Shown here: in pieces, positions 1 through 64,000 of the stretch
How positions within the stretch are numbered: position 1 is the stretch's first letter
Layout: each line of letters begins with the position of its first letter
Assembly (NCBI GenBank): GCA_026391945.1
Contig: JAPLDA010000016.1
Span: 1 to 64,000, forward strand
Direction of reading: 5' to 3'
Length of the DNA stretch: 64,000 nucleotides
DNA from: Bacteroidota bacterium
Lineage (GTDB): Bacteria > Bacteroidota > Bacteroidia > AKYH767-A > 2013-40CM-41-45
Notes under the pieces: model-generated
Databases searched by the model: none
Seen by the model: only the letters and a program-made list of their open reading frames with translations
What the model was told of the DNA's origin: nothing
Program-made: the position numbers and the translations under genes

Positions 1-1
1 T

Positions 2-493
2 TGGATCGACGGCCTTCTCCCCTTCCAGATACCAATTAAAATTCCGGGCATACCACAACTTGAAATTCCGGGGCTTGGCTTGCTTGCGATTTTTTTCCTC
101 GTCAGCATCATCGGGTTTTTAGGAACCAGGTATATCCGGAATCCGTTCTTTGCTTACCTCGAAAAACTGATTGAGAAAGCTCCGATGGCAAAACTGATTT
201 ATACATCCGTGAAAGACCTGATCAGCGCATTCGTTGGAGAAAAGAAAAGATTCAACCATCCCGTCATGGTTCAGTTTGATAAAAATACAGAAGTGTACCG
301 TGTCGGATTCGTCACCAATGACGATTTATCAGAAGTAGGAATGGCGAAAGAACAAGTCGCTGTTTATCTTCCCTTCTCGTACAGTTTCATGGGAGAGTTG
401 ATCATCGTTCCGAGGGAAAATATCAAACCGATTAATTCGACGGGAACAGAAATGATGAAATTTATTATTTCAGGCGGCGTCACTGAATTCTGA
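2..493 (+). CDS. DUF502 family membrane protein (5' end outside window)
   Basis: The reading frame is open from base 2, so the start lies upstream; the TTG at 80 is internal. About 163 residues are visible. A Pro/Ile-rich stretch (IPIKIPGIPQLEIPG) leads into one membrane helix near visible residues 24-42, followed by the conserved soluble part with KAPMAKLIYTSVKDL and VAVYLPFSYSFMGELIIVP. This pattern is typical of DUF502, a family of small inner-membrane proteins with no settled function. It ends 35 nt before the potassium channel gene on the same strand, so the two may be cotranscribed. The family call is from recognised sequence pattern, not a search. Confidence 0.8.
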   Translation, partial: WIDGLLPFQIPIKIPGIPQLEIPGLGLLAIFFLVSIIGFLGTRYIRNPFFAYLEKLIEKAPMAKLIYTSVKDLISAFVGEKKRFNHPVMVQFDKNTEVYRVGFVTNDDLSEVGMAKEQVAVYLPFSYSFMGELIIVPRENIKPINSTGTEMMKFIISGGVTEF

Positions 494-528
494 TTTTTAT
501 TTTTCATGATCGAATCTGAAAGGCAAAC

Positions 529-1458
529 ATGTCAAACGAAAACGATGAAGTAAAAGAAACCGGGTTCGGGAATAAAGTTACGGAGCCCAACCAGCGACTG
601 ATGAACCGCGACGGCAGTTCGAATGTGAAACGCAAAGGACTGTCTTTTTTGGAAGAGCTGAGTTTTTACCATTCGCTGATTTCCATGCCGTGGTGGAAAT
701 TCAACCTGTTGGTATTTACCGGCTACCTTGTGGTGAACCTTTTTTTTGCTTCGCTTTATTTCTTCATCGACATTGAACATTTGAACGGCATGATTGCCGG
801 GAATAATTTCGATCGTTTCCTGGAAGCGTTTTTCTTCAGTACACAAACCATTACTACGGTAGGTTTTGGAAGAATCAGTCCAAGTGGATTGGCAGACAGC
901 ACCATCGCTGCCTTTGAATCCATGGCAGGCTTGCTCGGGTTTGCATTGGCGACCGGTTTGCTTTACGGAAAGTTTTCGAGACCCGTGGCTAAAATCCTGT
1001 ACAGCAAAATGGCGGTGATTGCGCCGTACAAAAACATCAAAGGGTTCATGATCAGAATCGCCAACAAAAGAAAAAATGAACTGATCGAAGTGGAAGCGAT
1101 GGTGATCATGTCGAGAGTGGAAATGGAAAATGGAAAAGAAATCCGAAGATTCTATACCCTTGAACTTGAACTGAAACGCGTGAGCATTCTTTCCATGACC
1201 TGGACCATCGTACATCCCATTGATGAAAACAGCCCGATGTTTAACATGACGCCGAATGACTTTAAGAAAAAAGATGTGGAGTGGCTGGTTTTGATCAAAT
1301 GTTTTGAAGAAGCTTTTTCTCAAACCGTTCATTCGCGCTGCTCTTACAAATACGATGAGTTGATTCACAATGCCAGGTTTAAACCTGTTGTTGAACCCGG
1401 CCCGGATGGATCGGTGATCGTCGCGCTCGATAAAATAAATGATGTCGAGTTTGCTTAA
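529..1458 (+). CDS. Inward-rectifier potassium channel (KirBac-like)
   Basis: This is a 309-residue inner-membrane K+ channel subunit that should assemble as a tetramer. The first 50 residues are cytoplasmic. TM1 spans about 57-80, the pore helix and selectivity filter T110-V-G-F-G114 follow (the common form is TVGYG), and TM2 spans about 124-147. Residues 150-309 match the cytoplasmic immunoglobulin-like IRK domain that gates KirBac channels. A good ATG lies at 529, with no ribosome site, as is usual in this phylum. It follows the DUF502 gene by 35 nt. The filter Phe in place of Tyr is also seen in other K+ channels, so K+ selectivity is still expected. Confidence 0.92.
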   Translation: MSNENDEVKETGFGNKVTEPNQRLMNRDGSSNVKRKGLSFLEELSFYHSLISMPWWKFNLLVFTGYLVVNLFFASLYFFIDIEHLNGMIAGNNFDRFLEAFFFSTQTITTVGFGRISPSGLADSTIAAFESMAGLLGFALATGLLYGKFSRPVAKILYSKMAVIAPYKNIKGFMIRIANKRKNELIEVEAMVIMSRVEMENGKEIRRFYTLELELKRVSILSMTWTIVHPIDENSPMFNMTPNDFKKKDVEWLVLIKCFEEAFSQTVHSRCSYKYDELIHNARFKPVVEPGPDGSVIVALDKINDVEFA

Positions 1459-1504
1459 AATCATCCGGCAAACATTTCTTTTATCATTCCCATGATAATG
1501 AATG

Positions 1505-1527
1505 ACCCCGCAGCAGAGCTGCGGGGT
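1505..1527. repeat. GC-rich hairpin after the K+ channel gene
   Basis: An 8-bp perfect inverted repeat (ACCCCGCA / TGCGGGGT) sits 47 nt after the channel stop codon. No T-tract follows on either strand, so it is a weak candidate for an intrinsic terminator. It begins a 106-nt run of three separate palindromes (1505-1610). Confidence 0.6.
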
Positions 1528-1535
1528 ATTGACCA

Positions 1536-1560
1536 GATCCCTCGACGTTGCTCGGGATTA
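1536..1560. repeat. Dispersed 25-nt repeat, copy 1
   Basis: This 25-nt stretch, containing the core TCCCTCGACGTTGCTCGGGA, is identical to 17491-17515. The core is an imperfect palindrome (ATCCC and GGGAT ends). Two identical 25-mers 16 kb apart in unrelated contexts indicate an interspersed repeat family. Confidence 0.85.
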
Positions 1561-1570
1561 ATTCGACTTA

Positions 1571-1610
1571 ATGATTTCAGTGCGCCGCCTTCGGCGACTT
1601 CTGAAATCAT
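1571..1610. repeat. Palindrome with nested hairpin in the channel-desaturase gap
   Basis: ATGATTTCAG pairs perfectly with CTGAAATCAT, and the interior contains a second stem, CGCCG/CGGCG, around CCTT. With the neighbouring hairpin and 25-nt repeat it fills most of the intergenic gap 1459-1752, in which I see no gene. Confidence 0.75.
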
Positions 1611-1724
1611 AGTCTCATTAATAAAATCAATTCCATATTATTGATAATTGAAAGAATGGGAATGATTGCTATTCCGGGTTCATTATTCACGGTCGTCCCG
1701 TTATTTTTTCTCAAAGTTTTAACG

Positions 1725-1732
1725 TACGTTTG
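1725..1732 (+). promoter_or_regulatory. Bacteroidota -7 box (TACGTTTG) for the desaturase
   Basis: TACGTTTG fits the TANNTTTG consensus of the phylum. It ends 20 nt before the ATG at 1753. The T-rich sequence near 1702-1709 is only a weak -33 match. Its position favours the ATG at 1753 over the upstream in-frame TTG at 1744. Confidence 0.55.
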
Positions 1733-1752
1733 CGCTACACACCTTGAAAAGC

Positions 1753-2766
1753 ATGTCAACACGTACCGATTTCAACTACTCGAACGAATCAGAACCACAC
1801 CGCATCCGCACAAAAAAAATCCTGGCCGATCATCCTGAGGTTCGGGATCTGATCGTTAAAAATCCTTCTACTTTCATTGCGATCGTGGGCATGGTGTCAT
1901 CCATGATGCTGCTCTCATACCTTCTGAAAGATTCTCCATGGTGGCTGGTGGTGGCGGTGGCCTACCTGGTTGGTGCGTTTATCAATCATTCTCTTTTTGT
2001 GATGATACATGAATGTTCTCACAACCTTTTGTTTAAAAAGAAATCTGCCAACCTGGTCACAGCCATCTTCGCCAATCTCCCTCACATCCTTCCAAGCGCT
2101 GTTTCATTTACGCGTTACCACATCAAGCACCATTCATTCCAGGGAATTCACGAATTGGATGCCGATCTCCCTGATCGTTGGGAAGCCAACTTAATCGGTC
2201 ATTCCTTTTTCGGAAAAGCTTTGTGGTTATTGCTTTTCCCCTTGTTCCAGATGAGAAGAATATTCCGGTTGAAAGAAATCAAACCTCTCGACGGATGGAT
2301 TGTATTCAACCTCGTGGTGCAGGCTGCTTTTGATGTAGCGCTGTGGTATTTCCTCGGGCCGAAAGCATTTTGCTTCATGCTGTTCAGTTTCTTTTTTGCA
2401 GTCGGGTTGCATCCGCTCGGAGCACGATGGATCCAGGAACATTATCTTACTCTAGATGACAAACAGGAAACGTACAGCTATTACGGTGGATTGAATGCCA
2501 TTTCATTCAATGTCGGTTATCACAACGAACACCATGATTTTCCTTCGGTGCCATGGAACAAACTCCCGGAACTGAAAAGACGGGCTTCTTCCTATTATGA
2601 TTCACTATACTCGCACACTTCCTGGACGAAACTTTTTTTTCGTTTTTTATTCGATAAGAATATTTCACTCTATTCACGCGTGGTTCGCAACGACCGGGGA
2701 AAAGTTACGCTGACCGACGAATCGAAGCCTGATGTGGAAATGATTAAAGAAGATGTGTTGAGTTGA
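1753..2766 (+). CDS. Dihydroceramide delta-4 desaturase homologue (DEGS-like)
   Basis: This 337-residue membrane di-iron desaturase has the three histidine boxes HECSHN (86-91), HIKHH (123-127) and HNEHHDFP (257-264). Beyond the boxes it matches the eukaryotic sphingolipid delta-4 desaturase (DEGS1/DES1) end to end. The N-terminus has the DES-type segment around PHRIRTKKILADHPE, the middle has GLHPLGARWIQEHY, and the C-terminal region has ETYSYYGGLNAISFNVGYHN and SLYSRVVRN. The length is close to DEGS1 (about 323). In eukaryotes the enzyme puts the 4,5-trans double bond into dihydroceramide using O2 and an electron donor. Bacteroidota make dihydroceramides, so the substrate is plausible. The family match is recognised from memory; the exact substrate is inferred. 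The ATG at 1753 is chosen over the TTG at 1744 because of the upstream -7 box. Confidence 0.85.
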   Translation: MSTRTDFNYSNESEPHRIRTKKILADHPEVRDLIVKNPSTFIAIVGMVSSMMLLSYLLKDSPWWLVVAVAYLVGAFINHSLFVMIHECSHNLLFKKKSANLVTAIFANLPHILPSAVSFTRYHIKHHSFQGIHELDADLPDRWEANLIGHSFFGKALWLLLFPLFQMRRIFRLKEIKPLDGWIVFNLVVQAAFDVALWYFLGPKAFCFMLFSFFFAVGLHPLGARWIQEHYLTLDDKQETYSYYGGLNAISFNVGYHNEHHDFPSVPWNKLPELKRRASSYYDSLYSHTSWTKLFFRFLFDKNISLYSRVVRNDRGKVTLTDESKPDVEMIKEDVLS

Positions 2767-2793
2767 AATCGTTTTGCATTGTTTGCTTTTGCT

Positions 2794-3957
2794 TCATTCA
2801 GAAATTCGCAACCGGCAAACAACTTCCTTTACTCTGCCGGCCACAAAACGAATTTCTTCTTCAGTCGTATATTTCCCTAACGAAAAACGAATGGCCGAAT
2901 ACGCCAGGTCATCCGGAATATTCATGGCTTTCAACACATGCGACGGTTGCGGGATGGCCGATGAACAGGCGCTTCCTGTGGCAACAGCGATATCTTTCAG
3001 CTCGCCTATCAGCGCATTTGCATGAACGCCGGAGAACGCCAGGTTTGTCACATTGAATAACCGGTTTTCCCTGCTTCCATTCACAAATACATTCCCGGCT
3101 TGAAGGATTTCAGTTTCCAAATGATCTCGCATCACTTTGATCCTCTTTGCATTTTCAGCCATTTCAGTATCTGCAATCTCACACCCTTTGCCAAAGCCCG
3201 CAATAGCCGGCACATTCAGCGTTCCCGAACGAAGTCCTTTTTCATGTCCGCCTCCGTCGATCAACGGGACCAGCGACACTCTCGGATTTTTCCGGCTCAC
3301 ATACAAAGCACCGGCTCCCTTCGGGCCGTAGAACTTATGCGCACTCACGCACAACAGATCAATTCCTTCGTGGCGAACATCCACCGGAATTTTTCCGCAG
3401 GCCTGTGTGGCATCACTCATCAAAAGAGAATTTCGCTCATGAACAATTTGGGAAATTTCTCTCATTGGCTGAATGACTCCTGTTTCATTGTTTGCCATCA
3501 TCACACAAACCAAAATGGTCTGGTCTGTCATGCAACTGCGAAGCCGGCCGGTATCAATCAAGCCGCCTTTGTCAACCGGCAAATAAGTGATTTGTGCACC
3601 ATACTTTTCAAGATGAACACACGTATCGAGAACTGCTTTGTGTTCGGTCGCAACGGTGATGATGTGGTTTCCTTTTGAGTGGTATTTCTCATACACGCCT
3701 TTCAAAGCAAGGTTGATGGACTCTGTTGCCCCGGATGTAAAAATGATTTCACCGGGTTCGGAATGAATCAGCGCAGCAACCTGTTCACGCGCTGTTTGCA
3801 CCGCCTCTTCGGTAACCCAGCCATACGCATGGGTTTTGCTCGCAGCGTTGCCAAACTTGTCAGAAAAAAAAGGCAGCATGAATTCCAGCACACGCTCATC
3901 AACCGGCGTGGTGGAATTGTAATCAAGATAAACTGGTTTTTTCATTTCCGGTTTCAA
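2794..3957 (-). CDS. Cysteine desulfurase (NifS/IscS family, class V aminotransferase)
   Basis: This PLP enzyme takes sulfur from cysteine as a persulfide for Fe-S cluster assembly or tRNA thiolation. The 387-residue protein starts with YLDYNSTTPVDERV, has TSGATESINLA near 74-84, the PLP lysine K208 in SAHKFYGPKGAGA, and the persulfide cysteine C331 in ATGSACSS. The short loop around that Cys resembles the NifS/IscS group rather than SufS. An internal Met at 3945 is an equally possible start. It is divergent from the VIT gene at 4000 with only a 42-nt gap, and no iscU or suf gene lies beside it, so its sulfur acceptor cannot be told. Confidence 0.92.
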   Translation of the reverse strand: MKPEMKKPVYLDYNSTTPVDERVLEFMLPFFSDKFGNAASKTHAYGWVTEEAVQTAREQVAALIHSEPGEIIFTSGATESINLALKGVYEKYHSKGNHIITVATEHKAVLDTCVHLEKYGAQITYLPVDKGGLIDTGRLRSCMTDQTILVCVMMANNETGVIQPMREISQIVHERNSLLMSDATQACGKIPVDVRHEGIDLLCVSAHKFYGPKGAGALYVSRKNPRVSLVPLIDGGGHEKGLRSGTLNVPAIAGFGKGCEIADTEMAENAKRIKVMRDHLETEILQAGNVFVNGSRENRLFNVTNLAFSGVHANALIGELKDIAVATGSACSSAIPQPSHVLKAMNIPDDLAYSAIRFSLGKYTTEEEIRFVAGRVKEVVCRLRISE

Positions 3958-3999
3958 ACGACAAATTTCTTTATTTTTGACTGATCAAAAAATTTATTT

Positions 4000-4710
4000 A
4001 TGCAAACACATCACCACGGCCACCCGCATGTTGAAAAACACTTCGAACAAACCGAAACCGTCAGGGACATCGTCATCGGCATGTCCGACGGCCTTACCGT
4101 TCCTTTTGCGCTCGCAGCAGGGCTTAGCAGCGTAAGCAGTGTAAGCAATGGCATCATCATCACGGCAGGACTGGCTGAAATCATCGCCGGCTCCATTGCC
4201 ATGGGACTGGGCGGTTATCTTGCCGGCAAAACGGAAATCGAACATTACGACAGCGAGTTGAAGCGTGAATACATGGAGATCAAAGATTTTTATGAGACGG
4301 AGAGAAAGGAATGCAAGGATATTTTCGCCGAATATGGTTTATCTCCGCAATCGCAGGACATCATCGTGGATGAGCTGGCAAAGAACGACGACAAATGGGT
4401 TGACTTCATGATGAAATTTGAACTCGGTCTCGAAAAACCGGATATCAACCGGGCACGGCAGAGCGCGCGCAACATCGGGCTGGCTTATATTGTCGGCGGC
4501 ATTGTTCCGTTATCAGCGTACATGTTTACTTCAACGCCGATGAACGGTTTGATGTTTTCTTGCATCATCACCATTCTCTGCCTCGCCACATTTGGATACT
4601 ACAAGAGTAAAGTAACCGGGCAATCCCCTTTACAAGGCGCCATCCGCACCACGATCATCGGTGTGCTGGCTGCATCCGCAGCATTCGGAATCGCCAGGAT
4701 GTTCAGTTGA
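4000..4710 (+). CDS. VIT1/CCC1 family metal transporter
   Basis: This 236-residue membrane protein begins with a His-rich stretch (HHHGHPHVEKH) and the family signature RDIVIGMSDGLTVPFALAAG (about 23-42). A second helix follows (IITAGLAEIIAGSIAMGLGGYLAGK), then a charged cytoplasmic loop of about 80 residues rich in Glu (the metal-binding domain of the VIT family), then three C-terminal helices. VIT/CCC1 proteins move Fe2+ or Mn2+ out of the cytosol by proton exchange. Its last 8 nt overlap the 3' end of the convergent gene 4703-6163. Confidence 0.88.
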   Translation: MQTHHHGHPHVEKHFEQTETVRDIVIGMSDGLTVPFALAAGLSSVSSVSNGIIITAGLAEIIAGSIAMGLGGYLAGKTEIEHYDSELKREYMEIKDFYETERKECKDIFAEYGLSPQSQDIIVDELAKNDDKWVDFMMKFELGLEKPDINRARQSARNIGLAYIVGGIVPLSAYMFTSTPMNGLMFSCIITILCLATFGYYKSKVTGQSPLQGAIRTTIIGVLAASAAFGIARMFS

Positions 4711-6163
4711 TTTTTTCTTTCAGCCAGTTTTTGTAGTTGATGATTTCCGAGTCGCCTTCGGTTTGCTCATCTTTGGTTCCCAGGATGACTTTGATTTTGT
4801 TATAAAGTGTTTTGTCTTTCCTGAGATGATCTGTTTCAATCATCCTGCTGATGATGGCAAGCATTTCCTTCTCACGCGCAGATTCTTTTTTTGAAAGGAG
4901 TTCTTTAAAGTCCTTCTTCACGTTATTGATTTTCACTTCCAGGATATCAAAATCCTGCAGCTCGTAACGGATCATCAGTTCGGCGATAGCGAATTTGAAT
5001 TGAAGCGACCGGTCTGCTTTTTTATACGCATCCAGTAAATATAATTTGTTCAGGTTCCTGATCGACTGGTGAAAATTTCTCGAATCAAAATTGAGAACGG
5101 CGAGGTTCCCATAGATGAACATTTCATAGAATGGCGTGGACCGGATCTTTGCATTCGCCTTCATTTCATCGAGGATTTCGATGGCTTTCCGGCTGTCGAG
5201 TTTTGAATAATTGATCACAAGGGAATTGTAATAAAAGAACAGGTACTTGTTGTAAAGCAGCCTGCGATACTCTTCCATGGCCTCTTTCAGCTTCCCGGCA
5301 TACTTCAGCGATTCCTTCTGTTTCCCGTTTTTGAAAAGTGTGTTCACGATGAACACGATCATCTGCAGTTTGGTGTCATGGTTATTCCGGTTGAACAAAT
5401 CCTCTTTTTCAAACTCATGAAAAATACCAAGCAGGTAATCTTCGAGCGCTTTGTATTCCCGTTTCTGCAACAGGATCCTGCTCACGGCATCGTATATTTT
5501 AAAGCGGAGTGTGGAACTTTTGATCAGCTCCTTGTCCTTCGAAACTTTCTTTAATGTCTTTTGAAGAATCGGAATGACCGGGTTGGCGCTGGAAGAAAAA
5601 TTCTGAGTAATTTTCATCTGGTAACTCACCGCTGCCAGGATATCATCAATGGCACGGAGCTGATGAATCTGCTCCTGGTTTTTCTTTCGCAGTGCAATGT
5701 AGGTATCCGGGTTGATGGCAACCAGTTCATGCGAAAGCTTGATGAATTCCCCGTAGATGATGTCGAGCAATTCGAAATTTTCGATGCGTGATGCTTCGCT
5801 CTCCGCCTTCTTTAAAAAGTAACCCGCCGTACGTGTATTGTTTTTATTGAAGTAAAATTTTTCGAGTGCCAGCAGGTGTAAGATATACACCACTTCATCG
5901 TCATCGAAATGCTGCACCATCAGGCTCTTGTTGAGATCCTGCAGGAGACGGTGCTTCAGCCGGTAAAAAGAGTTCTTGGATTCATGCTGGTACAACCGCC
6001 GGTGAATCTTCCCTTCGTCATACCTCTCGCGGCTTTTACGGATGTAGTCAAACAACTCGGCATCCTTTCTTGAGCCTGCTTCCCTCCGGCGCGAAATGAA
6101 CATTTTGAAAAAGCGCACCTGCTCCTTGTTCATGCCTTCGATGACCTGGTTTAGTATATCCAT
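4703..6163 (-). CDS. Conserved helical protein of unknown function
   Basis: I do not recognise this 486-residue protein. It has no signal peptide and no membrane segment. It is rich in Lys, Glu, Leu and Tyr and looks fully alpha-helical, with repeating helix pairs such as AVSRILLQKREYKALEDYLL and KAIEILDEMKANAKIRSTPF, which suggest a TPR-like or alpha-solenoid fold. The N-terminal MNKEQVRFFKMFISRR segment resembles the start of a family seen widely in Bacteroidota, always annotated hypothetical. Its 3' end overlaps the VIT gene by 8 nt. It is single, with a short AT-rich leader, and stands divergent from the T9SS protein gene at 6255. Confidence 0.7.
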   Translation of the reverse strand: MDILNQVIEGMNKEQVRFFKMFISRRREAGSRKDAELFDYIRKSRERYDEGKIHRRLYQHESKNSFYRLKHRLLQDLNKSLMVQHFDDDEVVYILHLLALEKFYFNKNNTRTAGYFLKKAESEASRIENFELLDIIYGEFIKLSHELVAINPDTYIALRKKNQEQIHQLRAIDDILAAVSYQMKITQNFSSSANPVIPILQKTLKKVSKDKELIKSSTLRFKIYDAVSRILLQKREYKALEDYLLGIFHEFEKEDLFNRNNHDTKLQMIVFIVNTLFKNGKQKESLKYAGKLKEAMEEYRRLLYNKYLFFYYNSLVINYSKLDSRKAIEILDEMKANAKIRSTPFYEMFIYGNLAVLNFDSRNFHQSIRNLNKLYLLDAYKKADRSLQFKFAIAELMIRYELQDFDILEVKINNVKKDFKELLSKKESAREKEMLAIISRMIETDHLRKDKTLYNKIKVILGTKDEQTEGDSEIINYKNWLKEKIN

Positions 6164-6201
6164 AATTGCTTCCTGAACGGGTAAGGAAAGGTAAATATTA
6201 A

Positions 6202-6233
6202 TTTACACCTGAGCAAGAAATGAGATAAATTTG
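6202..6233 (+). promoter_or_regulatory. Promoter TTTA-N20-TAAATTTG
   Basis: The -33 like TTTA (6202-6205) and -7 TAAATTTG (6226-6233) are 20 nt apart, which fits the Bacteroidota consensus. The ATG of the secreted protein follows 21 nt later. Confidence 0.6.
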
Positions 6234-6254
6234 ACCTGTTAAATAAACTTCTAT

Positions 6255-6962
6255 ATGAAAAGGCTATTTGCACTTATTGCAATTACTATTTTTTTGCTTC
6301 TTTCCAGCAGTATAAATTCGTCCGGACAGGTTCATCTGCATATCGTCCGAATCGATAGCTTTCCACAGTTACCCGGTGATACCGCTTTTGAAGGCCAGGT
6401 ATATTCGCATATCGAGATTGTTGTAACAAACACCGGAAATACAAGTTTTTTTGGCGACATTCATGTAGCCTTATATTCTCAGAATATCGGTTTATCAGGA
6501 CTAGATACTTTACGTGATGGCCCTCTACCGCCAGTCCTTCTGCAACCAGGTGATACTGTACCGCTTCACGCCAATCCTAATTACAGTTTCAGAGCCATGC
6601 ATTATGCAGCCGGAGATAACATCATTGTTGTTTGGCCCTATGCTGCCAGTGGCTCTGCCAATTTTGATACCTATCAGACACATGTGTATTTCGCACTTAC
6701 GGTCGGTATAGAAGATCTCCATCAAACTTCATTTGTCATCTATCCAAACCCCGTATCCGGGATTTTACACCTTAGTTTTGCCGACATAACTAAGGTTGAA
6801 CAGGTAAGAATTTATGATGTCTATGGAGAGGAATTAAACCGCTATAACAAAACCGTCAGGAGCATCAATTTCTCCAATTACAGGAAAGGAATCTACTTCC
6901 TCGAACTGACTGATACCGATGGAAACCGCCTGGTGAAAAAACTACTGGTAACCGGAAACTGA
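6255..6962 (+). CDS. Secreted protein with T9SS type A sorting domain
   Basis: This 235-residue exported protein has an N-terminal signal peptide (KRLFALIAITIFLLLSSSI). The middle, about residues 26-145, has the look of a beta-sandwich that contrasts two partners (VVTNTGNTSFFGDIHVALYS). The C-terminal 75 residues are a type A sorting domain: FVIYPNPVSGILHLSF, VRIYDVYGEELNRY and a final GIYFLELTDTDGNRLVKKLL. The protein should pass the inner membrane by Sec and the outer membrane by the type IX system, with the tail removed. The cargo part has no recognised enzyme motif. Confidence 0.85.
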   Translation: MKRLFALIAITIFLLLSSSINSSGQVHLHIVRIDSFPQLPGDTAFEGQVYSHIEIVVTNTGNTSFFGDIHVALYSQNIGLSGLDTLRDGPLPPVLLQPGDTVPLHANPNYSFRAMHYAAGDNIIVVWPYAASGSANFDTYQTHVYFALTVGIEDLHQTSFVIYPNPVSGILHLSFADITKVEQVRIYDVYGEELNRYNKTVRSINFSNYRKGIYFLELTDTDGNRLVKKLLVTGN

Positions 6963-7009
6963 TCCTGACGCTAAAAATAAAATCAACACATCACTAATAA
7001 TTAAATATC

Positions 7010-7420
7010 ATGAAACTGAACTTTGAAGGTGGCGAAAAATTCAAAATCCTTTTTTACAATTCAAAAATTCCGACAAGAAGGGTGAAAGAAAACCTGAGCC
7101 GGTACGGTTTCCGGGAACTGGTTTTTCTTTCGGAAGAAAATGATGTCGTCAATTCGGTAAAAGGATTGGATCCGCAGGTCATCATTGTCAGCCACCACGC
7201 ATGGAACGACCCGCACACTCCTGCACTGCTCCAGGAGTTAAGAAAATCTCATGACACACCGGTGATCATCTGGAGCGATGACCTCACGGAATTTATTTCC
7301 CGTAAACTTCTTTCCTTTAAAAACACTTATACCTTACGTTTTTCCGATGGCTTTATTTCGCTGACAGAAATCCTGCAACGCATCGAAATGAAAGTAAAGA
7401 ATCCGAGGTTGTGGGTTTAA
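7010..7420 (+). CDS. Degenerate receiver-like protein
   Basis: This is a 136-residue cytoplasmic protein. The order of predicted beta strands and helices (KILFYNS, LVFLSE, VIIVSHHAWNDP, PVIIWSDDLTE, YTLRFSDGFISLTEILQRI) resembles a response-regulator receiver domain. The phospho-acceptor Asp expected at the end of strand 3 is replaced by SHH, and the acidic pair of strand 1 is missing, so phosphorylation is unlikely. No DNA-binding domain follows and no kinase is next to it. The receiver comparison is by fold pattern only. It could equally be an unrelated Rossmann-like protein. Confidence 0.6.
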   Translation: MKLNFEGGEKFKILFYNSKIPTRRVKENLSRYGFRELVFLSEENDVVNSVKGLDPQVIIVSHHAWNDPHTPALLQELRKSHDTPVIIWSDDLTEFISRKLLSFKNTYTLRFSDGFISLTEILQRIEMKVKNPRLWV

Positions 7421-7483
7421 CACACTGATTAACCGTTCATACTTATTGATTTTGTTTTCAGTTATATTTTTGGGTGTTTTCTG

Positions 7484-7508
7484 AACCGGCTTCATCGCCG
7501 GTTTTTTT
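7484..7508 (+). terminator. Intrinsic terminator
   Basis: A 7-bp stem AACCGGC/GCCGGTT with a TTCATC loop is followed by a run of T. It lies 63 nt after the receiver-like gene and ahead of the ispG promoter. Confidence 0.75.
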
Positions 7509-7514
7509 ACCGGG

Positions 7515-7541
7515 TTGAAATCCTTATTTGACTTACCTTTG
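7515..7541 (+). promoter_or_regulatory. Probable ispG promoter (TTG...TACCTTTG)
   Basis: TACCTTTG (7534-7541) fits the -7 consensus and ends 14 nt before the tandem ATG codons at 7556 and 7559. A TTG at 7515-7517 lies 16 nt upstream, shorter than the ideal spacing, so only the -7 part is well supported. Confidence 0.5.
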
Positions 7542-7555
7542 CATCGTTCTCCAAA

Positions 7556-9604
7556 ATGATGACCGATCCAAAACATTTTCCTTTTTATTGCAACAGCCTC
7601 ACACATTATTCGCGGTTCCTTACGCGAGTTGTAAAGGTGGGCACACTTGGCATTGGAGGTAACAATCCCATCCGTATTCAAAGTATGACCACCACCGATA
7701 CGATGAACACGATGGCAACCGTGGAACAAAGCATCCGGATGATTGAGGCCGGTTGCGAACTGGTGAGGATTACGGCTCCCAGCATCAACGAAGCAAAAAA
7801 TCTTCTTCAGATAAAAAACGAACTGCGCAAACGTGGATATCAAACACCGCTTTGTGCTGATATCCATTTTACACCGAATGCTGCGGAGGCTGCAGCACGC
7901 ATTGTAGAAAAAGTAAGAGTGAACCCGGGGAATTACGCCGACCGGAAAAAATTTGAACACATCGAATACACCGATGCAGCATACGATTCTGAACTTTTGA
8001 GAATCCGAGAACGGTTTATTCCGCTTTTAAAAATCTGCAGGGAATATGGAACGGCCATGAGGATCGGAACCAACCACGGCTCGCTGAGCGACCGCATCCT
8101 GAGCCGTTACGGCGACACTCCGCTTGGAATGGTGGAGTCGGCAATGGAGTTTATCCGCATTTGCAATGATGAAAATTACCACGACATCATTCTTTCTATG
8201 AAGGCCAGTAACCCACAGGTGATGGTGCAGGCGTACCGGTTGCTGATTAAAAAAATGTCGGATGTGGGAATGAATTATCCGTTGCATCTTGGCGTAACAG
8301 AAGCAGGCGAAGGCGAGGATGGCCGGATTAAATCAGCTGTTGGCATCGGGGCATTGCTGGAAGACGGAATCGGCGATACGATCCGTGTTTCCCTTACCGA
8401 AGATCCGGAACTGGAAATTCCCGTGGCGAAAAATTTAGTTGACCGTTATAGCAGAAGAAGAGAATTACAGAAAGCAATTCCGGAAGTTGGCAGCAAACAA
8501 ATATCCGATGATGTGTCCCACATCTCACACCCCACCTCTCACATCTTTTATTCACCATTCGAATACCGGCGCAGAGAAACTCATGAAGTCCTGAATATCG
8601 GCGGCCACCATGTTCCGCGTGTGGTTACTGATTTTTCACAACGCGATGAAATCACAGCGGCGTCTTTGTTTGCAGCGGGTTATCAGTATTCTGTCCCTCT
8701 CGACAAATGGAACATTTCCGACCAGGCATGTGATTATATTTTTACGGGAAATCATGTTCCGGATTTTAAAATTCCAGGAACGCTGTCGCTCGTGATGAAT
8801 TATGAAACCTGGAAAAACAATCCGGAAAAAGAAAGATGCTACCCGTTGTTCAGCGTGGATGGATTTTTGAGCGCAGAAAATAAATCGCCCCAGCTAAACC
8901 TTGTCTCTCTTAGCATTTCTTCAATCTTCAATCTTCCATCTTCAATTTTCAATTCCCAAAATGTCGTTTTAGTTTTCGAAACAGAAAATGAACACGGAAT
9001 GGCTGAACAGCGCAGGATGTTCATCGAACTCATGGAGAAAAAATACAATGTTCCTGTCATCATCAAAAGAAATTACAAAAATATATCCGCTGAACAGTTC
9101 CAGCTTTTTTCATCCACCGATTTCGGCGCCTTGTTGCTGGATGGTATGGGTGACGGAACCTGGGCGGATGCGAATGGTGTTGTTTCAGAAAAATTCATCA
9201 ACGCCACGTTGTTCGGAATCCTGCAGGCGACACGAACGAGGATTTCAAAAACGGAATACATCAGTTGTCCGAGTTGCGGACGAACGCTTTTTGATTTGCA
9301 GGAAACCACGGCGAAGATCCGTTCGAGAACCGATCACCTGAAAGGAATTAAAATAGGGATCATGGGTTGCATTGTAAACGGCCCCGGCGAAATGGCCGAT
9401 GCCGATTACGGGTATGTTGGAACCGGTGCCGGGAAAATTACTTTGTACAAAGGCAAAGAAGTCGTACAGAGAAACATTGATTCCGAAAAAGCTGTGGATG
9501 CATTGATTGACCTGATCAGGCTGCATGGGGATTGGGTGGAAGTGAAATCATCAGGTGCAAACCAGTTTGAATTTACGAGTGATAACAACAGTGATTCTAA
9601 GTGA
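7556..9604 (+). CDS. ispG: 4-hydroxy-3-methylbut-2-enyl diphosphate synthase, large type
   Basis: IspG (GcpE) makes HMBPP from MEcPP in the MEP isoprenoid pathway and needs a [4Fe-4S] cluster. The 682 residues follow the large three-part type of Bacteroidota, Chlamydiae and plants: a TIM barrel (about 20-300, with RIGTNHGSLSDR and LHLGVTEAGEGEDG), an inserted domain (about 335-560), and the cluster domain with C571-x2-C574 (CPSCGRT), C605 (GIMGCIVNGPGE) and E612. Two stretches look foreign: 316-332 (DDVSHISHPTSHIFY) and 449-468 (LVSLSISSIFNLPSSIFNSQ). Each is encoded by repetitive DNA (see repeat entries) and keeps the frame. All catalytic parts remain, so the enzyme is probably active. Confidence 0.95.
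   Translation: MMTDPKHFPFYCNSLTHYSRFLTRVVKVGTLGIGGNNPIRIQSMTTTDTMNTMATVEQSIRMIEAGCELVRITAPSINEAKNLLQIKNELRKRGYQTPLCADIHFTPNAAEAAARIVEKVRVNPGNYADRKKFEHIEYTDAAYDSELLRIRERFIPLLKICREYGTAMRIGTNHGSLSDRILSRYGDTPLGMVESAMEFIRICNDENYHDIILSMKASNPQVMVQAYRLLIKKMSDVGMNYPLHLGVTEAGEGEDGRIKSAVGIGALLEDGIGDTIRVSLTEDPELEIPVAKNLVDRYSRRRELQKAIPEVGSKQISDDVSHISHPTSHIFYSPFEYRRRETHEVLNIGGHHVPRVVTDFSQRDEITAASLFAAGYQYSVPLDKWNISDQACDYIFTGNHVPDFKIPGTLSLVMNYETWKNNPEKERCYPLFSVDGFLSAENKSPQLNLVSLSISSIFNLPSSIFNSQNVVLVFETENEHGMAEQRRMFIELMEKKYNVPVIIKRNYKNISAEQFQLFSSTDFGALLLDGMGDGTWADANGVVSEKFINATLFGILQATRTRISKTEYISCPSCGRTLFDLQETTAKIRSRTDHLKGIKIGIMGCIVNGPGEMADADYGYVGTGAGKITLYKGKEVVQRNIDSEKAVDALIDLIRLHGDWVEVKSSGANQFEFTSDNNSDSK
8505..8551 (+). 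repeat. In-frame repetitive segment 1 inside ispG
   Basis: The DNA is built from CACATCTCACACC-like units (CCCACATCTCACACCCCACC, then TCTCACATC) and encodes a linker between the barrel and the inserted domain. It resembles the C/A/T-rich low-complexity repeats found between genes here (for example 24038-24056). Confidence 0.5.
8917..8957 (+). repeat. In-frame repetitive segment 2 inside ispG
   Basis: Tandem TTCAATCTTC/CATCTTCAATTTTCAATTCC units encode ISSIFNLPSSIFNSQ. The antisense reading is the KIEDGRLKIE-type repeat that I know as a common interspersed repeat product in Bacteroidota. It keeps the ispG frame. Confidence 0.6.
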
Positions 9605-9623
9605 ACGAAAAATTCCCCCGCCC

Positions 9624-9667
9624 GGCGTAGCATCCATACGCCGCACTGTGTTCCGGCGTGCTACGCC
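9624..9667. repeat. Inverted repeat downstream of ispG
   Basis: GGCGTAGCA (9624-9632) pairs with TGCTACGCC (9659-9667) across 26 nt that contain another ACGCCG/CGGCGT pair. There is no T-tract. It is the first of several palindromic pieces filling 9605-9790. Confidence 0.7.
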
Positions 9668-9686
9668 CGAATGCCACGATAGTCTA

Positions 9687-9720
9687 TTTCGTTCGCGAGC
9701 TTGCGAATGAGCCAACTTCT
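9687..9720. repeat. Left copy of a 34-nt repeat flanking the 9831 gene
   Basis: The segment containing GAGCTTGCGAATGAGCCAAC matches 10933-10966 in the same orientation with 6 differences in 34 positions. The two copies bracket the single gene 9831-10901. Confidence 0.65.
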
Positions 9721-9790
9721 TTAATTCATTTCTCATTAGTGGCAATATTACGCTACGCAAACACACGACGCCTTACTGTCGGAATAATGA

Positions 9791-9798
9791 TACCTTTG
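9791..9798 (+). promoter_or_regulatory. -7 box (TACCTTTG) for the 9831 gene
   Basis: TACCTTTG fits the phylum consensus and lies 32 nt before the ATG at 9831. No clear TTTG is present 19 nt upstream. Confidence 0.45.
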
Positions 9799-9830
9799 AA
9801 ACAAAATAAACAACAACCAATATTTAACAA

Positions 9831-10901
9831 ATGACAAATTTTATAAAAAGATTTTCAGCGGGAACGATTGCTCTCTTAATAGGTGTATCTGCGTTCGGTC
9901 AAAACTGTGGACAAGCCATAAAAGACGGAGGGAAATTAACCCTCGTTATCCAATCGTGGACTAATCCATTGTTAGCGGATGCCAAATTTCTAAAAGCAAA
10001 AGATGATAAGAAAGATGAACAGATAGCGGCTTACAATGCAGATGTTCAATCGGGGAAAATAGCACCGGCAAGTAATTACCCGATGTCCTTTACATTCAAA
10101 AAAGGAAATTTAAATGGATGGGATGAATACATCCTGACCACCACTATTGCCGGGACTGATTACTCCAGTTATCTTTTTTGTAACCAGGATACGCTCTATC
10201 AATTTCGCAACCTTGGCGTTGTTCGAATTGGAACTGCTGAAAATCCTGTGGGTGAAACCGTACAGGGAGCTCAAAAATTACCGACCCATATGAAAGTAGG
10301 AGACGTGCTGTCGCCCTTTCAGGATTTTGGATTTCTCTATCCACAAACAATGGACAATAAAGTGAGGATAACGGTTTCGGCCGGATTCAAAACGTATGAC
10401 AAAATTGGATATGGCATCTTTCAGGATTCTAAAGACAACAATAAAACTAAAGAGGGACTCTATACGACACCTACACCCTATGAAATTTTTAAACAAGTTC
10501 CGGTAGACGTTAAAGAAAAAATTAGTTTCTCAACCCATACTATTAATTATGTAAATGCCAAGGTTAAAGCAGAAGAACAAGTAACGATAAGTGGCGTAAA
10601 TTACAATGCATTTATTATTGAATCAGAAACATGGACTAACGCAACGATGGCTGTCAACTATAAATCGGCCGATAAGAAATTTACAACTGAACAAATCATT
10701 GCTGATATAGCCGGCCAGGACAAAAAGGTGGAGAAAAAAATGGAACGACAAGCCTTAAAAATTGGTTATGTAAATGAACTGGGATACAATGTTACATACA
10801 AGAAAGAATGGTTTGTGCCCCAAATCGGCATTGTAAAAACGGTCGCCTTCGACACGTATGGTGGGATATCAACAATCATGACCACTACGGAGTTGCAATG
10901 A
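9831..10901 (+). CDS. Secreted protein of unknown function
   Basis: This 356-residue protein has a Sec signal peptide (FSAGTIALLIGVSAFGQ, cut probably after GQ) and a predicted beta-rich periplasmic or outer-membrane-associated body. The body contains two early Cys (C26 and another near 120) and several KxxV/TY strands. I recognise no enzyme motif and no T9SS tail. The gene is more A+T-rich than its neighbours and uses more AAA, ATA and TTA codons. It is bracketed by related 34-nt repeats and other palindromes on both sides, which fits a cassette gained as a unit, though this is inference. It has its own -7 box and no operon partner. Confidence 0.7.
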   Translation: MTNFIKRFSAGTIALLIGVSAFGQNCGQAIKDGGKLTLVIQSWTNPLLADAKFLKAKDDKKDEQIAAYNADVQSGKIAPASNYPMSFTFKKGNLNGWDEYILTTTIAGTDYSSYLFCNQDTLYQFRNLGVVRIGTAENPVGETVQGAQKLPTHMKVGDVLSPFQDFGFLYPQTMDNKVRITVSAGFKTYDKIGYGIFQDSKDNNKTKEGLYTTPTPYEIFKQVPVDVKEKISFSTHTINYVNAKVKAEEQVTISGVNYNAFIIESETWTNATMAVNYKSADKKFTTEQIIADIAGQDKKVEKKMERQALKIGYVNELGYNVTYKKEWFVPQIGIVKTVAFDTYGGISTIMTTTELQ

Positions 10902-10932
10902 ATGTTGTGTTGTAGCCTTCCGATCGTCGAAG

Positions 10933-10966
10933 TTTCGTGTACGAGCTTGTGAGTGAGCCAACTTCA
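10933..10966. repeat. Right copy of the 34-nt repeat flanking the 9831 gene
   Basis: This matches 9687-9720 (28 of 34 positions). It also lies within its own inverted repeat: GTCGAAGTT at 10926-10934 pairs almost fully with AACTTCAAC at 10960-10968. Confidence 0.65.
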
Positions 10967-11048
10967 ACCTTATAAACCGGTTGCGGAAAATTTATGGCGT
11001 AATCCGTTACCGGATTTTTGCATTGCAGTTGCAATAGGCATAAATGAC

Positions 11049-11091
11049 GGTCGAAGTTGTCCACGCACTTTCCTCCCGTGAAACTTCGACC
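11049..11091. repeat. Long-stem inverted repeat
   Basis: GGTCGAAGTT (11049-11058) and AACTTCGACC (11082-11091) form a perfect 10-bp stem. The arm sequence TCGAAGTT is shared with the hairpin at 10926-10968, so both belong to one repeat family. The gap 10902-11167 holds only these elements and no gene that I can support. Confidence 0.7.
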
Positions 11092-11167
11092 CGCGTGGGA
11101 TACCGCCAGCAGGATTTCATTTACTCACCTGCACATTTTCAAATCATCCAATCAACACATCACCCAA

Positions 11168-11458
11168 TCATTTCCCTTCATTTTCCTTTCTCAGTTTCTC
11201 GTATTCTTTTTCGGTGCTGGTTATTTTATCATCGTGATAAGCGCCGAAGTAATGAAACGCCATCCCGATTCCCCAGCCGAGCATCGGCCATACCGGCCAC
11301 GGCCAGGCTCCACGACCCGTTTCATGATCATCACTGATAAACCACAATGCCCAGAAAAAAGCATTCATGATAAAATAGGTGGCCAGGTGTTTTTTGAACG
11401 ATGCGCGCTTTTCCGCGATCTTCCAGAGAGCTTCATTACGTTGTTGGTTCGGTTCCAT
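11168..11458 (-). CDS. 2TM domain protein
   Basis: This 96-residue protein has two membrane helices (HLATYFIMNAFFWALWFI and WPVWPMLGWGIGMAFHYFGA) between charged ends. The family (2TM domain) is usual in Bacteroidota and often found next to, or fused with, regulators such as LytTR proteins. Here it is the last gene of the five-gene operon and starts 4 nt after the stop of the winged-helix regulator. A role in membrane sensing together with that regulator is inferred from position only. Confidence 0.85.
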   Translation of the reverse strand: MEPNQQRNEALWKIAEKRASFKKHLATYFIMNAFFWALWFISDDHETGRGAWPWPVWPMLGWGIGMAFHYFGAYHDDKITSTEKEYEKLRKENEGK

Positions 11459-11461
11459 TTT

Positions 11462-11758
11462 TTATTTTTTTGAAATGTACGATTTAAGATTGCTCACATA
11501 CTCATCAAATGCCTTTACTCCTTTTGCTGTGACCTTGCATGTTGTTAGCGGGTAATTGTCACGGAAACTTTTCGTAACGGAAATATATTCTTCTTCCGCC
11601 AGTTTTGAAAGCTGAACACTTAAATTACCGGCGGTGGAATTTGTTTTCTCTTTCAGGTAAGAAAACTCGGCTTCCTTCACACTGATCAGAACAGACATGA
11701 TGGCAAGACGAAGTTGGGAATGTAATACCGGGTTAAGTTCTTTAAACATCAGGTTCAT
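11462..11758 (-). CDS. Winged-helix transcriptional regulator
   Basis: This 98-residue single-domain DNA-binding protein begins with LNPVLHSQLRLAIMSVLISV, then has a helix-turn-helix (FSYLKEKTNSTAGNLSVQLSKLAEEEYISV) and a wing (VTKSFRDNYPLTTCKVTAKG) and ends with a short dimerisation helix. This is the layout of the MarR/PadR-like short winged-helix family (HTH_27 type). It lacks a ligand-binding domain. It lies between a polytopic membrane protein and the 2TM protein, so it probably controls the operon or a membrane response. Confidence 0.85.
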   Translation of the reverse strand: MNLMFKELNPVLHSQLRLAIMSVLISVKEAEFSYLKEKTNSTAGNLSVQLSKLAEEEYISVTKSFRDNYPLTTCKVTAKGVKAFDEYVSNLKSYISKK

Positions 11759-11821
11759 TTGATGATTGGCAAATTTGATAATTTGATGATGAGGCCATGC
11801 TCCATGATATTTTAATCATCA

Positions 11822-12409
11822 TCAGCTTTTCAAATTTTCAAATTTATTTTTCAGCATGTGTCCGGGAATGATGTATCCCAGCATGACGGCTGAGGCAAGG
11901 ATGAGTATCTGTATTTCGACTGCAAAGAAAAAACTGGCGATGCATAAAATCCAGTTGATAATTCCACCAATGATAATGGGTTTGAATTTGATGGACGCTC
12001 CGGAAACAAACAACCACATGCCATATACCATCATGATCATCGGATAGGCATTCAGTTGCAGCTTGAACTGAAAAAACAATACGATGAAGAGAGCAACCAT
12101 GAACGCGATCCCGACATATTTCATGATCCAGTCAACATAGGTTTTTACACGTTGTTTTTTTTCCTGCCTGCGGCTATATAGAATGGTCGCCAGGGCGCCG
12201 GCAGGCATCAGGATGAGCCAGCCCAGGAAATTCATTTCCACATTCATTCTAATCATCACAAACTGTGAAATGCTGGCGACAAAAACGAGCCAGCCCCAGA
12301 TGAGATAATAGAAACTGTCGTCCTCCATTTCTTCCTTTGCAGAGCTGATCATCTTTTGTATCAACTCGAAACTTTCCGTTTCCGTCAATTGTTTTTCTTT
12401 CTTTTCCAT
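11822..12409 (-). CDS. Polytopic membrane protein of the receptor operon
   Basis: This 195-residue protein is chosen to start at the ATG at 12409 (MEKKEKQLTE), because a longer reading would overlap the upstream gene by about 100 nt. The N-terminal 45 residues are charged and cytoplasmic, with ESFELIQKMISSAKEEMEDD, followed by about six membrane helices arranged in pairs (FYYLIWGWLVFVASISQFVM and so on) with a basic loop RRQEKKQR. I know of no defined function. The arrangement with a regulator and a 2TM protein downstream recurs in Bacteroidota. A repeat-like AT-rich gap of 63 nt separates it from the regulator gene. Confidence 0.8.
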   Translation of the reverse strand: MEKKEKQLTETESFELIQKMISSAKEEMEDDSFYYLIWGWLVFVASISQFVMIRMNVEMNFLGWLILMPAGALATILYSRRQEKKQRVKTYVDWIMKYVGIAFMVALFIVLFFQFKLQLNAYPMIMMVYGMWLFVSGASIKFKPIIIGGIINWILCIASFFFAVEIQILILASAVMLGYIIPGHMLKNKFENLKS

Positions 12410-12437
12410 GGCTTTGTTCTTTGATTCGTGATTCGTA

Positions 12438-13094
12438 TTACTCTGGCTTCCTGCATTCATCCAGCGCAGCTTTGCATCTCGTTTCTCCCCAATGCGGCAT
12501 GATGCTGCTGGAAGGTTTGAACTTCGCAAATTTTTCAAGCGCCTTCTCCAAAACAGGAATGGCTTTTTCTTTTCCTCCGCCGAATTGTTCAGGAGTATAT
12601 ACCAGTCCCTGGCCTCTCAGGAAATAAGAACGTGGATTTTCAGGATCCAGTTGCATGGCTTTACCAAGCAGGATACTCGACCGCATTCCCAGTTGTTGTC
12701 CGCGGTTCTGCGGATCAACGGAAATCTTCATGGAAGTAACAAATGATTTCATCACATAAATTTCTGACTGATCCGGCTTAATCGAATCGGCTTTGCTGAT
12801 GAGCGCTTCTGCTTTATCAAGGCACTCATCCTTTTTAGGATTTTCCTTTTGCTGTAATCCAATCATCACTTCGCAAAAAGATTGATAATAAAGTGGCAGC
12901 CATTCCTTCGGGTTCGCAGCAGCAATCCGTTCAAATGCATTGTAAGCATCCTGGTAAACAGTTCCTGCCGTTTCCGCTTTGGCAGAATCCATCATGGCGA
13001 TGTTTTTCTCCATCGCTTTTACATACTTCGCATCTTCTGCATTCATGGTGGTCGCGATGAGCAGTGCGAATAAAATTCCTGTGAGTGTTTTCAT
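12438..13094 (-). CDS. Periplasmic TPR-like protein
   Basis: This 218-residue protein has a short signal peptide (KTLTGILFALLIATTMNA) followed by helical repeats. Residues about 150-185 (LLGKAMQLDPENPRSYFLRG) are a clear TPR unit, and YQDAYNAFERIAAANPKEWLPLYY resembles another. It should lie in the periplasm or be attached to the outer membrane. It is the second gene of the operon, 66 nt after the TonB-dependent receptor, and probably acts as a scaffold or partner for that receptor. Confidence 0.82.
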   Translation of the reverse strand: MKTLTGILFALLIATTMNAEDAKYVKAMEKNIAMMDSAKAETAGTVYQDAYNAFERIAAANPKEWLPLYYQSFCEVMIGLQQKENPKKDECLDKAEALISKADSIKPDQSEIYVMKSFVTSMKISVDPQNRGQQLGMRSSILLGKAMQLDPENPRSYFLRGQGLVYTPEQFGGGKEKAIPVLEKALEKFAKFKPSSSIMPHWGETRCKAALDECRKPE

Positions 13095-13160
13095 TTTATT
13101 TTCCGGGTTGAATTAAGTTGATTGATTGATATAATAGTTTGTTATTTTTTAAGGTTATTC

Positions 13161-15320
13161 TCAATTGTATTTATCCGAATCATCTTTCTGCGAACCGATG
13201 TTAATAAAAATGGCGGCGAAGAAAGTCCGTGTGGCTGCAGGACCGATGGCTTCCCGCCTGGAACCGTCATGCGAATACCGGTACGTAAAAACCTGGTCGA
13301 TGCCCAACACGTTGCCGATTGAAAACACCAGCACCGTAAAATTTTTTTTGATGGAGGTGAGGTAATTAAAATTCAAACTCAGGTTATGGTAGTCCGGAGT
13401 ACGGTCGCCGAGAAAGACGGGATTGTTCGGGTTGAAATAAGGCCGGCCTGTCGCATACACGTAGGTGAAGCCGGCAAACGTATTCCACTTCGGAAGAAAA
13501 TATTTCCAGACCACGCTGGCCGTATGCTTTGCTGCAAAGGTCGGTGTTGCCTCAACGGGGTAATTGTGGTAGTTTCTTTTGGTGTCGAGGAAGGAATAAG
13601 AGATCCAGTAATCTCCATACTTCAGCGTTTTCTTATCGCGCCAGAAAAGTTCAAAACCTTTTGCATAACCGTTTCCGGAATTACCGGGTATCACCGCTTC
13701 TCCATTCGCAAAGAAAATCGTATTCAGCTTGAAAAGATCGCTGTACTTTTTGTAATAGCCTTCGATGCGGAATGTTTGTTTCTCATCCACATGCTGAAAG
13801 TTGAGAATGTAATGGGTTGCCTTTTCAAAAGCAAACCCGGAAGAAGGATAGGTGGTGAGATACGACTTATCGGGCGCCTGGAAAAAATCTCCGTATGCAA
13901 AAGATACCTGGCTGAACTCACCGGTTTTGTAAGCGAGTGAAGCGCGCGGTGCGATGTTATTTTTATTCAGCGCTGCGGAATTTTCAAACCGTCCGCCAAA
14001 CCGTGTAACCAGTTTTTCCGTGACATAAAAATCCGCTTCTGCATACCCGGCATGATAGGTTTCATCAAACGGTGTTGAATATTGATTGTACGAAGTAGCA
14101 GATACGGGCTTCTGAAACTCCCAGCCAAAACGAATGGTGGATAATTCCCCGAATGGTCTCGACAACATAATGCGTGATTGAAAAAGATGATTCGTGCTGA
14201 GAATTTTATTGGTATCAATGCTGATCTTGTCTTTGTTATAGCTGAAGGATGCTGCTGTAAACAAGGTCCATTTCCTGCCGATGATTTCTTTGTAAGTGGC
14301 ATTCGTAAAAACATTGTTGTTGCCCAGTGAAAAATTTCTTTTCCGCTGAAGCGATGGGTCGGTTGTATCGGGAAAAGCAAGTGCAAGATCAGAATAGGCA
14401 TAGTTGACAAAAGCTTTGAGGATGCCTGTTTGAGAAGTCTTATGGCGGAAAGTCAACGAGCCATTCCCTGATTGCGGAGCACGGCTCCAGTCTCTTTGCT
14501 GTTTAAAAATGGCATAGTAAGGAGTGAGGTTGATGTAACCGGCATACACACCAAAACTGGTATTTTTCCACCGGTTCGTTTTCCCGATACTTCCACCTAC
14601 ACTCATGAAGCCGGCATTGATTGCCGTTTGTTCAGGCATATCCTGCGTTTCCAGAATCAATGCGGATGACATCGCCTGTCCGTATTGAGCTGAATAACCG
14701 CCGCTGCTGAATGAAGTTCCTTTAAACAAAAAAGGAGAAAACCTTCCGCGTTGCGGAACATCAGGCACCGAAGAAAAATATGGATTGTCCACGAGCAAGC
14801 CATCAATAAAAGTTTTGGTTTCAGAAGCATCGCCGCCGCGCACATACAATCCTTCCTTCTCACCAACCACGCCCGTTCCGGGAAGTGTTTGAATGGCTCC
14901 ATATATATCACCGGCTGCACCGGCAGTTGTCACAATATCCAGCGGACGAAGGATGGTAATTTTCCTTTCATCGCTGGCTTCAAACGATCCGGCAGAAATG
15001 GTGACCGTCTTCAACTCACTCACGGCTTCTTTTAAAGTTGCCTTGCAGGTAATTTCTTTTCCATCAAGATTTATTTTCTGATCAGATGGCTGGAAGCCGA
15101 GAAACGTAACGGAAAGAATTTTTTCTCCTTTCTCATCGGTGGTAAATGAAAATTTTCCATTCGCATCGGAAGAGGCGCCATCATATGTATCCTTGATAAA
15201 AACATTCGCGCCCGGAACCGGCTTGCCTTGTTTGTCGGTAACGGTGCCGGTTATTTTTGTCTGCGCCCACAAACTGAACGGGGCACAGGAAATAAACAGT
15301 AAGAATATCAGGCGTTTCAT
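13161..15320 (-). CDS. TonB-dependent receptor with carboxypeptidase-like regulatory domain
   Basis: This 719-residue outer-membrane receptor has a signal peptide (1-19), an N-terminal beta-sandwich of the CarboxypepD_reg-like type (about 20-105: ITGTVTDKQGKPVPGANVFI), a plug domain (about 115-235: GLYVRGGDASETKTFIDGLLV) and a 22-strand type barrel to the C-terminus. Its substrate is unknown. There is no SusD-like gene beside it, so a polysaccharide role is not supported. It is the first gene of a minus-strand operon with a TPR protein, a membrane protein, a winged-helix regulator and a 2TM protein, and it has a well-formed promoter at 15346-15376. Confidence 0.93.
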   Translation of the reverse strand: MKRLIFLLFISCAPFSLWAQTKITGTVTDKQGKPVPGANVFIKDTYDGASSDANGKFSFTTDEKGEKILSVTFLGFQPSDQKINLDGKEITCKATLKEAVSELKTVTISAGSFEASDERKITILRPLDIVTTAGAAGDIYGAIQTLPGTGVVGEKEGLYVRGGDASETKTFIDGLLVDNPYFSSVPDVPQRGRFSPFLFKGTSFSSGGYSAQYGQAMSSALILETQDMPEQTAINAGFMSVGGSIGKTNRWKNTSFGVYAGYINLTPYYAIFKQQRDWSRAPQSGNGSLTFRHKTSQTGILKAFVNYAYSDLALAFPDTTDPSLQRKRNFSLGNNNVFTNATYKEIIGRKWTLFTAASFSYNKDKISIDTNKILSTNHLFQSRIMLSRPFGELSTIRFGWEFQKPVSATSYNQYSTPFDETYHAGYAEADFYVTEKLVTRFGGRFENSAALNKNNIAPRASLAYKTGEFSQVSFAYGDFFQAPDKSYLTTYPSSGFAFEKATHYILNFQHVDEKQTFRIEGYYKKYSDLFKLNTIFFANGEAVIPGNSGNGYAKGFELFWRDKKTLKYGDYWISYSFLDTKRNYHNYPVEATPTFAAKHTASVVWKYFLPKWNTFAGFTYVYATGRPYFNPNNPVFLGDRTPDYHNLSLNFNYLTSIKKNFTVLVFSIGNVLGIDQVFTYRYSHDGSRREAIGPAATRTFFAAIFINIGSQKDDSDKYN

Positions 15321-15345
15321 AATTCAATTTTTATAAACTGGATAC

Positions 15346-15376
15346 AAACATAAATTAGTTTACAATACAAACCAAA
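15346..15376 (-). promoter_or_regulatory. Promoter TTTG-N19-TATGTTTG of the receptor operon
   Basis: On the minus strand TTTG (15376-15373) and TATGTTTG (15353-15346) are exactly 19 nt apart, the textbook Bacteroidota arrangement. The receptor ATG follows 25 nt later. Confidence 0.8.
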
Positions 15377-15425
15377 TTATTTTAATATTTTTTTTTCATC
15401 CTCGGGATTTTGAATAAAAAAAGGA

Positions 15426-16430
15426 TTATGATTTCCGGAAGACTTCTTTCGAAACCCAGGCTTTTCCCCACTCCTCCATTTCCTCGCGGCTCCAGAGTTC
15501 AGGGTAGAAAATTCGCTTTTGAAAACGTGGCGGAAGGTACTTCTGCCAGTTGGTTCCGCCCGTGGCGGCAATATCAGCTTCATCCTGCTGCAGGTAACGA
15601 ACGGCCGTTTTGTAATGCACCAGGGGCCAGTTCACATTGACGTTTACGTCCAGCATCTTCAGCGCATTCACCATGTCCTTGTTTTCCTGGTCTGCCTTGC
15701 CCAGCGATTTATATTTAGCCCAAAGATTTTTATCGCGGTATTCATTGGCTAAAGAAATAAATTCTTTGCTGTATTTTTTTTCAAACTGTTCGAGCGTAAG
15801 GGTTTTCTTGCCTGAGGCCAGTTCCGTTGCTCCCTGCTTCCAGTAAATATGTTCATACATCTCCTCAATCGAAGCCTGTTTGCCGGTAAATTTTTCCCTG
15901 GCATTTTTATCCACGAGCTGAATAAAATCAGTCGAACAAATTTCCACCTTCCTGTATTGAGCCGATTGAAATCCGCTGGCTGGCAACAATGCCATCCTGA
16001 AGAGGAGAAACTGTTCTTTCTCCATTCCATCGGCCATGATGTCAAAAGATTTTGTCAGCGCTTCGAAATAACGGTTGATGCGGTTAACCCGTTCGATAAA
16101 AAACTGAACGTCGATTTTTTCATTCCACCCCTGGTCATGGCCATTCGATAAAATGATTCTGCCGTTATGCGCGATCTGGTCCAGCTCATGCAGCACCAGT
16201 TTGAAATGAAGTTCCGTGATCTGGTGATACACAATAAAAATCACTTCATCAGGAAAATCTGTTTTAGGATTTTGCAGCGTGAGCAATGTGTCAACATGTG
16301 TGTAATCCCAATACGGAAGGTAGTTGGAGAGGAGCAGCCCGTCGAGGTAATTCGCCAGGCTTTGTCCCATGGATTCGTATTTTTCTTCAAGCTTTTTAAT
16401 CCGCTCGACAATTTCAGGTTTCAGTTCCAT
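15426..16430 (-). CDS. Tryptophan 2,3-dioxygenase
   Basis: This heme enzyme opens the indole ring of L-tryptophan with O2 to give N-formylkynurenine, the first step of the kynurenine route. The 334-residue protein has the family signatures LLSNYLPYWDYTHVDTLLTL, DEVIFIVYHQITELHFKLVL with the distal heme/substrate His region, MALLPASGFQSAQYR, and near the C-terminus WPLVHYKTAVRYL with a candidate proximal His and ATGGTNW. The ATG at 16430 is preferred: the upstream in-frame extension to 16505 is made of an intergenic repeat. No other kynurenine-pathway gene is in the window. It follows the DUF3108 gene by 84 nt. Confidence 0.92.
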   Translation of the reverse strand: MELKPEIVERIKKLEEKYESMGQSLANYLDGLLLSNYLPYWDYTHVDTLLTLQNPKTDFPDEVIFIVYHQITELHFKLVLHELDQIAHNGRIILSNGHDQGWNEKIDVQFFIERVNRINRYFEALTKSFDIMADGMEKEQFLLFRMALLPASGFQSAQYRKVEICSTDFIQLVDKNAREKFTGKQASIEEMYEHIYWKQGATELASGKKTLTLEQFEKKYSKEFISLANEYRDKNLWAKYKSLGKADQENKDMVNALKMLDVNVNVNWPLVHYKTAVRYLQQDEADIAATGGTNWQKYLPPRFQKRIFYPELWSREEMEEWGKAWVSKEVFRKS

Positions 16431-16472
16431 GGCTGAAAAGTAAAGAATAATGTGATAATTTGGTGATGTGGA

Positions 16473-16492
16473 AATTAGCCAATTAGCTAATT
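16473..16492. repeat. AATTAGCTAATT-type dispersed repeat
   Basis: AATTAGCCAATTAGCTAATT sits in the 84-nt gap between the DUF3108 gene and the tryptophan dioxygenase gene, followed by CTCTCATCATCACATTCCC. Near relatives are at 24024-24043 and 53424-53454. Confidence 0.65.
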
Positions 16493-16514
16493 CTCTCATC
16501 ATCACATTCCCAAA

Positions 16515-17300
16515 TCATTTTTTCACGAATGCCGGTTCGTTATTCAGGTTTTCGTAATCCATGAGATCCATTTTTATGGAGCCGACAAGAATTTCTGATT
16601 CCACGCGCACCGGAATCCGGTTTTTGTCGTCTGAAATCCATACCGTCATGTCTTCTTTTGTTCTGAAAACTCTCCCTTCCTGCAGCACCGGGTGAAATTT
16701 AAGACAATGAAAAACTCCTTTTTTATATTTGATATCTTCTTTGCCAATGTATTTCAGGTTGAGCGGAATGATTCCGTCATCAAGGTAACCGTTGATTGGA
16801 AAAATATCTCCTTCTTTCGCCGTTGCAAAATCAAGGTTGCGTGCATAATAAAAAGCGGAGATCAGATCCTGCGTATATTCCGGAATGGCAATCGTTTTTT
16901 TCTCACTCGATGCCGAATCCCTGAAGTGATTGAAACTTACATTCTGGTTGATGATGTAACCGCCTTCATTCACACGCCTGATAAACATCCAGGGAATCAA
17001 AGCCTGTTTGTCGATGATGCTTTCGTACCGGTCGCGCACTTCAAAAAACCAATCGAAGGCGCCGACAGACTGACCGGTTCCGATGACGTGGTAACAGTCG
17101 CGGCCGCCGAGGTTGGTGAAATTCTGATCCACTTCGAGCGTTGCTTCTCCGGCATCCACAAAACCATAGTGAATCCGGAACTTCAGTTTTTCTCCCGGCT
17201 TGAAAGCAGTATTGCTCATGCTGCGCAATATTTTTTGTCCGTTAGAGGATTGCGCTGCGAAACTGATCAGTACCAATGCAAGGATGATGATGCGTTTCAT
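16515..17300 (-). CDS. DUF3108 periplasmic protein
   Basis: This 261-residue exported protein has a signal peptide (KRIIILALVLISFAAQSSNG) and a beta-rich DUF3108 domain (about 25-255). The family pattern is visible in FKPGEKLKFRIHYGFVDAGEATLEV, then GRDCYHVIGTGQSVGAFDWFFEVRDRYES, and MTVWISDDKNRIPVRVE near the end. The function of DUF3108 is not settled; homologues are exported and often lie beside housekeeping genes. The ATG at 17300 is chosen because the signal peptide follows it directly; an ATG at 17333 would add 11 residues without feature. It may be cotranscribed with the dioxygenase downstream. Confidence 0.85.
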   Translation of the reverse strand: MKRIIILALVLISFAAQSSNGQKILRSMSNTAFKPGEKLKFRIHYGFVDAGEATLEVDQNFTNLGGRDCYHVIGTGQSVGAFDWFFEVRDRYESIIDKQALIPWMFIRRVNEGGYIINQNVSFNHFRDSASSEKKTIAIPEYTQDLISAFYYARNLDFATAKEGDIFPINGYLDDGIIPLNLKYIGKEDIKYKKGVFHCLKFHPVLQEGRVFRTKEDMTVWISDDKNRIPVRVESEILVGSIKMDLMDYENLNNEPAFVKK

Positions 17301-17490
17301 CTTAGGATAGTTTTTTGTTTTTGCCGTTTGCAAAAATCATGGCCGGTATGCTGTGTTCATGAACCATGACCTTTGAATGCGCGCCTGCATGGCAAAGATT
17401 GTTCCATGATTCCGGAACGATAAAAATAGAAATAGATTTCTGAAAACTAAAGAATTAGTTTTTTTGCAACCGTGACCGGTGAATTTACCT

Positions 17491-17515
17491 GATCCCTCGA
17501 CGTTGCTCGGGATTA
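17491..17515. repeat. Dispersed 25-nt repeat, copy 2, at the scpB stop codon
   Basis: This is identical to 1536-1560 over 25 nt. The last three bases are the TAA stop codon of scpB on the minus strand, so the repeat begins exactly where the coding region ends. Confidence 0.85.
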
Positions 17516-18325
17516 GTCGCGGGGAGAGTCGTATGAATGGTCTTCTTTATCTTCCGAAGAGATCTCATCCTGTTTCTCCGGGTTATTTTCCTGGTGTTCC
17601 AAAAAAATGGCTTTGCGGTCGGGCAAATCTGCGGGATCCACGGCCTCTTCCACGATGATGATTTCTTCTTCGGCCACAACGGATGATTCGATGGAAGTTT
17701 CTGTGATGAATGTTTCCTCCGCTTCAGAATTCGTTTCCGCAATGAGTGTTGTTTCCGTTTCGGAATATTCGGCCGGTTCGCCAATTTCATTTCCTTCTAC
17801 ATGAAGGTCTTTCAACTGAGGCAGATCCTTCACCGTTTTGATTCCAAAATAATCCATGAACGATTTGCTCGTTACATACATAAGCGGTTTGCCGGGAGCA
17901 TCGCTCTTGCCTTTAATTTCGATGAGTTCCTTTTCCAGTAATTTCTGAACGGCATAATCACAGTTCACGCCCCTGATGTGTTCCACTTCCCCTTTGGTGA
18001 TCGGTTGTTTGTAAGCGATGATGGCCAGGGTTTCCATAGCAGAAGTAGAAAGTTTCTTCTTCGCCTTATGTTGAATCAACGCTGTTACCGTCGGATGAAA
18101 TTCTTTCTTGGTTAAAAACTGGTATCCTTCGGCAATATCGAGGAGTTCGAATGAAAAATCATCCGACAGGTATTTGGCTCTGATTTGTTCGATGGAGGCA
18201 AGAATTTCTTCTTCCGACGGTTCCCACTCAAAGGTGATTTTCAGGGATGCGGCAATCTCATCTATGGAAATGCTTTGTTCAGAACAAAAAATTAAGGCTT
18301 CAATATGCTGGTTCAGTTGGTTCAT
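17513..18325 (-). CDS. scpB: Segregation and condensation protein B
   Basis: ScpB binds the ScpA kleisin in the Smc-ScpAB condensin that compacts and separates chromosomes. Residues 1-185 form the two winged-helix domains, with LNQHIEALIFCSEQSISIDEIA at the start and METLAIIAYKQPITKGEVEHIRG in the second domain. The protein is 270 residues against about 180-200 for typical ScpB. The extra 80 residues form a Glu/Ser/Thr-rich acidic tail (SSVVAEEEIIIVEEAVDPAD). The stop codon lies inside a dispersed 25-nt repeat. scpA is not next to it. Confidence 0.93.
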   Translation of the reverse strand: MNQLNQHIEALIFCSEQSISIDEIAASLKITFEWEPSEEEILASIEQIRAKYLSDDFSFELLDIAEGYQFLTKKEFHPTVTALIQHKAKKKLSTSAMETLAIIAYKQPITKGEVEHIRGVNCDYAVQKLLEKELIEIKGKSDAPGKPLMYVTSKSFMDYFGIKTVKDLPQLKDLHVEGNEIGEPAEYSETETTLIAETNSEAEETFITETSIESSVVAEEEIIIVEEAVDPADLPDRKAIFLEHQENNPEKQDEISSEDKEDHSYDSPRD

Positions 18326-18366
18326 TTTTCGTTGAGGGTTTTAATTTAAACCATTGTGTGCTGTGA

Positions 18367-19857
18367 TCAATTCTTCACCAATTTATAATGCAAAGTATTC
18401 CTTTCTGATTCCAGCTTTAGCAGGTAGAAACCGGAACTTAAATCATCGGTAGAAATTCTCAATTGGTTTTGACCGTGAGTTATCAGGCTTTTAATGACCT
18501 TACCAGTTGCATCGCTGATTTTAATTTTCAAAACCTGCATTTTGAGTTGAGAACAATCAATATTCAAGACATGGTCGAATGGATTCGGGAATATTTTTAA
18601 GTCTGGTTGGATCTCCTTATTCACTGCTAAAATTACCGGCCAGTTCAATGGGATCCCCCAGGTTTCTGAACCCTTGTCGTAATAGACCATATGATAATCG
18701 ATGCAGGCAGGAAAACTGGTACCGTCATAAATGGCAACATTTCCTAAGCCATCAGCATAGTAATAATTCCAGAAAATACAGGAGCCTATTGGATATGAAT
18801 AACAATCATAAAAAGAATCATATGCCAGATAATCGCTTTGTCCCCTTATACTTCTGTCATGGTAATGTGATGAATCAGAAAATTGTTCAGCAATTCCAAA
18901 AGTGCCGCTGAAGGAATAAAGCTGATTAGGTAAAAAATCCAATGAACTCCACTGGTTAAATTGAATTGCAATAGTATCCGAATCGTGACTATAGGAATAA
19001 GTAATGTTCGGATAAATCTGTGTTATATTATAATGAATGTTGTCAAAAATGTAAGTAGTCGTATCCCCTCCGATTGAGTTAACTTTTGAAAGTACCCGGG
19101 TTTCATCATACTTATGAATCCAGTTCTGCAAACCACCCAATCGCTGTTGTCCTTCCCATTGAAAAAGATCACCGACATTAAAATTATAAATGTCATGCTT
19201 GGTCAATAATTGCCTTCCGTAATCAGGATTTGTAATTCCGGATACAATGAACTGAGTCGTGTCACCCGGAAAATAGAAAAACCTATATGGCGTAAGAATG
19301 CCATGCTGCTTACTGATCTTTATGACCTTGTTATTCATTGCATGAATTACCGGTTGCCCAAGGTTATTCTTTGCATTCAACAAAATTGTTTTCACAGAAT
19401 CGTTGACGCCAAGAATTGTTTCGACCTGGGATGATGTGATTTCAGCTTCGAGATAATTACCACTTCCTAACTCAAAAAGCCGCCAGGCAATACCGACTCC
19501 TGCCAGTGTTTTAATAATGATTGAATCATTTTGCTCATTAAAAAAAACATTATCACCATTATTCTTTATGAGTATGGATGAACCTATCCATCCGGTATCA
19601 TTCAATTGATAACATGCAAATGAGGAACCACCAACGTACATGTCTCTTATCGTTTGGTAATTAAAAAACATTGAATCTCCTCCATACATTGCGATGGAAT
19701 CAACTTTAATGACTCTTAATTCCTTTGCATTGTAAATATCCTGGTAATTGGAGAACTCAAAACATGCTGAACGATTACTCAATACAGTCTGCCAATCCTG
19801 GGCAATGGCCGTTGTTGAAATAAAAAGAGAGATTAAAAAAAATGTAAATCTCCTCAT
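18367..19857 (-). CDS. Secreted protein with T9SS type A sorting domain
   Basis: This 496-residue protein has a signal peptide (RRFTFFLISLFISTTAIAQ) and a long central part with many aromatic and Asn/Asp residues that looks beta-rich but has no motif that I can name. The C-terminal 75 residues form a type A sorting domain: LKIFPNPFDHVLNIDC, LKIKISDATGKVIKSL, LSSGFYLLKLES and a basic end (YKLVKN). It should be exported across the outer membrane and either released or anchored. It stands alone between scpB and leuS. Confidence 0.85.
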   Translation of the reverse strand: MRRFTFFLISLFISTTAIAQDWQTVLSNRSACFEFSNYQDIYNAKELRVIKVDSIAMYGGDSMFFNYQTIRDMYVGGSSFACYQLNDTGWIGSSILIKNNGDNVFFNEQNDSIIIKTLAGVGIAWRLFELGSGNYLEAEITSSQVETILGVNDSVKTILLNAKNNLGQPVIHAMNNKVIKISKQHGILTPYRFFYFPGDTTQFIVSGITNPDYGRQLLTKHDIYNFNVGDLFQWEGQQRLGGLQNWIHKYDETRVLSKVNSIGGDTTTYIFDNIHYNITQIYPNITYSYSHDSDTIAIQFNQWSSLDFLPNQLYSFSGTFGIAEQFSDSSHYHDRSIRGQSDYLAYDSFYDCYSYPIGSCIFWNYYYADGLGNVAIYDGTSFPACIDYHMVYYDKGSETWGIPLNWPVILAVNKEIQPDLKIFPNPFDHVLNIDCSQLKMQVLKIKISDATGKVIKSLITHGQNQLRISTDDLSSGFYLLKLESERNTLHYKLVKN

Positions 19858-19892
19858 CCGTGAATTTTTAAGAAAGATAAAGATTTTTTCTA

Positions 19893-20036
19893 TCAGGCGA
19901 CAATGTTCACAATCCGTCCCGGAACCACGATGATCTTTTTCGGCGGCTTTCCCTGCAACAGTTTTTTCACTTCTTCGGATGACATCACCTCTTTTTCAAT
20001 TTCATCTTTCGACAGGTTCAATGCAATTTCAAGCAT
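19893..20036 (-). pseudogene. leuS: Detached 3' end of leuS (out of frame)
   Basis: The 47 residues here (LSKDEIEKEVMSSEEVKKLL then KPPKKIIVVPGRIVNIVA) are the extreme C-terminus of a leucyl-tRNA synthetase. They are in a different frame from the main leuS gene, which stops at 20029-20031. Compared with other LeuRS proteins, the roughly 28 residues that normally link the AEELW segment to this tail (the part with VNGK) are missing. It is therefore a deletion of some 80-90 nt whose length is not a multiple of 3. Confidence 0.8.
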
Positions 20037-22548
20037 CGGTAATACTTTCCGGGTGGCCAAGTTGGTTCCATAATTCTTCCGCAATATGTGGAGCATAAGG
20101 AGCAATCAGGATCACCAATGGTTCAAGCACAGTTCTTTTGTTACATTTTAAATCAGTAAGTTCATTCACGCAAATCATGAAATTACTAACGGAAGTATTG
20201 AACGAAAAGCGTTCAATATCCTCGGTCACTTTCTTAATGGTTTTATGCAATGATTTTAATTCCTGTTTAGTTGGCTGTTCATCACTTACAAAGAAAGTAC
20301 TGTCGACGGCCTGGTGAAACAACCTCCACAATTTCCTGATGAAACTACTCACACCGGTAATGCCATTCGTATTCCACGGCTTGGAAAGTTCCAGCGGGCC
20401 GAGAAACATTTCGTATAAGCGAAGGCAATCGGCGCCGTATTTTTCTGTCATGTCATCGGGGTTGACGACATTGTGCCACCTCTTCGACATTTTTTCAATT
20501 TCATTCCCGCAGATGAATTTTCCGTTTTCAAGAATGAATTCAGCATTGGAGAATTCTTCTCTCCACACTTTAAATTTTTTAATATCCAATTCATCATTTT
20601 CAACGATGTTTACATCCACATGCAATGCCGTTGTTTCAAATTGATTTTTCAGGTTGAACGAAACGTACTTATTCGTGTCCTTTATCCTGTAAACAATATT
20701 TGATCTCCCCTGGATCATCCCCTGGTTGATCAGCTTCTTTGCCGGCTCTTTGATCGGAATGTACCCGAGGTCAAAAAGAAATTTTGTCCAGAAGCGAACA
20801 TACAGCAAATGCCCGGTGGCATGTTCCGAACCGCCGATGTAGAGGTCAACATCCTTCCAGTAATTCACCGCTTCCTTTGATACAAATTCTTTTTCATTGT
20901 GCGGATCCATGTACCTGAGGTAATACCAGGAAGATCCAGCCCATCCCGGCATCGTAGTATATTCAAAGTCAAATTGATTTTTATACTTCCAGTTTTTTGC
21001 GCGTGCGAGAGGAGGTTCACCGTCTTCTGTTGGTAAATATTTATCCACTTCCGGGAGCAACACCGGCAGATCCTTTTCTTCCACCGCTTTCGGAATTCCG
21101 TTTTCATAATAGATGGGAATGGGTTCACCCCAATACCGCTGCCTTCCAAACACGGCATCACGGATCCGGAAATTTATTTTCCCTTCTCCGGATCCTTGTT
21201 TTTCAATTTCAGCAATGGCTTTATGAATCGCATCTTTCACCGGAAGGCCATTCAAAAAATCAGAATGAATGCATGTTCCATCTTTGTCATCGTACGAAGC
21301 GTTGGAAAAATCCCAATCGACAGGAGGCTGAATCACCTGTGGTTTCGGTAAATTGAAATGCGTGGCAAAGGCAAAGTCGCGCGAATCGTGCGCCGGAACA
21401 GCCATGACAGCGCCGGTTCCATATCCTGCTAACACATAATCACCAACCCACACAGGAATTGGTTTTTTAGTAAACGGATGTTCTGCATAAGCACCGGTAA
21501 AAACTCCCGTGATGCGTTTTACTTCCGTCATTCGCTCACGGTCGCTGCGGTTCCTGGCTTCCTCCACGTATTCCATCACTTCTTTTTTTCGCTCAGCAGA
21601 AGTAATTTTTTCAACCAACTCATGTTCCGGGGCAAGTGTGATATAAGTAGCTCCGAAAATTGTATCCGGACGTGTCGTGAAGATTTCAATCCGGAATTTA
21701 AAATCCGAAATCCGAAATCCTATCAATGCTCCTTCTGATCGCCCGATCCAATTCCGTTGTTGTTCTTTGATCGAATCACTCCAGTCGATTCCTTCCAGGT
21801 CATCGAGCAATCGCTGTGCATACGCAGTGATGCGAAGGCTCCATTGTTTCATCAGCTTTCTTTCCACCGGGTATCCTCCGCGTTCGCTCACGCCGTCTTT
21901 CACTTCATCATTGGCGAGTACCGTTCCCAGTGCCGGACACCAGTTTACAAATGCTTCACTCAGAAATGCCAGGCGGTATTCCATCAGCAAATCTGATTTT
22001 TCATTTTCATTCAGTGAAGTCCATCCTTTGTTTTCCGGTTTTCGTTTTCCTGATTCAAATTGCTTTATCAGCGTATCAAGATGTTCTGCTTTATTTGTTT
22101 CCGGGTTGTACCATGAATTGAAAAGTTCCAGGAAAATCCATTGTGTCCATTTGTAATAAGACGGATCGGATGTCCTGGTTTCCCGCTCCCAGTCGAAAGA
22201 GAAGCCGATGTTGTCGAGCTGTTCCCGGTAACGTTTTATGTTTTCTTCGGTGGTGATCGCCGGGTGCTGGCCGGTTTGTATGGCATATTGTTCTGCGGGC
22301 AAACCGAAGGCATCGTATCCCATCGGGTGCAGCACATTAAATCCCTTCAACCTTTTATAGCGTGCATAAATATCGGAGGCGATGTAACCCAGCGGATGCC
22401 CGACATGTAAACCTGCGCCACTCGGATAAGGGAACATATCGAGCGCATAAAATTTAGGTTTGGAAGAATGATTACCGGCTTTGAAAGATTTCTTCTCCGC
22501 CCAATACCGCTGCCATTTTTTTTCTGTTTCTTTGAAATGATACTCCAT
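20029..22548 (-). CDS. leuS: Leucyl-tRNA synthetase, C-terminus truncated
   Basis: LeuRS charges tRNA-Leu and edits mischarged products. The 839-residue frame holds the HIGH motif (HVGH, 48-51), the CP1 editing domain (about 225-430, with [12 protein letters not shown] and VPAHDSRDF), the KMSKR motif (686-690) and the anticodon-binding helices down to [19 protein letters not shown]. It then meets TGA after SITDA, short of the C-terminal domain that contacts the tRNA long arm. The rest of that domain is out of frame downstream. Residues 277-288 ([12 protein letters not shown]) in the editing domain are encoded by a dispersed repeat shared with 62161-62184. As leuS is essential, either the truncated enzyme works, or a second copy exists, or the assembly has an error here. 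Confidence 0.93.
21695..21718. repeat. Dispersed 24-nt repeat inside leuS
   Basis: The 24 nt with the core AAAATCCGAAATCCGAAAT are identical to 62161-62184 in the nadD-gmk gap. Inside leuS it keeps the frame and encodes the ISDFKF part of the editing domain. Confidence 0.85.
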
Positions 22549-22722
22549 CTTAATTTAATAAATCCTTCAAGCATGAACATTGGTGACCTGTACCGGAACT
22601 TTGACCATCATGATAACCCGGTTTTACAGTGATTGCGAATGTAGAAAAATCGGTTCATAGTTTAATATGCTTCCCCCGCTTTGCGCTTTTTTATTTTTCT
22701 AATTTAGCCGCAACATAAAAAA

Positions 22723-23601
22723 ATGCCGGCACAGGAAAACAATATCGGGAACCGCAGATTACGCTCATCGTCCATTTCGGCAATCGTGAGCATTTCCCTC
22801 GTTTTATTCATGATCGGCCTTCTCGGTTTACTGGTCCTCGACTCAAAAAAAATCACGGATTATGTTAAGGAACATGTGCAGCTTACCGTTTTTCTTCTCG
22901 ACGATGCAGCAGATGCTGACATTAAATCGCTGCAACAACTTCTTGCCCGGTCGGAATTTACCCGCACCGCACAATATATTTCCAAGCAGCAGGCGCTCGA
23001 CAGCCTGAAACATGATCTCGGCGAAGATGCCGTGAAGATGATTGAAAGCAACCCGCTTCCCGCTTCCATCGACCTTCTCTTGAAAGCTCCTTATGCAAAC
23101 CCCGACAGCCTGAAAAAAATTGCCGGCTCCATCAGCAAAAATAAAATTGTACGGGAAGTGTCTTACCAGAGAACAGAAGTGGACAGGATGAATGAAAATT
23201 TCAGAACCGTAGCCATGGTTATTCTCATCTTCTGCGGGTTATTGCTGACGATCGCCATTGCCCTCATCAACAACACCATCAGGCTTTCACTTTTTTCCAA
23301 GCGATTCCTGATCAAAAGCATGCAACTCGTCGGGGCAACACGGGGATTTATCCGCAAGCCGTTCATCGGAAGAGGTTTGATCAATGGTTTATACGGAAGC
23401 CTGATCGCCTGCATTCTTTTATCCGGTTTGATTTACCTCATCCAGCGCGAAATGCCTGAACTGAAGCAACTCCAGGACTGGCAGATCATCGGAACATTGT
23501 TTATTTCCATCACGCTTTTCGGGCTGCTGCTTTCCGGGATCAGCACCCTCTTTGCCGTGAACCGTTACCTGCGGCTGAAGATTGATGAACTTTATTACTG
23601 A
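22723..23601 (+). CDS. ftsX: Cell division protein FtsX
   Basis: FtsX is the membrane part of the FtsEX complex, which links division to activation of peptidoglycan hydrolases. This 292-residue protein has a short cytoplasmic N-terminus, TM1 at about 20-43 (ISAIVSISLVLFMIGLLGLL), a periplasmic domain (about 45-165, with VKEHVQLTVFLLDDAADADI and the FtsX-ECD pattern VSYQRTEVDRMNENF), and three C-terminal helices with the permease loop LFSKRFLIKSMQLVGATRGF. The partner gene ftsE is not adjacent, which is common in Bacteroidota. Confidence 0.92.
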   Translation: MPAQENNIGNRRLRSSSISAIVSISLVLFMIGLLGLLVLDSKKITDYVKEHVQLTVFLLDDAADADIKSLQQLLARSEFTRTAQYISKQQALDSLKHDLGEDAVKMIESNPLPASIDLLLKAPYANPDSLKKIAGSISKNKIVREVSYQRTEVDRMNENFRTVAMVILIFCGLLLTIAIALINNTIRLSLFSKRFLIKSMQLVGATRGFIRKPFIGRGLINGLYGSLIACILLSGLIYLIQREMPELKQLQDWQIIGTLFISITLFGLLLSGISTLFAVNRYLRLKIDELYY

Positions 23602-23668
23602 CAGCAACGAAGCCCGATTTCATCTTTTTATTCCCCGATCCCGCGCCAGGCGGCCGTTTGATTCCATC

Positions 23669-23698
23669 TTTGCAATTCAATAACTTCCTCTATCTTTG
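23669..23698 (+). promoter_or_regulatory. Promoter TTTG-N18-TATCTTTG
   Basis: TTTG (23669-23672) and TATCTTTG (23691-23698) are 18 nt apart. The ATG of the DUF3098 gene follows at 23723. The in-frame TTG at 23696 is part of the -7 box and not a start codon. Confidence 0.7.
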
Positions 23699-23722
23699 GC
23701 CCTCTATTTTATTCTCCAAAAG

Positions 23723-23971
23723 ATGGCTAAGAAAGAAGAAAAACATCCCACGCAGGACTTTGCATTCGGAAAAGAAAACTACATCATCATGCTGGTTGGT
23801 ATCGCTGTTATCATCCTCGGCTTTGCCTGCATGAGTGGCGGGCCATCGAAAGATCCCAATGTTTTTGATCCTGATATTTTCAGTTTCCGCAGAATTACAC
23901 TTGCTCCTATACTGGTCATACTGGGTTTCATCATCGAGGTGTATGCCGTTTTGAAAAAATCGAAAGAGTAG
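23723..23971 (+). CDS. DUF3098 small membrane protein
   Basis: This 82-residue protein has two membrane helices (NYIIMLVGIAVIILGFACMS and ITLAPILVILGFIIEVYAVL) joined by a short loop containing SGGPSKDPNVFDPDIFSFRR, which is typical of DUF3098. The function is unknown. In Bacteroidota the gene commonly lies between ftsX and uppP, as it does here, which suggests a link to the cell envelope. The start at 23723 is chosen because the promoter -7 box overlaps the alternative TTG. Confidence 0.88.
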   Translation: MAKKEEKHPTQDFAFGKENYIIMLVGIAVIILGFACMSGGPSKDPNVFDPDIFSFRRITLAPILVILGFIIEVYAVLKKSKE

Positions 23972-24023
23972 TTTTTGCAGGTCAGCCAACGGATCAGGGC
24001 ACCGCTGTTGTTTTATTTTTACC

Positions 24024-24043
24024 ATTGGCTAATCAGCTAATCA
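24024..24043. repeat. AATTAGCTAATT-type dispersed repeat before uppP
   Basis: ATTGGCTAATCAGCTAATCA followed by TCACATCCACTCC fills the last part of the DUF3098-uppP gap. It is related to 16473-16492 and 53424-53454. Confidence 0.55.
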
Positions 24044-24058
24044 TCACATCCACTCCTC

Positions 24059-24856
24059 ATGAATTATCTCCAGGCAATCATCCTTGCCATCATTGAAGGC
24101 ATCACAGAATTTTTACCGGTGTCGTCGACGGGCCACATGATCATCGGCTCTTCGGTGATGGGAATTGCCCAGCAGGAATTTACCAAAACCTTTACTGTTG
24201 CCATCCAGTTCGGAGCCATCTTATCGGTGATCGTTTTATACTGGAAGCGATTTTTTCAAAGTGCCGACTTCTACAAAAAACTCATCATCGCATTCATTCC
24301 GGCTGTACTGTTCGGTATACTTTTTAAAAAACAGATTAACCTGATGCTCGGCAATGTGATCGTGGTTGCCTGCAGTCTTTTGATTGGAGGAATCATTTTT
24401 TTACTGCTCGACAAATGGTTCCATCGTGCTGAAGAAAAAGGAAGCAATGAGTTGAATTCAGATGCATCCGCATTCAAAATCGGTTTGTTCCAGGTGATCG
24501 CCATGATTCCGGGCGTTTCCCGTTCAGCGGCTACCATCATTGGCGGACTCACTCAAAACCTGAACAAGCGTGCTGCTGCTGAATTTTCTTTCTTCCTCGC
24601 CGTTCCAACGATGTTTGCAGCCACCTGTAAAGAATTGTATGAGTTGTATAAAGAAGGCGGCGGCATATCACACGACCAGGTGAGTTTATTACTGGTGGGA
24701 AACGTAGTTGCTTTCGTGGTTGCTTTGATCGCCATCAGGGCATTCATCAGTTACCTTGTGCGACACGGTTTCAAAGTTTTCGGGTATTACCGCATCATCA
24801 TCGGGCTCACCATTTTGATTCTTCATTTTGTCGGGATTGAATTGAACATGCTCTAA
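24059..24856 (+). CDS. uppP: Undecaprenyl-diphosphatase
   Basis: UppP (BacA) removes a phosphate from undecaprenyl diphosphate so that the lipid carrier can be used again for peptidoglycan and O-antigen. The 265 residues carry the two signature motifs, [15 protein letters not shown] (14-28, with catalytic Glu and His) and [13 protein letters not shown] (about 149-161, with the catalytic Arg), within eight or so membrane helices. It is preceded by ftsX and DUF3098 and followed 10 nt later by truB, so DUF3098, uppP and truB look like one transcript. Confidence 0.95.
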
Positions 24857-24866
24857 TCTTTTCCCC

Positions 24867-25592
24867 ATGAAAAAAGATGACATCTACCTGATCGATAAGC
24901 CACTTCGCTGGACGTCCTTTGACGTGGTGAAAAAAATGAGGAACGTCCTCACATCGTTCGAAAAGCAACAATCCCCCGGAAGCGGAAAAAAAAATCAACT
25001 TGCTAAAGTCGGGCATGCAGGAACGCTGGATCCTCTTGCAACCGGTTTGCTTGTTGTATGCACGGGAAATTTTACAAAAAAAATCTCTGAAATTCAGGCA
25101 GCTGAGAAAGAATATACCGGCACCATCACCATTGGCGCAACAACACCTTCCTACGACCTCGAAACGGAAATTGACTCTACGGCTGATTTCAGTTTCGTCA
25201 CCGAAGAATTAATAAAAGCCACTGCTCAAAAATTTACCGGGACTCAACTCCAGATACCTCCTGCTCATTCTGCTGTAAAAATTGACGGACAACGGGCTTA
25301 TGATAAGGCAAGAAAAGGAGAAGTCGTCGAATTGAAGCCTAAGGAAGTCATTATCAGCGATTTTGAAATTACCCGGATTGATCTCCCACACATATATATA
25401 AGAGTAGTCTGCAGCAAAGGAACGTATATCCGCTCCCTCGCTCATGATTTTGGAAAAGAACTCGGTTGCGGGGCTCATCTTTCAAGCCTGGTGAGGACCA
25501 GGATTGGTGAATTTTTGCTGAAGAATGCTTTGACGATGGATGATTTTATCTTGAAATACAGATCAGAAACAACTTTACAGGCTCTGATGTAA
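24867..25592 (+). CDS. truB: tRNA pseudouridine(55) synthase
   Basis: TruB makes the pseudouridine at position 55 in the T loop of tRNAs. The 241-residue protein shows IDKPLRWTSFDVVKKMR (9-25), the catalytic Asp D55 in GHAGTLDPLATGLLVV, IPPAHSAVKIDGQRAYDKAR, and CSKGTYIRSLAHDFGKELG. It is somewhat shorter than the E. coli enzyme because the C-terminal PUA domain is reduced, as is usual in this phylum. It starts 10 nt after uppP. Confidence 0.95.
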   Translation: MKKDDIYLIDKPLRWTSFDVVKKMRNVLTSFEKQQSPGSGKKNQLAKVGHAGTLDPLATGLLVVCTGNFTKKISEIQAAEKEYTGTITIGATTPSYDLETEIDSTADFSFVTEELIKATAQKFTGTQLQIPPAHSAVKIDGQRAYDKARKGEVVELKPKEVIISDFEITRIDLPHIYIRVVCSKGTYIRSLAHDFGKELGCGAHLSSLVRTRIGEFLLKNALTMDDFILKYRSETTLQALM

Positions 25593-25622
25593 CCGTTCAG
25601 AATTTTTTATTTTAGAAAGTAC

Positions 25623-25653
25623 TTTACAAGGGCTTTTTGTTATATTATATTTG
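25623..25653 (+). promoter_or_regulatory. queA promoter TTTA-N19-TATATTTG
   Basis: TTTA (25623-25626) and TATATTTG (25646-25653) are exactly 19 nt apart. The queA ATG lies 48 nt downstream, leaving a short leader in which I see no riboswitch fold. Confidence 0.7.
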
Positions 25654-25701
25654 CGCCCCCTAATCGATTTTATCAGTTTTTGAGTTTCTAAACACCACGA
25701 A

Positions 25702-26751
25702 ATGAAATTATCCCAGTTTAAAATTCATGTTCCGGATTCCTTGATCGCGACTCACCCGGCTAAAACCCGCGGAGAATCGCGCCTGATGGTCATCGACCGG
25801 AAAACAGGAAAGATCGAACATAAGATTTTTAAAGACATTTTGAATTATTTCCATGATGGAGATACGATGGTGTTGAATAATACCCGTGTCTTTCCTGCCC
25901 GTTTGTATGGAAACAAAGAAAAGACCGGTGCCAAGATTGAAGTCTTCCTCCTCCGCGAGTTGAATCGTGAAAGCCGGTTATGGGATGTTTTGGTTGATCC
26001 TGCCCGTAAAATCAGGATTGGCAACAAACTTTATTTTGGGGATGATGATTTGCTTGTTGCTGAAGTCATTGACAACACCACTTCACGCGGGAGAACATTG
26101 CGTTTCCTTTTCGACGGAACGTATGATGAATTCAAAAAGACCATTACCGTACTCGGACATACACCCATTCCGAAGTACATCAAAAGAAAAGCTGAACCGG
26201 AAGATGTAGATCGCTACCAGACGGTTTTTGCCAAGCATGAAGGCGCTGTTGCCGCTCCGACTGCCGGTTTGCATTTTTCGATGGAACTCATGAAACGCCT
26301 GGAGTTAAAAGGCGTTCATTTCGCTGAACTCACACTGCATGTCGGGTTAGGAACATTTCGCCCTGTTGAAGTGGAAGATCTCACCAAACATAAAATGGAT
26401 TCGGAACAGGTAATCATCCCTGCCGAATGTTGTGAAGTCGTCAACCATGCAAAAGCGAAAAAGAAAAGAATCTGTGCAGTCGGAACAACTGCCATGCGGG
26501 CCATCGAGACTTCCGTTTCAACACAGGGAGAATTGAAGCCATTCGACGGGTGGACTAATAAATTTATTTTCCCTCCTTACGATTTCAGTGTTGCCAATTG
26601 CATGATCACCAATTTTCACATGCCCGAATCAACTTTGTTGATGATGGTAGCTGCCTTCGGAGGTTATGACCTGATCATGCAGGCCTACAAAACAGCCGTG
26701 AAAGAAAAATATAAATTTTACAGCTATGGTGATGCCATGTTGATCCTGTAA
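25702..26751 (+). CDS. queA: S-adenosylmethionine:tRNA ribosyltransferase-isomerase
   Basis: QueA moves the ribosyl part of SAM to preQ1 in tRNA to make epoxyqueuosine. The 349 residues match the family over the full length: [20 protein letters not shown] at the start, [12 protein letters not shown] (about 55-66), [20 protein letters not shown], then [11 protein letters not shown] and [19 protein letters not shown]. It has its own promoter and a strong terminator shared with pheS. Confidence 0.96.
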
Positions 26752-26765
26752 TTTCTTACATGAAT

Positions 26766-26803
26766 AAAAAAACCGTTGATCAGAAATGACCAACGGTTTT
26801 TTT
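26766..26803. terminator. Bidirectional terminator between queA and pheS
   Basis: A 13-bp perfect outer stem (AAAAAAACCGTTG / CAACGGTTTTTTT), extended by an inner TCA/TGA pair around a GAAA tetraloop, has T-runs on both strands. It serves the convergent genes queA and pheS. Confidence 0.92.
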
Positions 26804-26821
26804 ATGCCTGCATTTTTCCCG

Positions 26822-27874
26822 TCAGGAAGAAACAAACTGTTTCAGGAACCGGATATCGTTTTCAGAAAACAACCTCAGGTCTTTGACCTGGTATTTCAGC
26901 ATCGTAATCCGTTCAATGCCCATTCCGAAAGCATAACCTGAATATTTTTTTGAATCAATTTTGCAATTCTCCAGCACATTCGGATCCACCATTCCGCAGC
27001 CAAGAATTTCGACCCAACCGGTGTACTTGCAAACATTGCATCCTTTGCCTCTGCAAATGTTGCAGGAGATGTCCATTTCGGCCGACGGTTCGGTGAATGG
27101 AAAGTAAGAAGGACGGAGCCTGATTTTTGTATCCGCGCTGAACATCTCTTTTGCAAAATAGAGCAGGGTTTGTTTGAGATCGGCAAATGAAACTCCTTCA
27201 TCAATATACAATCCTTCAACCTGGTGGAAGAAACAATGCGCACGCGCTGATATCGCTTCATTCCTGTACACTCGTCCCGGGGCGAGAATGCGGATCGGAG
27301 GTTTTGAGGTTTCCATAATCCGCACCTGCACAGAAGAAGTATGAGTACGCAAGGCCATGTCCTGGCTATTTGATGCCGGTGAAATGCCACCTCCTTTTCC
27401 TCCGACAAAAAAAGTATCCTGCATATCGCGGGCAGGATGATTTTCAGGAAAGTTGAGAGCGGAGAAATTGTGCCAGTCATCTTCAATTTCCGGTCCGTCG
27501 GCAACCGTAAAACCAACCTGTGAAAAGATCTCAATAATTCTTCTCCGTACAATTGAGATTGGATGACGCGCACCCGGTTCATGCGGTTCTGCCGGAAGTG
27601 AAAGATCGGTGGTTTCAGATTCTCCCGAATCGGAACCGGCTTCCAGGATACCTGCGAAAGAATTCAGTTTCTCTTCTGCTTTTATTTTTAGTTCGTTCAC
27701 CATTCTCCCGAAATCTTTTCTCAGCTCCGGCTGAATGTTTTTCATTTCGGCAAAAAGATCGGCAAGCGCACTTTTTTTCCCCAGGAATTTCATGCGGAAT
27801 ATCTCCACCTGCTCCTTTGTAACGGCATTGAAACCGTCAATCTCAGAAATTATTTTTTTTATTCTATCGTCCAT
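26822..27874 (-). CDS. pheS: Phenylalanyl-tRNA synthetase alpha subunit
   Basis: PheS is the catalytic alpha subunit of the alpha2-beta2 enzyme that charges tRNA-Phe. The 350 residues begin with the coiled-coil arm (about 1-85), followed by the class II core: RHPISIVRRRIIEIFSQVGF (motif 1), ALRTHTSSVQVRIME, FFHQVEGLYIDEGVSFADLK (motif 2), and GFAFGMGIERITMLKY-like motif 3 near the end (YAFGMGIERITMLKY). A zinc-like CNICRGKGCNVC cluster lies near 285-296, as in related PheS proteins. pheT is not adjacent. Confidence 0.96.
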   Translation of the reverse strand: MDDRIKKIISEIDGFNAVTKEQVEIFRMKFLGKKSALADLFAEMKNIQPELRKDFGRMVNELKIKAEEKLNSFAGILEAGSDSGESETTDLSLPAEPHEPGARHPISIVRRRIIEIFSQVGFTVADGPEIEDDWHNFSALNFPENHPARDMQDTFFVGGKGGGISPASNSQDMALRTHTSSVQVRIMETSKPPIRILAPGRVYRNEAISARAHCFFHQVEGLYIDEGVSFADLKQTLLYFAKEMFSADTKIRLRPSYFPFTEPSAEMDISCNICRGKGCNVCKYTGWVEILGCGMVDPNVLENCKIDSKKYSGYAFGMGIERITMLKYQVKDLRLFSENDIRFLKQFVSS

Positions 27875-27891
27875 GATGGCAATGAAAATAA

Positions 27892-28584
27892 TTATTGAAT
27901 CAATTTCATTTTCATCCTCACATCCTGAACCGGTCGGTCGCCGGGAGCCGTTTTCACGGCCGCAATTTTATCAATCACATCCAACCCATTGATGACCTCT
28001 CCATACACCGTATAGTTCTGATCGAGGAAAGGAGTGCCTCCAATGGTAGTCATGATTTCCCTTTGTTTGGCTGACAACTTCATGCCGCGCTGCATTTCAA
28101 ACATATTGAGTTGCTCGTTGGAAAGTACTTGTCCCTGTACAATATAAAACTGGCAACCGCTCGATGCCTTTTCAGGATTATCTGTTCTGGCGGCACACAA
28201 GGCTCCCTTCTTATGAAAAATAGTGTCCACAAATTCCGCAGGGATGGTATAGCCGACATCTCCGTTTCCGAGCATGACTCCCGGCGATGCATTTTTTGAC
28301 TGCGGATCTCCACCCTGGATCATGAAATTCCGGATGACCCGGTGAAACAGGAGGCTGTCATAAAACCCCTGCTGAACCAGTTTCACAAAATTATCACGGT
28401 GTTTGGGAGTTGAATTATACAATTTCACCGTCATATCGCCGAATTCTGTACTGATCAGTACCTTGTATTCCCTTTTTAAAGTATCAGTAGCAGGGCTCAC
28501 ATGTTCAGATTTTTTTTCCTGTGCGAATGCTGTAGCTACCAGGCTTGAAACGATGATGCTAAAAACAATTGCTTTCTTTCTCAT
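27892..28584 (-). CDS. Exported cyclophilin-type peptidyl-prolyl isomerase
   Basis: This 230-residue isomerase catalyses cis-trans change at proline bonds. A signal peptide (RKKAIVFSIIVSSLVATAFA) places it in the periplasm. The cyclophilin domain covers about 42-228, with FGDMTVKLYNSTPKHRDNFV, the active-site FHRVIRNFMIQGGDPQ (catalytic Arg), and an ASSGCQFYIV block. A loop of about 30 residues is inserted (NEQLNMFEMQRGMKLSAKQR), as in other Bacteroidota homologues. It starts 18 nt upstream side of pheS on the same strand and may be read with it. Confidence 0.93.
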   Translation of the reverse strand: MRKKAIVFSIIVSSLVATAFAQEKKSEHVSPATDTLKREYKVLISTEFGDMTVKLYNSTPKHRDNFVKLVQQGFYDSLLFHRVIRNFMIQGGDPQSKNASPGVMLGNGDVGYTIPAEFVDTIFHKKGALCAARTDNPEKASSGCQFYIVQGQVLSNEQLNMFEMQRGMKLSAKQREIMTTIGGTPFLDQNYTVYGEVINGLDVIDKIAAVKTAPGDRPVQDVRMKMKLIQ

Positions 28585-28716
28585 TTTATTCTTATTTTTG
28601 TTTTAAATTAACCGGGGCAATATTAGCTAAATTCAATTTAATCTTATACGATCCGGTAAAGAAATCCGGCCGGAGAAAGCAGCAGTTCAATTGACGCCTT
28701 GTTAAATACAGTTCTT

Positions 28717-29085
28717 ATGAACAGAATCAGAAAAATATTCATGTGGATGACAGGTGTTGCCATAGCGGCGACATTCATTTCATTCGCATTGTCATCCTGT
28801 AAGAAAACAGAAGAAACAAAAGCATTCATCACCGTGAATGATTCGATCGGAAATCCTGTGGAAGGTGCATCGGTTACCCTTTGGCAGGACACCGCTGTAA
28901 ACCAGGTAACGAATAACAAAGCCATTATCCGGGTTACCAAGACCACCGATTCAGGCGGAGGAGCAGAATTTGTTTTCGCCCTGGAGGCTTACCTGAACAT
29001 CACTGCTCAGAAAGGGAACAAAACGGCACACGGATTTGTCCGGCTGAAAGAACATGAAACGGTAAATCAAACCATCCACTTTTAG
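28717..29085 (+). CDS. Small lipoprotein with carboxypeptidase-like beta domain
   Basis: The 122-residue protein starting at the ATG 28717 has a lipoprotein signal with the lipid-bearing Cys at 28 (ALSSC followed by KK), so it should be anchored in the outer or inner membrane. The rest (FITVNDSIGNPVEGASVTLW and FVRLKEHETVNQTIHF) looks like one beta-sandwich of the carboxypeptidase regulatory or invasin-like type. No function can be assigned. Its 3' end overlaps the convergent gene by 4 nt. The upstream TTG-start extension to 28699 is not needed. Confidence 0.72.
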   Translation: MNRIRKIFMWMTGVAIAATFISFALSSCKKTEETKAFITVNDSIGNPVEGASVTLWQDTAVNQVTNNKAIIRVTKTTDSGGGAEFVFALEAYLNITAQKGNKTAHGFVRLKEHETVNQTIHF

Positions 29086-29426
29086 TTGTTTTCAAAATAC
29101 AGAAGCACGGCCTGCTTCAGTAAAATATCCTGCTCTTTCAGACTCAGTACCGGCAATGGCTTTAGTAGTTTCCAATGCGGCCAGCCTTCTTCATCGAGGC
29201 CAGCCAATTCGTAATAATCAAACTGGCTTAACAACCGGCAGGTTGCAATGTGCATGAGGTCCTGTTTTTCGTCTTTGGAAAATTTCTGCGGGCCTCTTCC
29301 AAGTTCCTGTACGCCGATCAGGAAAATAACGGCCTGAAGGTCGGGTTGTTCACCAAACCTATCGGCTAAATTCGCTGTCAGCATTTCCCAGCTTTTTTTT
29401 AATTGTGATAATTCCTGTTCTTCCAT
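29082..29426 (-). CDS. Conserved hypothetical protein
   Basis: This 114-residue soluble protein (MEEQELSQLKKSWEML...) is helical at the start and has a compact centre (LADRFGEQPDLQAVIFLIGV, then QELGRGPQKFSKDEKQDLMH) with a conserved-looking ELAGLDEEGWPHW segment. I have seen this family as hypothetical in Bacteroidota and know of no function. The ATG at 29426 is preferred to one three codons upstream. It is divergent from the VWA gene, whose promoter begins 11 nt from this start. Confidence 0.7.
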   Translation of the reverse strand: MEEQELSQLKKSWEMLTANLADRFGEQPDLQAVIFLIGVQELGRGPQKFSKDEKQDLMHIATCRLLSQFDYYELAGLDEEGWPHWKLLKPLPVLSLKEQDILLKQAVLLYFENN

Positions 29427-29436
29427 CCGGAACAAA

Positions 29437-29467
29437 TTTACAAAGAAGAAACAGATGATTACTTTTG
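29437..29467 (+). promoter_or_regulatory. Promoter TTTA-N19-TACTTTTG of the VWA gene
   Basis: TTTA (29437-29440) and TACTTTTG (29460-29467) are 19 nt apart. The in-frame TTG at 29465 belongs to this -7 box. The true ATG is at 29474, which would make the transcript nearly leaderless. Confidence 0.65.
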
Positions 29468-29473
29468 CATGCT

Positions 29474-30661
29474 ATGATTCGTTGTTTTGCCGGTCGGCTT
29501 ATTCGGTTATTCGTTGGAAAAACTTCCTTCTCTTTTGTTCTGTCCATTTTTTTTTCCCTTCCTGTTTCATTTGCACAGGAAAAAACCACGCCGGTAGAAA
29601 TTGTTTTCTGCATCGACCTGAGTGCAAGTACCAACGGCATCCTCGACCGGTTCCGGGATCATCTCTGGGATTATGTTCATTTCTTTGATCAATGTTCTCC
29701 AAAAGGAAATTTCAAAATCGGGTTCGTTGCCTTTTCGAGGCCCAGTTACAAACGTGAAAACAGTTACGTGAAAGTGATACAGGATCTTTCGGATGATTAC
29801 GAGTCATTGAGCCACGAATTGCTTCAGATCAAATCAACGATTGAAAAAGGCGACCAGTTTGTAGGAGCAGCCCTCACGGTATGTGCAAAAAATATTTCCT
29901 GGTCGAAAGACTCCGGTGCATTAAAAATCGTTTTCCTGGTTGGCAACGGCATGGCGAACACCGGTGAGGTCGGCTATGAGAAACCAGCCATGGAGCTTGC
30001 TGCAAAAGGGGTCATCATCAATTCCATTTATTGTCTTGAGCCGGCTTCTGCTTTTGAAAAAAGAGGATGGGAACGGATCGCTGAAATCGGGAACGGAAAA
30101 TTCAACATCATCGACATCAAGAATGTGTACTATGAAAGCCTTCATGGTTTCGACATTGATAAATTTCATTCCCTGAATAAGAAGTTCAACGACACGTACC
30201 TGTATTACGGCAAAGGCGGGTTTACACACTGGAGGCTGCAGTGCCAGGAAGACGATTACATGTACACGTACAATACAGAAGGGTATCGCTACCGGGTTCA
30301 GTATAAATTGTCGAATCATTACCAGCAAAAAAATTCCGATTGGGACCTGGTTGATTTGCATTATAAGGATGCTGAACAGGTTTACAGGCAGGACAGGCTA
30401 ACCATGCCTGATACGTTAAAAAACATGACATCGGAAGACATCAGGGCTTTCGTCATCTTCAATAAATACCAGCGAAAGCTCCTGGCAAGGAAAATAACCC
30501 GGATGATCACGGAGAGGGAAGAAAAAGAAAAGGCTGAAGGAAGGATCGTAAAAAAAACCATGAATACCCTTGATATTATTTCCATCAATACACTGAGGGA
30601 CCTGCTCGTGGAAAAAGGATACATCCTACCGGAAGAATCTTCTGAAGAAATAAAAAACTGA
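29474..30661 (+). CDS. Secreted von Willebrand factor A domain protein
   Basis: This 395-residue protein has a signal peptide ending about VSFAQ and a VWA domain at about 35-240. The metal site (MIDAS) pattern DLSAS is visible in VEIVFCIDLSASTNG, with strand FKIGFVAFSRPSY and later LKIVFLVGNGM. After it comes a beta-rich part with a conserved YYGKGGFTHWRLQCQ, then a helical Lys/Glu-rich end. It probably binds a protein partner through the metal site. The gene ends 3 nt before the TerB/J-domain gene, so the two form an operon, probably with cvpA. Confidence 0.83.
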   Translation: MIRCFAGRLIRLFVGKTSFSFVLSIFFSLPVSFAQEKTTPVEIVFCIDLSASTNGILDRFRDHLWDYVHFFDQCSPKGNFKIGFVAFSRPSYKRENSYVKVIQDLSDDYESLSHELLQIKSTIEKGDQFVGAALTVCAKNISWSKDSGALKIVFLVGNGMANTGEVGYEKPAMELAAKGVIINSIYCLEPASAFEKRGWERIAEIGNGKFNIIDIKNVYYESLHGFDIDKFHSLNKKFNDTYLYYGKGGFTHWRLQCQEDDYMYTYNTEGYRYRVQYKLSNHYQQKNSDWDLVDLHYKDAEQVYRQDRLTMPDTLKNMTSEDIRAFVIFNKYQRKLLARKITRMITEREEKEKAEGRIVKKTMNTLDIISINTLRDLLVEKGYILPEESSEEIKN

Positions 30662-30664
30662 TGT

Positions 30665-31381
30665 ATGTCGCAATGGAATAAATGGATAGCAGGAGCTTTG
30701 GGATGGGCCATGGGCGGACCCATCGGCGGCATCCTCGGCTTTGCACTGGGAGCCATTTCTGAAGATGGAGGCAAATCGTACCGTCCGGGGAAAGATGCCC
30801 TGCCCAACGATTTCAGCGCGGCGTTGCTGGTGCTTTGTGCTGCCGTGATGAAAGCCGATAACCGGCTGATGAAAACGGAGCTGGAATTTATCCGGCAGTT
30901 TTTTGTACGTCAATTTGGTGCAGAGATCACCCGGCAACGAATGCTTCTCCTTCGGGAAATCCTGAAACAGCCAATTCCGCTTGCTGAAGTATGTGAGCAG
31001 ATCAAACACAACATTGATTCGTCATCGAGACTGCAACTCCTGCACCTTCTTTTTGGAATTGCAGCGGCTGATGGAAATGTAAATGAGGATGAAATAAAAG
31101 TCTTAAAAGAAATTGCCTGGCGTACCGGGATTAATGAGCGCGACTTCATGAGCCTTCAGAACATGTTTGTCCGCGATACGGACTCGGCTTATAAAATTCT
31201 TGAAATTGAAAAATCCTCTTCGGAAGAAGAAATAAAAAAAGCATACCGGAAAATGGCCATGAAATATCATCCTGACAAAGTACAGCACCTGGGCAGTGAA
31301 TACGAAAAAAATGCACAGGAAAAATTCAGGAAGATCAATGAAGCCTATGAACAAATTAAAAAGGAAAGAGGCATGATTTAG
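30665..31381 (+). CDS. TerB-like and J-domain co-chaperone (DjlA-like)
   Basis: This 238-residue protein has a Gly-rich N-terminal helix that may sit in the membrane ([20 protein letters not shown]), a TerB-like helical domain (about 45-165, with [18 protein letters not shown] and [20 protein letters not shown], both with acidic metal-type loops), and a C-terminal J domain (174-238) with the HPD motif at 202-204. This is the layout of DjlA, which stimulates DnaK ATPase at the membrane. It lies 3 nt after the VWA gene and 56 nt before cvpA. Confidence 0.9.
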
Positions 31382-31437
31382 CCGGCACGATGACCTCTTG
31401 TAAAACAAACCATACCATCACCTCATAACCAGTTGCA

Positions 31438-31962
31438 TTGAATTACATTGACATCATTCTCGCGGTTCTTTTATTAACCGGCCTGGTCCGGGGTTTTATG
31501 AAAGGGTTTGTTTTCGAAATCGCTGTGCTCGGGGCATTTTTTCTCGGCATGTTTGCGGGATTTCATTTTGCCTACGTGGTTCAGCCCTGGCTTTTGAAGA
31601 TCGGGAAGATGAATCCACAGACGCTTTCCTTTATTTCTTTTATCACCGTGTTCATCCTCGTGTCGGTTGGAATATTTTTTCTTGCCAAACTGTTTGAAGG
31701 ACTCATCAACATAGCGGCTTTGGGAATCTTCAACAAAATCCTGGGAGCCGTTTTCGGGTTATTGAAATATGCTTTTGTCATCAGCCTGGTACTTTATTTT
31801 TTTAACCGTGTGGATACGCAGTACCATTATGTTTCTGCAGATGCCAAGGCCGAATCGCATCTCTATTACCCGGTGCTGAAACTATCACCGGTTCTCCTTC
31901 CGGTGCTGGAAGAAATCAGGAAAGATGCCGGAGAAAAAATCAACAGGGATATCAAAAAGTGA
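31438..31962 (+). CDS. CvpA family membrane protein (TTG start)
   Basis: This 174-residue protein has four membrane helices, beginning NYIDIILAVLLLTGLVRGFM with the family's GxxxG-like KGFVFEIAVLGAFF. It matches the CvpA family over the full length. CvpA was linked in E. coli to colicin V production and more widely to envelope function. The only suitable start is TTG at 31438; the next Met is deep in helix 1. It ends the VWA-TerB/J-CvpA run. Confidence 0.87.
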   Translation: MNYIDIILAVLLLTGLVRGFMKGFVFEIAVLGAFFLGMFAGFHFAYVVQPWLLKIGKMNPQTLSFISFITVFILVSVGIFFLAKLFEGLINIAALGIFNKILGAVFGLLKYAFVISLVLYFFNRVDTQYHYVSADAKAESHLYYPVLKLSPVLLPVLEEIRKDAGEKINRDIKK

Positions 31963-31973
31963 ACACGTGACCC

Positions 31974-32984
31974 TCACCTGAAAATTTCATTTGCGTTACG
32001 GAATGTAAGTACTCCATCTTTTTCTTCGGCAAGATCAAACGGATCGTCTTCCAGGAGCATGAAACTATCCAGGTCGGCGTAATCGGCCAGCGAACAAACA
32101 CTCATGGCCGATGCAATTCCCAGTGTTGTTTCCACCATGCAGCCAACCATCGTTTGCAGGTGATGTTCTTTGGCGAGCTTTAACAAACGGATGGCATTCC
32201 AATACGCGCCCGCCTTCATCAGTTTGATGTTCACGCCATCGAACATTTTTTTTAATTCCGGGAAATCGGCATCGGCGGTGATCGACTCATCAGCAAATAA
32301 CCGGAAGGGTGTATGCTTCTTCAGGTAAACGGCTTCTTCAGTCATGGATGAAGGCAGTGGCTGTTCGATGAATTCCACCTGCTTCTTTTTTATCTTTTCC
32401 AAAAAATGAATGCAATCCTCCACATCCCTGAATGCTTCGTTGGCATCCACGATGATAGGCTGCACGCAAAACCTGCTGAGGCAATCAACTGCATCCATGC
32501 CGGACTCCGAGTCAATTTTTATTTTGACATAAGGAAAACGTTTCAGCAAATGATCCTCATAAAACCGTTTCATGTTCCCGGTATCCATGATCGGGATAGA
32601 ATAAGATGTCGGGATGGATAATCGAGGCTGAACACCGAGTATTTCAAAAATAGTTTTTCCATTCTTCAGGCATTCACAATGCGTGTAAGCAGATTCGATG
32701 GCAAACCGGAGTGCATGGGAATACTCAGAGGCATTCCATACCTCCTGCAGCTGTTGCATGGAATTTATTTCTTCCGGTTTTTGATGAAGGAACCGGGCGA
32801 ACTGAACGAGGAGTTCATCGGGCGATTCATGGTAACGCACGTTCGGCGCCGCTTCTCCTGCCCCGACAGAGTTTCCGTCGGAAACACGAACGATGAGATT
32901 GTTTTTCTGATCGGAAGCATTCCTGGAAATCTTCCAGGTGTATTTCAGATCCAGGACTATTTTTTCAACCTGCCAGTGAAGCAT
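31974..32984 (-). CDS. Dipeptide epimerase (enolase superfamily)
   Basis: The 336-residue protein belongs to the mandelate racemase/muconate lactonizing group. The active-site residues are in the expected order: the KxK pair in YVKIKIDSES, metal ligands in IVDANEAF (Asp), VEFIEQPL (Glu) and LFADES (Asp), and the second catalytic Lys in VNIKLMKAG. The DxD-like end SFMLLEDDPF fits L-Ala-D/L-Glu epimerases, which recycle murein peptides. The exact dipeptide is inferred. The ATG at 32984 (MLHWQVEK) is chosen; an extension to 33038 would run into the terminator of the small upstream gene. Confidence 0.9.
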   Translation of the reverse strand: MLHWQVEKIVLDLKYTWKISRNASDQKNNLIVRVSDGNSVGAGEAAPNVRYHESPDELLVQFARFLHQKPEEINSMQQLQEVWNASEYSHALRFAIESAYTHCECLKNGKTIFEILGVQPRLSIPTSYSIPIMDTGNMKRFYEDHLLKRFPYVKIKIDSESGMDAVDCLSRFCVQPIIVDANEAFRDVEDCIHFLEKIKKKQVEFIEQPLPSSMTEEAVYLKKHTPFRLFADESITADADFPELKKMFDGVNIKLMKAGAYWNAIRLLKLAKEHHLQTMVGCMVETTLGIASAMSVCSLADYADLDSFMLLEDDPFDLAEEKDGVLTFRNANEIFR

Positions 32985-33037
32985 GGTGTTTATGTTGATT
33001 GGGTTTGAGAATGGAAAACAAATAACGGTATAAAACA

Positions 33038-33068
33038 AAACACCCCAACTCGTGGAGCCGGGGTGTTT
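33038..33068 (-). terminator. Terminator of the Lys/Ala microprotein gene
   Basis: A 9-bp perfect stem (AAACACCCC / GGGGTGTTT) is followed on the minus strand by a TGTTTTATA tract. It lies 31 nt after the microprotein stop codon. A second small hairpin, ACCCGCC/GGCGGGT, lies between them at 33073-33089. Confidence 0.85.
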
Positions 33069-33098
33069 GCAGACCCGCCGAGGCGGGGTAAGCAGAGC

Positions 33099-33167
33099 TT
33101 ACTTTCTTTTCTTAGCAGCTTTTTTAGCTTTCTTAGCTTTCTTAGCGGCTTTTTTTGCTTTTGCCAT
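33099..33167 (-). CDS. 22-residue Lys/Ala-rich microprotein (histone H1-tail-like)
   Basis: The frame ATG GCA AAA GCA ... AAG TAA encodes 22 residues made only of Met, Ala, Lys and one Arg: MAKAKKAAKKAKKAKK followed by AAKKRK. Fourteen of them are basic. The AKKAAKK repeats resemble the tails of eukaryotic H1 and of bacterial H1-like proteins (Hc1, AlgP type), so a DNA- or RNA-binding or compacting role is likely but inferred. It has its own -7 box at 33200-33207 and a strong terminator at 33038-33068, which make it a complete transcription unit and argue against chance. It may equally be a leader peptide. It lies between the epimerase gene and a 520-nt gap. Confidence 0.72.
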   Translation of the reverse strand: MAKAKKAAKKAKKAKKAAKKRK

Positions 33168-33199
33168 AGTTTTTAGTTTTTAATTTGTTATTGATTATT

Positions 33200-33207
33200 C
33201 AAACATA
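33200..33207 (-). promoter_or_regulatory. -7 box (TATGTTTG) of the microprotein gene
   Basis: On the minus strand TATGTTTG fits the consensus and ends 32 nt before the ATG at 33167. The -33 region is AT-rich without a clear TTTG. Confidence 0.55.
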
Positions 33208-33647
33208 GAAAATAAAAAAAGGTTACACTCTTTTGTAAAATTATTTTTTTAACAATTGCCTGTTCATTTCGCGCGTGCATTCCGGCAACTTTTTTTTTCG
33301 CGGAACCTGCAACTATTTTTTTTTAAGATTTTTTTGCAGACTCTTGAAACACGCTTCCATGGCTGAATTCAAAGGATCGCATTTTTTTCAGAGCAGTGCG
33401 AAAAGAAAAAACACGATCGCAAAATCAGTCAGAAGTTTTTTTTCAAAATCATTTTCGGGAACCAAATTGTTTATAACTCTGTCCGGATTTTTTTGGGGAC
33501 GAAGCCCTGATTTGCAAAAGTGCGGGATTGTTTTACCTCCCCGCACCATCTTCACCGGAAAAAAAAAGCATGAAAGAGTCCATCATGATCTGCAAACTGT
33601 TTCGTTTCCCTATCTTGTCATCGTTAGTTACTGAAACAATAATTTAA
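33208..33647. other. Gene-free, T-rich gap
   Basis: About 440 nt hold no gene that I can support. Several runs of seven or more T or A are present (33242-33249, 33289-33297, 33315-33323). A 119-codon plus-strand frame (33275-33634) has a composition like the poly-T background and no recognisable product, and I leave it out. I see no structured RNA. Confidence 0.5.
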
Positions 33648-33655
33648 TATTTTTG
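33648..33655 (+). promoter_or_regulatory. -7 box (TATTTTTG) of the histidine kinase gene
   Basis: TATTTTTG fits TANNTTTG and lies 34 nt before the ATG at 33690. The -33 match is weak. Confidence 0.5.
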
Positions 33656-33689
33656 AAGGGGCTATATCATCAACCTTCTCCCGCAAAAC

Positions 33690-35717
33690 ATGTTTTCAGA
33701 CTTCGAGGAAAAAATTAAAAACAAAGGGCTGAGCAATCTCCGTTCCCTGAGTGTATTCACCGCCATGATTGTGACGGCCCTCGGTTTTGTTTTTGAAATC
33801 ACTTACCTCGACATATACATTCTCTGGAGCGGACTGGGAGTTTCCATGCTGTTTACTTCCAATTATTATTTTTCCTACAGGAGCCGGTTTTACAAAACTC
33901 ATTTTACCAACATCACGTACGCTTCAGTCTTCGTCCTGCATTTCTGGGAGGTTTATGTGGCCTACATGCGCGGGTTCGAACTTGCCTTTCTTCCACCGGT
34001 AGCATTATCGATTTTTATCTTTTCCCTGGTTTTCGGAAAATTCTCAAAAAGCCTCGTCTTTATTTTTACGGTCACCACGTTCATGCTGGTCATGATGATC
34101 ACCACCCATCACTGGCAAACCAATTATGTGATCGCCATCGCCACACTTTATTCTGGAGCTCTCCTTGCGTATTTCATTTTGCAGAGGAAAAATGAGTACC
34201 ATCTTGAAATTTATAACCGCGACAAGAAGTACATCGCCCTGGTTGAAAACATGAACAGCGGACTGATTTATATTGACCAGGACAACCATTTCATTTTCGT
34301 GAACGATAAATTCTGCAAGATCACCGGGTTCAGCAGCGATGAGATTCTCGGAAAAAACATCCTCGATTTTTTTATCACGGAAAACAAGGATACACCCGCG
34401 GTGAAATTCTTCCAGGAACTCAGTGATGGCATCCGTGCCAGGCACGAATGTGAAATGGTAAGGAAGAACAACGATGCCATCTGGGTCCAGATGTCGGGAT
34501 CCCCTTTCTATAATGACAACGGGAAACGAAACGGTTCCATGGTGGTGTTCGCCGACATCACCGATTTAAAAGTCACGCAGGAGCGGCTGAAAAAACGTGA
34601 AGAAGGTTACCGGACCTTCATTGATCAAAGCGCCGTGGGAATCTGGAGGGCAGAATACAAACCACCGATTCCGGTTAACCTTCCTGTACAGAAACAGGTG
34701 GATCTTTTGCTGAACACAGGATACATTTCCGAATGCAATGAGTTCATGGCGCAGATGTACGGCTATCACCGTTCGTCAGAATTAATCGGCAGGCGGATTA
34801 AAGATTTCTATTACGTCGAAAATAATTTTGATGAAGAAAAAACAAATGAGTTCCTGTCCTCTTATGTTAAAAACAGTTACCGAATCAGCAACGCGGAATC
34901 AAAAGAACTCGACAAAGACGGGAACATCCGTTACATCCTGAACAACAACATCGGCATCATCGAAGAAGGTTGCCTCGTGAGAACATGGGGAGTTCAGACG
35001 GATATCACCGACCGGAAACGGACAGAACGTGAATTGTCAGAAACCAACCAGGAACTGGATACTTTTTTCTATAAAGCATCACACGATCTCAAAGGACCGC
35101 TGGCCAGTGTGATGGGAATTGTAAATCTTGCCAGGCTGGAAAACCAGGATCAGCTGATCGAAAAATATTTTGGCATGGTTGAAAGCAGCGTGAAGCGGCT
35201 TGATGAAACACTCCTTGACCTGATTGAACTGGCGCGCACCAGGAAAGGAACCAGCAAACTGAGTGTGATCAACGTGAAAGGCCTTGTTGATGAAATCCTG
35301 AATTCACTGAGGCACGTTTCAAATTTTGGAAAAATAAATTTCGAAATTAAAGTCGACACCGCCATCGAAATCACCTCCGACAAGGTATTGATGTTGTCTG
35401 TTTTCCAGAACCTCATTCACAATGCCATCAACTACTGCAACCAGCAAAGTCCGTGGATTAAAATTACGGTAAAGGAAACGGAACAGGGCATCGACCTGGA
35501 AATAGCCGACAACGGAAAGGGAATTGCCGAAGGTGTGAAGAGTAAGGTGTTTGAAATGTTTTACCGCGGGCATCCCGATTCAAGCGGATCGGGGCTTGGT
35601 TTGTTCATCGTAAAAAACGCTTTGGAAAAAATGCATGGAAAAATTCACTTTGACAGCGAGAGCGGGAAAGGAACTGTTTTCTATGTTTCGATTCCCAATG
35701 CTCTTGTGGAAGCATAA
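33690..35717 (+). CDS. PAS-domain sensor histidine kinase
   Basis: This 675-residue kinase has about five to six membrane helices (20-162) without a large periplasmic loop, then two PAS domains (about 180-292, with SGLIYIDQDNHFIFVNDKFC, and about 305-442). The dimerisation domain has the phospho-acceptor H465 in YKASHDLKGPLASV, and the ATPase domain carries the N box (QNLIHNAINYC), G1 (IADNGKGI) and G2 (GSGLGLFIV) motifs. No response regulator is next to it, so it is an orphan kinase; its input is probably the membrane or a bound cofactor. mce follows 24 nt later and may be cotranscribed. Confidence 0.93.
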   Translation: MFSDFEEKIKNKGLSNLRSLSVFTAMIVTALGFVFEITYLDIYILWSGLGVSMLFTSNYYFSYRSRFYKTHFTNITYASVFVLHFWEVYVAYMRGFELAFLPPVALSIFIFSLVFGKFSKSLVFIFTVTTFMLVMMITTHHWQTNYVIAIATLYSGALLAYFILQRKNEYHLEIYNRDKKYIALVENMNSGLIYIDQDNHFIFVNDKFCKITGFSSDEILGKNILDFFITENKDTPAVKFFQELSDGIRARHECEMVRKNNDAIWVQMSGSPFYNDNGKRNGSMVVFADITDLKVTQERLKKREEGYRTFIDQSAVGIWRAEYKPPIPVNLPVQKQVDLLLNTGYISECNEFMAQMYGYHRSSELIGRRIKDFYYVENNFDEEKTNEFLSSYVKNSYRISNAESKELDKDGNIRYILNNNIGIIEEGCLVRTWGVQTDITDRKRTERELSETNQELDTFFYKASHDLKGPLASVMGIVNLARLENQDQLIEKYFGMVESSVKRLDETLLDLIELARTRKGTSKLSVINVKGLVDEILNSLRHVSNFGKINFEIKVDTAIEITSDKVLMLSVFQNLIHNAINYCNQQSPWIKITVKETEQGIDLEIADNGKGIAEGVKSKVFEMFYRGHPDSSGSGLGLFIVKNALEKMHGKIHFDSESGKGTVFYVSIPNALVEA

Positions 35718-35741
35718 GTTCACCTGTATTAAATCATTCGC

Positions 35742-36143
35742 ATGTTAAAGATAGAACACATCGGAATTGCTGTCAGGAACCTGGAAACAGCAAACAAACT
35801 TTTTTCCATTCTCCTGAACACAGAAGTCTACAAAGAAGAAACGGTTGAATCGGAGGGCGTGATGACTTCCTTCTTAAAGACCGGCGAAACGAAAATTGAA
35901 TTGCTCCAGGCCACCGGTGAGCAAAGCCCGGTTTCAAAATTCATAGAGAAAAAAGGGGAAGGCATTCATCACATCGCGTTTGAAGTGGAGAATATTAAAG
36001 ATGCGATGAAACGACTGAAGGAATCTGGTTTTATTTTGCTTTCGGAAGAACCCAGGGTTGGAGCAGATAACAAACTGGTTTGTTTCCTTCATCCGAAATC
36101 TACCAATGGAGTACTGGTGGAAATTTGCCAGGAGAGAAAATGA
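35742..36143 (+). CDS. mce: Methylmalonyl-CoA epimerase
   Basis: The enzyme converts (2R)- and (2S)-methylmalonyl-CoA, linking propionyl-CoA to succinyl-CoA. The 133-residue protein has the vicinal oxygen chelate fold: LKIEHIGIAVRNLE with metal ligand H6, FLKTGETKIELLQ, GIHHIAFEV with a second His, and GVLVEICQ with the Glu ligand near the end. The biotin carrier at 49551-50048 might serve the carboxylase of the same route, but mutase and carboxylase genes are not in the window. Confidence 0.93.
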   Translation: MLKIEHIGIAVRNLETANKLFSILLNTEVYKEETVESEGVMTSFLKTGETKIELLQATGEQSPVSKFIEKKGEGIHHIAFEVENIKDAMKRLKESGFILLSEEPRVGADNKLVCFLHPKSTNGVLVEICQERK

Positions 36144-36168
36144 TCAATAGAAACCGAATACTGGGTTT

Positions 36169-36801
36169 TTATTTCAGCGACGATAAAATGTCATCAAGCC
36201 TTTTTCCTTTTTCGAAATAAAAGGTTTGGAGTCCTGTTTTTTTTGCTCCTTCGATGTGCTGGAAAGAATCATCCACAAACAACGTTTCCATGGCGTCAAG
36301 GTTATTTTCCTGCATGACGTGATAAAAAATTTCAGCATCCGGTTTTCTCATTTGGAGATGATGAGAAAGATACACTTTATCAAAAACCTTCTCCAGCACG
36401 TTCTCACCGAACTGTTCCCGGATCATCCGGCTGAAAGCCCGTTCGTGAATTTCATTGGTATTGCTGAGTAAAAACAAACGGTAGCGTCCTTTCAGCGATT
36501 CGATAAAACGGATATTCTTTTCCGGAAGATCCAGAAGCGTGGAATTCCAGGCATGATCAACCTGTTCATCAGAAAGCATGACGTTGGAAACATCCCTGAT
36601 CCGGTTGCGAAACGATGCAGGTGAAATCAGTCCTTTTTCCATGTCATCGAAAAAATGATCCTGAACCAGTCCGGTACAGAGTTCTTCAAAATTCAAAACT
36701 CCAAGATGATGAAATGCTTCGACGGTCAGGAGAAAATCAATGTTGATGATGACTCCGCCGAAATCAAAAATGATATTTTTAATCTGATGTTTGTCTTTCA
36801 T
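36169..36801 (-). CDS. HAD family hydrolase (HAD-IA)
   Basis: This 210-residue soluble phosphatase-like enzyme has motif I in IIFDFGGVIINI (nucleophile D13, with Gly at the usual second-Asp site as in YihX-like proteins), a helical cap (about 20-95), motif II Ser/Thr in LFLLSNTNEIHE, motif III Lys in RKPDAEIF, and motif IV in TLFVDDSFQHIEGA. It is of the YihX-like group, which acts on small sugar phosphates. The substrate is unknown. It lies downstream of the tRNA gene on the same strand, separated by the terminator 36813-36840. Confidence 0.9.
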   Translation of the reverse strand: MKDKHQIKNIIFDFGGVIINIDFLLTVEAFHHLGVLNFEELCTGLVQDHFFDDMEKGLISPASFRNRIRDVSNVMLSDEQVDHAWNSTLLDLPEKNIRFIESLKGRYRLFLLSNTNEIHERAFSRMIREQFGENVLEKVFDKVYLSHHLQMRKPDAEIFYHVMQENNLDAMETLFVDDSFQHIEGAKKTGLQTFYFEKGKRLDDILSSLK

Positions 36802-36812
36802 CCGCTAAAATG

Positions 36813-36840
36813 AAAGTTGTCGCCGGGTGGCGACAACTTT
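36813..36840 (-). terminator. Hairpin after the tRNA gene
   Basis: A 12-bp perfect stem (AAAGTTGTCGCC / GGCGACAACTTT) with a 4-nt loop starts 3 nt after the tRNA 3' end on the minus strand and is followed by CATTTTAG. The T content is poor, but the stem is strong. Confidence 0.75.
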
Positions 36841-36843
36841 GCG

Positions 36844-36917
36844 TGGGCCTACTTGGGCTCGAACCAAGGACCAACTGATTATGAGTCAGCTACTCTAACC
36901 AACTGAGCTATAGGCCC
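36844..36917 (-). tRNA. tRNA with CAT anticodon (tRNA-Met, possibly tRNA-Ile2)
   Basis: The 74-nt minus-strand sequence folds as a full cloverleaf: acceptor GGGCCTA/TAGGCCC with discriminator A, D arm GCTCAGTTGGTTAGAGTAGC, anticodon arm GCTGA-CTCATAA-TCAGT, and T arm with TTCGAGCC. CCA is not encoded. The anticodon is CAT. It lacks the features of the initiator (no unpaired 1-72 end, no three-GC anticodon stem), so it is either elongator Met or the Ile(AUA) tRNA changed by TilS to lysidine; the CTCATAA loop allows both. Confidence 0.92.
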
Positions 36918-36941
36918 GCTTTCTCTCTTATCAAGAGGATG

Positions 36942-36973
36942 CAAATGTATTTTTTATGGCTGATGTAACCAAA
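36942..36973 (-). promoter_or_regulatory. tRNA promoter TTTG-N20-TACATTTG
   Basis: On the minus strand TTTG (36973-36970) and TACATTTG (36949-36942) are 20 nt apart, and the tRNA 5' end follows 24 nt later. Confidence 0.75.
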
Positions 36974-37109
36974 CGAAAATAAAATCCTTTTTTTCTTTCC
37001 GCTATGAGAAGCGTGGGTTGATCCGGGCAATCCTTTTACCGGCAACCTTTTTGGCACAATAGTTTCTTTCGGGCCGGATCTTTATCTTCACCTCCAAAAT
37101 CATTCACTC

Positions 37110-37787
37110 ATGAAAAACATGCTCATCCTCTCCTTTGTCCTTCTTACATCTGCATCTTTTGCACAGGGGAAAAAACCGGGTGCCATTCAGAAACTTGCTT
37201 CCAAACAGGACCGTGTAATCCTGAACCTGAACTGGGATAACTGGCTGAACACTTCCACCGGCGTGGATGTGAAAGCCTTTCGCTCACGTGGTTTCAGTTT
37301 CTTTTTTATGAATGAAAAACCATTTGGCCAGGGAAATGTTGCGCTTGCCTGGGGACTCGGCTTCAGTTCACAGAATGTACACAGCAACACGTTTCCTGAA
37401 TACAATGCGGATCAATCAAAAACTTTCCTCGCACCTTTTCCTGACAGCGTTCATTACGACCTGAACAAACTATCGTGTAATTTTATTGATGCTGCTCTTG
37501 AACTTCGTCTTCGTACCAATGAAAATGAAAACCGGAAGCGTTTTAAATTTTCAGCCGGCATCAAAGGCGGATACCTAGTGCAAAGCCATACTAAATTCGA
37601 AGACAGCAACACCAAAATTAAAACGTACGACATCAGGAACCTGAATAAATTCCAATATGGTGTCATTGCCCGGATCGGTTACGGCAAATGGGGTGTGAGC
37701 GGGTATTATTCCCTCGTCAATCTTTTCAGCAATGGCAAAGGCCCTGATGTAGTTCCTGTTTCCATTGGTATTTCACTTGCACTTTAA
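37110..37787 (+). CDS. Outer-membrane beta-barrel protein
   Basis: This 225-residue protein has a signal peptide (KNMLILSFVLLTSASFAQ) and then alternating strands with aromatic ends (VALAWGLGFSSQNVH, FSAGIKGGYLVQSHTKF, YGVIARIGYGKWGVSGYYSL), ending in VSIGISLAL, which fits an 8- to 10-strand outer-membrane barrel of the PorT/OmpW-like general class. The function is not known. It is convergent with the membrane protein at 37809, with a gap of 21 nt and no obvious terminator. Confidence 0.78.
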   Translation: MKNMLILSFVLLTSASFAQGKKPGAIQKLASKQDRVILNLNWDNWLNTSTGVDVKAFRSRGFSFFFMNEKPFGQGNVALAWGLGFSSQNVHSNTFPEYNADQSKTFLAPFPDSVHYDLNKLSCNFIDAALELRLRTNENENRKRFKFSAGIKGGYLVQSHTKFEDSNTKIKTYDIRNLNKFQYGVIARIGYGKWGVSGYYSLVNLFSNGKGPDVVPVSIGISLAL

Positions 37788-37808
37788 GAATCTGTTTAAA
37801 AACAGTTT

Positions 37809-38417
37809 CTAAATTCCGAGAAGAAAATACTCGCAAAAAAAACCGACAAAAAATCCGGCATACACCTGCATCGGGTGATGGGCGCCCAACGAAATGCGCG
37901 CTGTTCCTAACAACCCCGCTACAAGAATGGTAACCAGGATCGGGATACGCAGATCCATCAGCAGGTACGTGGACATCCCGAAAAGCATCCCGGTGATTCC
38001 GCCAATGCCAATCATGTGAATGCTGATTTTCCATTTCAGGTTCACCAGAATGGCGATGGCAACGGATGCTGCAGCGCCCAGGATTAAAAAATAAAATATT
38101 TTAGGAAGCACGACCTGCCGCATCATATAATAAGCAACCATCAGCAGGATGACGTTGCTGATAAACGGGATGATTCTTTCCTGCCGCTTTTGCATTTCGA
38201 ACGAACGGATATACCCGCGTGTGATCAGCAGGTAAGAAATCACCACCGGCATGATCAGCGTATTGAAAATAATCACCATGAACAACGCCGCCTTGGAAGT
38301 CGGTGAAGTGGCATAGGCGATGTATGTATTCAGCCGGAAAATCAGCAGCAGCGCATACGTCGGCATCAATACCGGGTGGAGAACGATGGAAAAAAACTGT
38401 GCAAGCCTGCTGTTCAT
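37809..38417 (-). CDS. PAP2-like membrane protein
   Basis: This 202-residue protein has six membrane helices. Near the C-terminus it has ARISLGAHHPMQVYAGFFVG, which resembles the SLGxHxxxQVxxG part of the PAP2/lipid phosphatase signature. The upstream KxxxxxxRP and SGH parts are only weakly present (KISIHMIGIGGITG). It may therefore be a divergent lipid phosphatase or have lost catalysis. It starts 16 nt after the rpoN stop on the same strand and may be translated from the same message. Confidence 0.75.
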   Translation of the reverse strand: MNSRLAQFFSIVLHPVLMPTYALLLIFRLNTYIAYATSPTSKAALFMVIIFNTLIMPVVISYLLITRGYIRSFEMQKRQERIIPFISNVILLMVAYYMMRQVVLPKIFYFLILGAAASVAIAILVNLKWKISIHMIGIGGITGMLFGMSTYLLMDLRIPILVTILVAGLLGTARISLGAHHPMQVYAGFFVGFFCEYFLLGI

Positions 38418-38432
38418 GATGGGTTGTTCGGT

Positions 38433-39911
38433 CTATAACTGCTTTCTCAGCCGTGCTACCGGGATGGAAAGCATCTCGCGATACTTGGCCACTGTGCGCC
38501 GTGCGATGTTGTATCCCTTTTCATTCAGGAGTTTTGTCAACGCATCATCGGTAACGGGATGACGTTTGTCTTCCGCAGAAATGCAATCGGTGAGAATCTG
38601 TTTTACTTCCTTACTGGAGACTTCTTCACCGCTCTCTGTCTGCATTCCCTCAGAGAAAAAACTTTTCAGGAGGAATGTTCCGAAATGAGTTTGGACGTAT
38701 TTGCTGTTGGCAACACGGGAAACGGTGGAGATGTCCATGTTCACTTTTTCCGCAATGTCGCGGAGAACCATTTTTTTAAGTTTCCTCTGATCGCCGTCAA
38801 TGAAAAACTCGTACTGGTATTCCATGATGGCACGCATGGTTTCCAGCAACGTATGCTGCCGCTGCTTCAGGGCGTCGATGAACCATTTGGCGGCATCCAG
38901 TTTCTGTTTTACAAATTGAATGGCTTCGCGGCTTTGCTTTGTTTTTCCCTTGTCTTTGCTGTAATGATGCAGCATCTCCTTGTAATCGCGGCTGATTTTA
39001 AGTTCAGGAGCATTCCGTGAATTAAGCGTCAGTTCCAGCGATCCGTCGTTATTGGTAATGATGAAATCAGGAATGACATGCTGAATGGATTTCTGTCCGT
39101 CGCTTGCTGTATTTCCCGGGCGCGGGTTGAGTTTGAGAATTTCATTCATCCCGGTTTTCAATTCCGCTTCACTGATATGCATGTCGCGCATGATCTTCTC
39201 ATAATGCTTGCGGGAAAATTCATCCATGTAATCCGAAAGAATTTTTTCAGCCAGCTGAACAGAAGCGCTGTGCTGATTTTTCCTGCTCAACTGGAGCAGT
39301 AAACATTCCCGGAGATTCCGCGCACCGATTCCGGGCGGATCAAGCGACTGGATGTTCTTCAGTATTTTTTCGAGTTCCTCCACGGTGGTGGTGATGTTTT
39401 GTGAAAACAGGAGATCATCCACCACGGCATTCAGATCCCGTCGCACGTACCCGTCGTCGTCGATGCTGCCGATGAGTTGTTCGGCAATATGATACCGGCG
39501 GTCATCAAAATCACATTGGTAAAGTTGTGCAAGAAGCTGATCCTGGAAACTTCCGGAAGTGGTTAATGGAATTTCCCTGCGCTCATCATCAGCAGAAGAA
39601 TTGTTGACGCTTGTCTTGTAATCAGGAATTTCATCTTCATCGAGGTATTCATCCAGGCTGATGTCTTCTTCCTTTTCAGAAAGATCTTCTTCTTCCTCAT
39701 CATCGGCAGTTTCATCTTCTTCTTCGTTCTCCTTGAATTCCTCTTCCTCATTTTCATCGCCCTCATCCAAAGCAGGATTTTCCTGGATCTCTTCTTTAAT
39801 CCGTTGTTCCAGTAAGGAAACAGGAATCTGCAACAGTTTCATCAGCTGAATCTGCTGAGGAGAAAGTTTCTGTTGCAATTTTTGATGCAATCCTAATCGT
39901 TGCGAACTCAT
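38433..39911 (-). CDS. rpoN: RNA polymerase sigma-54 factor
   Basis: Sigma-54 directs polymerase to -24/-12 promoters and needs AAA+ activators. The 492-residue protein has the Gln/Leu-rich region I (LHQKLQQKLSPQQIQLMKLL and IP), a strongly acidic region II (about 50-95, nearly all Glu/Asp), the core-binding domain, the HTH region (DISTVSRVANSKYVQTHFGT) and the RpoN box (IARRTVAKYREML, about 467-479). The -7 type promoter in front of it is at 39955-39962. No activator gene is in the window. Confidence 0.96.
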   Translation of the reverse strand: MSSQRLGLHQKLQQKLSPQQIQLMKLLQIPVSLLEQRIKEEIQENPALDEGDENEEEEFKENEEEDETADDEEEEDLSEKEEDISLDEYLDEDEIPDYKTSVNNSSADDERREIPLTTSGSFQDQLLAQLYQCDFDDRRYHIAEQLIGSIDDDGYVRRDLNAVVDDLLFSQNITTTVEELEKILKNIQSLDPPGIGARNLRECLLLQLSRKNQHSASVQLAEKILSDYMDEFSRKHYEKIMRDMHISEAELKTGMNEILKLNPRPGNTASDGQKSIQHVIPDFIITNNDGSLELTLNSRNAPELKISRDYKEMLHHYSKDKGKTKQSREAIQFVKQKLDAAKWFIDALKQRQHTLLETMRAIMEYQYEFFIDGDQRKLKKMVLRDIAEKVNMDISTVSRVANSKYVQTHFGTFLLKSFFSEGMQTESGEEVSSKEVKQILTDCISAEDKRHPVTDDALTKLLNEKGYNIARRTVAKYREMLSIPVARLRKQL

Positions 39912-39954
39912 TGTTCAGTAAAAAAATGGGATATCAATCCGTTTGTTTCAGCGA

Positions 39955-39962
39955 CAAAAATA
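39955..39962 (-). promoter_or_regulatory. rpoN -7 box (TATTTTTG)
   Basis: On the minus strand TATTTTTG lies 43 nt before the rpoN ATG at 39911 and fits the consensus. Confidence 0.5.
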
Positions 39963-39996
39963 AAAAGAATAACGGGAACGGAATTCGAAAAAAAAT

Positions 39997-41049
39997 TTAC
40001 CATTTGAAAATCCAGGAACTTTTCCCGAGCGCTTTCAGACGATCTGACTCCTGGACAGCTTCCAAACGTGATGCAAACCCTTTGAAACAAACCTTTTTCA
40101 GGTGATCCGACGGATCCAGGATCTTTGATTCCGTAAACCCTTCTGTTTGCAATGACTTCACCATGGATTCGGCATTTTCAAGATACTGAAATGCGCCGGC
40201 GATCACATAATAATTCCCTTCGGGAGAAGCCACGGTCGGTGTCGTTTTCTGAACCGGGTTTATTTCTTCAGGCTTTCCGGGTTCTGCAATGCCAGGGTTG
40301 ATCGCCACAGGCTTTGCAACATACACCGTTTCGACTCGGGAAGGTGAGGCGGTGATCACATTCCCGGGAACCGGCATGGATTCTTTACGAACAGATTCCG
40401 TACTGCTGCCCGCTGAAAAAGGATTCAATGAACCCAGGTCGAACCGATGCGGCGTGATGATGTACAGGTTGAATGAAAACCACAACAAGGTGGATGAAAT
40501 GATGAGTGTGCTGAGTATCCTCTGCTTTGTTTTTTTAGAAATCTTTAAAGCCTGTTTTTCCTGTTTCAAAGAAGGACGTGATGTCATCAGTTCCTTCACC
40601 TGCTTCTCCACTTTTTGCTGCATACCTTCCCGTTTCACCGGGAGAAATTGAACGGGACTCAATCCAAAAGCATCGCGCAGGTAATTGATGTCCTTTTCGG
40701 GATCAAACCGAAGGTTTTTTTCTGCATCGAGCGTAAACGTTCCGATCCGGTCGATGATGAGTTTTTTCCCGGCAGCAAGTTCTTTCTGCCATTCATGCAC
40801 GTGTTGCTCCACGCGGCTCAGCGCATCAGCATAAGAGATTTCCGTAATCCGTGAAATGTGGTTGGCCAGCAGTCCGTCGTTCTGTTTCAGGAAGACATTG
40901 AACGCGATTTTTTTTGACGGCGGAGAAAACACATGCCGCGAAGGATGAATGTTCGCCGGGTTGTAAGAAGCCAGGAAGCCGCCGAATGAAGGCACAATCA
41001 CGCAATCGTGATCATACAATAATTCGCTGATATGTTGTTCCACTTTCAC
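39997..41049 (-). CDS. HU-like (CCDC81-type) and SPOR domain membrane protein
   Basis: The 350-residue protein has two HU-related domains at the N-terminus (about 1-60 and 61-140; the bacterial HU-CCDC81 pattern EQHISELLYDHDCVIVPSFG and LIIDRIGTFTLDAEKNLRFD), a basic stretch (160-176), one membrane helix (178-198), a Pro/Val-rich periplasmic linker, and a C-terminal SPOR domain (about 275-350: NYYVIAGAFQYLENAESMVK). SPOR domains bind denuded glycan at the division site. HU-like domains bind DNA in other proteins, though the CCDC81 type may serve in protein contacts. The protein could link nucleoid or a cytoplasmic partner to the septal wall; this is inference. Confidence 0.87.
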   Translation of the reverse strand: MKVEQHISELLYDHDCVIVPSFGGFLASYNPANIHPSRHVFSPPSKKIAFNVFLKQNDGLLANHISRITEISYADALSRVEQHVHEWQKELAAGKKLIIDRIGTFTLDAEKNLRFDPEKDINYLRDAFGLSPVQFLPVKREGMQQKVEKQVKELMTSRPSLKQEKQALKISKKTKQRILSTLIISSTLLWFSFNLYIITPHRFDLGSLNPFSAGSSTESVRKESMPVPGNVITASPSRVETVYVAKPVAINPGIAEPGKPEEINPVQKTTPTVASPEGNYYVIAGAFQYLENAESMVKSLQTEGFTESKILDPSDHLKKVCFKGFASRLEAVQESDRLKALGKSSWIFKW

Positions 41050-41145
41050 TTTAAAAGATCCCCGCTAATGTAAAATAAAAAATGCAACCGACGGGAAACT
41101 GCAGGGGAAAGTTATGAAGATGAGCATAAAAACTTTTTTAAAAAA

Positions 41146-41886
41146 TCACGCACTTGTTTTTATTTTCAGGAGATCGGCCGGAGTATCGATGGCAATGCTT
41201 TCCAATGAAGTTAACGCCGTATTGATTTTATAACCGTTCTCAATCCACCGCAACTGTTCGAGTGACTCGGCAATTTCAAGTTTCGTTTTGGGAAGCATGG
41301 ATAATTCAAGAAGCATGGGAGCACGGTAACCGTAAATCCCAATGTGCTTGTAATAGATATGCTGCCTCGTCCATTCCTGCTCCGGGTAATTGCGGCAATA
41401 AGGAATGGGAGCGCGGCTGAAATAAATGGCCTCCCGGTTTTTGTTGAGAATCACTTTGGCGTTGTTATGATTGAACAGTTCATCGCCCGATTTTATTTCC
41501 TTGATGAGCGTGGCAATGGATGTTTCCGGCGATTCAAAACAACGGCACAACAGGTCGATTTGTTCCGGGTGAATGTACGGTTCATCACCCTGGATGTTGA
41601 TCACCACATCCCATGAATGATCTTTGTCCATCCCGATGATTTCGGCACAGCGATCGGTTCCGCTCTGAAGATTTGGCGAAGTCATCATCACATTTCCACC
41701 GAACTCCTTCACATGCGCCATGATGCGGTCATCGTCGGTAGCAATCACCACGTGCGACAGGAGGTTTGCCTTGATGCTTTGCTCGTAGACCCGCTGAATC
41801 ATACTCTTCCCGTCGATATCAACCAAAGGTTTACCTGGAAACCGCGTGGATCCGTAACGTGCCGGAATGATTCCGATGATGTTCAT
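41146..41886 (-). CDS. kdsB: 3-deoxy-manno-octulosonate cytidylyltransferase
   Basis: KdsB makes CMP-Kdo, the activated sugar for the inner core of lipopolysaccharide. The 246-residue protein has the nucleotide-binding IPARYGSTRFPGKPL (7-21), a TDD substrate loop at 50-52, QGDEP (99-103) and RWIENGYKI near the end. The length is usual. A -7 box lies at 41915-41922. It stands alone on the minus strand. Confidence 0.96.
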   Translation of the reverse strand: MNIIGIIPARYGSTRFPGKPLVDIDGKSMIQRVYEQSIKANLLSHVVIATDDDRIMAHVKEFGGNVMMTSPNLQSGTDRCAEIIGMDKDHSWDVVINIQGDEPYIHPEQIDLLCRCFESPETSIATLIKEIKSGDELFNHNNAKVILNKNREAIYFSRAPIPYCRNYPEQEWTRQHIYYKHIGIYGYRAPMLLELSMLPKTKLEIAESLEQLRWIENGYKINTALTSLESIAIDTPADLLKIKTSA

Positions 41887-41914
41887 GGCTGTGATTTATA
41901 GAGAGATTGAACAA

Positions 41915-41922
41915 CAAAAATA
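41915..41922 (-). promoter_or_regulatory. kdsB -7 box (TATTTTTG)
   Basis: On the minus strand TATTTTTG ends 28 nt before the kdsB ATG at 41886. No clear -33 box is present. Confidence 0.45.
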
Positions 41923-42004
41923 AATCAATATTGTTATGGCCGTTATTTTTTTTTCAACAATCCGGAAAGTTTTTCAACCAGTATGAACACCGCCGGGCGA
42001 CTCA

Positions 42005-45000
42005 TCAAAAGAAAGCCCTGAACTGAACTCCGCCGGTGTGAACGATGTCTGACCCTTCCGATTTTCTTCCTTCGTAGTTCAAACTTAACTGCATGTAGTT
42101 CGAAAGATTTCGCTGGACAGAAAGATTCCATGTTGTGTTTTTCCCCTTGTGAAGCCCTTCGAGCATGTCATACGCAATGGGAGAATTTTCAAGGGTGTTG
42201 TACGATATCGCGATGTAGTTAAACTTCGCCATGATGCTGCCGGAACTCACCGTCGTGTATTTGATCTCCATTCCCATTTTGTTGCTGAGCATTTTTTCAC
42301 CTGTACTTCCCCCGGTATTTTTCTTTTGAGAATATTTGTATGAGAACGTGGTGCGGAATGACGAAGACGGCTGGAAACTGATTTTAGGTTCCGTCTCATC
42401 CGAAAAGATGTGGTAGTCGCGTGTCGAAAAAAACTGTGAGTTGTTCTGCCGGTCGCTATGCCGGTAATTACCATTGAACAAAAATGAATGCGTGAAGTTC
42501 CACCGGACATTGATCTCGCGGATTGTCTGAACGCGCGACTCAAAGCCATTGGTAAGCAATGATTTTGATTTGTTCTGCTGCCAGGTTATATCCGATCCGA
42601 ATGTTGCATTGCTCCTGTTGAAGAACAATGTATTCCGCACGTTTGAGTTATTCGATACCAAAGAAGTGTCATGGATATTTTGCCTGAACGGGTTGAGTGA
42701 TGAAACGAGTTCTTCATTCTGAGTTTTTTTATCCAGCCGAACGGAAAGCTGGTTGGAAAACCGGGCAACCAGTTTTTGTTTTCCATCCGGAGACTGTATG
42801 ACGGCGGCGGGAGAAAGCGTCAGCACTTCGCTGAACTGGTTGGTGCGTGTGCTGATGTACTGGTTGGTGGGAGTATAAATTTTTATGAAATTAGCATCGC
42901 TTGAAAAAGCAGCCACTTCAAATTCGTTCAGCTGTTTGATGTTATCTCCGTTGTAATCCCTCCATGTATAAGATCCTTGTCCCGCGGCAACTTCGAGGAA
43001 CGAAAATTCTTTTTTCAGCTCCTGCCCCGTTCCCACTTCATAATACGTGGAAGCAGCCAAGGCTCCTTTCCATACGTTCAGGTTGTGATCAATCCTGTTG
43101 AGAAAAGTTTTGGCAGGCTGTTGTTGTGTACGTGTTGAATCATAGACCGACAGCTTCCTGTACGTGGATGTGGTGCGAAGCTGGTTGTTGATGTTCCTGA
43201 GCAATTCTATGGTGAGGTTGATTTCATCGGCGACGGTTGCTGCTTTAAAAACATTCACAACCGGTACATCATCATAACGTTTTTTATAACTGACGGATGC
43301 TTTGGTTTTGGCTGAATCGAGCGTCGCAACATATCCCTGGTATTCGCGGAAATAAAAGCTGTTTGCAAAAAGCATATCCGACGCCGGTTTGAAAAATTCA
43401 TTGTGTTCCGTGTTTTCTTTTCCACCGATAGTCAGCCTCCACACCGGCCGTGAAACATTCAGGTTGTGTCGGTAATAACTCGTCTTATTGAATGAACCAT
43501 TTGTGTTCAGGTAACTGCCGTTGCCGGTGATGTTGATTTTATTCACGGCGATATTGATCCCGGCGGAGTTCATCAATCCATGATAAAGCGTTCCCTTCAG
43601 GTACGATTTGAAGTTGTAACTGAACGAGCCAATGGAACTCCTTGACAGCACCGACTGGAATGAAGTGATGTGTTCGTCGTGGATGGATGAAACAGTTCCT
43701 GTGTTCCAGTCACGTTCAAATTCAACCGGGCGAAAACGTTCCAGCGGTTTAAAATCCTGGTTCACGTATTCGTAGTTAAGAATGGATTGCAGCTTCCACG
43801 ATTTCACAGAATCCCTTCCCAGCGCAGCGATGTTCTCGTACATGAATTTAGCGGCATACCCGGCATCGTTCGATTTATCTTTTGATGAAAACAGGTTGAT
43901 GTCGTTGTTGCTCATGGCGATCTCAAAGGATGCCTTGTTGTTTTTTGAAAACCGGTAATCGGTGCCGAACGTAAAGAGCTGTTGCTTTTTCGGTGTGATG
44001 AGCAATGAAACCGGGGCATAAGATCCCTGGTGAACTCCGCCGATTGGTTCCAGCCATTTGTAAACCCTTCCGTTTGCCGACGTGATGTCCTGCACATAAT
44101 CTCCTTTCCCCTGGCCGACAATGGAAAAAACAACGAGCCACCTGGCGCTGTCAGGATTCACAGAATAAACAAAAATTCCGGCGTACGTTCCGTTCGCTGT
44201 GGTGGAATCTTTTTTCTGGTAAAGAATCTGGTTGGTGTTGAATGCCACCGTATCAGCAGTAGGAAAGAATGCGGAATCGATGTGATCGCCGACGGCATTC
44301 ATCCGTTCTTTTTTTGCACTGTCGAGCTCCATCTGAAGCGGTTGATTCTTGCTGTCCTGTTCCGAATACAGGTTGAATTTGATTTTCAGCTTGTCCTTTT
44401 CAAATTCATCATTGAAATAAATCAGCGAACGCGCATAACTTTTTTCAGAGTATTCAAACTCTACTACGATCCGCGAATCCTTAGTGATCATTCGTTTTGA
44501 AGTGAATGTAATTTGTGCGGTGTTGTAGTCGATGATGTAATCGTTTTGCGTGCCGCGTGTCATGACCTGCCCGTCGATGTACACTTTTTCTGAACCGGCC
44601 AAAATGATGATGAAGGTTTCGTTGTTGCTCCCGTTCAACCGGTATGGTCCCTGGTTCCCTTCCGTAGCGGCGATGGTATTCCGGGAAAACTTTCCTTTCG
44701 ACACAGCACCGCTGATGGTCGTGCGCATGTAGGATTGTTTTTTTTCGTCTTCGCTTTTCCCAAGTTTAAACCGCGTGGTAAACAATCCGCCCTGGCCTTT
44801 CTTCTGGAAATTCATGAAATAACTGTCGGGCCGCCTCAACTCAAAATCACCGGCAACCAGTTTGTTGTTTTCATTCGAAAGCTGGATGTACACTTTATCA
44901 AAATCCTGGAGTTGCTGCGTATTTCCTTCGGGCTGCACCGGGACATTCTCGTCGGTGATGGCAGCAAGGATTTCCACGTTGTCGCTGATCTTTCCTGCCA

Positions 45001-45508
45001 ACTGCAGGTTCAGGCTGGAGTTCACAAACACATCCTGGTTGTTACCGAAGGTGATTCCCCGTGAAATGCTTCCGGCTTTGGTAAGGCCTTCAAACTTAAA
45101 CAGGCCGGCGCTTTCCTGCGATGGCGTATAATAAAACGGGTTGTATCCGGAAGAGCTTTTTAAAATATCAGCATAGTTTTTATGCTGATACGACTGGCTG
45201 AACAAAAACGGAAAAACGCGGTAGGTAATGTTCAGGTCAGCCTGTTGGAGAGAAGAAAAAGCCGGCGAATTTTTTTTCCAGACCAGCCTGCCATTCACTT
45301 CATCCAGCCGGTATGCCGACGTATCCACCAGCCGGTTTTGATGGTCCATGATGAAACAGGAATTCGGAACGATGCTCACCGTATCCAGCTGGATGGTATC
45401 CGCTGCCAATGAAACAGGCTTCACTCTCAGGCTGCTGAAATGCTGCGCCGGAGAATGAAGGCTGAAAAGAAAAAATAACTGCAGAAGAAAAAAATTCCGC
45501 ATCCGCAT
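42005..45508 (-). CDS. Very large outer-membrane beta-barrel protein
   Basis: This 1167-residue protein (start at the Met 45508 or 45502, directly before the signal peptide RNFFLLQLFFLFSLHSPAQ) is beta-rich to the end, finishing in HTGGVQFRAFF with a terminal Phe, as expected of an outer-membrane barrel. The segment LTKAGSISRGITFGNNQDVF with LNLQLAGKISDNVEILAAIT resembles a stretch also seen in SprA/Sov, the giant T9SS translocon, which is about twice as long. It could be a SprA-related paralogue or an independent barrel. I do not assign a function. It stands alone, without a clear promoter. Confidence 0.8.
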   Translation of the reverse strand: MRMRNFFLLQLFFLFSLHSPAQHFSSLRVKPVSLAADTIQLDTVSIVPNSCFIMDHQNRLVDTSAYRLDEVNGRLVWKKNSPAFSSLQQADLNITYRVFPFLFSQSYQHKNYADILKSSSGYNPFYYTPSQESAGLFKFEGLTKAGSISRGITFGNNQDVFVNSSLNLQLAGKISDNVEILAAITDENVPVQPEGNTQQLQDFDKVYIQLSNENNKLVAGDFELRRPDSYFMNFQKKGQGGLFTTRFKLGKSEDEKKQSYMRTTISGAVSKGKFSRNTIAATEGNQGPYRLNGSNNETFIIILAGSEKVYIDGQVMTRGTQNDYIIDYNTAQITFTSKRMITKDSRIVVEFEYSEKSYARSLIYFNDEFEKDKLKIKFNLYSEQDSKNQPLQMELDSAKKERMNAVGDHIDSAFFPTADTVAFNTNQILYQKKDSTTANGTYAGIFVYSVNPDSARWLVVFSIVGQGKGDYVQDITSANGRVYKWLEPIGGVHQGSYAPVSLLITPKKQQLFTFGTDYRFSKNNKASFEIAMSNNDINLFSSKDKSNDAGYAAKFMYENIAALGRDSVKSWKLQSILNYEYVNQDFKPLERFRPVEFERDWNTGTVSSIHDEHITSFQSVLSRSSIGSFSYNFKSYLKGTLYHGLMNSAGINIAVNKINITGNGSYLNTNGSFNKTSYYRHNLNVSRPVWRLTIGGKENTEHNEFFKPASDMLFANSFYFREYQGYVATLDSAKTKASVSYKKRYDDVPVVNVFKAATVADEINLTIELLRNINNQLRTTSTYRKLSVYDSTRTQQQPAKTFLNRIDHNLNVWKGALAASTYYEVGTGQELKKEFSFLEVAAGQGSYTWRDYNGDNIKQLNEFEVAAFSSDANFIKIYTPTNQYISTRTNQFSEVLTLSPAAVIQSPDGKQKLVARFSNQLSVRLDKKTQNEELVSSLNPFRQNIHDTSLVSNNSNVRNTLFFNRSNATFGSDITWQQNKSKSLLTNGFESRVQTIREINVRWNFTHSFLFNGNYRHSDRQNNSQFFSTRDYHIFSDETEPKISFQPSSSFRTTFSYKYSQKKNTGGSTGEKMLSNKMGMEIKYTTVSSGSIMAKFNYIAISYNTLENSPIAYDMLEGLHKGKNTTWNLSVQRNLSNYMQLSLNYEGRKSEGSDIVHTGGVQFRAFF

Positions 45509-45644
45509 GCCGGCTTGGTGTTTTGTTGTAAATGTAAAACGAATAACGCTTGCGTGCTTCACACAATCCGATGAAAATATGAACGGACGAATGAAGCGGA
45601 TGTTTTAGGCATCCGGCGGCCAAAGTCAATTCCAACTGAACGGA

Positions 45645-46361
45645 TCAGGCAATGCCCGCCACGCGTTTTACCAATGCGCGCTTGGCCATGGGAAGAAAAG
45701 TTTCTTCAAAAGGAATGATCATCCCGGTTTCAATGACGTACGTGGCAGGGTTGGGAAGGCTTTTGTTGTACAACAGCAAATCCGATTTAATGGACTCAAA
45801 AGTATTCAGCAGGGTTTTTTCATAACTCATCATATACTGGACATGAATGCCGCGGTAACGTTCGACCGGGTTTTCAAAAATGCTCACATGGTATTCGTAC
45901 ACGCGGGTGTCGGCGAGGTCGCCCTGCCTTAAAAACAAATACCCGCTTTCGTTGTTGAGCGGGACAATGCCGACAGAAAATATCTTCAGGTGATCTTCGA
46001 TGAAATCATAAATTTTCTTTCCCTCCTTCAGGTAAAACTCCATCTGGGGAATGGAATAATCAATGATGCTTTCTATTTCTTTGATGAGGCAATCATCTTC
46101 CGCCAGTTTTTCATAGATGATTTTGAGTTGTTCCAAATCGACCGTCCTGGCGCGGCCGGGGAAGCTCTCGAATAAATTCTTTTTATTTTCCCTCAGCACT
46201 TTCAGGTTGCGGTAATGATCCACGAGGTCAGATAAAAACGGGTACAGGCGCTGCTCTGTAAAATTTTCACTCACATGCTGCAAATAGGCAAGCAACACAT
46301 ACTTTTTATATTCAAAGTCAATGTGATTTTCGGTGATCCAGTTTTTACTCAGCGATTCCAT
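45645..46361 (-). CDS. Conserved hypothetical protein
   Basis: I do not recognise a function for this 238-residue soluble protein. It is mostly helical (KYVLLAYLQHVSENFTEQRL, then DLEQLKIIYEKLAEDDCL) with a short beta part in the second half (FSVGIVPLNNESGYLFLRQG, then RVYEYHVSIFENPVERYRGI) and ends with FLPMAKRALVKRVAG. It lacks a signal peptide and membrane helix. It is found among Bacteroidota as a hypothetical protein. It is divergent from the OmpA lipoprotein gene, with a gap of 155 nt. Confidence 0.7.
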   Translation of the reverse strand: MESLSKNWITENHIDFEYKKYVLLAYLQHVSENFTEQRLYPFLSDLVDHYRNLKVLRENKKNLFESFPGRARTVDLEQLKIIYEKLAEDDCLIKEIESIIDYSIPQMEFYLKEGKKIYDFIEDHLKIFSVGIVPLNNESGYLFLRQGDLADTRVYEYHVSIFENPVERYRGIHVQYMMSYEKTLLNTFESIKSDLLLYNKSLPNPATYVIETGMIIPFEETFLPMAKRALVKRVAGIA

Positions 46362-46516
46362 GTTCCGTTTGTTTCCGGTTGAATCATAACAACGAAGGAT
46401 AAAGAAAAATGTTGCTCACCGTCCTGTTGAAAACATTGAAGGCAGCTTGTTTTTCCTCTTTCTGAATTCCGTTAATTTCGTTCAGTCAAAATTATTCATT
46501 TCAAATTTACAAAACG

Positions 46517-47542
46517 ATGAAGGCAAAGTCAACATTAAACGGGTGGTTTCTTTCAGTTCTTGCTGTAAGTTTCTGGTTGTCATCCTGTGTTCCGGCAAGG
46601 CAATTCGAGGACATGAAGAAAAAAGAAAAAGACTGCCAGGATGAAAACAGCAAACTGAAATCCGACAACCAGCAGTTAGGAACGAAGAATACGGAATTGT
46701 CGGCAGAGGTGGAAGACCTTCAGAAAAGAGTTTCCGGTTTACGGAAAGACACTGCTGAGACCGGAAATTCAATCAGGAGGCTCACGGAACTTTACAACGA
46801 GCTGATGAAATCGTACGACAAGCTTCTCTCCAACAACGAAAAATTGCTGGCTGGGAATACAGCGGAAACAAAAAAGCTGATCGCTCAATTGAGCCAGACG
46901 AGGGAAGATTTGCAGAAGAAAGAAGACCAGTTGAAGAAGGATCAGAAAAATATTGCCGACACCGAAACCCGTCTTGAAGAACTGAAGAACAGCCTGAAAG
47001 AGCGTGAAGCAAAGGTGGCGGAGCTGCAATCGATCCTGAATAAAAAAGATTCTGCTGTCGCCGCGTTAAAGAAAGCGGTGACCGATGCATTGCTTGGCTT
47101 TGAAAACAACGGCCTCACGATTACGCAGAAGAACGGCAAAGTGTACGTTTCTCTTGAAGAACAACTGCTCTTTGCTTCAGGCAGTATCATCGTTGAGAAA
47201 AAAGGTGAACAGGCTTTGAAGCAGCTGGCCGTTGTGCTTGATAAAAACAAAGACATCAACGTGCTGGTGGAAGGACATACGGACGATGTTCCGATTTCCG
47301 GCACGCTGCCAAGCGGAGCGAAGGACAACTGGGAACTGAGTGTACTCCGTGCCACTTCCGTTGTAAAGATCATCACGAAAAATTCCACCGTTGCGCCGAA
47401 CCGGTTAACAGCAGCAGGGAGAGGCCCCTTTGTGCCGGTGGAAACAGGAAGTTCGCCGGAGGTAAAAAGAAAAAACCGACGCACTGAAATCATCCTCACT
47501 CCGAAGCTCGACGAATTGCTGAAAGTACTGGAGACAAATTAA
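46517..47542 (+). CDS. OmpA family lipoprotein with coiled coil
   Basis: The 341-residue protein has a lipoprotein signal with lipid-bearing C24 (FWLSSC), a long coiled coil (about 30-185, rich in Lys/Glu/Gln with regular heptads), and a C-terminal OmpA-like peptidoglycan-binding domain (about 205-330: INVLVEGHTDDVPISG, the NWELSVLRATSVV helix and RLTAAGRGPFVPV then KRKNRRTEI). It should tie the outer membrane to the cell wall with the coiled coil as a spacer. It has a strong terminator downstream. Confidence 0.93.
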   Translation: MKAKSTLNGWFLSVLAVSFWLSSCVPARQFEDMKKKEKDCQDENSKLKSDNQQLGTKNTELSAEVEDLQKRVSGLRKDTAETGNSIRRLTELYNELMKSYDKLLSNNEKLLAGNTAETKKLIAQLSQTREDLQKKEDQLKKDQKNIADTETRLEELKNSLKEREAKVAELQSILNKKDSAVAALKKAVTDALLGFENNGLTITQKNGKVYVSLEEQLLFASGSIIVEKKGEQALKQLAVVLDKNKDINVLVEGHTDDVPISGTLPSGAKDNWELSVLRATSVVKIITKNSTVAPNRLTAAGRGPFVPVETGSSPEVKRKNRRTEIILTPKLDELLKVLETN

Positions 47543-47564
47543 GACCATCCTCAACCCAGGTTTT

Positions 47565-47599
47565 AAAAAAGAGGCGCCCTCAAAAGCGCCTCTTCGTTT
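47565..47599. terminator. Bidirectional terminator between the OmpA and PorG-like genes
   Basis: GAGGCGC (47571-47577) pairs with GCGCCTC (47586-47592), preceded by A6 and followed by TTCGTTT. It suits the convergent genes on both sides. Confidence 0.85.
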
Positions 47600-47654
47600 A
47601 CAGAAAAACTTTTTAAACTTGTTTCATGTTAAATTTTCCTGTATCCCTTCAACA

Positions 47655-48677
47655 TTATTTCAGGCTCAGGTTGGTCCAGATGCCTTTTTTCTTCAGGAGA
47701 AGTTTGTAAGCCACTTCTACACTTAGAAAAGTATAGCTGTCGTTTTTTTTCGGGTTCCCGCGGATGCTCGTGATTGCACCGATGAAACCATTGGTTCCCC
47801 TGCCGGTTGGATCGGAAATGTATTTTGCCAGTTCAAACTTTTCCGGATCCGGGAAAGAAGCTTTCAGTTCTTCGTACGTGGCGTATCGTCCGCTTACATC
47901 ATCGAGGTAATCGGTGAGGAAGTAATAAAAATCAAACTCGGCGGAGAACGTTATTTTTTTATTCATGCCGTAACGCATGCCGAGGCCGAGCGGGAAACCG
48001 ATGTTGGTATAGGAATAAGGTTTCTTGCGATGAATCTCCGTGTTGTATCCCTGGCCTTCCGTCATCCAGTCGCGGAGGTTCGTTTCATACACACCATCTT
48101 TTTTGATGACGTTGCCCGTGCCGTTTGGATTTTCTTCTGCATCACGTATCGTTCCGTCCAACCAGAAATAGTAACGCGAGGCAAGGTCGGGACTTCCCTT
48201 GAACAAGTCAGCTTCGGGAACACCATGATACACTCCGATCCCGGCGAGCAGAAAATAACAAACCTTCTGTTTGTATAATGGAATGTATTTGTTTTTATAA
48301 AAAGTATAGGTAACATGAACCGAAGCTCCGAGTAAATCGTTTCTGAAACTCAGTCCGCGCATGTAGTTGCGAAGCTGCATCCCCTTGTTGCTGCCGATCG
48401 GCTGCGTTTCATCGTATTGCAGCCGGTGCCAGCTCAGCCGCAGCTCTGCTGATAACGAACGGTACATCTTTCCTGTTTTGGAAGGATCGTTAATAAAATT
48501 CCTGATGGTTAACTGGTAGCCGGGGCTTGCTGAGGTGATCGGGAAATACCGTTCGTTCCCGAGATCACCAACGTAATTCACCACGCCGCTGGCGAAACCG
48601 AAATCGGCAACACGCTGCGCGGCGGATTGAAAAAAGCAGGCTAAGATGAAAACCAGGATGAGCAGTTGTTTTCTCAT
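47655..48677 (-). CDS. DUF6089/PorG-like outer-membrane protein
   Basis: The 340-residue protein has a signal peptide (RKQLLILVFILACFFQSAAQ) and a beta-barrel pattern: VADFGFASGVVNYVGDLGNE at the start, then SAELRLSWHRLQYDETQPIG, and a terminal VEVAYKLLLKKKGIWTNLSLK region. It resembles the DUF6089 family, which includes the T9SS-associated PorG barrels, although a direct T9SS role is inferred. Its gene has a real Shine-Dalgarno site (48685-48690), rare in this phylum and this window. Confidence 0.78.
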   Translation of the reverse strand: MRKQLLILVFILACFFQSAAQRVADFGFASGVVNYVGDLGNERYFPITSASPGYQLTIRNFINDPSKTGKMYRSLSAELRLSWHRLQYDETQPIGSNKGMQLRNYMRGLSFRNDLLGASVHVTYTFYKNKYIPLYKQKVCYFLLAGIGVYHGVPEADLFKGSPDLASRYYFWLDGTIRDAEENPNGTGNVIKKDGVYETNLRDWMTEGQGYNTEIHRKKPYSYTNIGFPLGLGMRYGMNKKITFSAEFDFYYFLTDYLDDVSGRYATYEELKASFPDPEKFELAKYISDPTGRGTNGFIGAITSIRGNPKKNDSYTFLSVEVAYKLLLKKKGIWTNLSLK

Positions 48678-48684
48678 GGTTATT

Positions 48685-48690
48685 CCTCCT
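48685..48690 (-). promoter_or_regulatory. Shine-Dalgarno site AGGAGG
   Basis: On the minus strand AGGAGG lies 7 nt before the ATG at 48677 (AGGAGGAATAACCATG context). Other genes here lack such sites, so this one fixes the start with confidence and may give unusually strong translation. Confidence 0.75.
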
Positions 48691-48825
48691 GATTATGAAA
48701 TGATCTTATGAAGGTACGCGGAGAAAATTCAGGCTGCAACAGGTTTTTGACCAACGCCGTATTTCATGGGTGAATAAAAACCGTCGGGAAAGGAAAGGAT
48801 AAAAACGTTATTCTTCCGGGCTTGT

Positions 48826-48833
48826 TATCTTTG
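48826..48833 (+). promoter_or_regulatory. purQ -7 box (TATCTTTG)
   Basis: TATCTTTG ends 17 nt before the purQ ATG at 48851. No purine-responsive leader can fit in the short gap. Confidence 0.55.
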
Positions 48834-48850
48834 CAGCAAATTCAAATCAA

Positions 48851-49558
48851 ATGAAATTCGGTGTCGTTGTATTTCCCGGTTCCAACTGCGACCAGGACAT
48901 GGTGTATGTGCTGGAAACCATCCTGAGGCAAAAGGTTGTTCAACTGTGGCACAAGGATCATGATCTGCAGCATTGCAACATGATTGTTTTGCCCGGAGGT
49001 TTTTCTTACGGCGACTACCTTCGTTCGGGCGCCATCGCGCGGTTTTCCCCGATCATGAAAGAGGTGATGGAGTTTGCTGACAAAGGAGGATTTGTTTTCG
49101 GCGTGTGCAACGGTTTCCAGATCCTATGTGAATCCGGTTTGCTTCCCGGGGCTTTGCTGCACAACGTGCATCACCAGTTCCTCTGCAAAAATGTTTACAT
49201 CCGGGCCGAACACAATGCATCGTTGATTACCTCGAAGATGGATACAAAGAAGGCTTTGAAAATTCCGGTTGCTCACGGGGAAGGAAATTACTATGCGGAT
49301 GAACCGACTTTGAAATCACTGACGGAAAACGGGCAAATACTCTTCAGGTATTGCGATGAAAACGCCGAGGTAACCGAAGCGGCCAACCCGAACGGTGCAT
49401 TAGAGAACATTGCCGGAATCTGCAATGCAGGAAAAAATGTTTTCGGAATGATGCCGCACCCGGAACGCGCTGCCGACAGCAATTTAGGAAATACCGACGG
49501 AAAAATTATTTTTGAATCGCTGCTGAACCTGGTGAAGGCCAGAAGTTTTTTTACGTGA
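48851..49558 (+). CDS. purQ: Phosphoribosylformylglycinamidine synthase glutaminase subunit
   Basis: PurQ provides ammonia from glutamine for the FGAM synthase complex in purine synthesis. The 235 residues show [17 protein letters not shown] at the start, [18 protein letters not shown], the nucleophile C86 in [14 protein letters not shown], and the His/Glu of the triad in [15 protein letters not shown] separate PurQ implies a small PurL and PurS elsewhere. It overlaps the convergent biotin-carrier gene by 8 nt. Confidence 0.95.
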
Positions 49559-50048
49559 GGTTCACCAGCACCTGGTTTTTTTCCACCTTATCGCCTTTGA
49601 TGATGTGGATTTTTTTTACGGTGGCGTCGGAAGGTGCTTTCAGGATGTTCTCCATTTTCATCGCTTCCAGAACAATCAGCGCATCGCCCTTCTGAATCTT
49701 CTGCCCGTTTTCAACCATCACTTTCAATACCATTCCCGGCATCGGAGCTTTGATGTCGTCCACCTTCCGGCTTCCGGCCGTATCCATTCCCATCTCATGC
49801 AACAGGTCATCGTACCGGTCTTTTACCGAGACCGAATAAAGATGGTTGTTTACTTTGATCTCAAAAATTTTCTCTTCCTTATTTACCGATACCACTTCTG
49901 CTTCAAAAGAACCACTGTTATGAAGAATGTGGAATTTCCCTTTTTTGAATTCGAGCATGTCGAATTTCATTTCGTTTCCATCCAGCGTGACAAGAGAACT
50001 TTCCCATGTCATCCGGAACTCTTTGTTGTTGACCTTGACATTATACAT
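49551..50048 (-). CDS. Biotin carboxyl carrier protein
   Basis: This 165-residue protein has a C-terminal biotinyl domain (about 95-165: [20 protein letters not shown]) with the biotinylated Lys in LEAMKMEN, and an N-terminal beta-rich part (1-85) of the type in acyl-CoA carboxylases rather than the short AccB. It may serve propionyl-CoA or acetyl-CoA carboxylase, in line with the methylmalonyl-CoA epimerase gene. No biotin carboxylase or carboxyltransferase gene is adjacent, which is unusual for the family. Confidence 0.9.
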
Positions 50049-50052
50049 CTTA

Positions 50053-50060
50053 CAAATATA
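50053..50060 (-). promoter_or_regulatory. -7 box (TATATTTG) of the biotin carrier gene
   Basis: On the minus strand TATATTTG ends 4 nt before the ATG at 50048. The transcript would be nearly leaderless. Confidence 0.5.
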
Positions 50061-50121
50061 AGAAACTGTTTAATTTTATATTGTAAAATTGTTTATCGCG
50101 TATTTTGGAGCGAGACAATGA

Positions 50122-50165
50122 AGAGTTTCGAAGCCATAGTGGAACAAACTACGGCAAGAAACTCT
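50122..50165. repeat. Long two-part hairpin
   Basis: AGAGTTTC pairs with GAAACTCT, and inside it GCCATAGT pairs with ACTACGGC with one mismatch, around a GGAACAA loop. It fills part of the 269-nt gap before the M1 peptidase gene and has no T-tract. I see no gene in 50061-50290. Confidence 0.7.
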
Positions 50166-50290
50166 GAGGAAGTCGTAGCCCAAAAGACGCATAAACAAAT
50201 TATTAGATAAATTTTAAACAGCTTCTAACTTTCCCTGAAAATGGAAGTCCCGGGCCATGAAGTCTTCCTTTTTACTACCCGATATAAATT

Positions 50291-50298
50291 TATCTTTG
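50291..50298 (+). promoter_or_regulatory. -7 box (TATCTTTG) of the M1 peptidase gene
   Basis: TATCTTTG ends 19 nt before the ATG at 50318. A T-rich segment lies about 19 nt upstream in place of TTTG. Confidence 0.55.
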
Positions 50299-50317
50299 AC
50301 TCTTCATCTACATGCTC

Positions 50318-52963
50318 ATGAATATTCGATTTCTCATTACCGGTTTTTTTTTCCTGTCAGTATTGGCGTGCCATACTTCCAAAAAATCAACAAACGTTTC
50401 TGAACCTGAAAAAAAAGATGTTGCCGAACAACAGGTTGAACGGAAAACATACCGCGATTCCTATACACTGATTCACGATTTGGTTCACACCAAACTCGAA
50501 GTAAAATTCGACTGGCAGAAAAAATACCTCTATGGCAAAGCAAGCATCAGGCTGCATCCTCATTTTTACACTACGGATAGTTTAACGCTGAATGCACGAG
50601 GAATGGATATCCATGAGGTATCCGTTATACAGCAAAACGAAAAACATCGTCCGTTGAATTTTTCTTACGACAGTCTTCGCATCCGCATCAAACTTGACAA
50701 AGAATACAAACGTGATGAAGACGTTGTTGTGTATGTGGATTACACTTCCAAACCTGAAGAACTCCCTGAAGGAGGAAGTTCCGCCATCACCAAAAACAAA
50801 GGATTGTATTTCATCAACACCGACGGAGCAGATCCTGAAAAGCCAAAAGAAATATGGAGCCAGGGAGAAACCGAATCCAACTCTGCATGGTTCCCGACCA
50901 TTGAAGGTCCGAACCAACGGATGACACAGGAAGTATATATCACCGTGGATACGGTTTATAAAACTTTGTCGAACGGATTGCTGATCACTTCTTCCGGTAA
51001 CCATGACGGAACACGAACCGATTACTGGAAACAAAGTTTGCCGGCAGCGCCTTACCTCACCATGATTGCCGTTGGTGATTACGCCATCGTAAAAGACCGG
51101 TGGAGAAACATCGAAGTGAATTATTACGTGGAGCATGACTATGAAAAATACGCCCGCATGATTTTCGGCCACACACCTGAAATGATCGGGTTCTTTTCTG
51201 ATCAGCTCGGAGTTCCTTTCCCGTGGGAAAAATTTTCGCAGGTGGTGGTACGGGATTTTGTTTCGGGCGCCATGGAAAACACGACCGCCGTTGTTCACCG
51301 GGAAGCGCTTCAGCAAAACTACCGTGAGTACATCGACGATAATTTTGAAGATTACATTTCGCATGAACTGTTTCATCACTGGTTTGGCGACCTGGTGACC
51401 TGTGAATCGTGGCCAAACATCACGCTCAACGAAGGCTTTGCAAATTATTCTGAATACCTCTGGCGCGAACATAAATTCGGCCGCGACGATGCCGACTACC
51501 ACAACCACCATGACCAGCTCACCTACCTGCAATCGACACAGATGAATGATCCCGACCTCATTCGTTTTGATTATGACGACCGCGAAGAAATGTACGACGC
51601 CGTGAGTTACCACAAAGGAGGAAGGGTGCTTCACATGCTACGCAAGTACGTCGGTGATGAAGCCTTCTTTGCTTCGCTGCATGAATACCTTGAACAGCAT
51701 GCATTTTATACCGTGGAAATTCATGACCTGCGACTTGCTTTTGAAAAAGTAACCGGCGAAGACCTCAACTGGTTTTTCAATGAATGGTTTCTCAATCATG
51801 GAAGACCTGCTTTGAAAATGGATTACACCTGGAACGATTCACTGAAAACAGAATATCTGACCATCGAACAAACACAAAACCTTCAGAAGAACCCGCTCTA
51901 TAAAATTCCCTTGCTGGTTGACCTGTATGTGAACGGAAAAACAGAAAGAAAAAAAATCATCATTGAAAAAACGAAAGAAGCATTCTCATTCACACTTCCT
52001 TCCAAACCCGATTTGGTGAATGTGGATGCGGAGAAAATGCTGCTCTGTACAAAAGCCGACAACAAGCCAAAAGAAGATTTCATTTTTCAGTATTACCATG
52101 CTCCACTCTACCTCGACCGTTCGGAAGCCATTTCAAAAATTGGCAATGATTACGAAGCGAATACGGCCGCTTCAAAAATGATGGAAGATGCATTGGGTGA
52201 TCAATTCTGGAGCATCCGTTCGGCAGCCATCCGGAACATTGGGGTGACGGCGAAAAAAAACAAGGACCGCATCAAGCCCAAACTTCTTGACATGGCAACA
52301 ACGGATTCCGTGTCGCGGGTACGCATTGCCGCTTTAAAAGCACTTGCAAAATATTACCAGGATGACGATCTCCTGCCGGTATATGAAAACGCACTGAACG
52401 ATTCTTCTTATGCGGTAATGACCGGCGCTTTTAAAATCATCTGTGAGAAAGATAAAAACAAAGGGATGGAGCTGGCGAAAAAACTCGAACAGCAAAAGGA
52501 TCGGGATGTGATGTTTGCCGTTGCGTCTTTTTATGCCCAGGAAGGAAAAGAAGAAAACAATGCATTTCTTGTTTCCGCTCTTGCCGGCATAAAAGGATAT
52601 GAACGGTATTCTTTGATTTCATCCTATTCAAAATACCTGGTCAAAACAGAAGACGAAAAAATTCTGCAGGAAGGAATTGACAAGCTCGCCGATATCGGCA
52701 GGCATGCCGGATCCCGTTATACTCGCGGTGCAGCCGTGAGTGCATTAAACGATTTAGCCAACGGTTTTGAAAACAGGATTGAAAAATCAAGAAAGAAAAT
52801 CGAAGAACTGAAATCCGCGCAAGCTTCTTCCAACCAAGTTCTGACGGAAGAAGGCCGGCAGAATAAAATCATCAGGCAACGCGACGACCTGAAAAACACG
52901 ATTGCCGAAATAAAGAAAAACGAGAAGGATAAAAAATTGCTGAAGACGTACAACGGCCAGTAA
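50318..52963 (+). CDS. M1 family metallo-aminopeptidase (lipoprotein)
   Basis: This 881-residue zinc aminopeptidase has a lipoprotein signal (FFFLSVLAC, Cys 18), a beta-rich N-terminal domain, the substrate-binding GAMEN motif at about 317-321, and the zinc site HELFH (349-353) with the third ligand Glu in LNEGFAN about 19 residues on. The C-terminal part from about 590 is a run of HEAT-like helix pairs (WSIRSAAIRNIGVTAKKNKD, VRIAALKALAKYYQDDDL). A final charged coiled coil (about 830-881) is unusual. It should act at the outer face of a membrane on peptides brought into the periplasm. The ATG at 50318 is preferred to the one at 50312. Confidence 0.94.
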   Translation: MNIRFLITGFFFLSVLACHTSKKSTNVSEPEKKDVAEQQVERKTYRDSYTLIHDLVHTKLEVKFDWQKKYLYGKASIRLHPHFYTTDSLTLNARGMDIHEVSVIQQNEKHRPLNFSYDSLRIRIKLDKEYKRDEDVVVYVDYTSKPEELPEGGSSAITKNKGLYFINTDGADPEKPKEIWSQGETESNSAWFPTIEGPNQRMTQEVYITVDTVYKTLSNGLLITSSGNHDGTRTDYWKQSLPAAPYLTMIAVGDYAIVKDRWRNIEVNYYVEHDYEKYARMIFGHTPEMIGFFSDQLGVPFPWEKFSQVVVRDFVSGAMENTTAVVHREALQQNYREYIDDNFEDYISHELFHHWFGDLVTCESWPNITLNEGFANYSEYLWREHKFGRDDADYHNHHDQLTYLQSTQMNDPDLIRFDYDDREEMYDAVSYHKGGRVLHMLRKYVGDEAFFASLHEYLEQHAFYTVEIHDLRLAFEKVTGEDLNWFFNEWFLNHGRPALKMDYTWNDSLKTEYLTIEQTQNLQKNPLYKIPLLVDLYVNGKTERKKIIIEKTKEAFSFTLPSKPDLVNVDAEKMLLCTKADNKPKEDFIFQYYHAPLYLDRSEAISKIGNDYEANTAASKMMEDALGDQFWSIRSAAIRNIGVTAKKNKDRIKPKLLDMATTDSVSRVRIAALKALAKYYQDDDLLPVYENALNDSSYAVMTGAFKIICEKDKNKGMELAKKLEQQKDRDVMFAVASFYAQEGKEENNAFLVSALAGIKGYERYSLISSYSKYLVKTEDEKILQEGIDKLADIGRHAGSRYTRGAAVSALNDLANGFENRIEKSRKKIEELKSAQASSNQVLTEEGRQNKIIRQRDDLKNTIAEIKKNEKDKKLLKTYNGQ

Positions 52964-52968
52964 AAAAC

Positions 52969-53415
52969 TTAAGGTTGATACCCTTCATCAGGATGCAGGT
53001 GTTGGTTTTCCGAAGCCCCCACGGCCAGTTCATCGCAACGGTTGTTGAGCGGATTGTTTGCATGACCTTTCACCCACACAAATTTTACTTTGTGTTTCCG
53101 GTAAACAACGAGGAACCGCTGCCAGAGATCCGGATTTTTTTTTCCGTGAAAATATTTTTTCTCCCACCCGAACACCCATTTTTTTTCAACAGCATCCACC
53201 ACGTATTTTGAATCGGAATAAATGGTGACATGCTCTCCTTCTTTTTTCAACGCTTCGAGCCCGGTAATCACACCCATCAGTTCCATCCTGTTGTTGGTGG
53301 TGAGTTGGTATCCTTTTGAAATTTCTTTCCGGTGACTTCCCGAAATCAAAATCACTCCGAATCCACCGGGGCCTGGATTTCCGCGGGAAGAGCCGTCGGT
53401 ATAGATGGTAATCAT
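52969..53415 (-). CDS. rnhA: Ribonuclease HI
   Basis: RNase HI cuts the RNA strand of RNA-DNA hybrids. The 148-residue protein has the catalytic residues in order: D7 (YTDGSSRGNPGPGG), E45 (NRMELMG), D68 (IYSDSKYV), H118 (WVKGHANN) and D128 (RCDELA). The Trp/Lys-rich basic loop (KKWVFGWEKKYFHGKK) for hybrid binding is present. It is separated from kbl by 29 nt made of a dispersed repeat. Confidence 0.96.
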   Translation of the reverse strand: MITIYTDGSSRGNPGPGGFGVILISGSHRKEISKGYQLTTNNRMELMGVITGLEALKKEGEHVTIYSDSKYVVDAVEKKWVFGWEKKYFHGKKNPDLWQRFLVVYRKHKVKFVWVKGHANNPLNNRCDELAVGASENQHLHPDEGYQP

Positions 53416-53423
53416 TTCAATTC

Positions 53424-53454
53424 GCTGATTGGCTAATTAGCTGATTAGCTAATT
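53424..53454. repeat. AATTAGCTAATT-type repeat overlapping the kbl 3' end
   Basis: The pattern GCTGATTGGCTAATTAGCTG followed by ATTAGCTAATT is a run of related palindromic units. It forms the whole rnhA-kbl gap and extends into kbl: the last two codons and the stop codon of kbl (53445-53453) lie inside it. Confidence 0.7.
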
Positions 53455-54644
53455 GCAGTTTTAAGTACCCCAAGTTCCTTCCCGACTTTCGTAAATGCTT
53501 CAATGGCTTTATCAAGATGATGGCGATCATGAGCCGCGGAAACCTGGACACGGATGCGCGCATTTCCTTTCGCCACCACGGGAAAGAAAAATCCAACGGC
53601 ATAAATACCTTCCTCGAGCAGCCGGGAAGCAAAGTCCTGCGCCAGTTTCGCATCGTACAGCATGATGGGAACAATCGGGTGTTCACCCGGTTTGATATCA
53701 AATCCTGCTTTGGTAATTTGTTCCCTGAAGTATTTTGTGTTCTCCCATAACTTGTCGCGCAGGTGAGTGGTTTCACTCAGCATGTCGATCACCGCAATGG
53801 AAGCTCCCACAATGGAAGGAGCAAGCGAATTTGAAAACAGGTAAGGGCGTGATCGTTGGCGAAGCATTTCGATGATTTCTTTTCTGCCCGAAGTAAAGCC
53901 ACCCATCGCTCCTCCCATCGCTTTGCCAAGAGTCCCGGTGATGATGTCGATGCGTCCCATCACATTCCTGTACTCATGCGTTCCGCGGCCGGTAGCACCC
54001 ATGAAACCGGTGGCATGGCATTCATCAATCATCACCAATGCGGAATAACGATCAGCCAGGTCACAGATTTTATCAAGTTGTGCGATGGTTCCGTCCATGG
54101 AGAATACGCCGTCGGTGACAATGATCCGGTGGCGAAGGTGCTGCGTTTCGGCGAGGCACTTTTCCAGTTCTTCCATCGTGTTGTGTTTGTACTTGTAGCG
54201 CTGTGCTTTGCAAAGCCTCACACCGTCGATGATGGAAGCATGGTTCAACTCATCGCTGATGATGGCGTCCTGTTCATTCAGCAACGGTTCGAATACTCCG
54301 CCGTTGGCATCAAATGCCGCGGCATACAGAATCGTTTCTTCGGTTCCGAGGAAAGCCGTGATTTTTTTCTCTAACGTTTTGTGAATGTCCTGTGTTCCGC
54401 AGATGAAACGTACCGATGACATTCCGTAACCATGTGAATCAATCGTTTTTTTCGCCGCTTCAATGACTGCGGGATGGGAAGAAAGTCCGAGGTAATTGTT
54501 CGCACAAAAATTAATGACCGGTTTTCCGTTGGCGATGATGTCGGCTCCCTGCGGGGAAGAAATGATCCGTTCCTGTTTGTAGAGTCCGGCTGATTTAATT
54601 TCCTCCAGTTCCTTTGCGAGAACAGGTTGTAAGGTCTTATACAT
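53445..54644 (-). CDS. kbl: Glycine C-acetyltransferase
   Basis: This PLP enzyme (2-amino-3-ketobutyrate CoA ligase) makes or splits 2-amino-3-ketobutyrate from glycine and acetyl-CoA in threonine breakdown. The 399 residues show [48 protein letters not shown] (H135), [20 protein letters not shown] and the PLP lysine K241 in [15 protein letters not shown]. Close relatives (serine palmitoyltransferase) share the fold, and since Bacteroidota make sphingolipids this needs care; the match to kbl sequence is stronger. The C-terminus ends inside a dispersed repeat. tdh is not adjacent. Confidence 0.9.
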
Positions 54645-54827
54645 GGTAACAGATATGAGATGTGAAACAAAAGTGAGAAAAAAATCTCAGTGCGGAGAAT
54701 TGTCATGCAACAAATCTTTTCTCTGCGTTCTCTGCACCCCGGCGATCCCTGCGTGAAAAAAAATTATTCTGCCAGGTTGGAAAACCTGACAGCACACGAA
54801 AAATCTCAGAGTATGTAAAGTGGCAGG
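54645..54827. other. Gap between kbl and metF with low-complexity repeats
   Basis: The 183 nt contain a CTCTGCGTTCTCTGC-type low-complexity stretch (54719-54756) and a small inverted repeat CAGGTTGGAAAACCTG (54772-54787, perfect stem CAGGTT/AACCTG). No gene is seen. The second may act as the terminator of metF, although its T-tract is poor. Confidence 0.5.
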
Positions 54828-55781
54828 TTAAAAAACACGTCGAGCCACGCTGCAGGTAATCTCGCCGTTGCCCATCGTATAATAATGCAGGCAGGGAACT
54901 CCGAATTGAATAAGTTCTTTCGATTGTTGCACACACCATTCGATGCCGGCTTCCTTCACTTCTTTATCGGTTTTGCATTTCTCAATTTCATCCAGCAAAT
55001 CGTCGGGGAGATCAATGCTGAATGTTTTAGGAAGTGTGATCGATTGTTTTTTCGTGGTAATGGGTTTCAGTCCCGGGATGATGGGAACAGTGATCCCGGT
55101 TTCACGGCATTGGTTTACAAAGTCGATGTACTTCCTGTTATCATAAAACATCTGTGTAACAATGTACTCGGCGCCGGCGTCAATTTTAGCTTTCAGGTAT
55201 TTCAAATCGCTTTTCATGTTCGGCGCTTCCGAATGTTTTTCAGGATAGCCGGCCACGCCGATGCAAAAATTTGACGGCGACACTTCATGGAGTTCATCAT
55301 CCACATAAATTCCACGGTTCATATTCACCACCTGCTTTACGAGGTTGATTGCATAATGATGACCATTTGCATCAGGAATAAACTGCGCTTCCGATTTGAT
55401 GGCGTCACCGCGAAGCAGCAATACATTATCGATCCCGAGGAAACTGAGATCGATCAAAGCGTTTTCCGTCTCTTCTTTTGAAAATCCTCCGCAGATGATG
55501 TGCGGCACGGTATCGACTTTATATTTATTGATGATGGCTGAGCAGATGCCAACTGTTCCCGGACGTTTCCGGATGGAAAATTTTTCAAGCAACCCGTTCT
55601 CACGTTTTTTATAAACGTACTCTTCCCGGTGGTAGGTCACATCTATAAAAGACGGATTGAATTCCATGATAGGATCGAGGATGTCCCAGATGCTCTGGAC
55701 ACTCTTCCCTTTCAGTGGTGGCAGTATTTCAACAGAAAAGAGCGTACCTGACGCTCTTTTCAAATGATCAATGACTTTCAT
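54828..55781 (-). CDS. metF: 5,10-methylenetetrahydrofolate reductase
   Basis: MetF reduces methylene-THF to methyl-THF for methionine synthesis and uses FAD. The 317-residue protein forms a TIM barrel: FSVEILPPLKGKSVQSIWDI at the start (catalytic Glu), SFIDVTYH, HIICGGFSKEE, NVLLLRGDAIKSE, YIVTQMFYDNRKYIDF, and VPIIPGLKPITTKKQ. It ends in the LIQFGVPCLHYYTMG segment. It is first in the minus-strand row metF-kbl-rnhA; one message is possible but the gaps hold repeats. Confidence 0.95.
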   Translation of the reverse strand: MKVIDHLKRASGTLFSVEILPPLKGKSVQSIWDILDPIMEFNPSFIDVTYHREEYVYKKRENGLLEKFSIRKRPGTVGICSAIINKYKVDTVPHIICGGFSKEETENALIDLSFLGIDNVLLLRGDAIKSEAQFIPDANGHHYAINLVKQVVNMNRGIYVDDELHEVSPSNFCIGVAGYPEKHSEAPNMKSDLKYLKAKIDAGAEYIVTQMFYDNRKYIDFVNQCRETGITVPIIPGLKPITTKKQSITLPKTFSIDLPDDLLDEIEKCKTDKEVKEAGIEWCVQQSKELIQFGVPCLHYYTMGNGEITCSVARRVF

Positions 55782-55814
55782 TAAATAATAGTTCCCGGCT
55801 CAGTTGATTTCACT

Positions 55815-57878
55815 TTATTTATTCCGGATGATGCTGATGGTTCCGTTAAACACGGTAGCTTTTTTATCGGAAAGCTTCAACGTATAATAATAAACTCCTT
55901 CTTTCAGATCATCCCCTTTCCAGTCGTTCTGGTAATTGTTGTTCTCGTATACTTTTCTTCCCCAACGGTTAAAAATCATGAGTTTGCTGTTGGGATAGGA
56001 CTCCAGGTGTTTGATGCTGAATGTTTCATTCAAATTATCTCCGTTCGGTGTAAACACAGTCGGGATGATGATATCAAATTTCAACACATTAAATTCATAC
56101 CAGTTGGAAAGCGAAACCAGTCCGGAAGGGCCGGTAGTCCTGATCCTCACATAATAATTACCTGTGGTAGATGGTTTGACATAAGAAGTATTGGTTGCCG
56201 ATGTTGAACTGCCGGCAACAGGGAAAAAGGTTGCGCCGAAATCATCACTCTCAAGAACTTCATACATCGGGTTCGCCCAACCCCAATATGGCGACCAACT
56301 TAATGCAATGGTTTCAGAATCCCCGCTGATTGTTCCTTTGAGATAAATGCTTTGAATGGAATCCGATATCGGGCTGGTGTATCCGTTGGTCAAGTGAATT
56401 TTAGCCGTGTAATCATAGGGTTGTAACGGAACAATAGCCGTTGTATCGGTATACAACGTATCGGTTGCCGACAAGGAAGATCCGATATAGCCATAAGGGC
56501 CGCCAGGAAAATCACTTCTGTAAACATCATACGATTGAAATTGAGAAACAGGAAGTCCCGGAGGCATCGACCACAACACTTCTATCTTATTATTAGGACT
56601 GTTCACCGTTACATTTTGCAGATCGATGATACCTGTATAACAATTATTAAAAAGGAAAGTAGTGGTATCGTATTCCATCATCGCCGTACCGCAATCTCCC
56701 AGCAACGTATTTCCATCGGTTCCTACTTTCGACCAGAGATGGTAATAACCATTTTCTGAAAGATTCGGCGGATAGAGATGTATTTCTATAGAATCCGTCA
56801 GGCCGGCAGAGCAATTGAGAGGTATCTCTGCCGTAATCGGAATCGGAAGGCCGGAAGGAGAAAGCAAACGGAAATCAGAACCATCGGAAGCTACGGTATT
56901 GCAACGTACAGGTACCAACAGGTGAACAAATAAAACTGAATCATTACAGTTGGCATTGATGTTTGTTCCGGATGCTACGCCATTGATATTGGAAGGACTA
57001 AGTTCCGGAGGGAAATTACAAACGGCTTCAATGTTTACCTGCATGTCCCGGCGAATGGTTCCAATCAAAACGCCATTCCTGTATTCCTGTACCAGTACGG
57101 CCATAACACCAACCTGTACAACGTTCGGAGTAAATGTAATCACTCCGGTTTGAGGATTAATGCTGACAGGAGGGACGGATGATACCGGGTTCTGTCCGTT
57201 ATAGGGTGCTATGTACGGAACAGGTGCGCCACCAGCATCCATGGCATCCACGAGTGAAAAGACGAGCGAGTCGCCTTCCGGATCTATCGCACCCTGGTTG
57301 TACTGAAACGTATGCCCGACACAGAAACGGGAAACCGGATAGGTGGAAAATACCGGGGAGCTATCGATGGGGTTATTCAGGTTATCCAGCATTGATTCAA
57401 CAACAATAGAAGGACCTCCCGGATTACTGACAGTAGTAATAGCAGCATTCCTGCAACAGGTGGTATAACTAAACACCCAGTCGGAACAGGCTGCCGGTAA
57501 TGTAATAATGCCTCTGAAAATATGCTCCTGGATTCCATATCCTGTTCCTGCCTGTCCGGTTGCCGGATCAATGTTGCAACTGGTTACATAGCATGGATTA
57601 TAAGTACCTGTCGGAATTTCATTCCCGGTTCCTGCTATCGGGTAAAGGGTTTCTGTACCCGTGAGACCACAGGTGGCAGAAGTAAAATTAATGGTTACCT
57701 GGTTATCTGCAGCAATACCATGGCAATCACGGTAAAATTTTAACGTCACTTCATATTGATTCGGGCCGACATAGGTATAAGTAAGATCTGCTCCCACGGC
57801 ATGACTCGCACGTGTAGTGTTTGAAAAAAGTAAAAACAAACCTGCGATGAGGAGTTGAATAAGGGTAAATTTTTTCAT
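55815..57878 (-). CDS. Large secreted protein with T9SS type B (gliding-associated) C-terminal domain
   Basis: The 687-residue protein has a signal peptide (KKFTLIQLLIAGLFLLFSNT) and a Cys-rich beta region (about 25-350, with CCRN, CHGIAADNQ and other paired Cys), then two fibronectin type III-like parts (LQNVTVNSPNNKIEVLWSMP and a further one near 500). The last 85 residues are a type B sorting domain: IIPTVFTPNGDNLNETFSIK, LMIFNRWGRKVYENNN, NDWKGDDLKEGVYYYTLKLS. It should be exported and kept at the cell surface. The ATG at 57878 is chosen because the signal follows at once. The promoter is at 57944-57974. Confidence 0.9.
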   Translation of the reverse strand: MKKFTLIQLLIAGLFLLFSNTTRASHAVGADLTYTYVGPNQYEVTLKFYRDCHGIAADNQVTINFTSATCGLTGTETLYPIAGTGNEIPTGTYNPCYVTSCNIDPATGQAGTGYGIQEHIFRGIITLPAACSDWVFSYTTCCRNAAITTVSNPGGPSIVVESMLDNLNNPIDSSPVFSTYPVSRFCVGHTFQYNQGAIDPEGDSLVFSLVDAMDAGGAPVPYIAPYNGQNPVSSVPPVSINPQTGVITFTPNVVQVGVMAVLVQEYRNGVLIGTIRRDMQVNIEAVCNFPPELSPSNINGVASGTNINANCNDSVLFVHLLVPVRCNTVASDGSDFRLLSPSGLPIPITAEIPLNCSAGLTDSIEIHLYPPNLSENGYYHLWSKVGTDGNTLLGDCGTAMMEYDTTTFLFNNCYTGIIDLQNVTVNSPNNKIEVLWSMPPGLPVSQFQSYDVYRSDFPGGPYGYIGSSLSATDTLYTDTTAIVPLQPYDYTAKIHLTNGYTSPISDSIQSIYLKGTISGDSETIALSWSPYWGWANPMYEVLESDDFGATFFPVAGSSTSATNTSYVKPSTTGNYYVRIRTTGPSGLVSLSNWYEFNVLKFDIIIPTVFTPNGDNLNETFSIKHLESYPNSKLMIFNRWGRKVYENNNYQNDWKGDDLKEGVYYYTLKLSDKKATVFNGTISIIRNK

Positions 57879-57943
57879 TGGCTTACGATTCGGGTTGGTT
57901 AAAGGATTAATTCTGATTGTTTCCGACACTTATTTAAGGGTGA

Positions 57944-57974
57944 CAAATATAATTGATATTTTCTAATGTCCAAG
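57944..57974 (-). promoter_or_regulatory. Promoter CTTG-N19-TATATTTG of the type B protein gene
   Basis: On the minus strand TATATTTG (57951-57944) has a near-consensus CTTG (57974-57971) exactly 19 nt upstream. The start codon at 57878 leaves a 60-nt leader. Confidence 0.6.
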
Positions 57975-58068
57975 TGTGATGAACCGACTGAACAGGCGTC
58001 TGATCATTTGGTGAGAAGACGTAAAGGTGAGGTTGAATGGTTGCATACGTACTGATCGTTTGGACAGA

Positions 58069-59022
58069 TCACCTGTACAATTGCAAAGAACTCTGGGCAA
58101 TGCATATTTTCCCTTCCATTGTTTCAGCCTTTAACGTATAGAAATAGCTGCCTTCCTTTGCTTCGCTGCCGTCCGTTAATCTACCATCCCATTCTCCATT
58201 CAATGAATTCCAGGAATAGATTTTTTTACCTTTTCTATCATACACAATCACTTCCATCGATTTCAGGTTGACAGTTTTCAGCACCAACTTATCATTCACT
58301 CCATCGCCATTGGGCGTAAAAACATTTGGCAATACCGGTTTGTCAACATCATCGGTAACAATATAGTGTTCGATGGCATCAAACTGCGGTGTTTGGGAAT
58401 CGCTTGTCATTTCATCCGGTGCATTATTTTGCCCGGGAGAAATTGCCTGTGTTTTTCCGGGAGACGAAAGAACCGGTTGCGGTGAAGGTATTGGATTCGA
58501 CTGGTTCGGCTGACCGGAAGCCGGAAGACCATTGCCATCAGAATATTTTGAAGGAACGGATGCTGTATTATCCGGCACATTTTGCAAACTGTTTTTTCCG
58601 TCCGGCAAATCAACCTTGTCCTGAACGATGGCCTTCTTCCTGTTTTCAGTGCCTGCATCAGCAGACCCTGTTACCGGAACTGAACTGTTCACAGCATCCG
58701 GAGTTTCATTTTTATTTTCAGGCAGAGGCAAAACCGGCGACGGAACAGGAACCGTTGTTGTTATGGCCGCATCGTTTTGTTTCTGAAAACCAAAATAAAC
58801 AGCGGTACCAACAAGAGCCAGCGACAGGGAAGAAATAAGGATCCATCCTTTCATGCCAATCAGTGCAGCGGATTTTACAGCCGCTGAACTTCCTGCAAAC
58901 TGCGTTGCTGCACCGGGAACCTGGATACTTTGAGAGATGTTCTTCCACACCTGTGGATTCACCTCAGCTTCCAGGTTTTCCAGAGAATCTTTAAATAACT
59001 GTTCTATGTTTTTTTCCGTCAT
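58069..59022 (-). CDS. Membrane anti-sigma-like protein with T9SS type B-like C-terminal domain
   Basis: The 317-residue protein begins with a short cytoplasmic part (1-55: EKNIEQLFKDSLENLEAEVN and PQVWKNI) like the anti-sigma segments of Bacteroidota, has one membrane helix (57-78), a low-complexity Pro/Ser/Asn-rich periplasmic linker (about 85-225), and from 230 a complete gliding-motility C-terminal domain: VLPNVFTPNGDGVNDKL, MEVIVYDRKGKKIYSW, NGEWDGR, KEGSYFYTL. There is no signal peptide, so the type B domain hangs from a membrane anchor in the periplasm. The ECF sigma gene ends 3 nt upstream, so the pair is cotranscribed. It probably holds the sigma factor and senses a T9SS-related signal; this is inference. 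Confidence 0.82.
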   Translation of the reverse strand: MTEKNIEQLFKDSLENLEAEVNPQVWKNISQSIQVPGAATQFAGSSAAVKSAALIGMKGWILISSLSLALVGTAVYFGFQKQNDAAITTTVPVPSPVLPLPENKNETPDAVNSSVPVTGSADAGTENRKKAIVQDKVDLPDGKNSLQNVPDNTASVPSKYSDGNGLPASGQPNQSNPIPSPQPVLSSPGKTQAISPGQNNAPDEMTSDSQTPQFDAIEHYIVTDDVDKPVLPNVFTPNGDGVNDKLVLKTVNLKSMEVIVYDRKGKKIYSWNSLNGEWDGRLTDGSEAKEGSYFYTLKAETMEGKICIAQSSLQLYR

Positions 59023-59025
59023 GAC

Positions 59026-59574
59026 TTATGCAAATTCCATTTGAATCATTCGCTGAAGTTGTACACGCGCCCGGCTGTATTGCGACTTGGATGTGTTTTC
59101 ATGGATGCCCAGCAATTCCCCGATTTCTTTATGACTGTATCCTTCGATGGCATACAAATTAAACACGCTGCGGTAACCCGGGGGTAATTGCTGAATGACT
59201 TTCAGTAACTCCTTTGTTGAAAGGTTATCGGAAGAATAAACACCTGAAACAATCGTCTCCTGGGTTTCATTTATATCCACCAGGTTGAACCGGTTTTTAT
59301 TTTTCCGGAGGCAGTCGAGTGATGTGTTCACCATGATTCTCTTGATCCATCCTTCCACCGAACCTTCAAACCTGAACGAATGGATGTTATTGAAAACTTT
59401 TATCCAGCCTTCCTGCATCATGTCCTCGGCTTCCTGTTCATCGGAAGCATACCTCAAACAGATTCCCATCATTTTTTTTGAATGCCTGTCGTATAAAAGT
59501 TTTTGTGCCTGCGGATCGCCCGATACGCAACTTTTAATCATCTCTTCGTCGGTCATGTGTGCAGCGGCATTCAT
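59026..59574 (-). CDS. ECF-type RNA polymerase sigma factor
   Basis: The 182-residue protein (start at 59574, MNAAAHMTDEEM; the Met at 59556 is an alternative) has sigma region 2 (about 20-80: DEQEAEDMMQEGWIKVFNNI and GSVEGWIKRIMVNTSLDCLR) and region 4 (about 125-178: LPPGYRSVFNLYAIEGYSHK then EIGELLGIHENTSKSQYSRA). It lacks sigma regions 1 and 3, which fits group 4 (ECF). The next gene, 3 nt away, is the membrane anti-sigma-like protein. The target promoters are unknown. Confidence 0.93.
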   Translation of the reverse strand: MNAAAHMTDEEMIKSCVSGDPQAQKLLYDRHSKKMMGICLRYASDEQEAEDMMQEGWIKVFNNIHSFRFEGSVEGWIKRIMVNTSLDCLRKNKNRFNLVDINETQETIVSGVYSSDNLSTKELLKVIQQLPPGYRSVFNLYAIEGYSHKEIGELLGIHENTSKSQYSRARVQLQRMIQMEFA

Positions 59575-59668
59575 AGGATAGATGCAAGATAGCACTTTTT
59601 GGTTGCATGCAAAGCCGGGAATTGTCAAATTGAGAATGCAAAAGTGATTTTCCAGTCATGCAAATCAC

Positions 59669-59676
59669 TACATTTG
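59669..59676 (+). promoter_or_regulatory. lepA -7 box (TACATTTG)
   Basis: TACATTTG lies 8 nt before the ATG at 59685, inside the in-frame extension to 59658. This supports 59685 as the true start with a very short leader. Confidence 0.55.
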
Positions 59677-59684
59677 CGTCCCCA

Positions 59685-61472
59685 ATGAAAAATATCAGAA
59701 ATTTTTGCATCATCGCCCACATTGACCACGGTAAAAGTACCCTGGCTGATCGCCTGCTGGAGTACACGAACACCATATTAAAGAGGGATATGCAGGCGCA
59801 AATGCTTGACGATATGGATCTTGAGCGTGAAAGAGGCATCACCATTAAGAGTCACGCCATCCAGATGGACTATGAATGGAACGGGGAAAAATACACCCTC
59901 AACCTGATCGACACTCCCGGCCATGTGGATTTTTCGTATGAAGTATCACGTTCCATTGCCGCCTGTGAAGGAGCTTTGCTGATCGTTGACGCGGCCCAGG
60001 GAATCCAGGCGCAAACGATTTCCAACCTGTACCTCGCACTCGAACATAACCTGGAAATCATCCCGGTGCTCAATAAAATTGACCTGGAAAGCGCCATGCC
60101 TGAAGAGGTGAAGGATCAGATTGTGGATCTTGTGGGTTGTAAAAGGGAAGACATCATTCCTGCCAGCGGCAAAACCGGTTTGGGTGTTCATGATATCCTT
60201 CATGCCATCGTGGAACGTGTTCCGGCACCTAAAGGATCTCCTGATGCGCCGTTGAAGGCTCTTATCTTCGATTCAGTTTTTAATTCCTTCCGCGGAATCA
60301 TCGCTTATTACCGCGTGATCGATGGCGAAATCAAAAAAGGCGACCGGGTAAAATTTGTCGCCACCGATCATGAATACATTGCCGAAGAAATCGGAATTCT
60401 GAAAATGGAAAAGACACCACGTAAATCCGTGAAGTCGGGCGACGTGGGTTATATTATTTCCGGAATCAAAGAAGCGCGTGAAGTAAAAGTCGGAGATACA
60501 ATTACACATACCGACAATCCATGCGTGGAAGCGATCAGGGGTTTCGAAGATGTGAAACCAATGGTATTCGCCGGAATCTATCCCGTGGATACGGATGAAT
60601 ACGAAGAGTTGCGCAATTCGATGGAGAAGTTGCAACTGAACGACGCTTCCCTCGTCTTTGAACCTGAATCGTCGGCTGCGCTGGGATTCGGCTTCCGTTG
60701 CGGCTTCCTCGGGATGCTGCACATGGAAATCATCCAGGAAAGACTGGAACGCGAATTCGACATGACCGTGATTACGACGGTACCGAACGTTTCTTACAAA
60801 GCATACCTGACGAAAGGCGAACTGCTTGAGATTCACAATCCGTCGGAAATGCCTGAACCCAATTTCCTCGAACGCATTGAGGAGCCATACATCCGTGCGC
60901 AGATCATCACTAAAAGCGAATACACCGGTTCCATCATGACGTTGTGCATCGGGAAACGCGGAACCATCATCGGACAGCATTACCTCACCACCGATCGTGT
61001 GGAACTTACTTTTGACATGCCTCTGGCTGAAATCGTTTTCGATTTTTACGATAAACTGAAAACGATTTCCAAAGGATATGCATCGTTCGATTACCACCCG
61101 ACTGAATACCGCGAAAGCGATTTGGTAAAACTTGATATACGATTGAACGGCGAACCGGTGGATGCCTTATCGGCACTTGTACACCGCAGCCATGCACAGG
61201 ATTTCGGAAGGAAGATGTGCGAGAAACTGAAAGAACTGATCACGCGCCAACAATTTGAAATCATCATCCAGGCCAGCATCGGAAGCAAAGTGATCGCACG
61301 CGAAACGGTGAAAGCGCTTCGTAAAGATGTGACATCAAAATGTTACGGCGGTGATATTTCCCGGAAACGAAAACTTCTTGAGAAACAAAAAGAAGGAAAG
61401 AAACGGATGAGACAGGTGGGCAATGTTGAAATTCCGCAACAGGCGTTTTTGGCGGTGTTGAAACTGGACTAA
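59685..61472 (+). CDS. lepA: Elongation factor 4
   Basis: EF4 (LepA) is a translational GTPase that acts on stalled or back-shifted ribosomes. The 595-residue protein has the G1 motif in HIDHGKST (12-19), the G3 motif DTPGHVDF, the G4 motif NKID, the EF4-specific C-terminal domain with [20 protein letters not shown]-like sequence, and the basic tail [20 protein letters not shown]. The ATG at 59685 ([14 protein letters not shown]) fits both the family start and the -7 box. It is divergent from the sigma gene. Confidence 0.97.
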
Positions 61473-61560
61473 CTTTTTTTATTGAATAGTGAAGATTGAA
61501 TATTCTCCTTTTTTCAGAAAGACTTTCCTGCAGATTTTTTTTATTGGCACGACCGTACTT

Positions 61561-62136
61561 TTACTTTTCATAAAAGTGCATCTCTTCGATGTAATTCCAG
61601 ACGGATTCAGGCATCATGTAACGCACATCTTTTTTATTCCGGATGGCTTCGCGGATGAAGCTTGAAGAAATTTCCATCAACGGTGCTTCCGCTTTTTTTA
61701 CGTGAGGATGATTCATCAGTTCCCCTCCCGTACTTTCCGGCCGGGGATACACATACAACTCATACTGTTCCAGGATCTGTTCATAGTTTTTCCATTTGGA
61801 AAAAGTTTCCAGCGTATCGGCTCCGAGGATTAAAGCGAACTGGTGTTGCGGAAACTGTTCACTTAAATGAACAAGCGTATGAATGGTATAACTTGGTTTC
61901 GGAAGTTTGAATTCGATGTCGGATGCTTTCAGTTTCCTGTTGTTGCCGATTCCCAAACGCACCAATTGCAGACGGTGGTAATCCTGCAAAAGAGATTGTT
62001 TTGGTTTCAACGGGTTGTGCGGGGAAACCACCAGCCACACTTGTTCGAGATCGGTGAACTCAGCCATGTAATTGGCAATAACAAGATGGCCTGTGTGAAC
62101 AGGATTGAAAGAACCGAAGTAGAGACCGATTTTCAT
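61561..62136 (-). CDS. nadD: Nicotinate-nucleotide adenylyltransferase
   Basis: NadD joins ATP and nicotinate mononucleotide in NAD synthesis. The 191-residue protein has the nucleotidyltransferase motif GSFNPVHTGH (8-17) and the second motif ISSSFIR (156-162), with the LGADTLETFSKWKNY stretch between. It is the last gene of the yicC-gmk-nadD row, after a gap that holds a 22-nt perfect palindrome and a 24-nt dispersed repeat. Confidence 0.95.
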   Translation of the reverse strand: MKIGLYFGSFNPVHTGHLVIANYMAEFTDLEQVWLVVSPHNPLKPKQSLLQDYHRLQLVRLGIGNNRKLKASDIEFKLPKPSYTIHTLVHLSEQFPQHQFALILGADTLETFSKWKNYEQILEQYELYVYPRPESTGGELMNHPHVKKAEAPLMEISSSFIREAIRNKKDVRYMMPESVWNYIEEMHFYEK

Positions 62137-62142
62137 TGGTAG

Positions 62143-62164
62143 AATTGCGGATTAATCCGCAATT
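62143..62164. repeat. 22-nt perfect palindrome before nadD
   Basis: AATTGCGGATT and AATCCGCAATT form a perfect palindrome without a loop, 7 nt upstream of the nadD ATG. The unit ATCCG reappears in the adjoining 24-nt repeat. Confidence 0.7.
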
Positions 62165-62184
62165 TAAAATCCGAAATCCGAAAT
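62161..62184. repeat. Dispersed 24-nt repeat in the nadD-gmk gap
   Basis: This is identical over 24 nt to 21695-21718 within leuS, with a tandem ATCCGAA unit. Here it is not translated. Confidence 0.85.
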
Positions 62185-62213
62185 AATATATTGATGTACA
62201 CCTTAAAATAGAA

Positions 62214-62792
62214 TTACTTCAAAAATTCATTCACCATCTGCTGCGCTTCTTCAAACGCCTTCTCCCTGTCGTCGTTGATCAGCACTTTGTCGAAGCGAAA
62301 GGCAAACGTGAGTTCATGTTCCGATTTGGCGATGCGTGCCTTCAGCGATTCGGGCGTTTCCGTTTCACGTGCATGCAGCCGCTTGTGCAGGTCGTCTACA
62401 GTCGGAGGCATCACGAACACGGCCAGCATCGCATCACCGAATTTTTTTTTAATCTTCAATCCTCCCTCCACATCCACATCAAACACCGCCACCTTTCCCT
62501 GCTTCCATATTTTCTCTACTTCCGGTTTCAGCGTTCCATAAAAACCATTTTTATAAACTTCTTCCCATTCGATGAATTCGTCGTGAGAAATTTTTTTTTT
62601 GAATTCCTCCACCGATAAAAAATGATAATCCACTCCGTCGGTTTCCACATCCCTTTTGGAACGCGTGGTGGCCGAGACAGAAAAAGAAAGAGCCGGGTTG
62701 TTTTTCAGTAAATGATGAACAATGGTAGTCTTGCCGCTTCCGGAAGGTCCGCAAAAAAGAATTAGTTTTCCTGTCGTCATGTACTCAGCCAT
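62214..62792 (-). CDS. gmk: Guanylate kinase
   Basis: Gmk phosphorylates GMP to GDP. The 192-residue protein has the P-loop GPSGSGKT (15-22), the GMP-binding SATTRSKRDVETDGVDYHFL, EWEEVYKNGFYGT and the lid with RIAKSEHEL. An in-frame Met at residue 5 (62780) is a possible start. It follows yicC by 38 nt. Confidence 0.96.
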   Translation of the reverse strand: MAEYMTTGKLILFCGPSGSGKTTIVHHLLKNNPALSFSVSATTRSKRDVETDGVDYHFLSVEEFKKKISHDEFIEWEEVYKNGFYGTLKPEVEKIWKQGKVAVFDVDVEGGLKIKKKFGDAMLAVFVMPPTVDDLHKRLHARETETPESLKARIAKSEHELTFAFRFDKVLINDDREKAFEEAQQMVNEFLK

Positions 62793-62830
62793 TTGTCCCG
62801 TGTTTCCTGATTTTGCCTGTATACCAATCG

Positions 62831-63703
62831 TTACAGCACATTCAATATCTGTTCTTTTATTTTTTCCAGTTCATCTTTCATCTCCACAACCAGTTTCTGC
62901 ATACCGGCATCGTTTGCTTTGGAACCGATCGTATTGATTTCACGGCCGATCTCCTGGGTGATGAAGGCGAGTTTTTTTCCGTTGGATGTTGGCTCACTCA
63001 TCGTCTTCAGGAAATATTCGCAATGACTCCGGAGCCGCACTTTCTCTTCTGAAATATCAATCTTCTCAATGTAAAAAATCAATTCCTGTTCAAAACGGTT
63101 GCGGTCGATGTTGTTCGACTGGATAAACTCTTCGAGGCTGCCCGTTAACTTTTTCCGGTAACCCGTCATCCGTTCCGGCTCGAGCTTTTCAATTTCTTTC
63201 AATCGTTTTTCGATTTCGCGAACACGCTCCTTCATGTCCTTTTCTATTGACTCTCCTTCTTTCTTTCGAAATGAATGAAAAGACTGGAGTGCTTCCTCCA
63301 TCGTTTTCTTCAACTGCTTCCATTCCTTTTCGTCACCTGTCGTCTTATCCGTATTCAGAACTTCCGGCATTTTTAAGATCAGGGCGAGGTAATCCGGTTT
63401 GCTGATGTTCAGGTCGTTCGTGAGCGTCTTCAATTCTTCGTAATACGCTTTTACCAATGGCACATTGATAGACGTCCGCTTCGGTGCATCCGGGGAATCG
63501 AGCAGGATGCTCACATCCACTTTTCCGCGCTCCAGTTCCTTCGACAACTCCGATCGTATTTCAAGGTCTTTGTCTTTATAGGCTGAAGGAAGCCGCAGCG
63601 ACAAGTCAAAAAATTTACTGTTGACAGATTTGATTTCCACCGTAATGGTTTTGTTGCCAATTTCTGCGACGGCATTTCCGAAACCTGTCATTGATCGAAT
63701 CAT
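62831..63703 (-). CDS. YicC family endoribonuclease
   Basis: The 290-residue protein matches YicC over the full length: IRSMTGFGNAVAEIGNKTIT with VEIKSVNSKFFDLSLRLP at the start, the helical middle (ERVREIEKRLKEIEKLE), then DISEEKVRLRSHCEYFLKTM and GKKLAFITQEIGREINTIGS with KANDAGM. YicC is known as a stress-linked protein with endoribonuclease action on RNAs. It is first in the yicC-gmk-nadD row. A -7-like TAATTTTG lies at 63723-63730 on the minus strand. Confidence 0.94.
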   Translation of the reverse strand: MIRSMTGFGNAVAEIGNKTITVEIKSVNSKFFDLSLRLPSAYKDKDLEIRSELSKELERGKVDVSILLDSPDAPKRTSINVPLVKAYYEELKTLTNDLNISKPDYLALILKMPEVLNTDKTTGDEKEWKQLKKTMEEALQSFHSFRKKEGESIEKDMKERVREIEKRLKEIEKLEPERMTGYRKKLTGSLEEFIQSNNIDRNRFEQELIFYIEKIDISEEKVRLRSHCEYFLKTMSEPTSNGKKLAFITQEIGREINTIGSKANDAGMQKLVVEMKDELEKIKEQILNVL

Positions 63704-63786
63704 GATGTTGTTTTTAGAAAGGCAAAATTAATTTTATTTTACAAAGAAGCTTTTGTGCCTGTTGAAACACGTATGCGGCCGGTTCA

Positions 63787-63999
63787 TCACATCGCTGCTT
63801 TGGCCGCTGCCACAGCTTTCGGGGAGTTGCCGGTAAAAATCTGTTGGCCAATGATCACCACCGGCCGTTTCAGAAAAGTATATTCGCTGAGGATGTATTT
63901 CCTGTAATCTTTCTCCGTTAGTTTCATCGTATTCAATCCCATGCTCCTGTATTTCAAGGCAACACGGCTGAACAGCACTTCATAAGAACCGGCCAGCAC
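63787..63999 (-). CDS. ArsC/Spx-like protein (5' end outside window)
   Basis: The frame runs to the right edge, so the N-terminus is missing. The 70 visible residues (LFSRVALKYRSMGLN, then KLTEKDYRKYILSEYTFLKR and PVVIIGQQIFTGN) match the C-terminal half of the thioredoxin-fold ArsC/Spx family, with the cis-Pro region RPVVII. The catalytic Cys, if any, lies outside. A role as arsenate reductase or as a regulator cannot be told. Confidence 0.78.
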   Translation of the reverse strand: MLAGSYEVLFSRVALKYRSMGLNTMKLTEKDYRKYILSEYTFLKRPVVIIGQQIFTGNSPKAVAAAKAAM

Positions 64000-64000
64000 G

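Follow-up and report, generated by a model that had tools for sequence, protein, structure and literature searches.

A predicted sphingolipid delta-4 desaturase of a Bacteroidota bacterium from a little-described bacterial branch of the DES family

The DNA analysed in this work (referred to below as the window) is a stretch of 64,000 nucleotides from a Bacteroidota bacterium. It carries an intact open reading frame (ORF) for a homologue of the sphingolipid delta-4 desaturase DES/DEGS (Table 1), which begins with an ATG at 1753 and whose stop codon ends at 2766; the mechanical ORF call opens at a TTG located 9 bases before this ATG. The gene is flanked upstream by a gene for a Kir-type potassium channel and downstream, on the opposite strand, by a gene for a class-V aminotransferase, and no sphingolipid gene is found beside it in the window. 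An upstream sequence matches TAnnTTTG, the Bacteroidota -7 promoter consensus; no full -33/-7 promoter pair was found upstream of the gene, and a search for an RNA hairpin immediately 3' of the ORF found none. At positions 1500-1620, in the interval that separates the potassium channel gene from the DES gene, lie two palindromic stretches that are terminator-like by eye. The window also encodes a VIT-family protein (PF01988; 4000-4710, plus strand) and a large, 682 aa IspG/GcpE protein with two matched stretches (7556-9604, plus strand). The GC content of the DES ORF is 0.447 vs. 0.442 for the window, and the composition therefore gives no indication of foreign or contaminating DNA; the completeness of the host genome is rated at 100% and its contamination at 0.6%.

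Table 1. Positions of the DES gene, its domain and motifs, and other features of the window.
Feature	Position	Strand	Evidence or remark
DES/DEGS (sphingolipid delta-4 desaturase) homologue, complete	1753..2766	+	ORF, 337 aa; Pfam domains; orthologues
Lipid_DES N-terminal domain (PF08557), residues 3-38	1759..1866	+	48 bits (cut-off 23)
Histidine box 1, HECSH, residues 86-90	2008..2022	+	Both His conserved in all of 28 sequences
Histidine box 2, HIKHH, residues 123-127	2119..2133	+	Alignment
YSYYG motif, residues 241-245	2473..2487	+	Common to eukaryotic DES, nearly absent in other desaturases
FNVGYHNEHHDFP, residues 252-264, containing histidine box 3, HNEHH (257-261)	2506..2544	+	
ISLYSR, residues 304-309 of the window protein			Present
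TACGTTTG, match to Bacteroidota -7 element TAnnTTTG, located 20 bases upstream of the ATG	1725..1732	+	Suggestive only
2-amino-3-ketobutyrate CoA ligase (KBL), SPT fold family	53445..54644	-	TIGR01822, 691 bits

The encoded protein matches two Pfam families, viz. Lipid_DES (E 8e-13) and FA_desaturase (PF00487; 101.6 bits, cut-off 29.7, E 8e-29), and its orthologues in other genomes are 59-71% identical to it with equal start and length; on account of these E-values and orthologues, the domain matches are not due to chance. All of the histidines of the three boxes are invariant in an alignment of 28 homologues. The boxes, YSYYG, FNVGYHNEHHDFP, and ISLYSR, which the preliminary description had read in this 337-residue protein, are all found, and its view of these motifs as specific for DES1 fails for the ISLYSR string, in which Arg309 is the only residue common to all of the DES clades compared. 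The window protein is not fused to a cytochrome b5 or a ferredoxin domain. Its AlphaFold2 model (pLDDT 88) matched AlkB (probability 1.0) and SCD1 (probability 0.85-0.95) in Foldseek with modest TM-scores, and the modelled structure places it in the membrane di-iron fold class. AlkB and SCD1 share this fold class but are only 14-17% identical to the window protein and act on other substrates; a sequence search of the PDB with the window protein found no relatives.

Comparisons with other desaturases place the window protein, on the basis of its sequence, within the DES family and not among the general acyl desaturases. It is about 40% (40-43%) identical over nearly its full length to the DES proteins of human, fly, and Arabidopsis (approximate eukaryotic reference sequences), vs. 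21-27% identical to the other desaturases of related genomes. The Lipid_DES scores (70-78 bits) of three of the four eukaryotic reference sequences, viz. all but human DEGS2, show that these three are reliable enough to be placed within the family; the identities to eukaryotic proteins are approximate. Five bacterial proteins of the eukaryotic type that were read from the data (L121, L122, L123, L168, and L169) served as a control for eukaryotic-type DES that is independent of these reference sequences. Our analyses have identified 24 residues that are conserved in 90% or more of the bacterial clade and in each of the four eukaryotic and five eukaryote-like DES sequences, and each of which occurs in no more than one of the nine other desaturases compared. 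It is very improbable that the window protein is an ordinary acyl-lipid desaturase that merely resembles DES: it belongs to the same superfamily as these enzymes, and the host genome encodes two further PF00487 desaturases, but both of the latter group with the outgroup in the tree, far outside of DES, and the window protein has the Lipid_DES domain and conserves the DES-only residues. The DES-type identity given in the preliminary description is thus borne out by both domains, the tree, and these residues, and the tree shows no grouping with general acyl-lipid desaturases, the placement that it had named as refuting its proposal.

The window protein resembles DES1/DEGS1 in its length, its Lipid_DES domain, its three equally spaced histidine boxes, YSYYG, and NVGYHNEHHDFP, and differs from it in the approximately 40% identity, the separate clade, and the bacterial rather than eukaryotic host. 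DES1 also has an N-myristoylation site, whereas the N-terminus of the window protein is MSTRTDF and lacks the corresponding glycine after the first methionine.

A scan of genome contigs identified 437 relatives of the window protein, and the best 80 of the 437 are all from Bacteroidota (viz. Cytophagales, Cyclobacteriaceae, Chryseolinea, Chitinophaga, Puia, Ferruginibacter, and Mucilaginibacter are among the groups represented). The sampling of the distribution was within the phylum Bacteroidota: in an even sample across this phylum a Lipid_DES match is present in 25 of 248 genomes, and near the host the occurrence is patchy, with 14 full-length matches in 60 relatives. Two queries found no DES relatives on viral contigs, none was found on plasmids, and in a viral fold library only general giant-virus desaturases were matched. 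In an unrooted tree of 63 sequences without an outgroup, a branch with support of 100/100 and a length of about 1.2 changes per site separates the Bacteroidota-type DES, including the window protein, from the eukaryotic DES together with the five eukaryote-type bacterial DES. The window protein lies deep in a wholly bacterial clade outside of the eukaryotic clade (approximate eukaryotic reference sequences), and human DEGS1 and DEGS2 group together, apart from the clade of the window protein. When distant outgroups were added, the eukaryotic and eukaryote-like group was again recovered with 100/100 support, and the root was unreliable; rooting by distant desaturases failed because the outgroup branches are very long.

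Although DES enzymes are known chiefly from eukaryotes, recent acquisition of the window gene from a eukaryote is extremely improbable and is excluded as an explanation, because its protein lies deep in a bacterial clade that is separated from the eukaryotic DES at 100/100; the presence of DES in many Bacteroidota families and the host-like GC content also argue against it. An ancient transfer, in either direction, is possible. The protein tree suggested in the preliminary description does group the window protein with DES, within a bacterial clade rather than a eukaryotic one, and the suggestion of a eukaryote-like gene turning up exceptionally in one bacterium gives way to that of a clade which is widespread and deep in Bacteroidota. 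By these sequence comparisons the window gene is assigned to a large, overlooked or little-described bacterial branch of the DES family, and it appears to be one of many such genes spread through the phylum. To our knowledge, no enzyme of this bacterial DES clade has been assayed; a literature search, mostly outside of subscription journals, found no paper in which a bacterial DES had been assayed.

The five eukaryote-type bacterial proteins come from five genomes of another Bacteroidota class and are 43-51% identical to eukaryotic DES. They resemble the window protein in being bacterial members of the same family (about 44% identity) but differ from it in grouping with the eukaryotic DES at 100/100. 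They represent a second type of bacterial DES and occur in two genera of one family, and a DES of any type was found, at the search sensitivity used, in 11 of 245 genomes of their class. For these proteins, a transfer from a eukaryote to a bacterium is plausible from their placement.

The first enzymes of both the ceramide and the sulfonolipid pathways, which lie upstream of the reaction considered here, are encoded in the host genome. Its one serine palmitoyltransferase (SPT), on contig C2, scores 685 bits with NF047600 (equivalog cut-off 640), and its best PDB matches are the serine palmitoyltransferases 8guh and 3a2b. Directly downstream of it are genes for a GNAT acyltransferase and an NAD-dependent epimerase (L159, 1-3067), and among Bacteroidia SPT loci the GNAT neighbour is also found in five other genomes and the epimerase in four. 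By their positions and domains, and by analogy with Caulobacter and Bacteroides, whose CerS and CerR are named in PMC10865984, the GNAT protein is probably a ceramide synthase and the epimerase a ceramide reductase. With an SPT over the cut-off that is clustered with these two genes, the host is predicted to be capable of making dihydroceramide, and the spt-like genes, whose absence the preliminary description had counted as evidence against its proposal, are present in a conserved three-gene cluster. The cysteate fatty acyltransferase (CFAT) of the host, an enzyme of the sulfonolipid pathway encoded on contig C28, matches SulA 7u7h with an E-value of 4e-180 and CFAT 28eh with 2e-167. The position of SulA Lys281 is an alanine in SPT (PMC9304779), and at this position the C28 protein has a lysine and the C2 protein an alanine. 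A further candidate for SPT within the window, on its minus strand, was rejected and is listed in Table 1 as KBL, its NF047600 score being only 357 bits. In other genomes, one protein (L162) scores 500 bits with NF047600, fits SPT better than the other NCBIfam models, and carries the SPT alanine, and two SPT-like proteins (L164 and L165, from G013 and G018) score 490-505 bits, below the equivalog cut-off, with the SPT alanine.

The co-occurrence of DES with these enzymes was examined in the 62 genomes of the class of the host within the phylum sample, SPT being defined by an NF047600 score of at least 640 bits. SPT over this cut-off is present in 5 of the 7 genomes with DES vs. 4 of the 55 without it (Fisher p 4e-4, ancestry ignored), and when the genome of the window is left out it is present in 4 of 6 vs. 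4 of 55 (p 0.002, ancestry ignored). CFAT is found in 59 of the 62 genomes, whether DES-positive or not, and because it is nearly universal in the class it predicts nothing; DES in this sample tracks SPT rather than CFAT. Matches to NF047600 of 465-526 bits were rejected as SPT since they are very common outside of the class, and a DES/SPT count of 28 of 36 vs. 2 of 44 that rested on them was dropped. For eight of the DES-positive genomes no SPT was confirmed, and a pure dihydroceramide role therefore misfits them. For one DES-positive genome (G009, locus L028) the searches found neither SPT nor CFAT, perhaps because of an assembly gap.

These observations bear on the possibility, real but rather unlikely, that sulfonolipid (N-acylcapnine) and not dihydroceramide is the main substrate, and that the clade makes 4-ene sulfonolipids like flavocristamide. 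CFAT without SPT is found in seven DES-positive genomes from four families (G002, G004, G007, G008, G031, G204, and G208; five of the seven are assemblies of 6-20 contigs), and sulfonolipid is therefore a real candidate substrate in them. Among the genomes tested from the family of the window, SPT is found in the genome of the window only, and the host CFAT carries the diagnostic lysine. Flavocristamide A, from a marine Flavobacterium, is itself an unsaturated sulfonolipid. The near universality of CFAT regardless of DES and the association of DES with SPT argue against this reading, as do eleven DES-positive genomes outside of the class (families f38 and f56) in which no match to CFAT exceeds the level reached by SPT-type proteins, so that sulfonolipid is not the substrate everywhere, if the search is complete.

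We consider it likely that the window protein is a delta-4 desaturase acting on N-acyl sphingoid-type lipids and would form 4,5-unsaturated ceramide and possibly also 4,5-unsaturated sulfonolipid. From the evidence above we infer its reaction, double-bond position, and substrate, with fair confidence for delta-4 desaturation and with dihydroceramide and sulfonolipid as the candidate substrates. The substrate would be an N-acylated, 3-hydroxylated, 2-amino long-chain lipid; the three histidine boxes would bind a di-iron centre at which O2 is activated, and two hydrogens would be removed across C4-C5 of the long-chain base to give the 4-ene. In the host, this lipid would be dihydroceramide from the SPT cluster, and possibly also N-acylcapnine formed from cysteate. 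The simplest single account is that the predicted enzyme recognises the N-acyl-3-hydroxy core common to ceramide and sulfonolipid; that an ancient Bacteroidota delta-4 clade acts on both, reading this core irrespective of the C1 head group, is a tentative proposal. Of the true 4,5-unsaturated ceramide product put forward in the preliminary description, the DES-type activity and the SPT stand, and the restriction to ceramide does not, CFAT being present as well and some relatives having CFAT only.

At an identity of approximately 40%, the regiospecificity could have shifted, or the enzyme could hydroxylate as does DEGS2, a bifunctional delta-4 desaturase and C4-hydroxylase which belongs to the same family and has the same fold. 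Desaturation and hydroxylation are small changes apart, and DEGS2 also shares motifs with the window protein. A C4-hydroxylase, or a DEGS2-like mixed hydroxylase/desaturase, giving phytosphingosine-type bases is nevertheless unlikely, as the third histidine box of the window protein is HNEHH, as in DEGS1, whereas that of DEGS2 is HVEHH. A separate fatty acid hydroxylase (PF04116) is also encoded directly downstream of DES in 9-11 of 80 relatives (e.g., L074:9048-9878), which may suggest a division of labour. This hydroxylase is possibly a partner that modifies the same lipid; no conserved sphingolipid operon around DES and no constant sphingolipid neighbour were found in the 80 relatives.

In animals, ceramide is bioactive and dihydroceramide, which lacks the 4,5 double bond, is much less so. 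Should this double bond be made by many environmental Bacteroidota, their lipids could mimic host signals, sphingosine from the environment could no longer be read as a clean marker of eukaryotes, and a bacterial branch relevant to the origin of the eukaryotic DES would be added to the family. The window enzyme is also a candidate for the formation of unsaturated sulfonolipids, among which are signals to choanoflagellates, and if both lipids are its substrates, bacterial 4,5-unsaturated ceramides and 4-ene sulfonolipids would have an identified enzyme. A precedent for a lipid desaturase common to bacteria and animals is CarF/TMEM189, a plasmanylethanolamine desaturase cited in PMC10191378, which is of another family and acts on another lipid.
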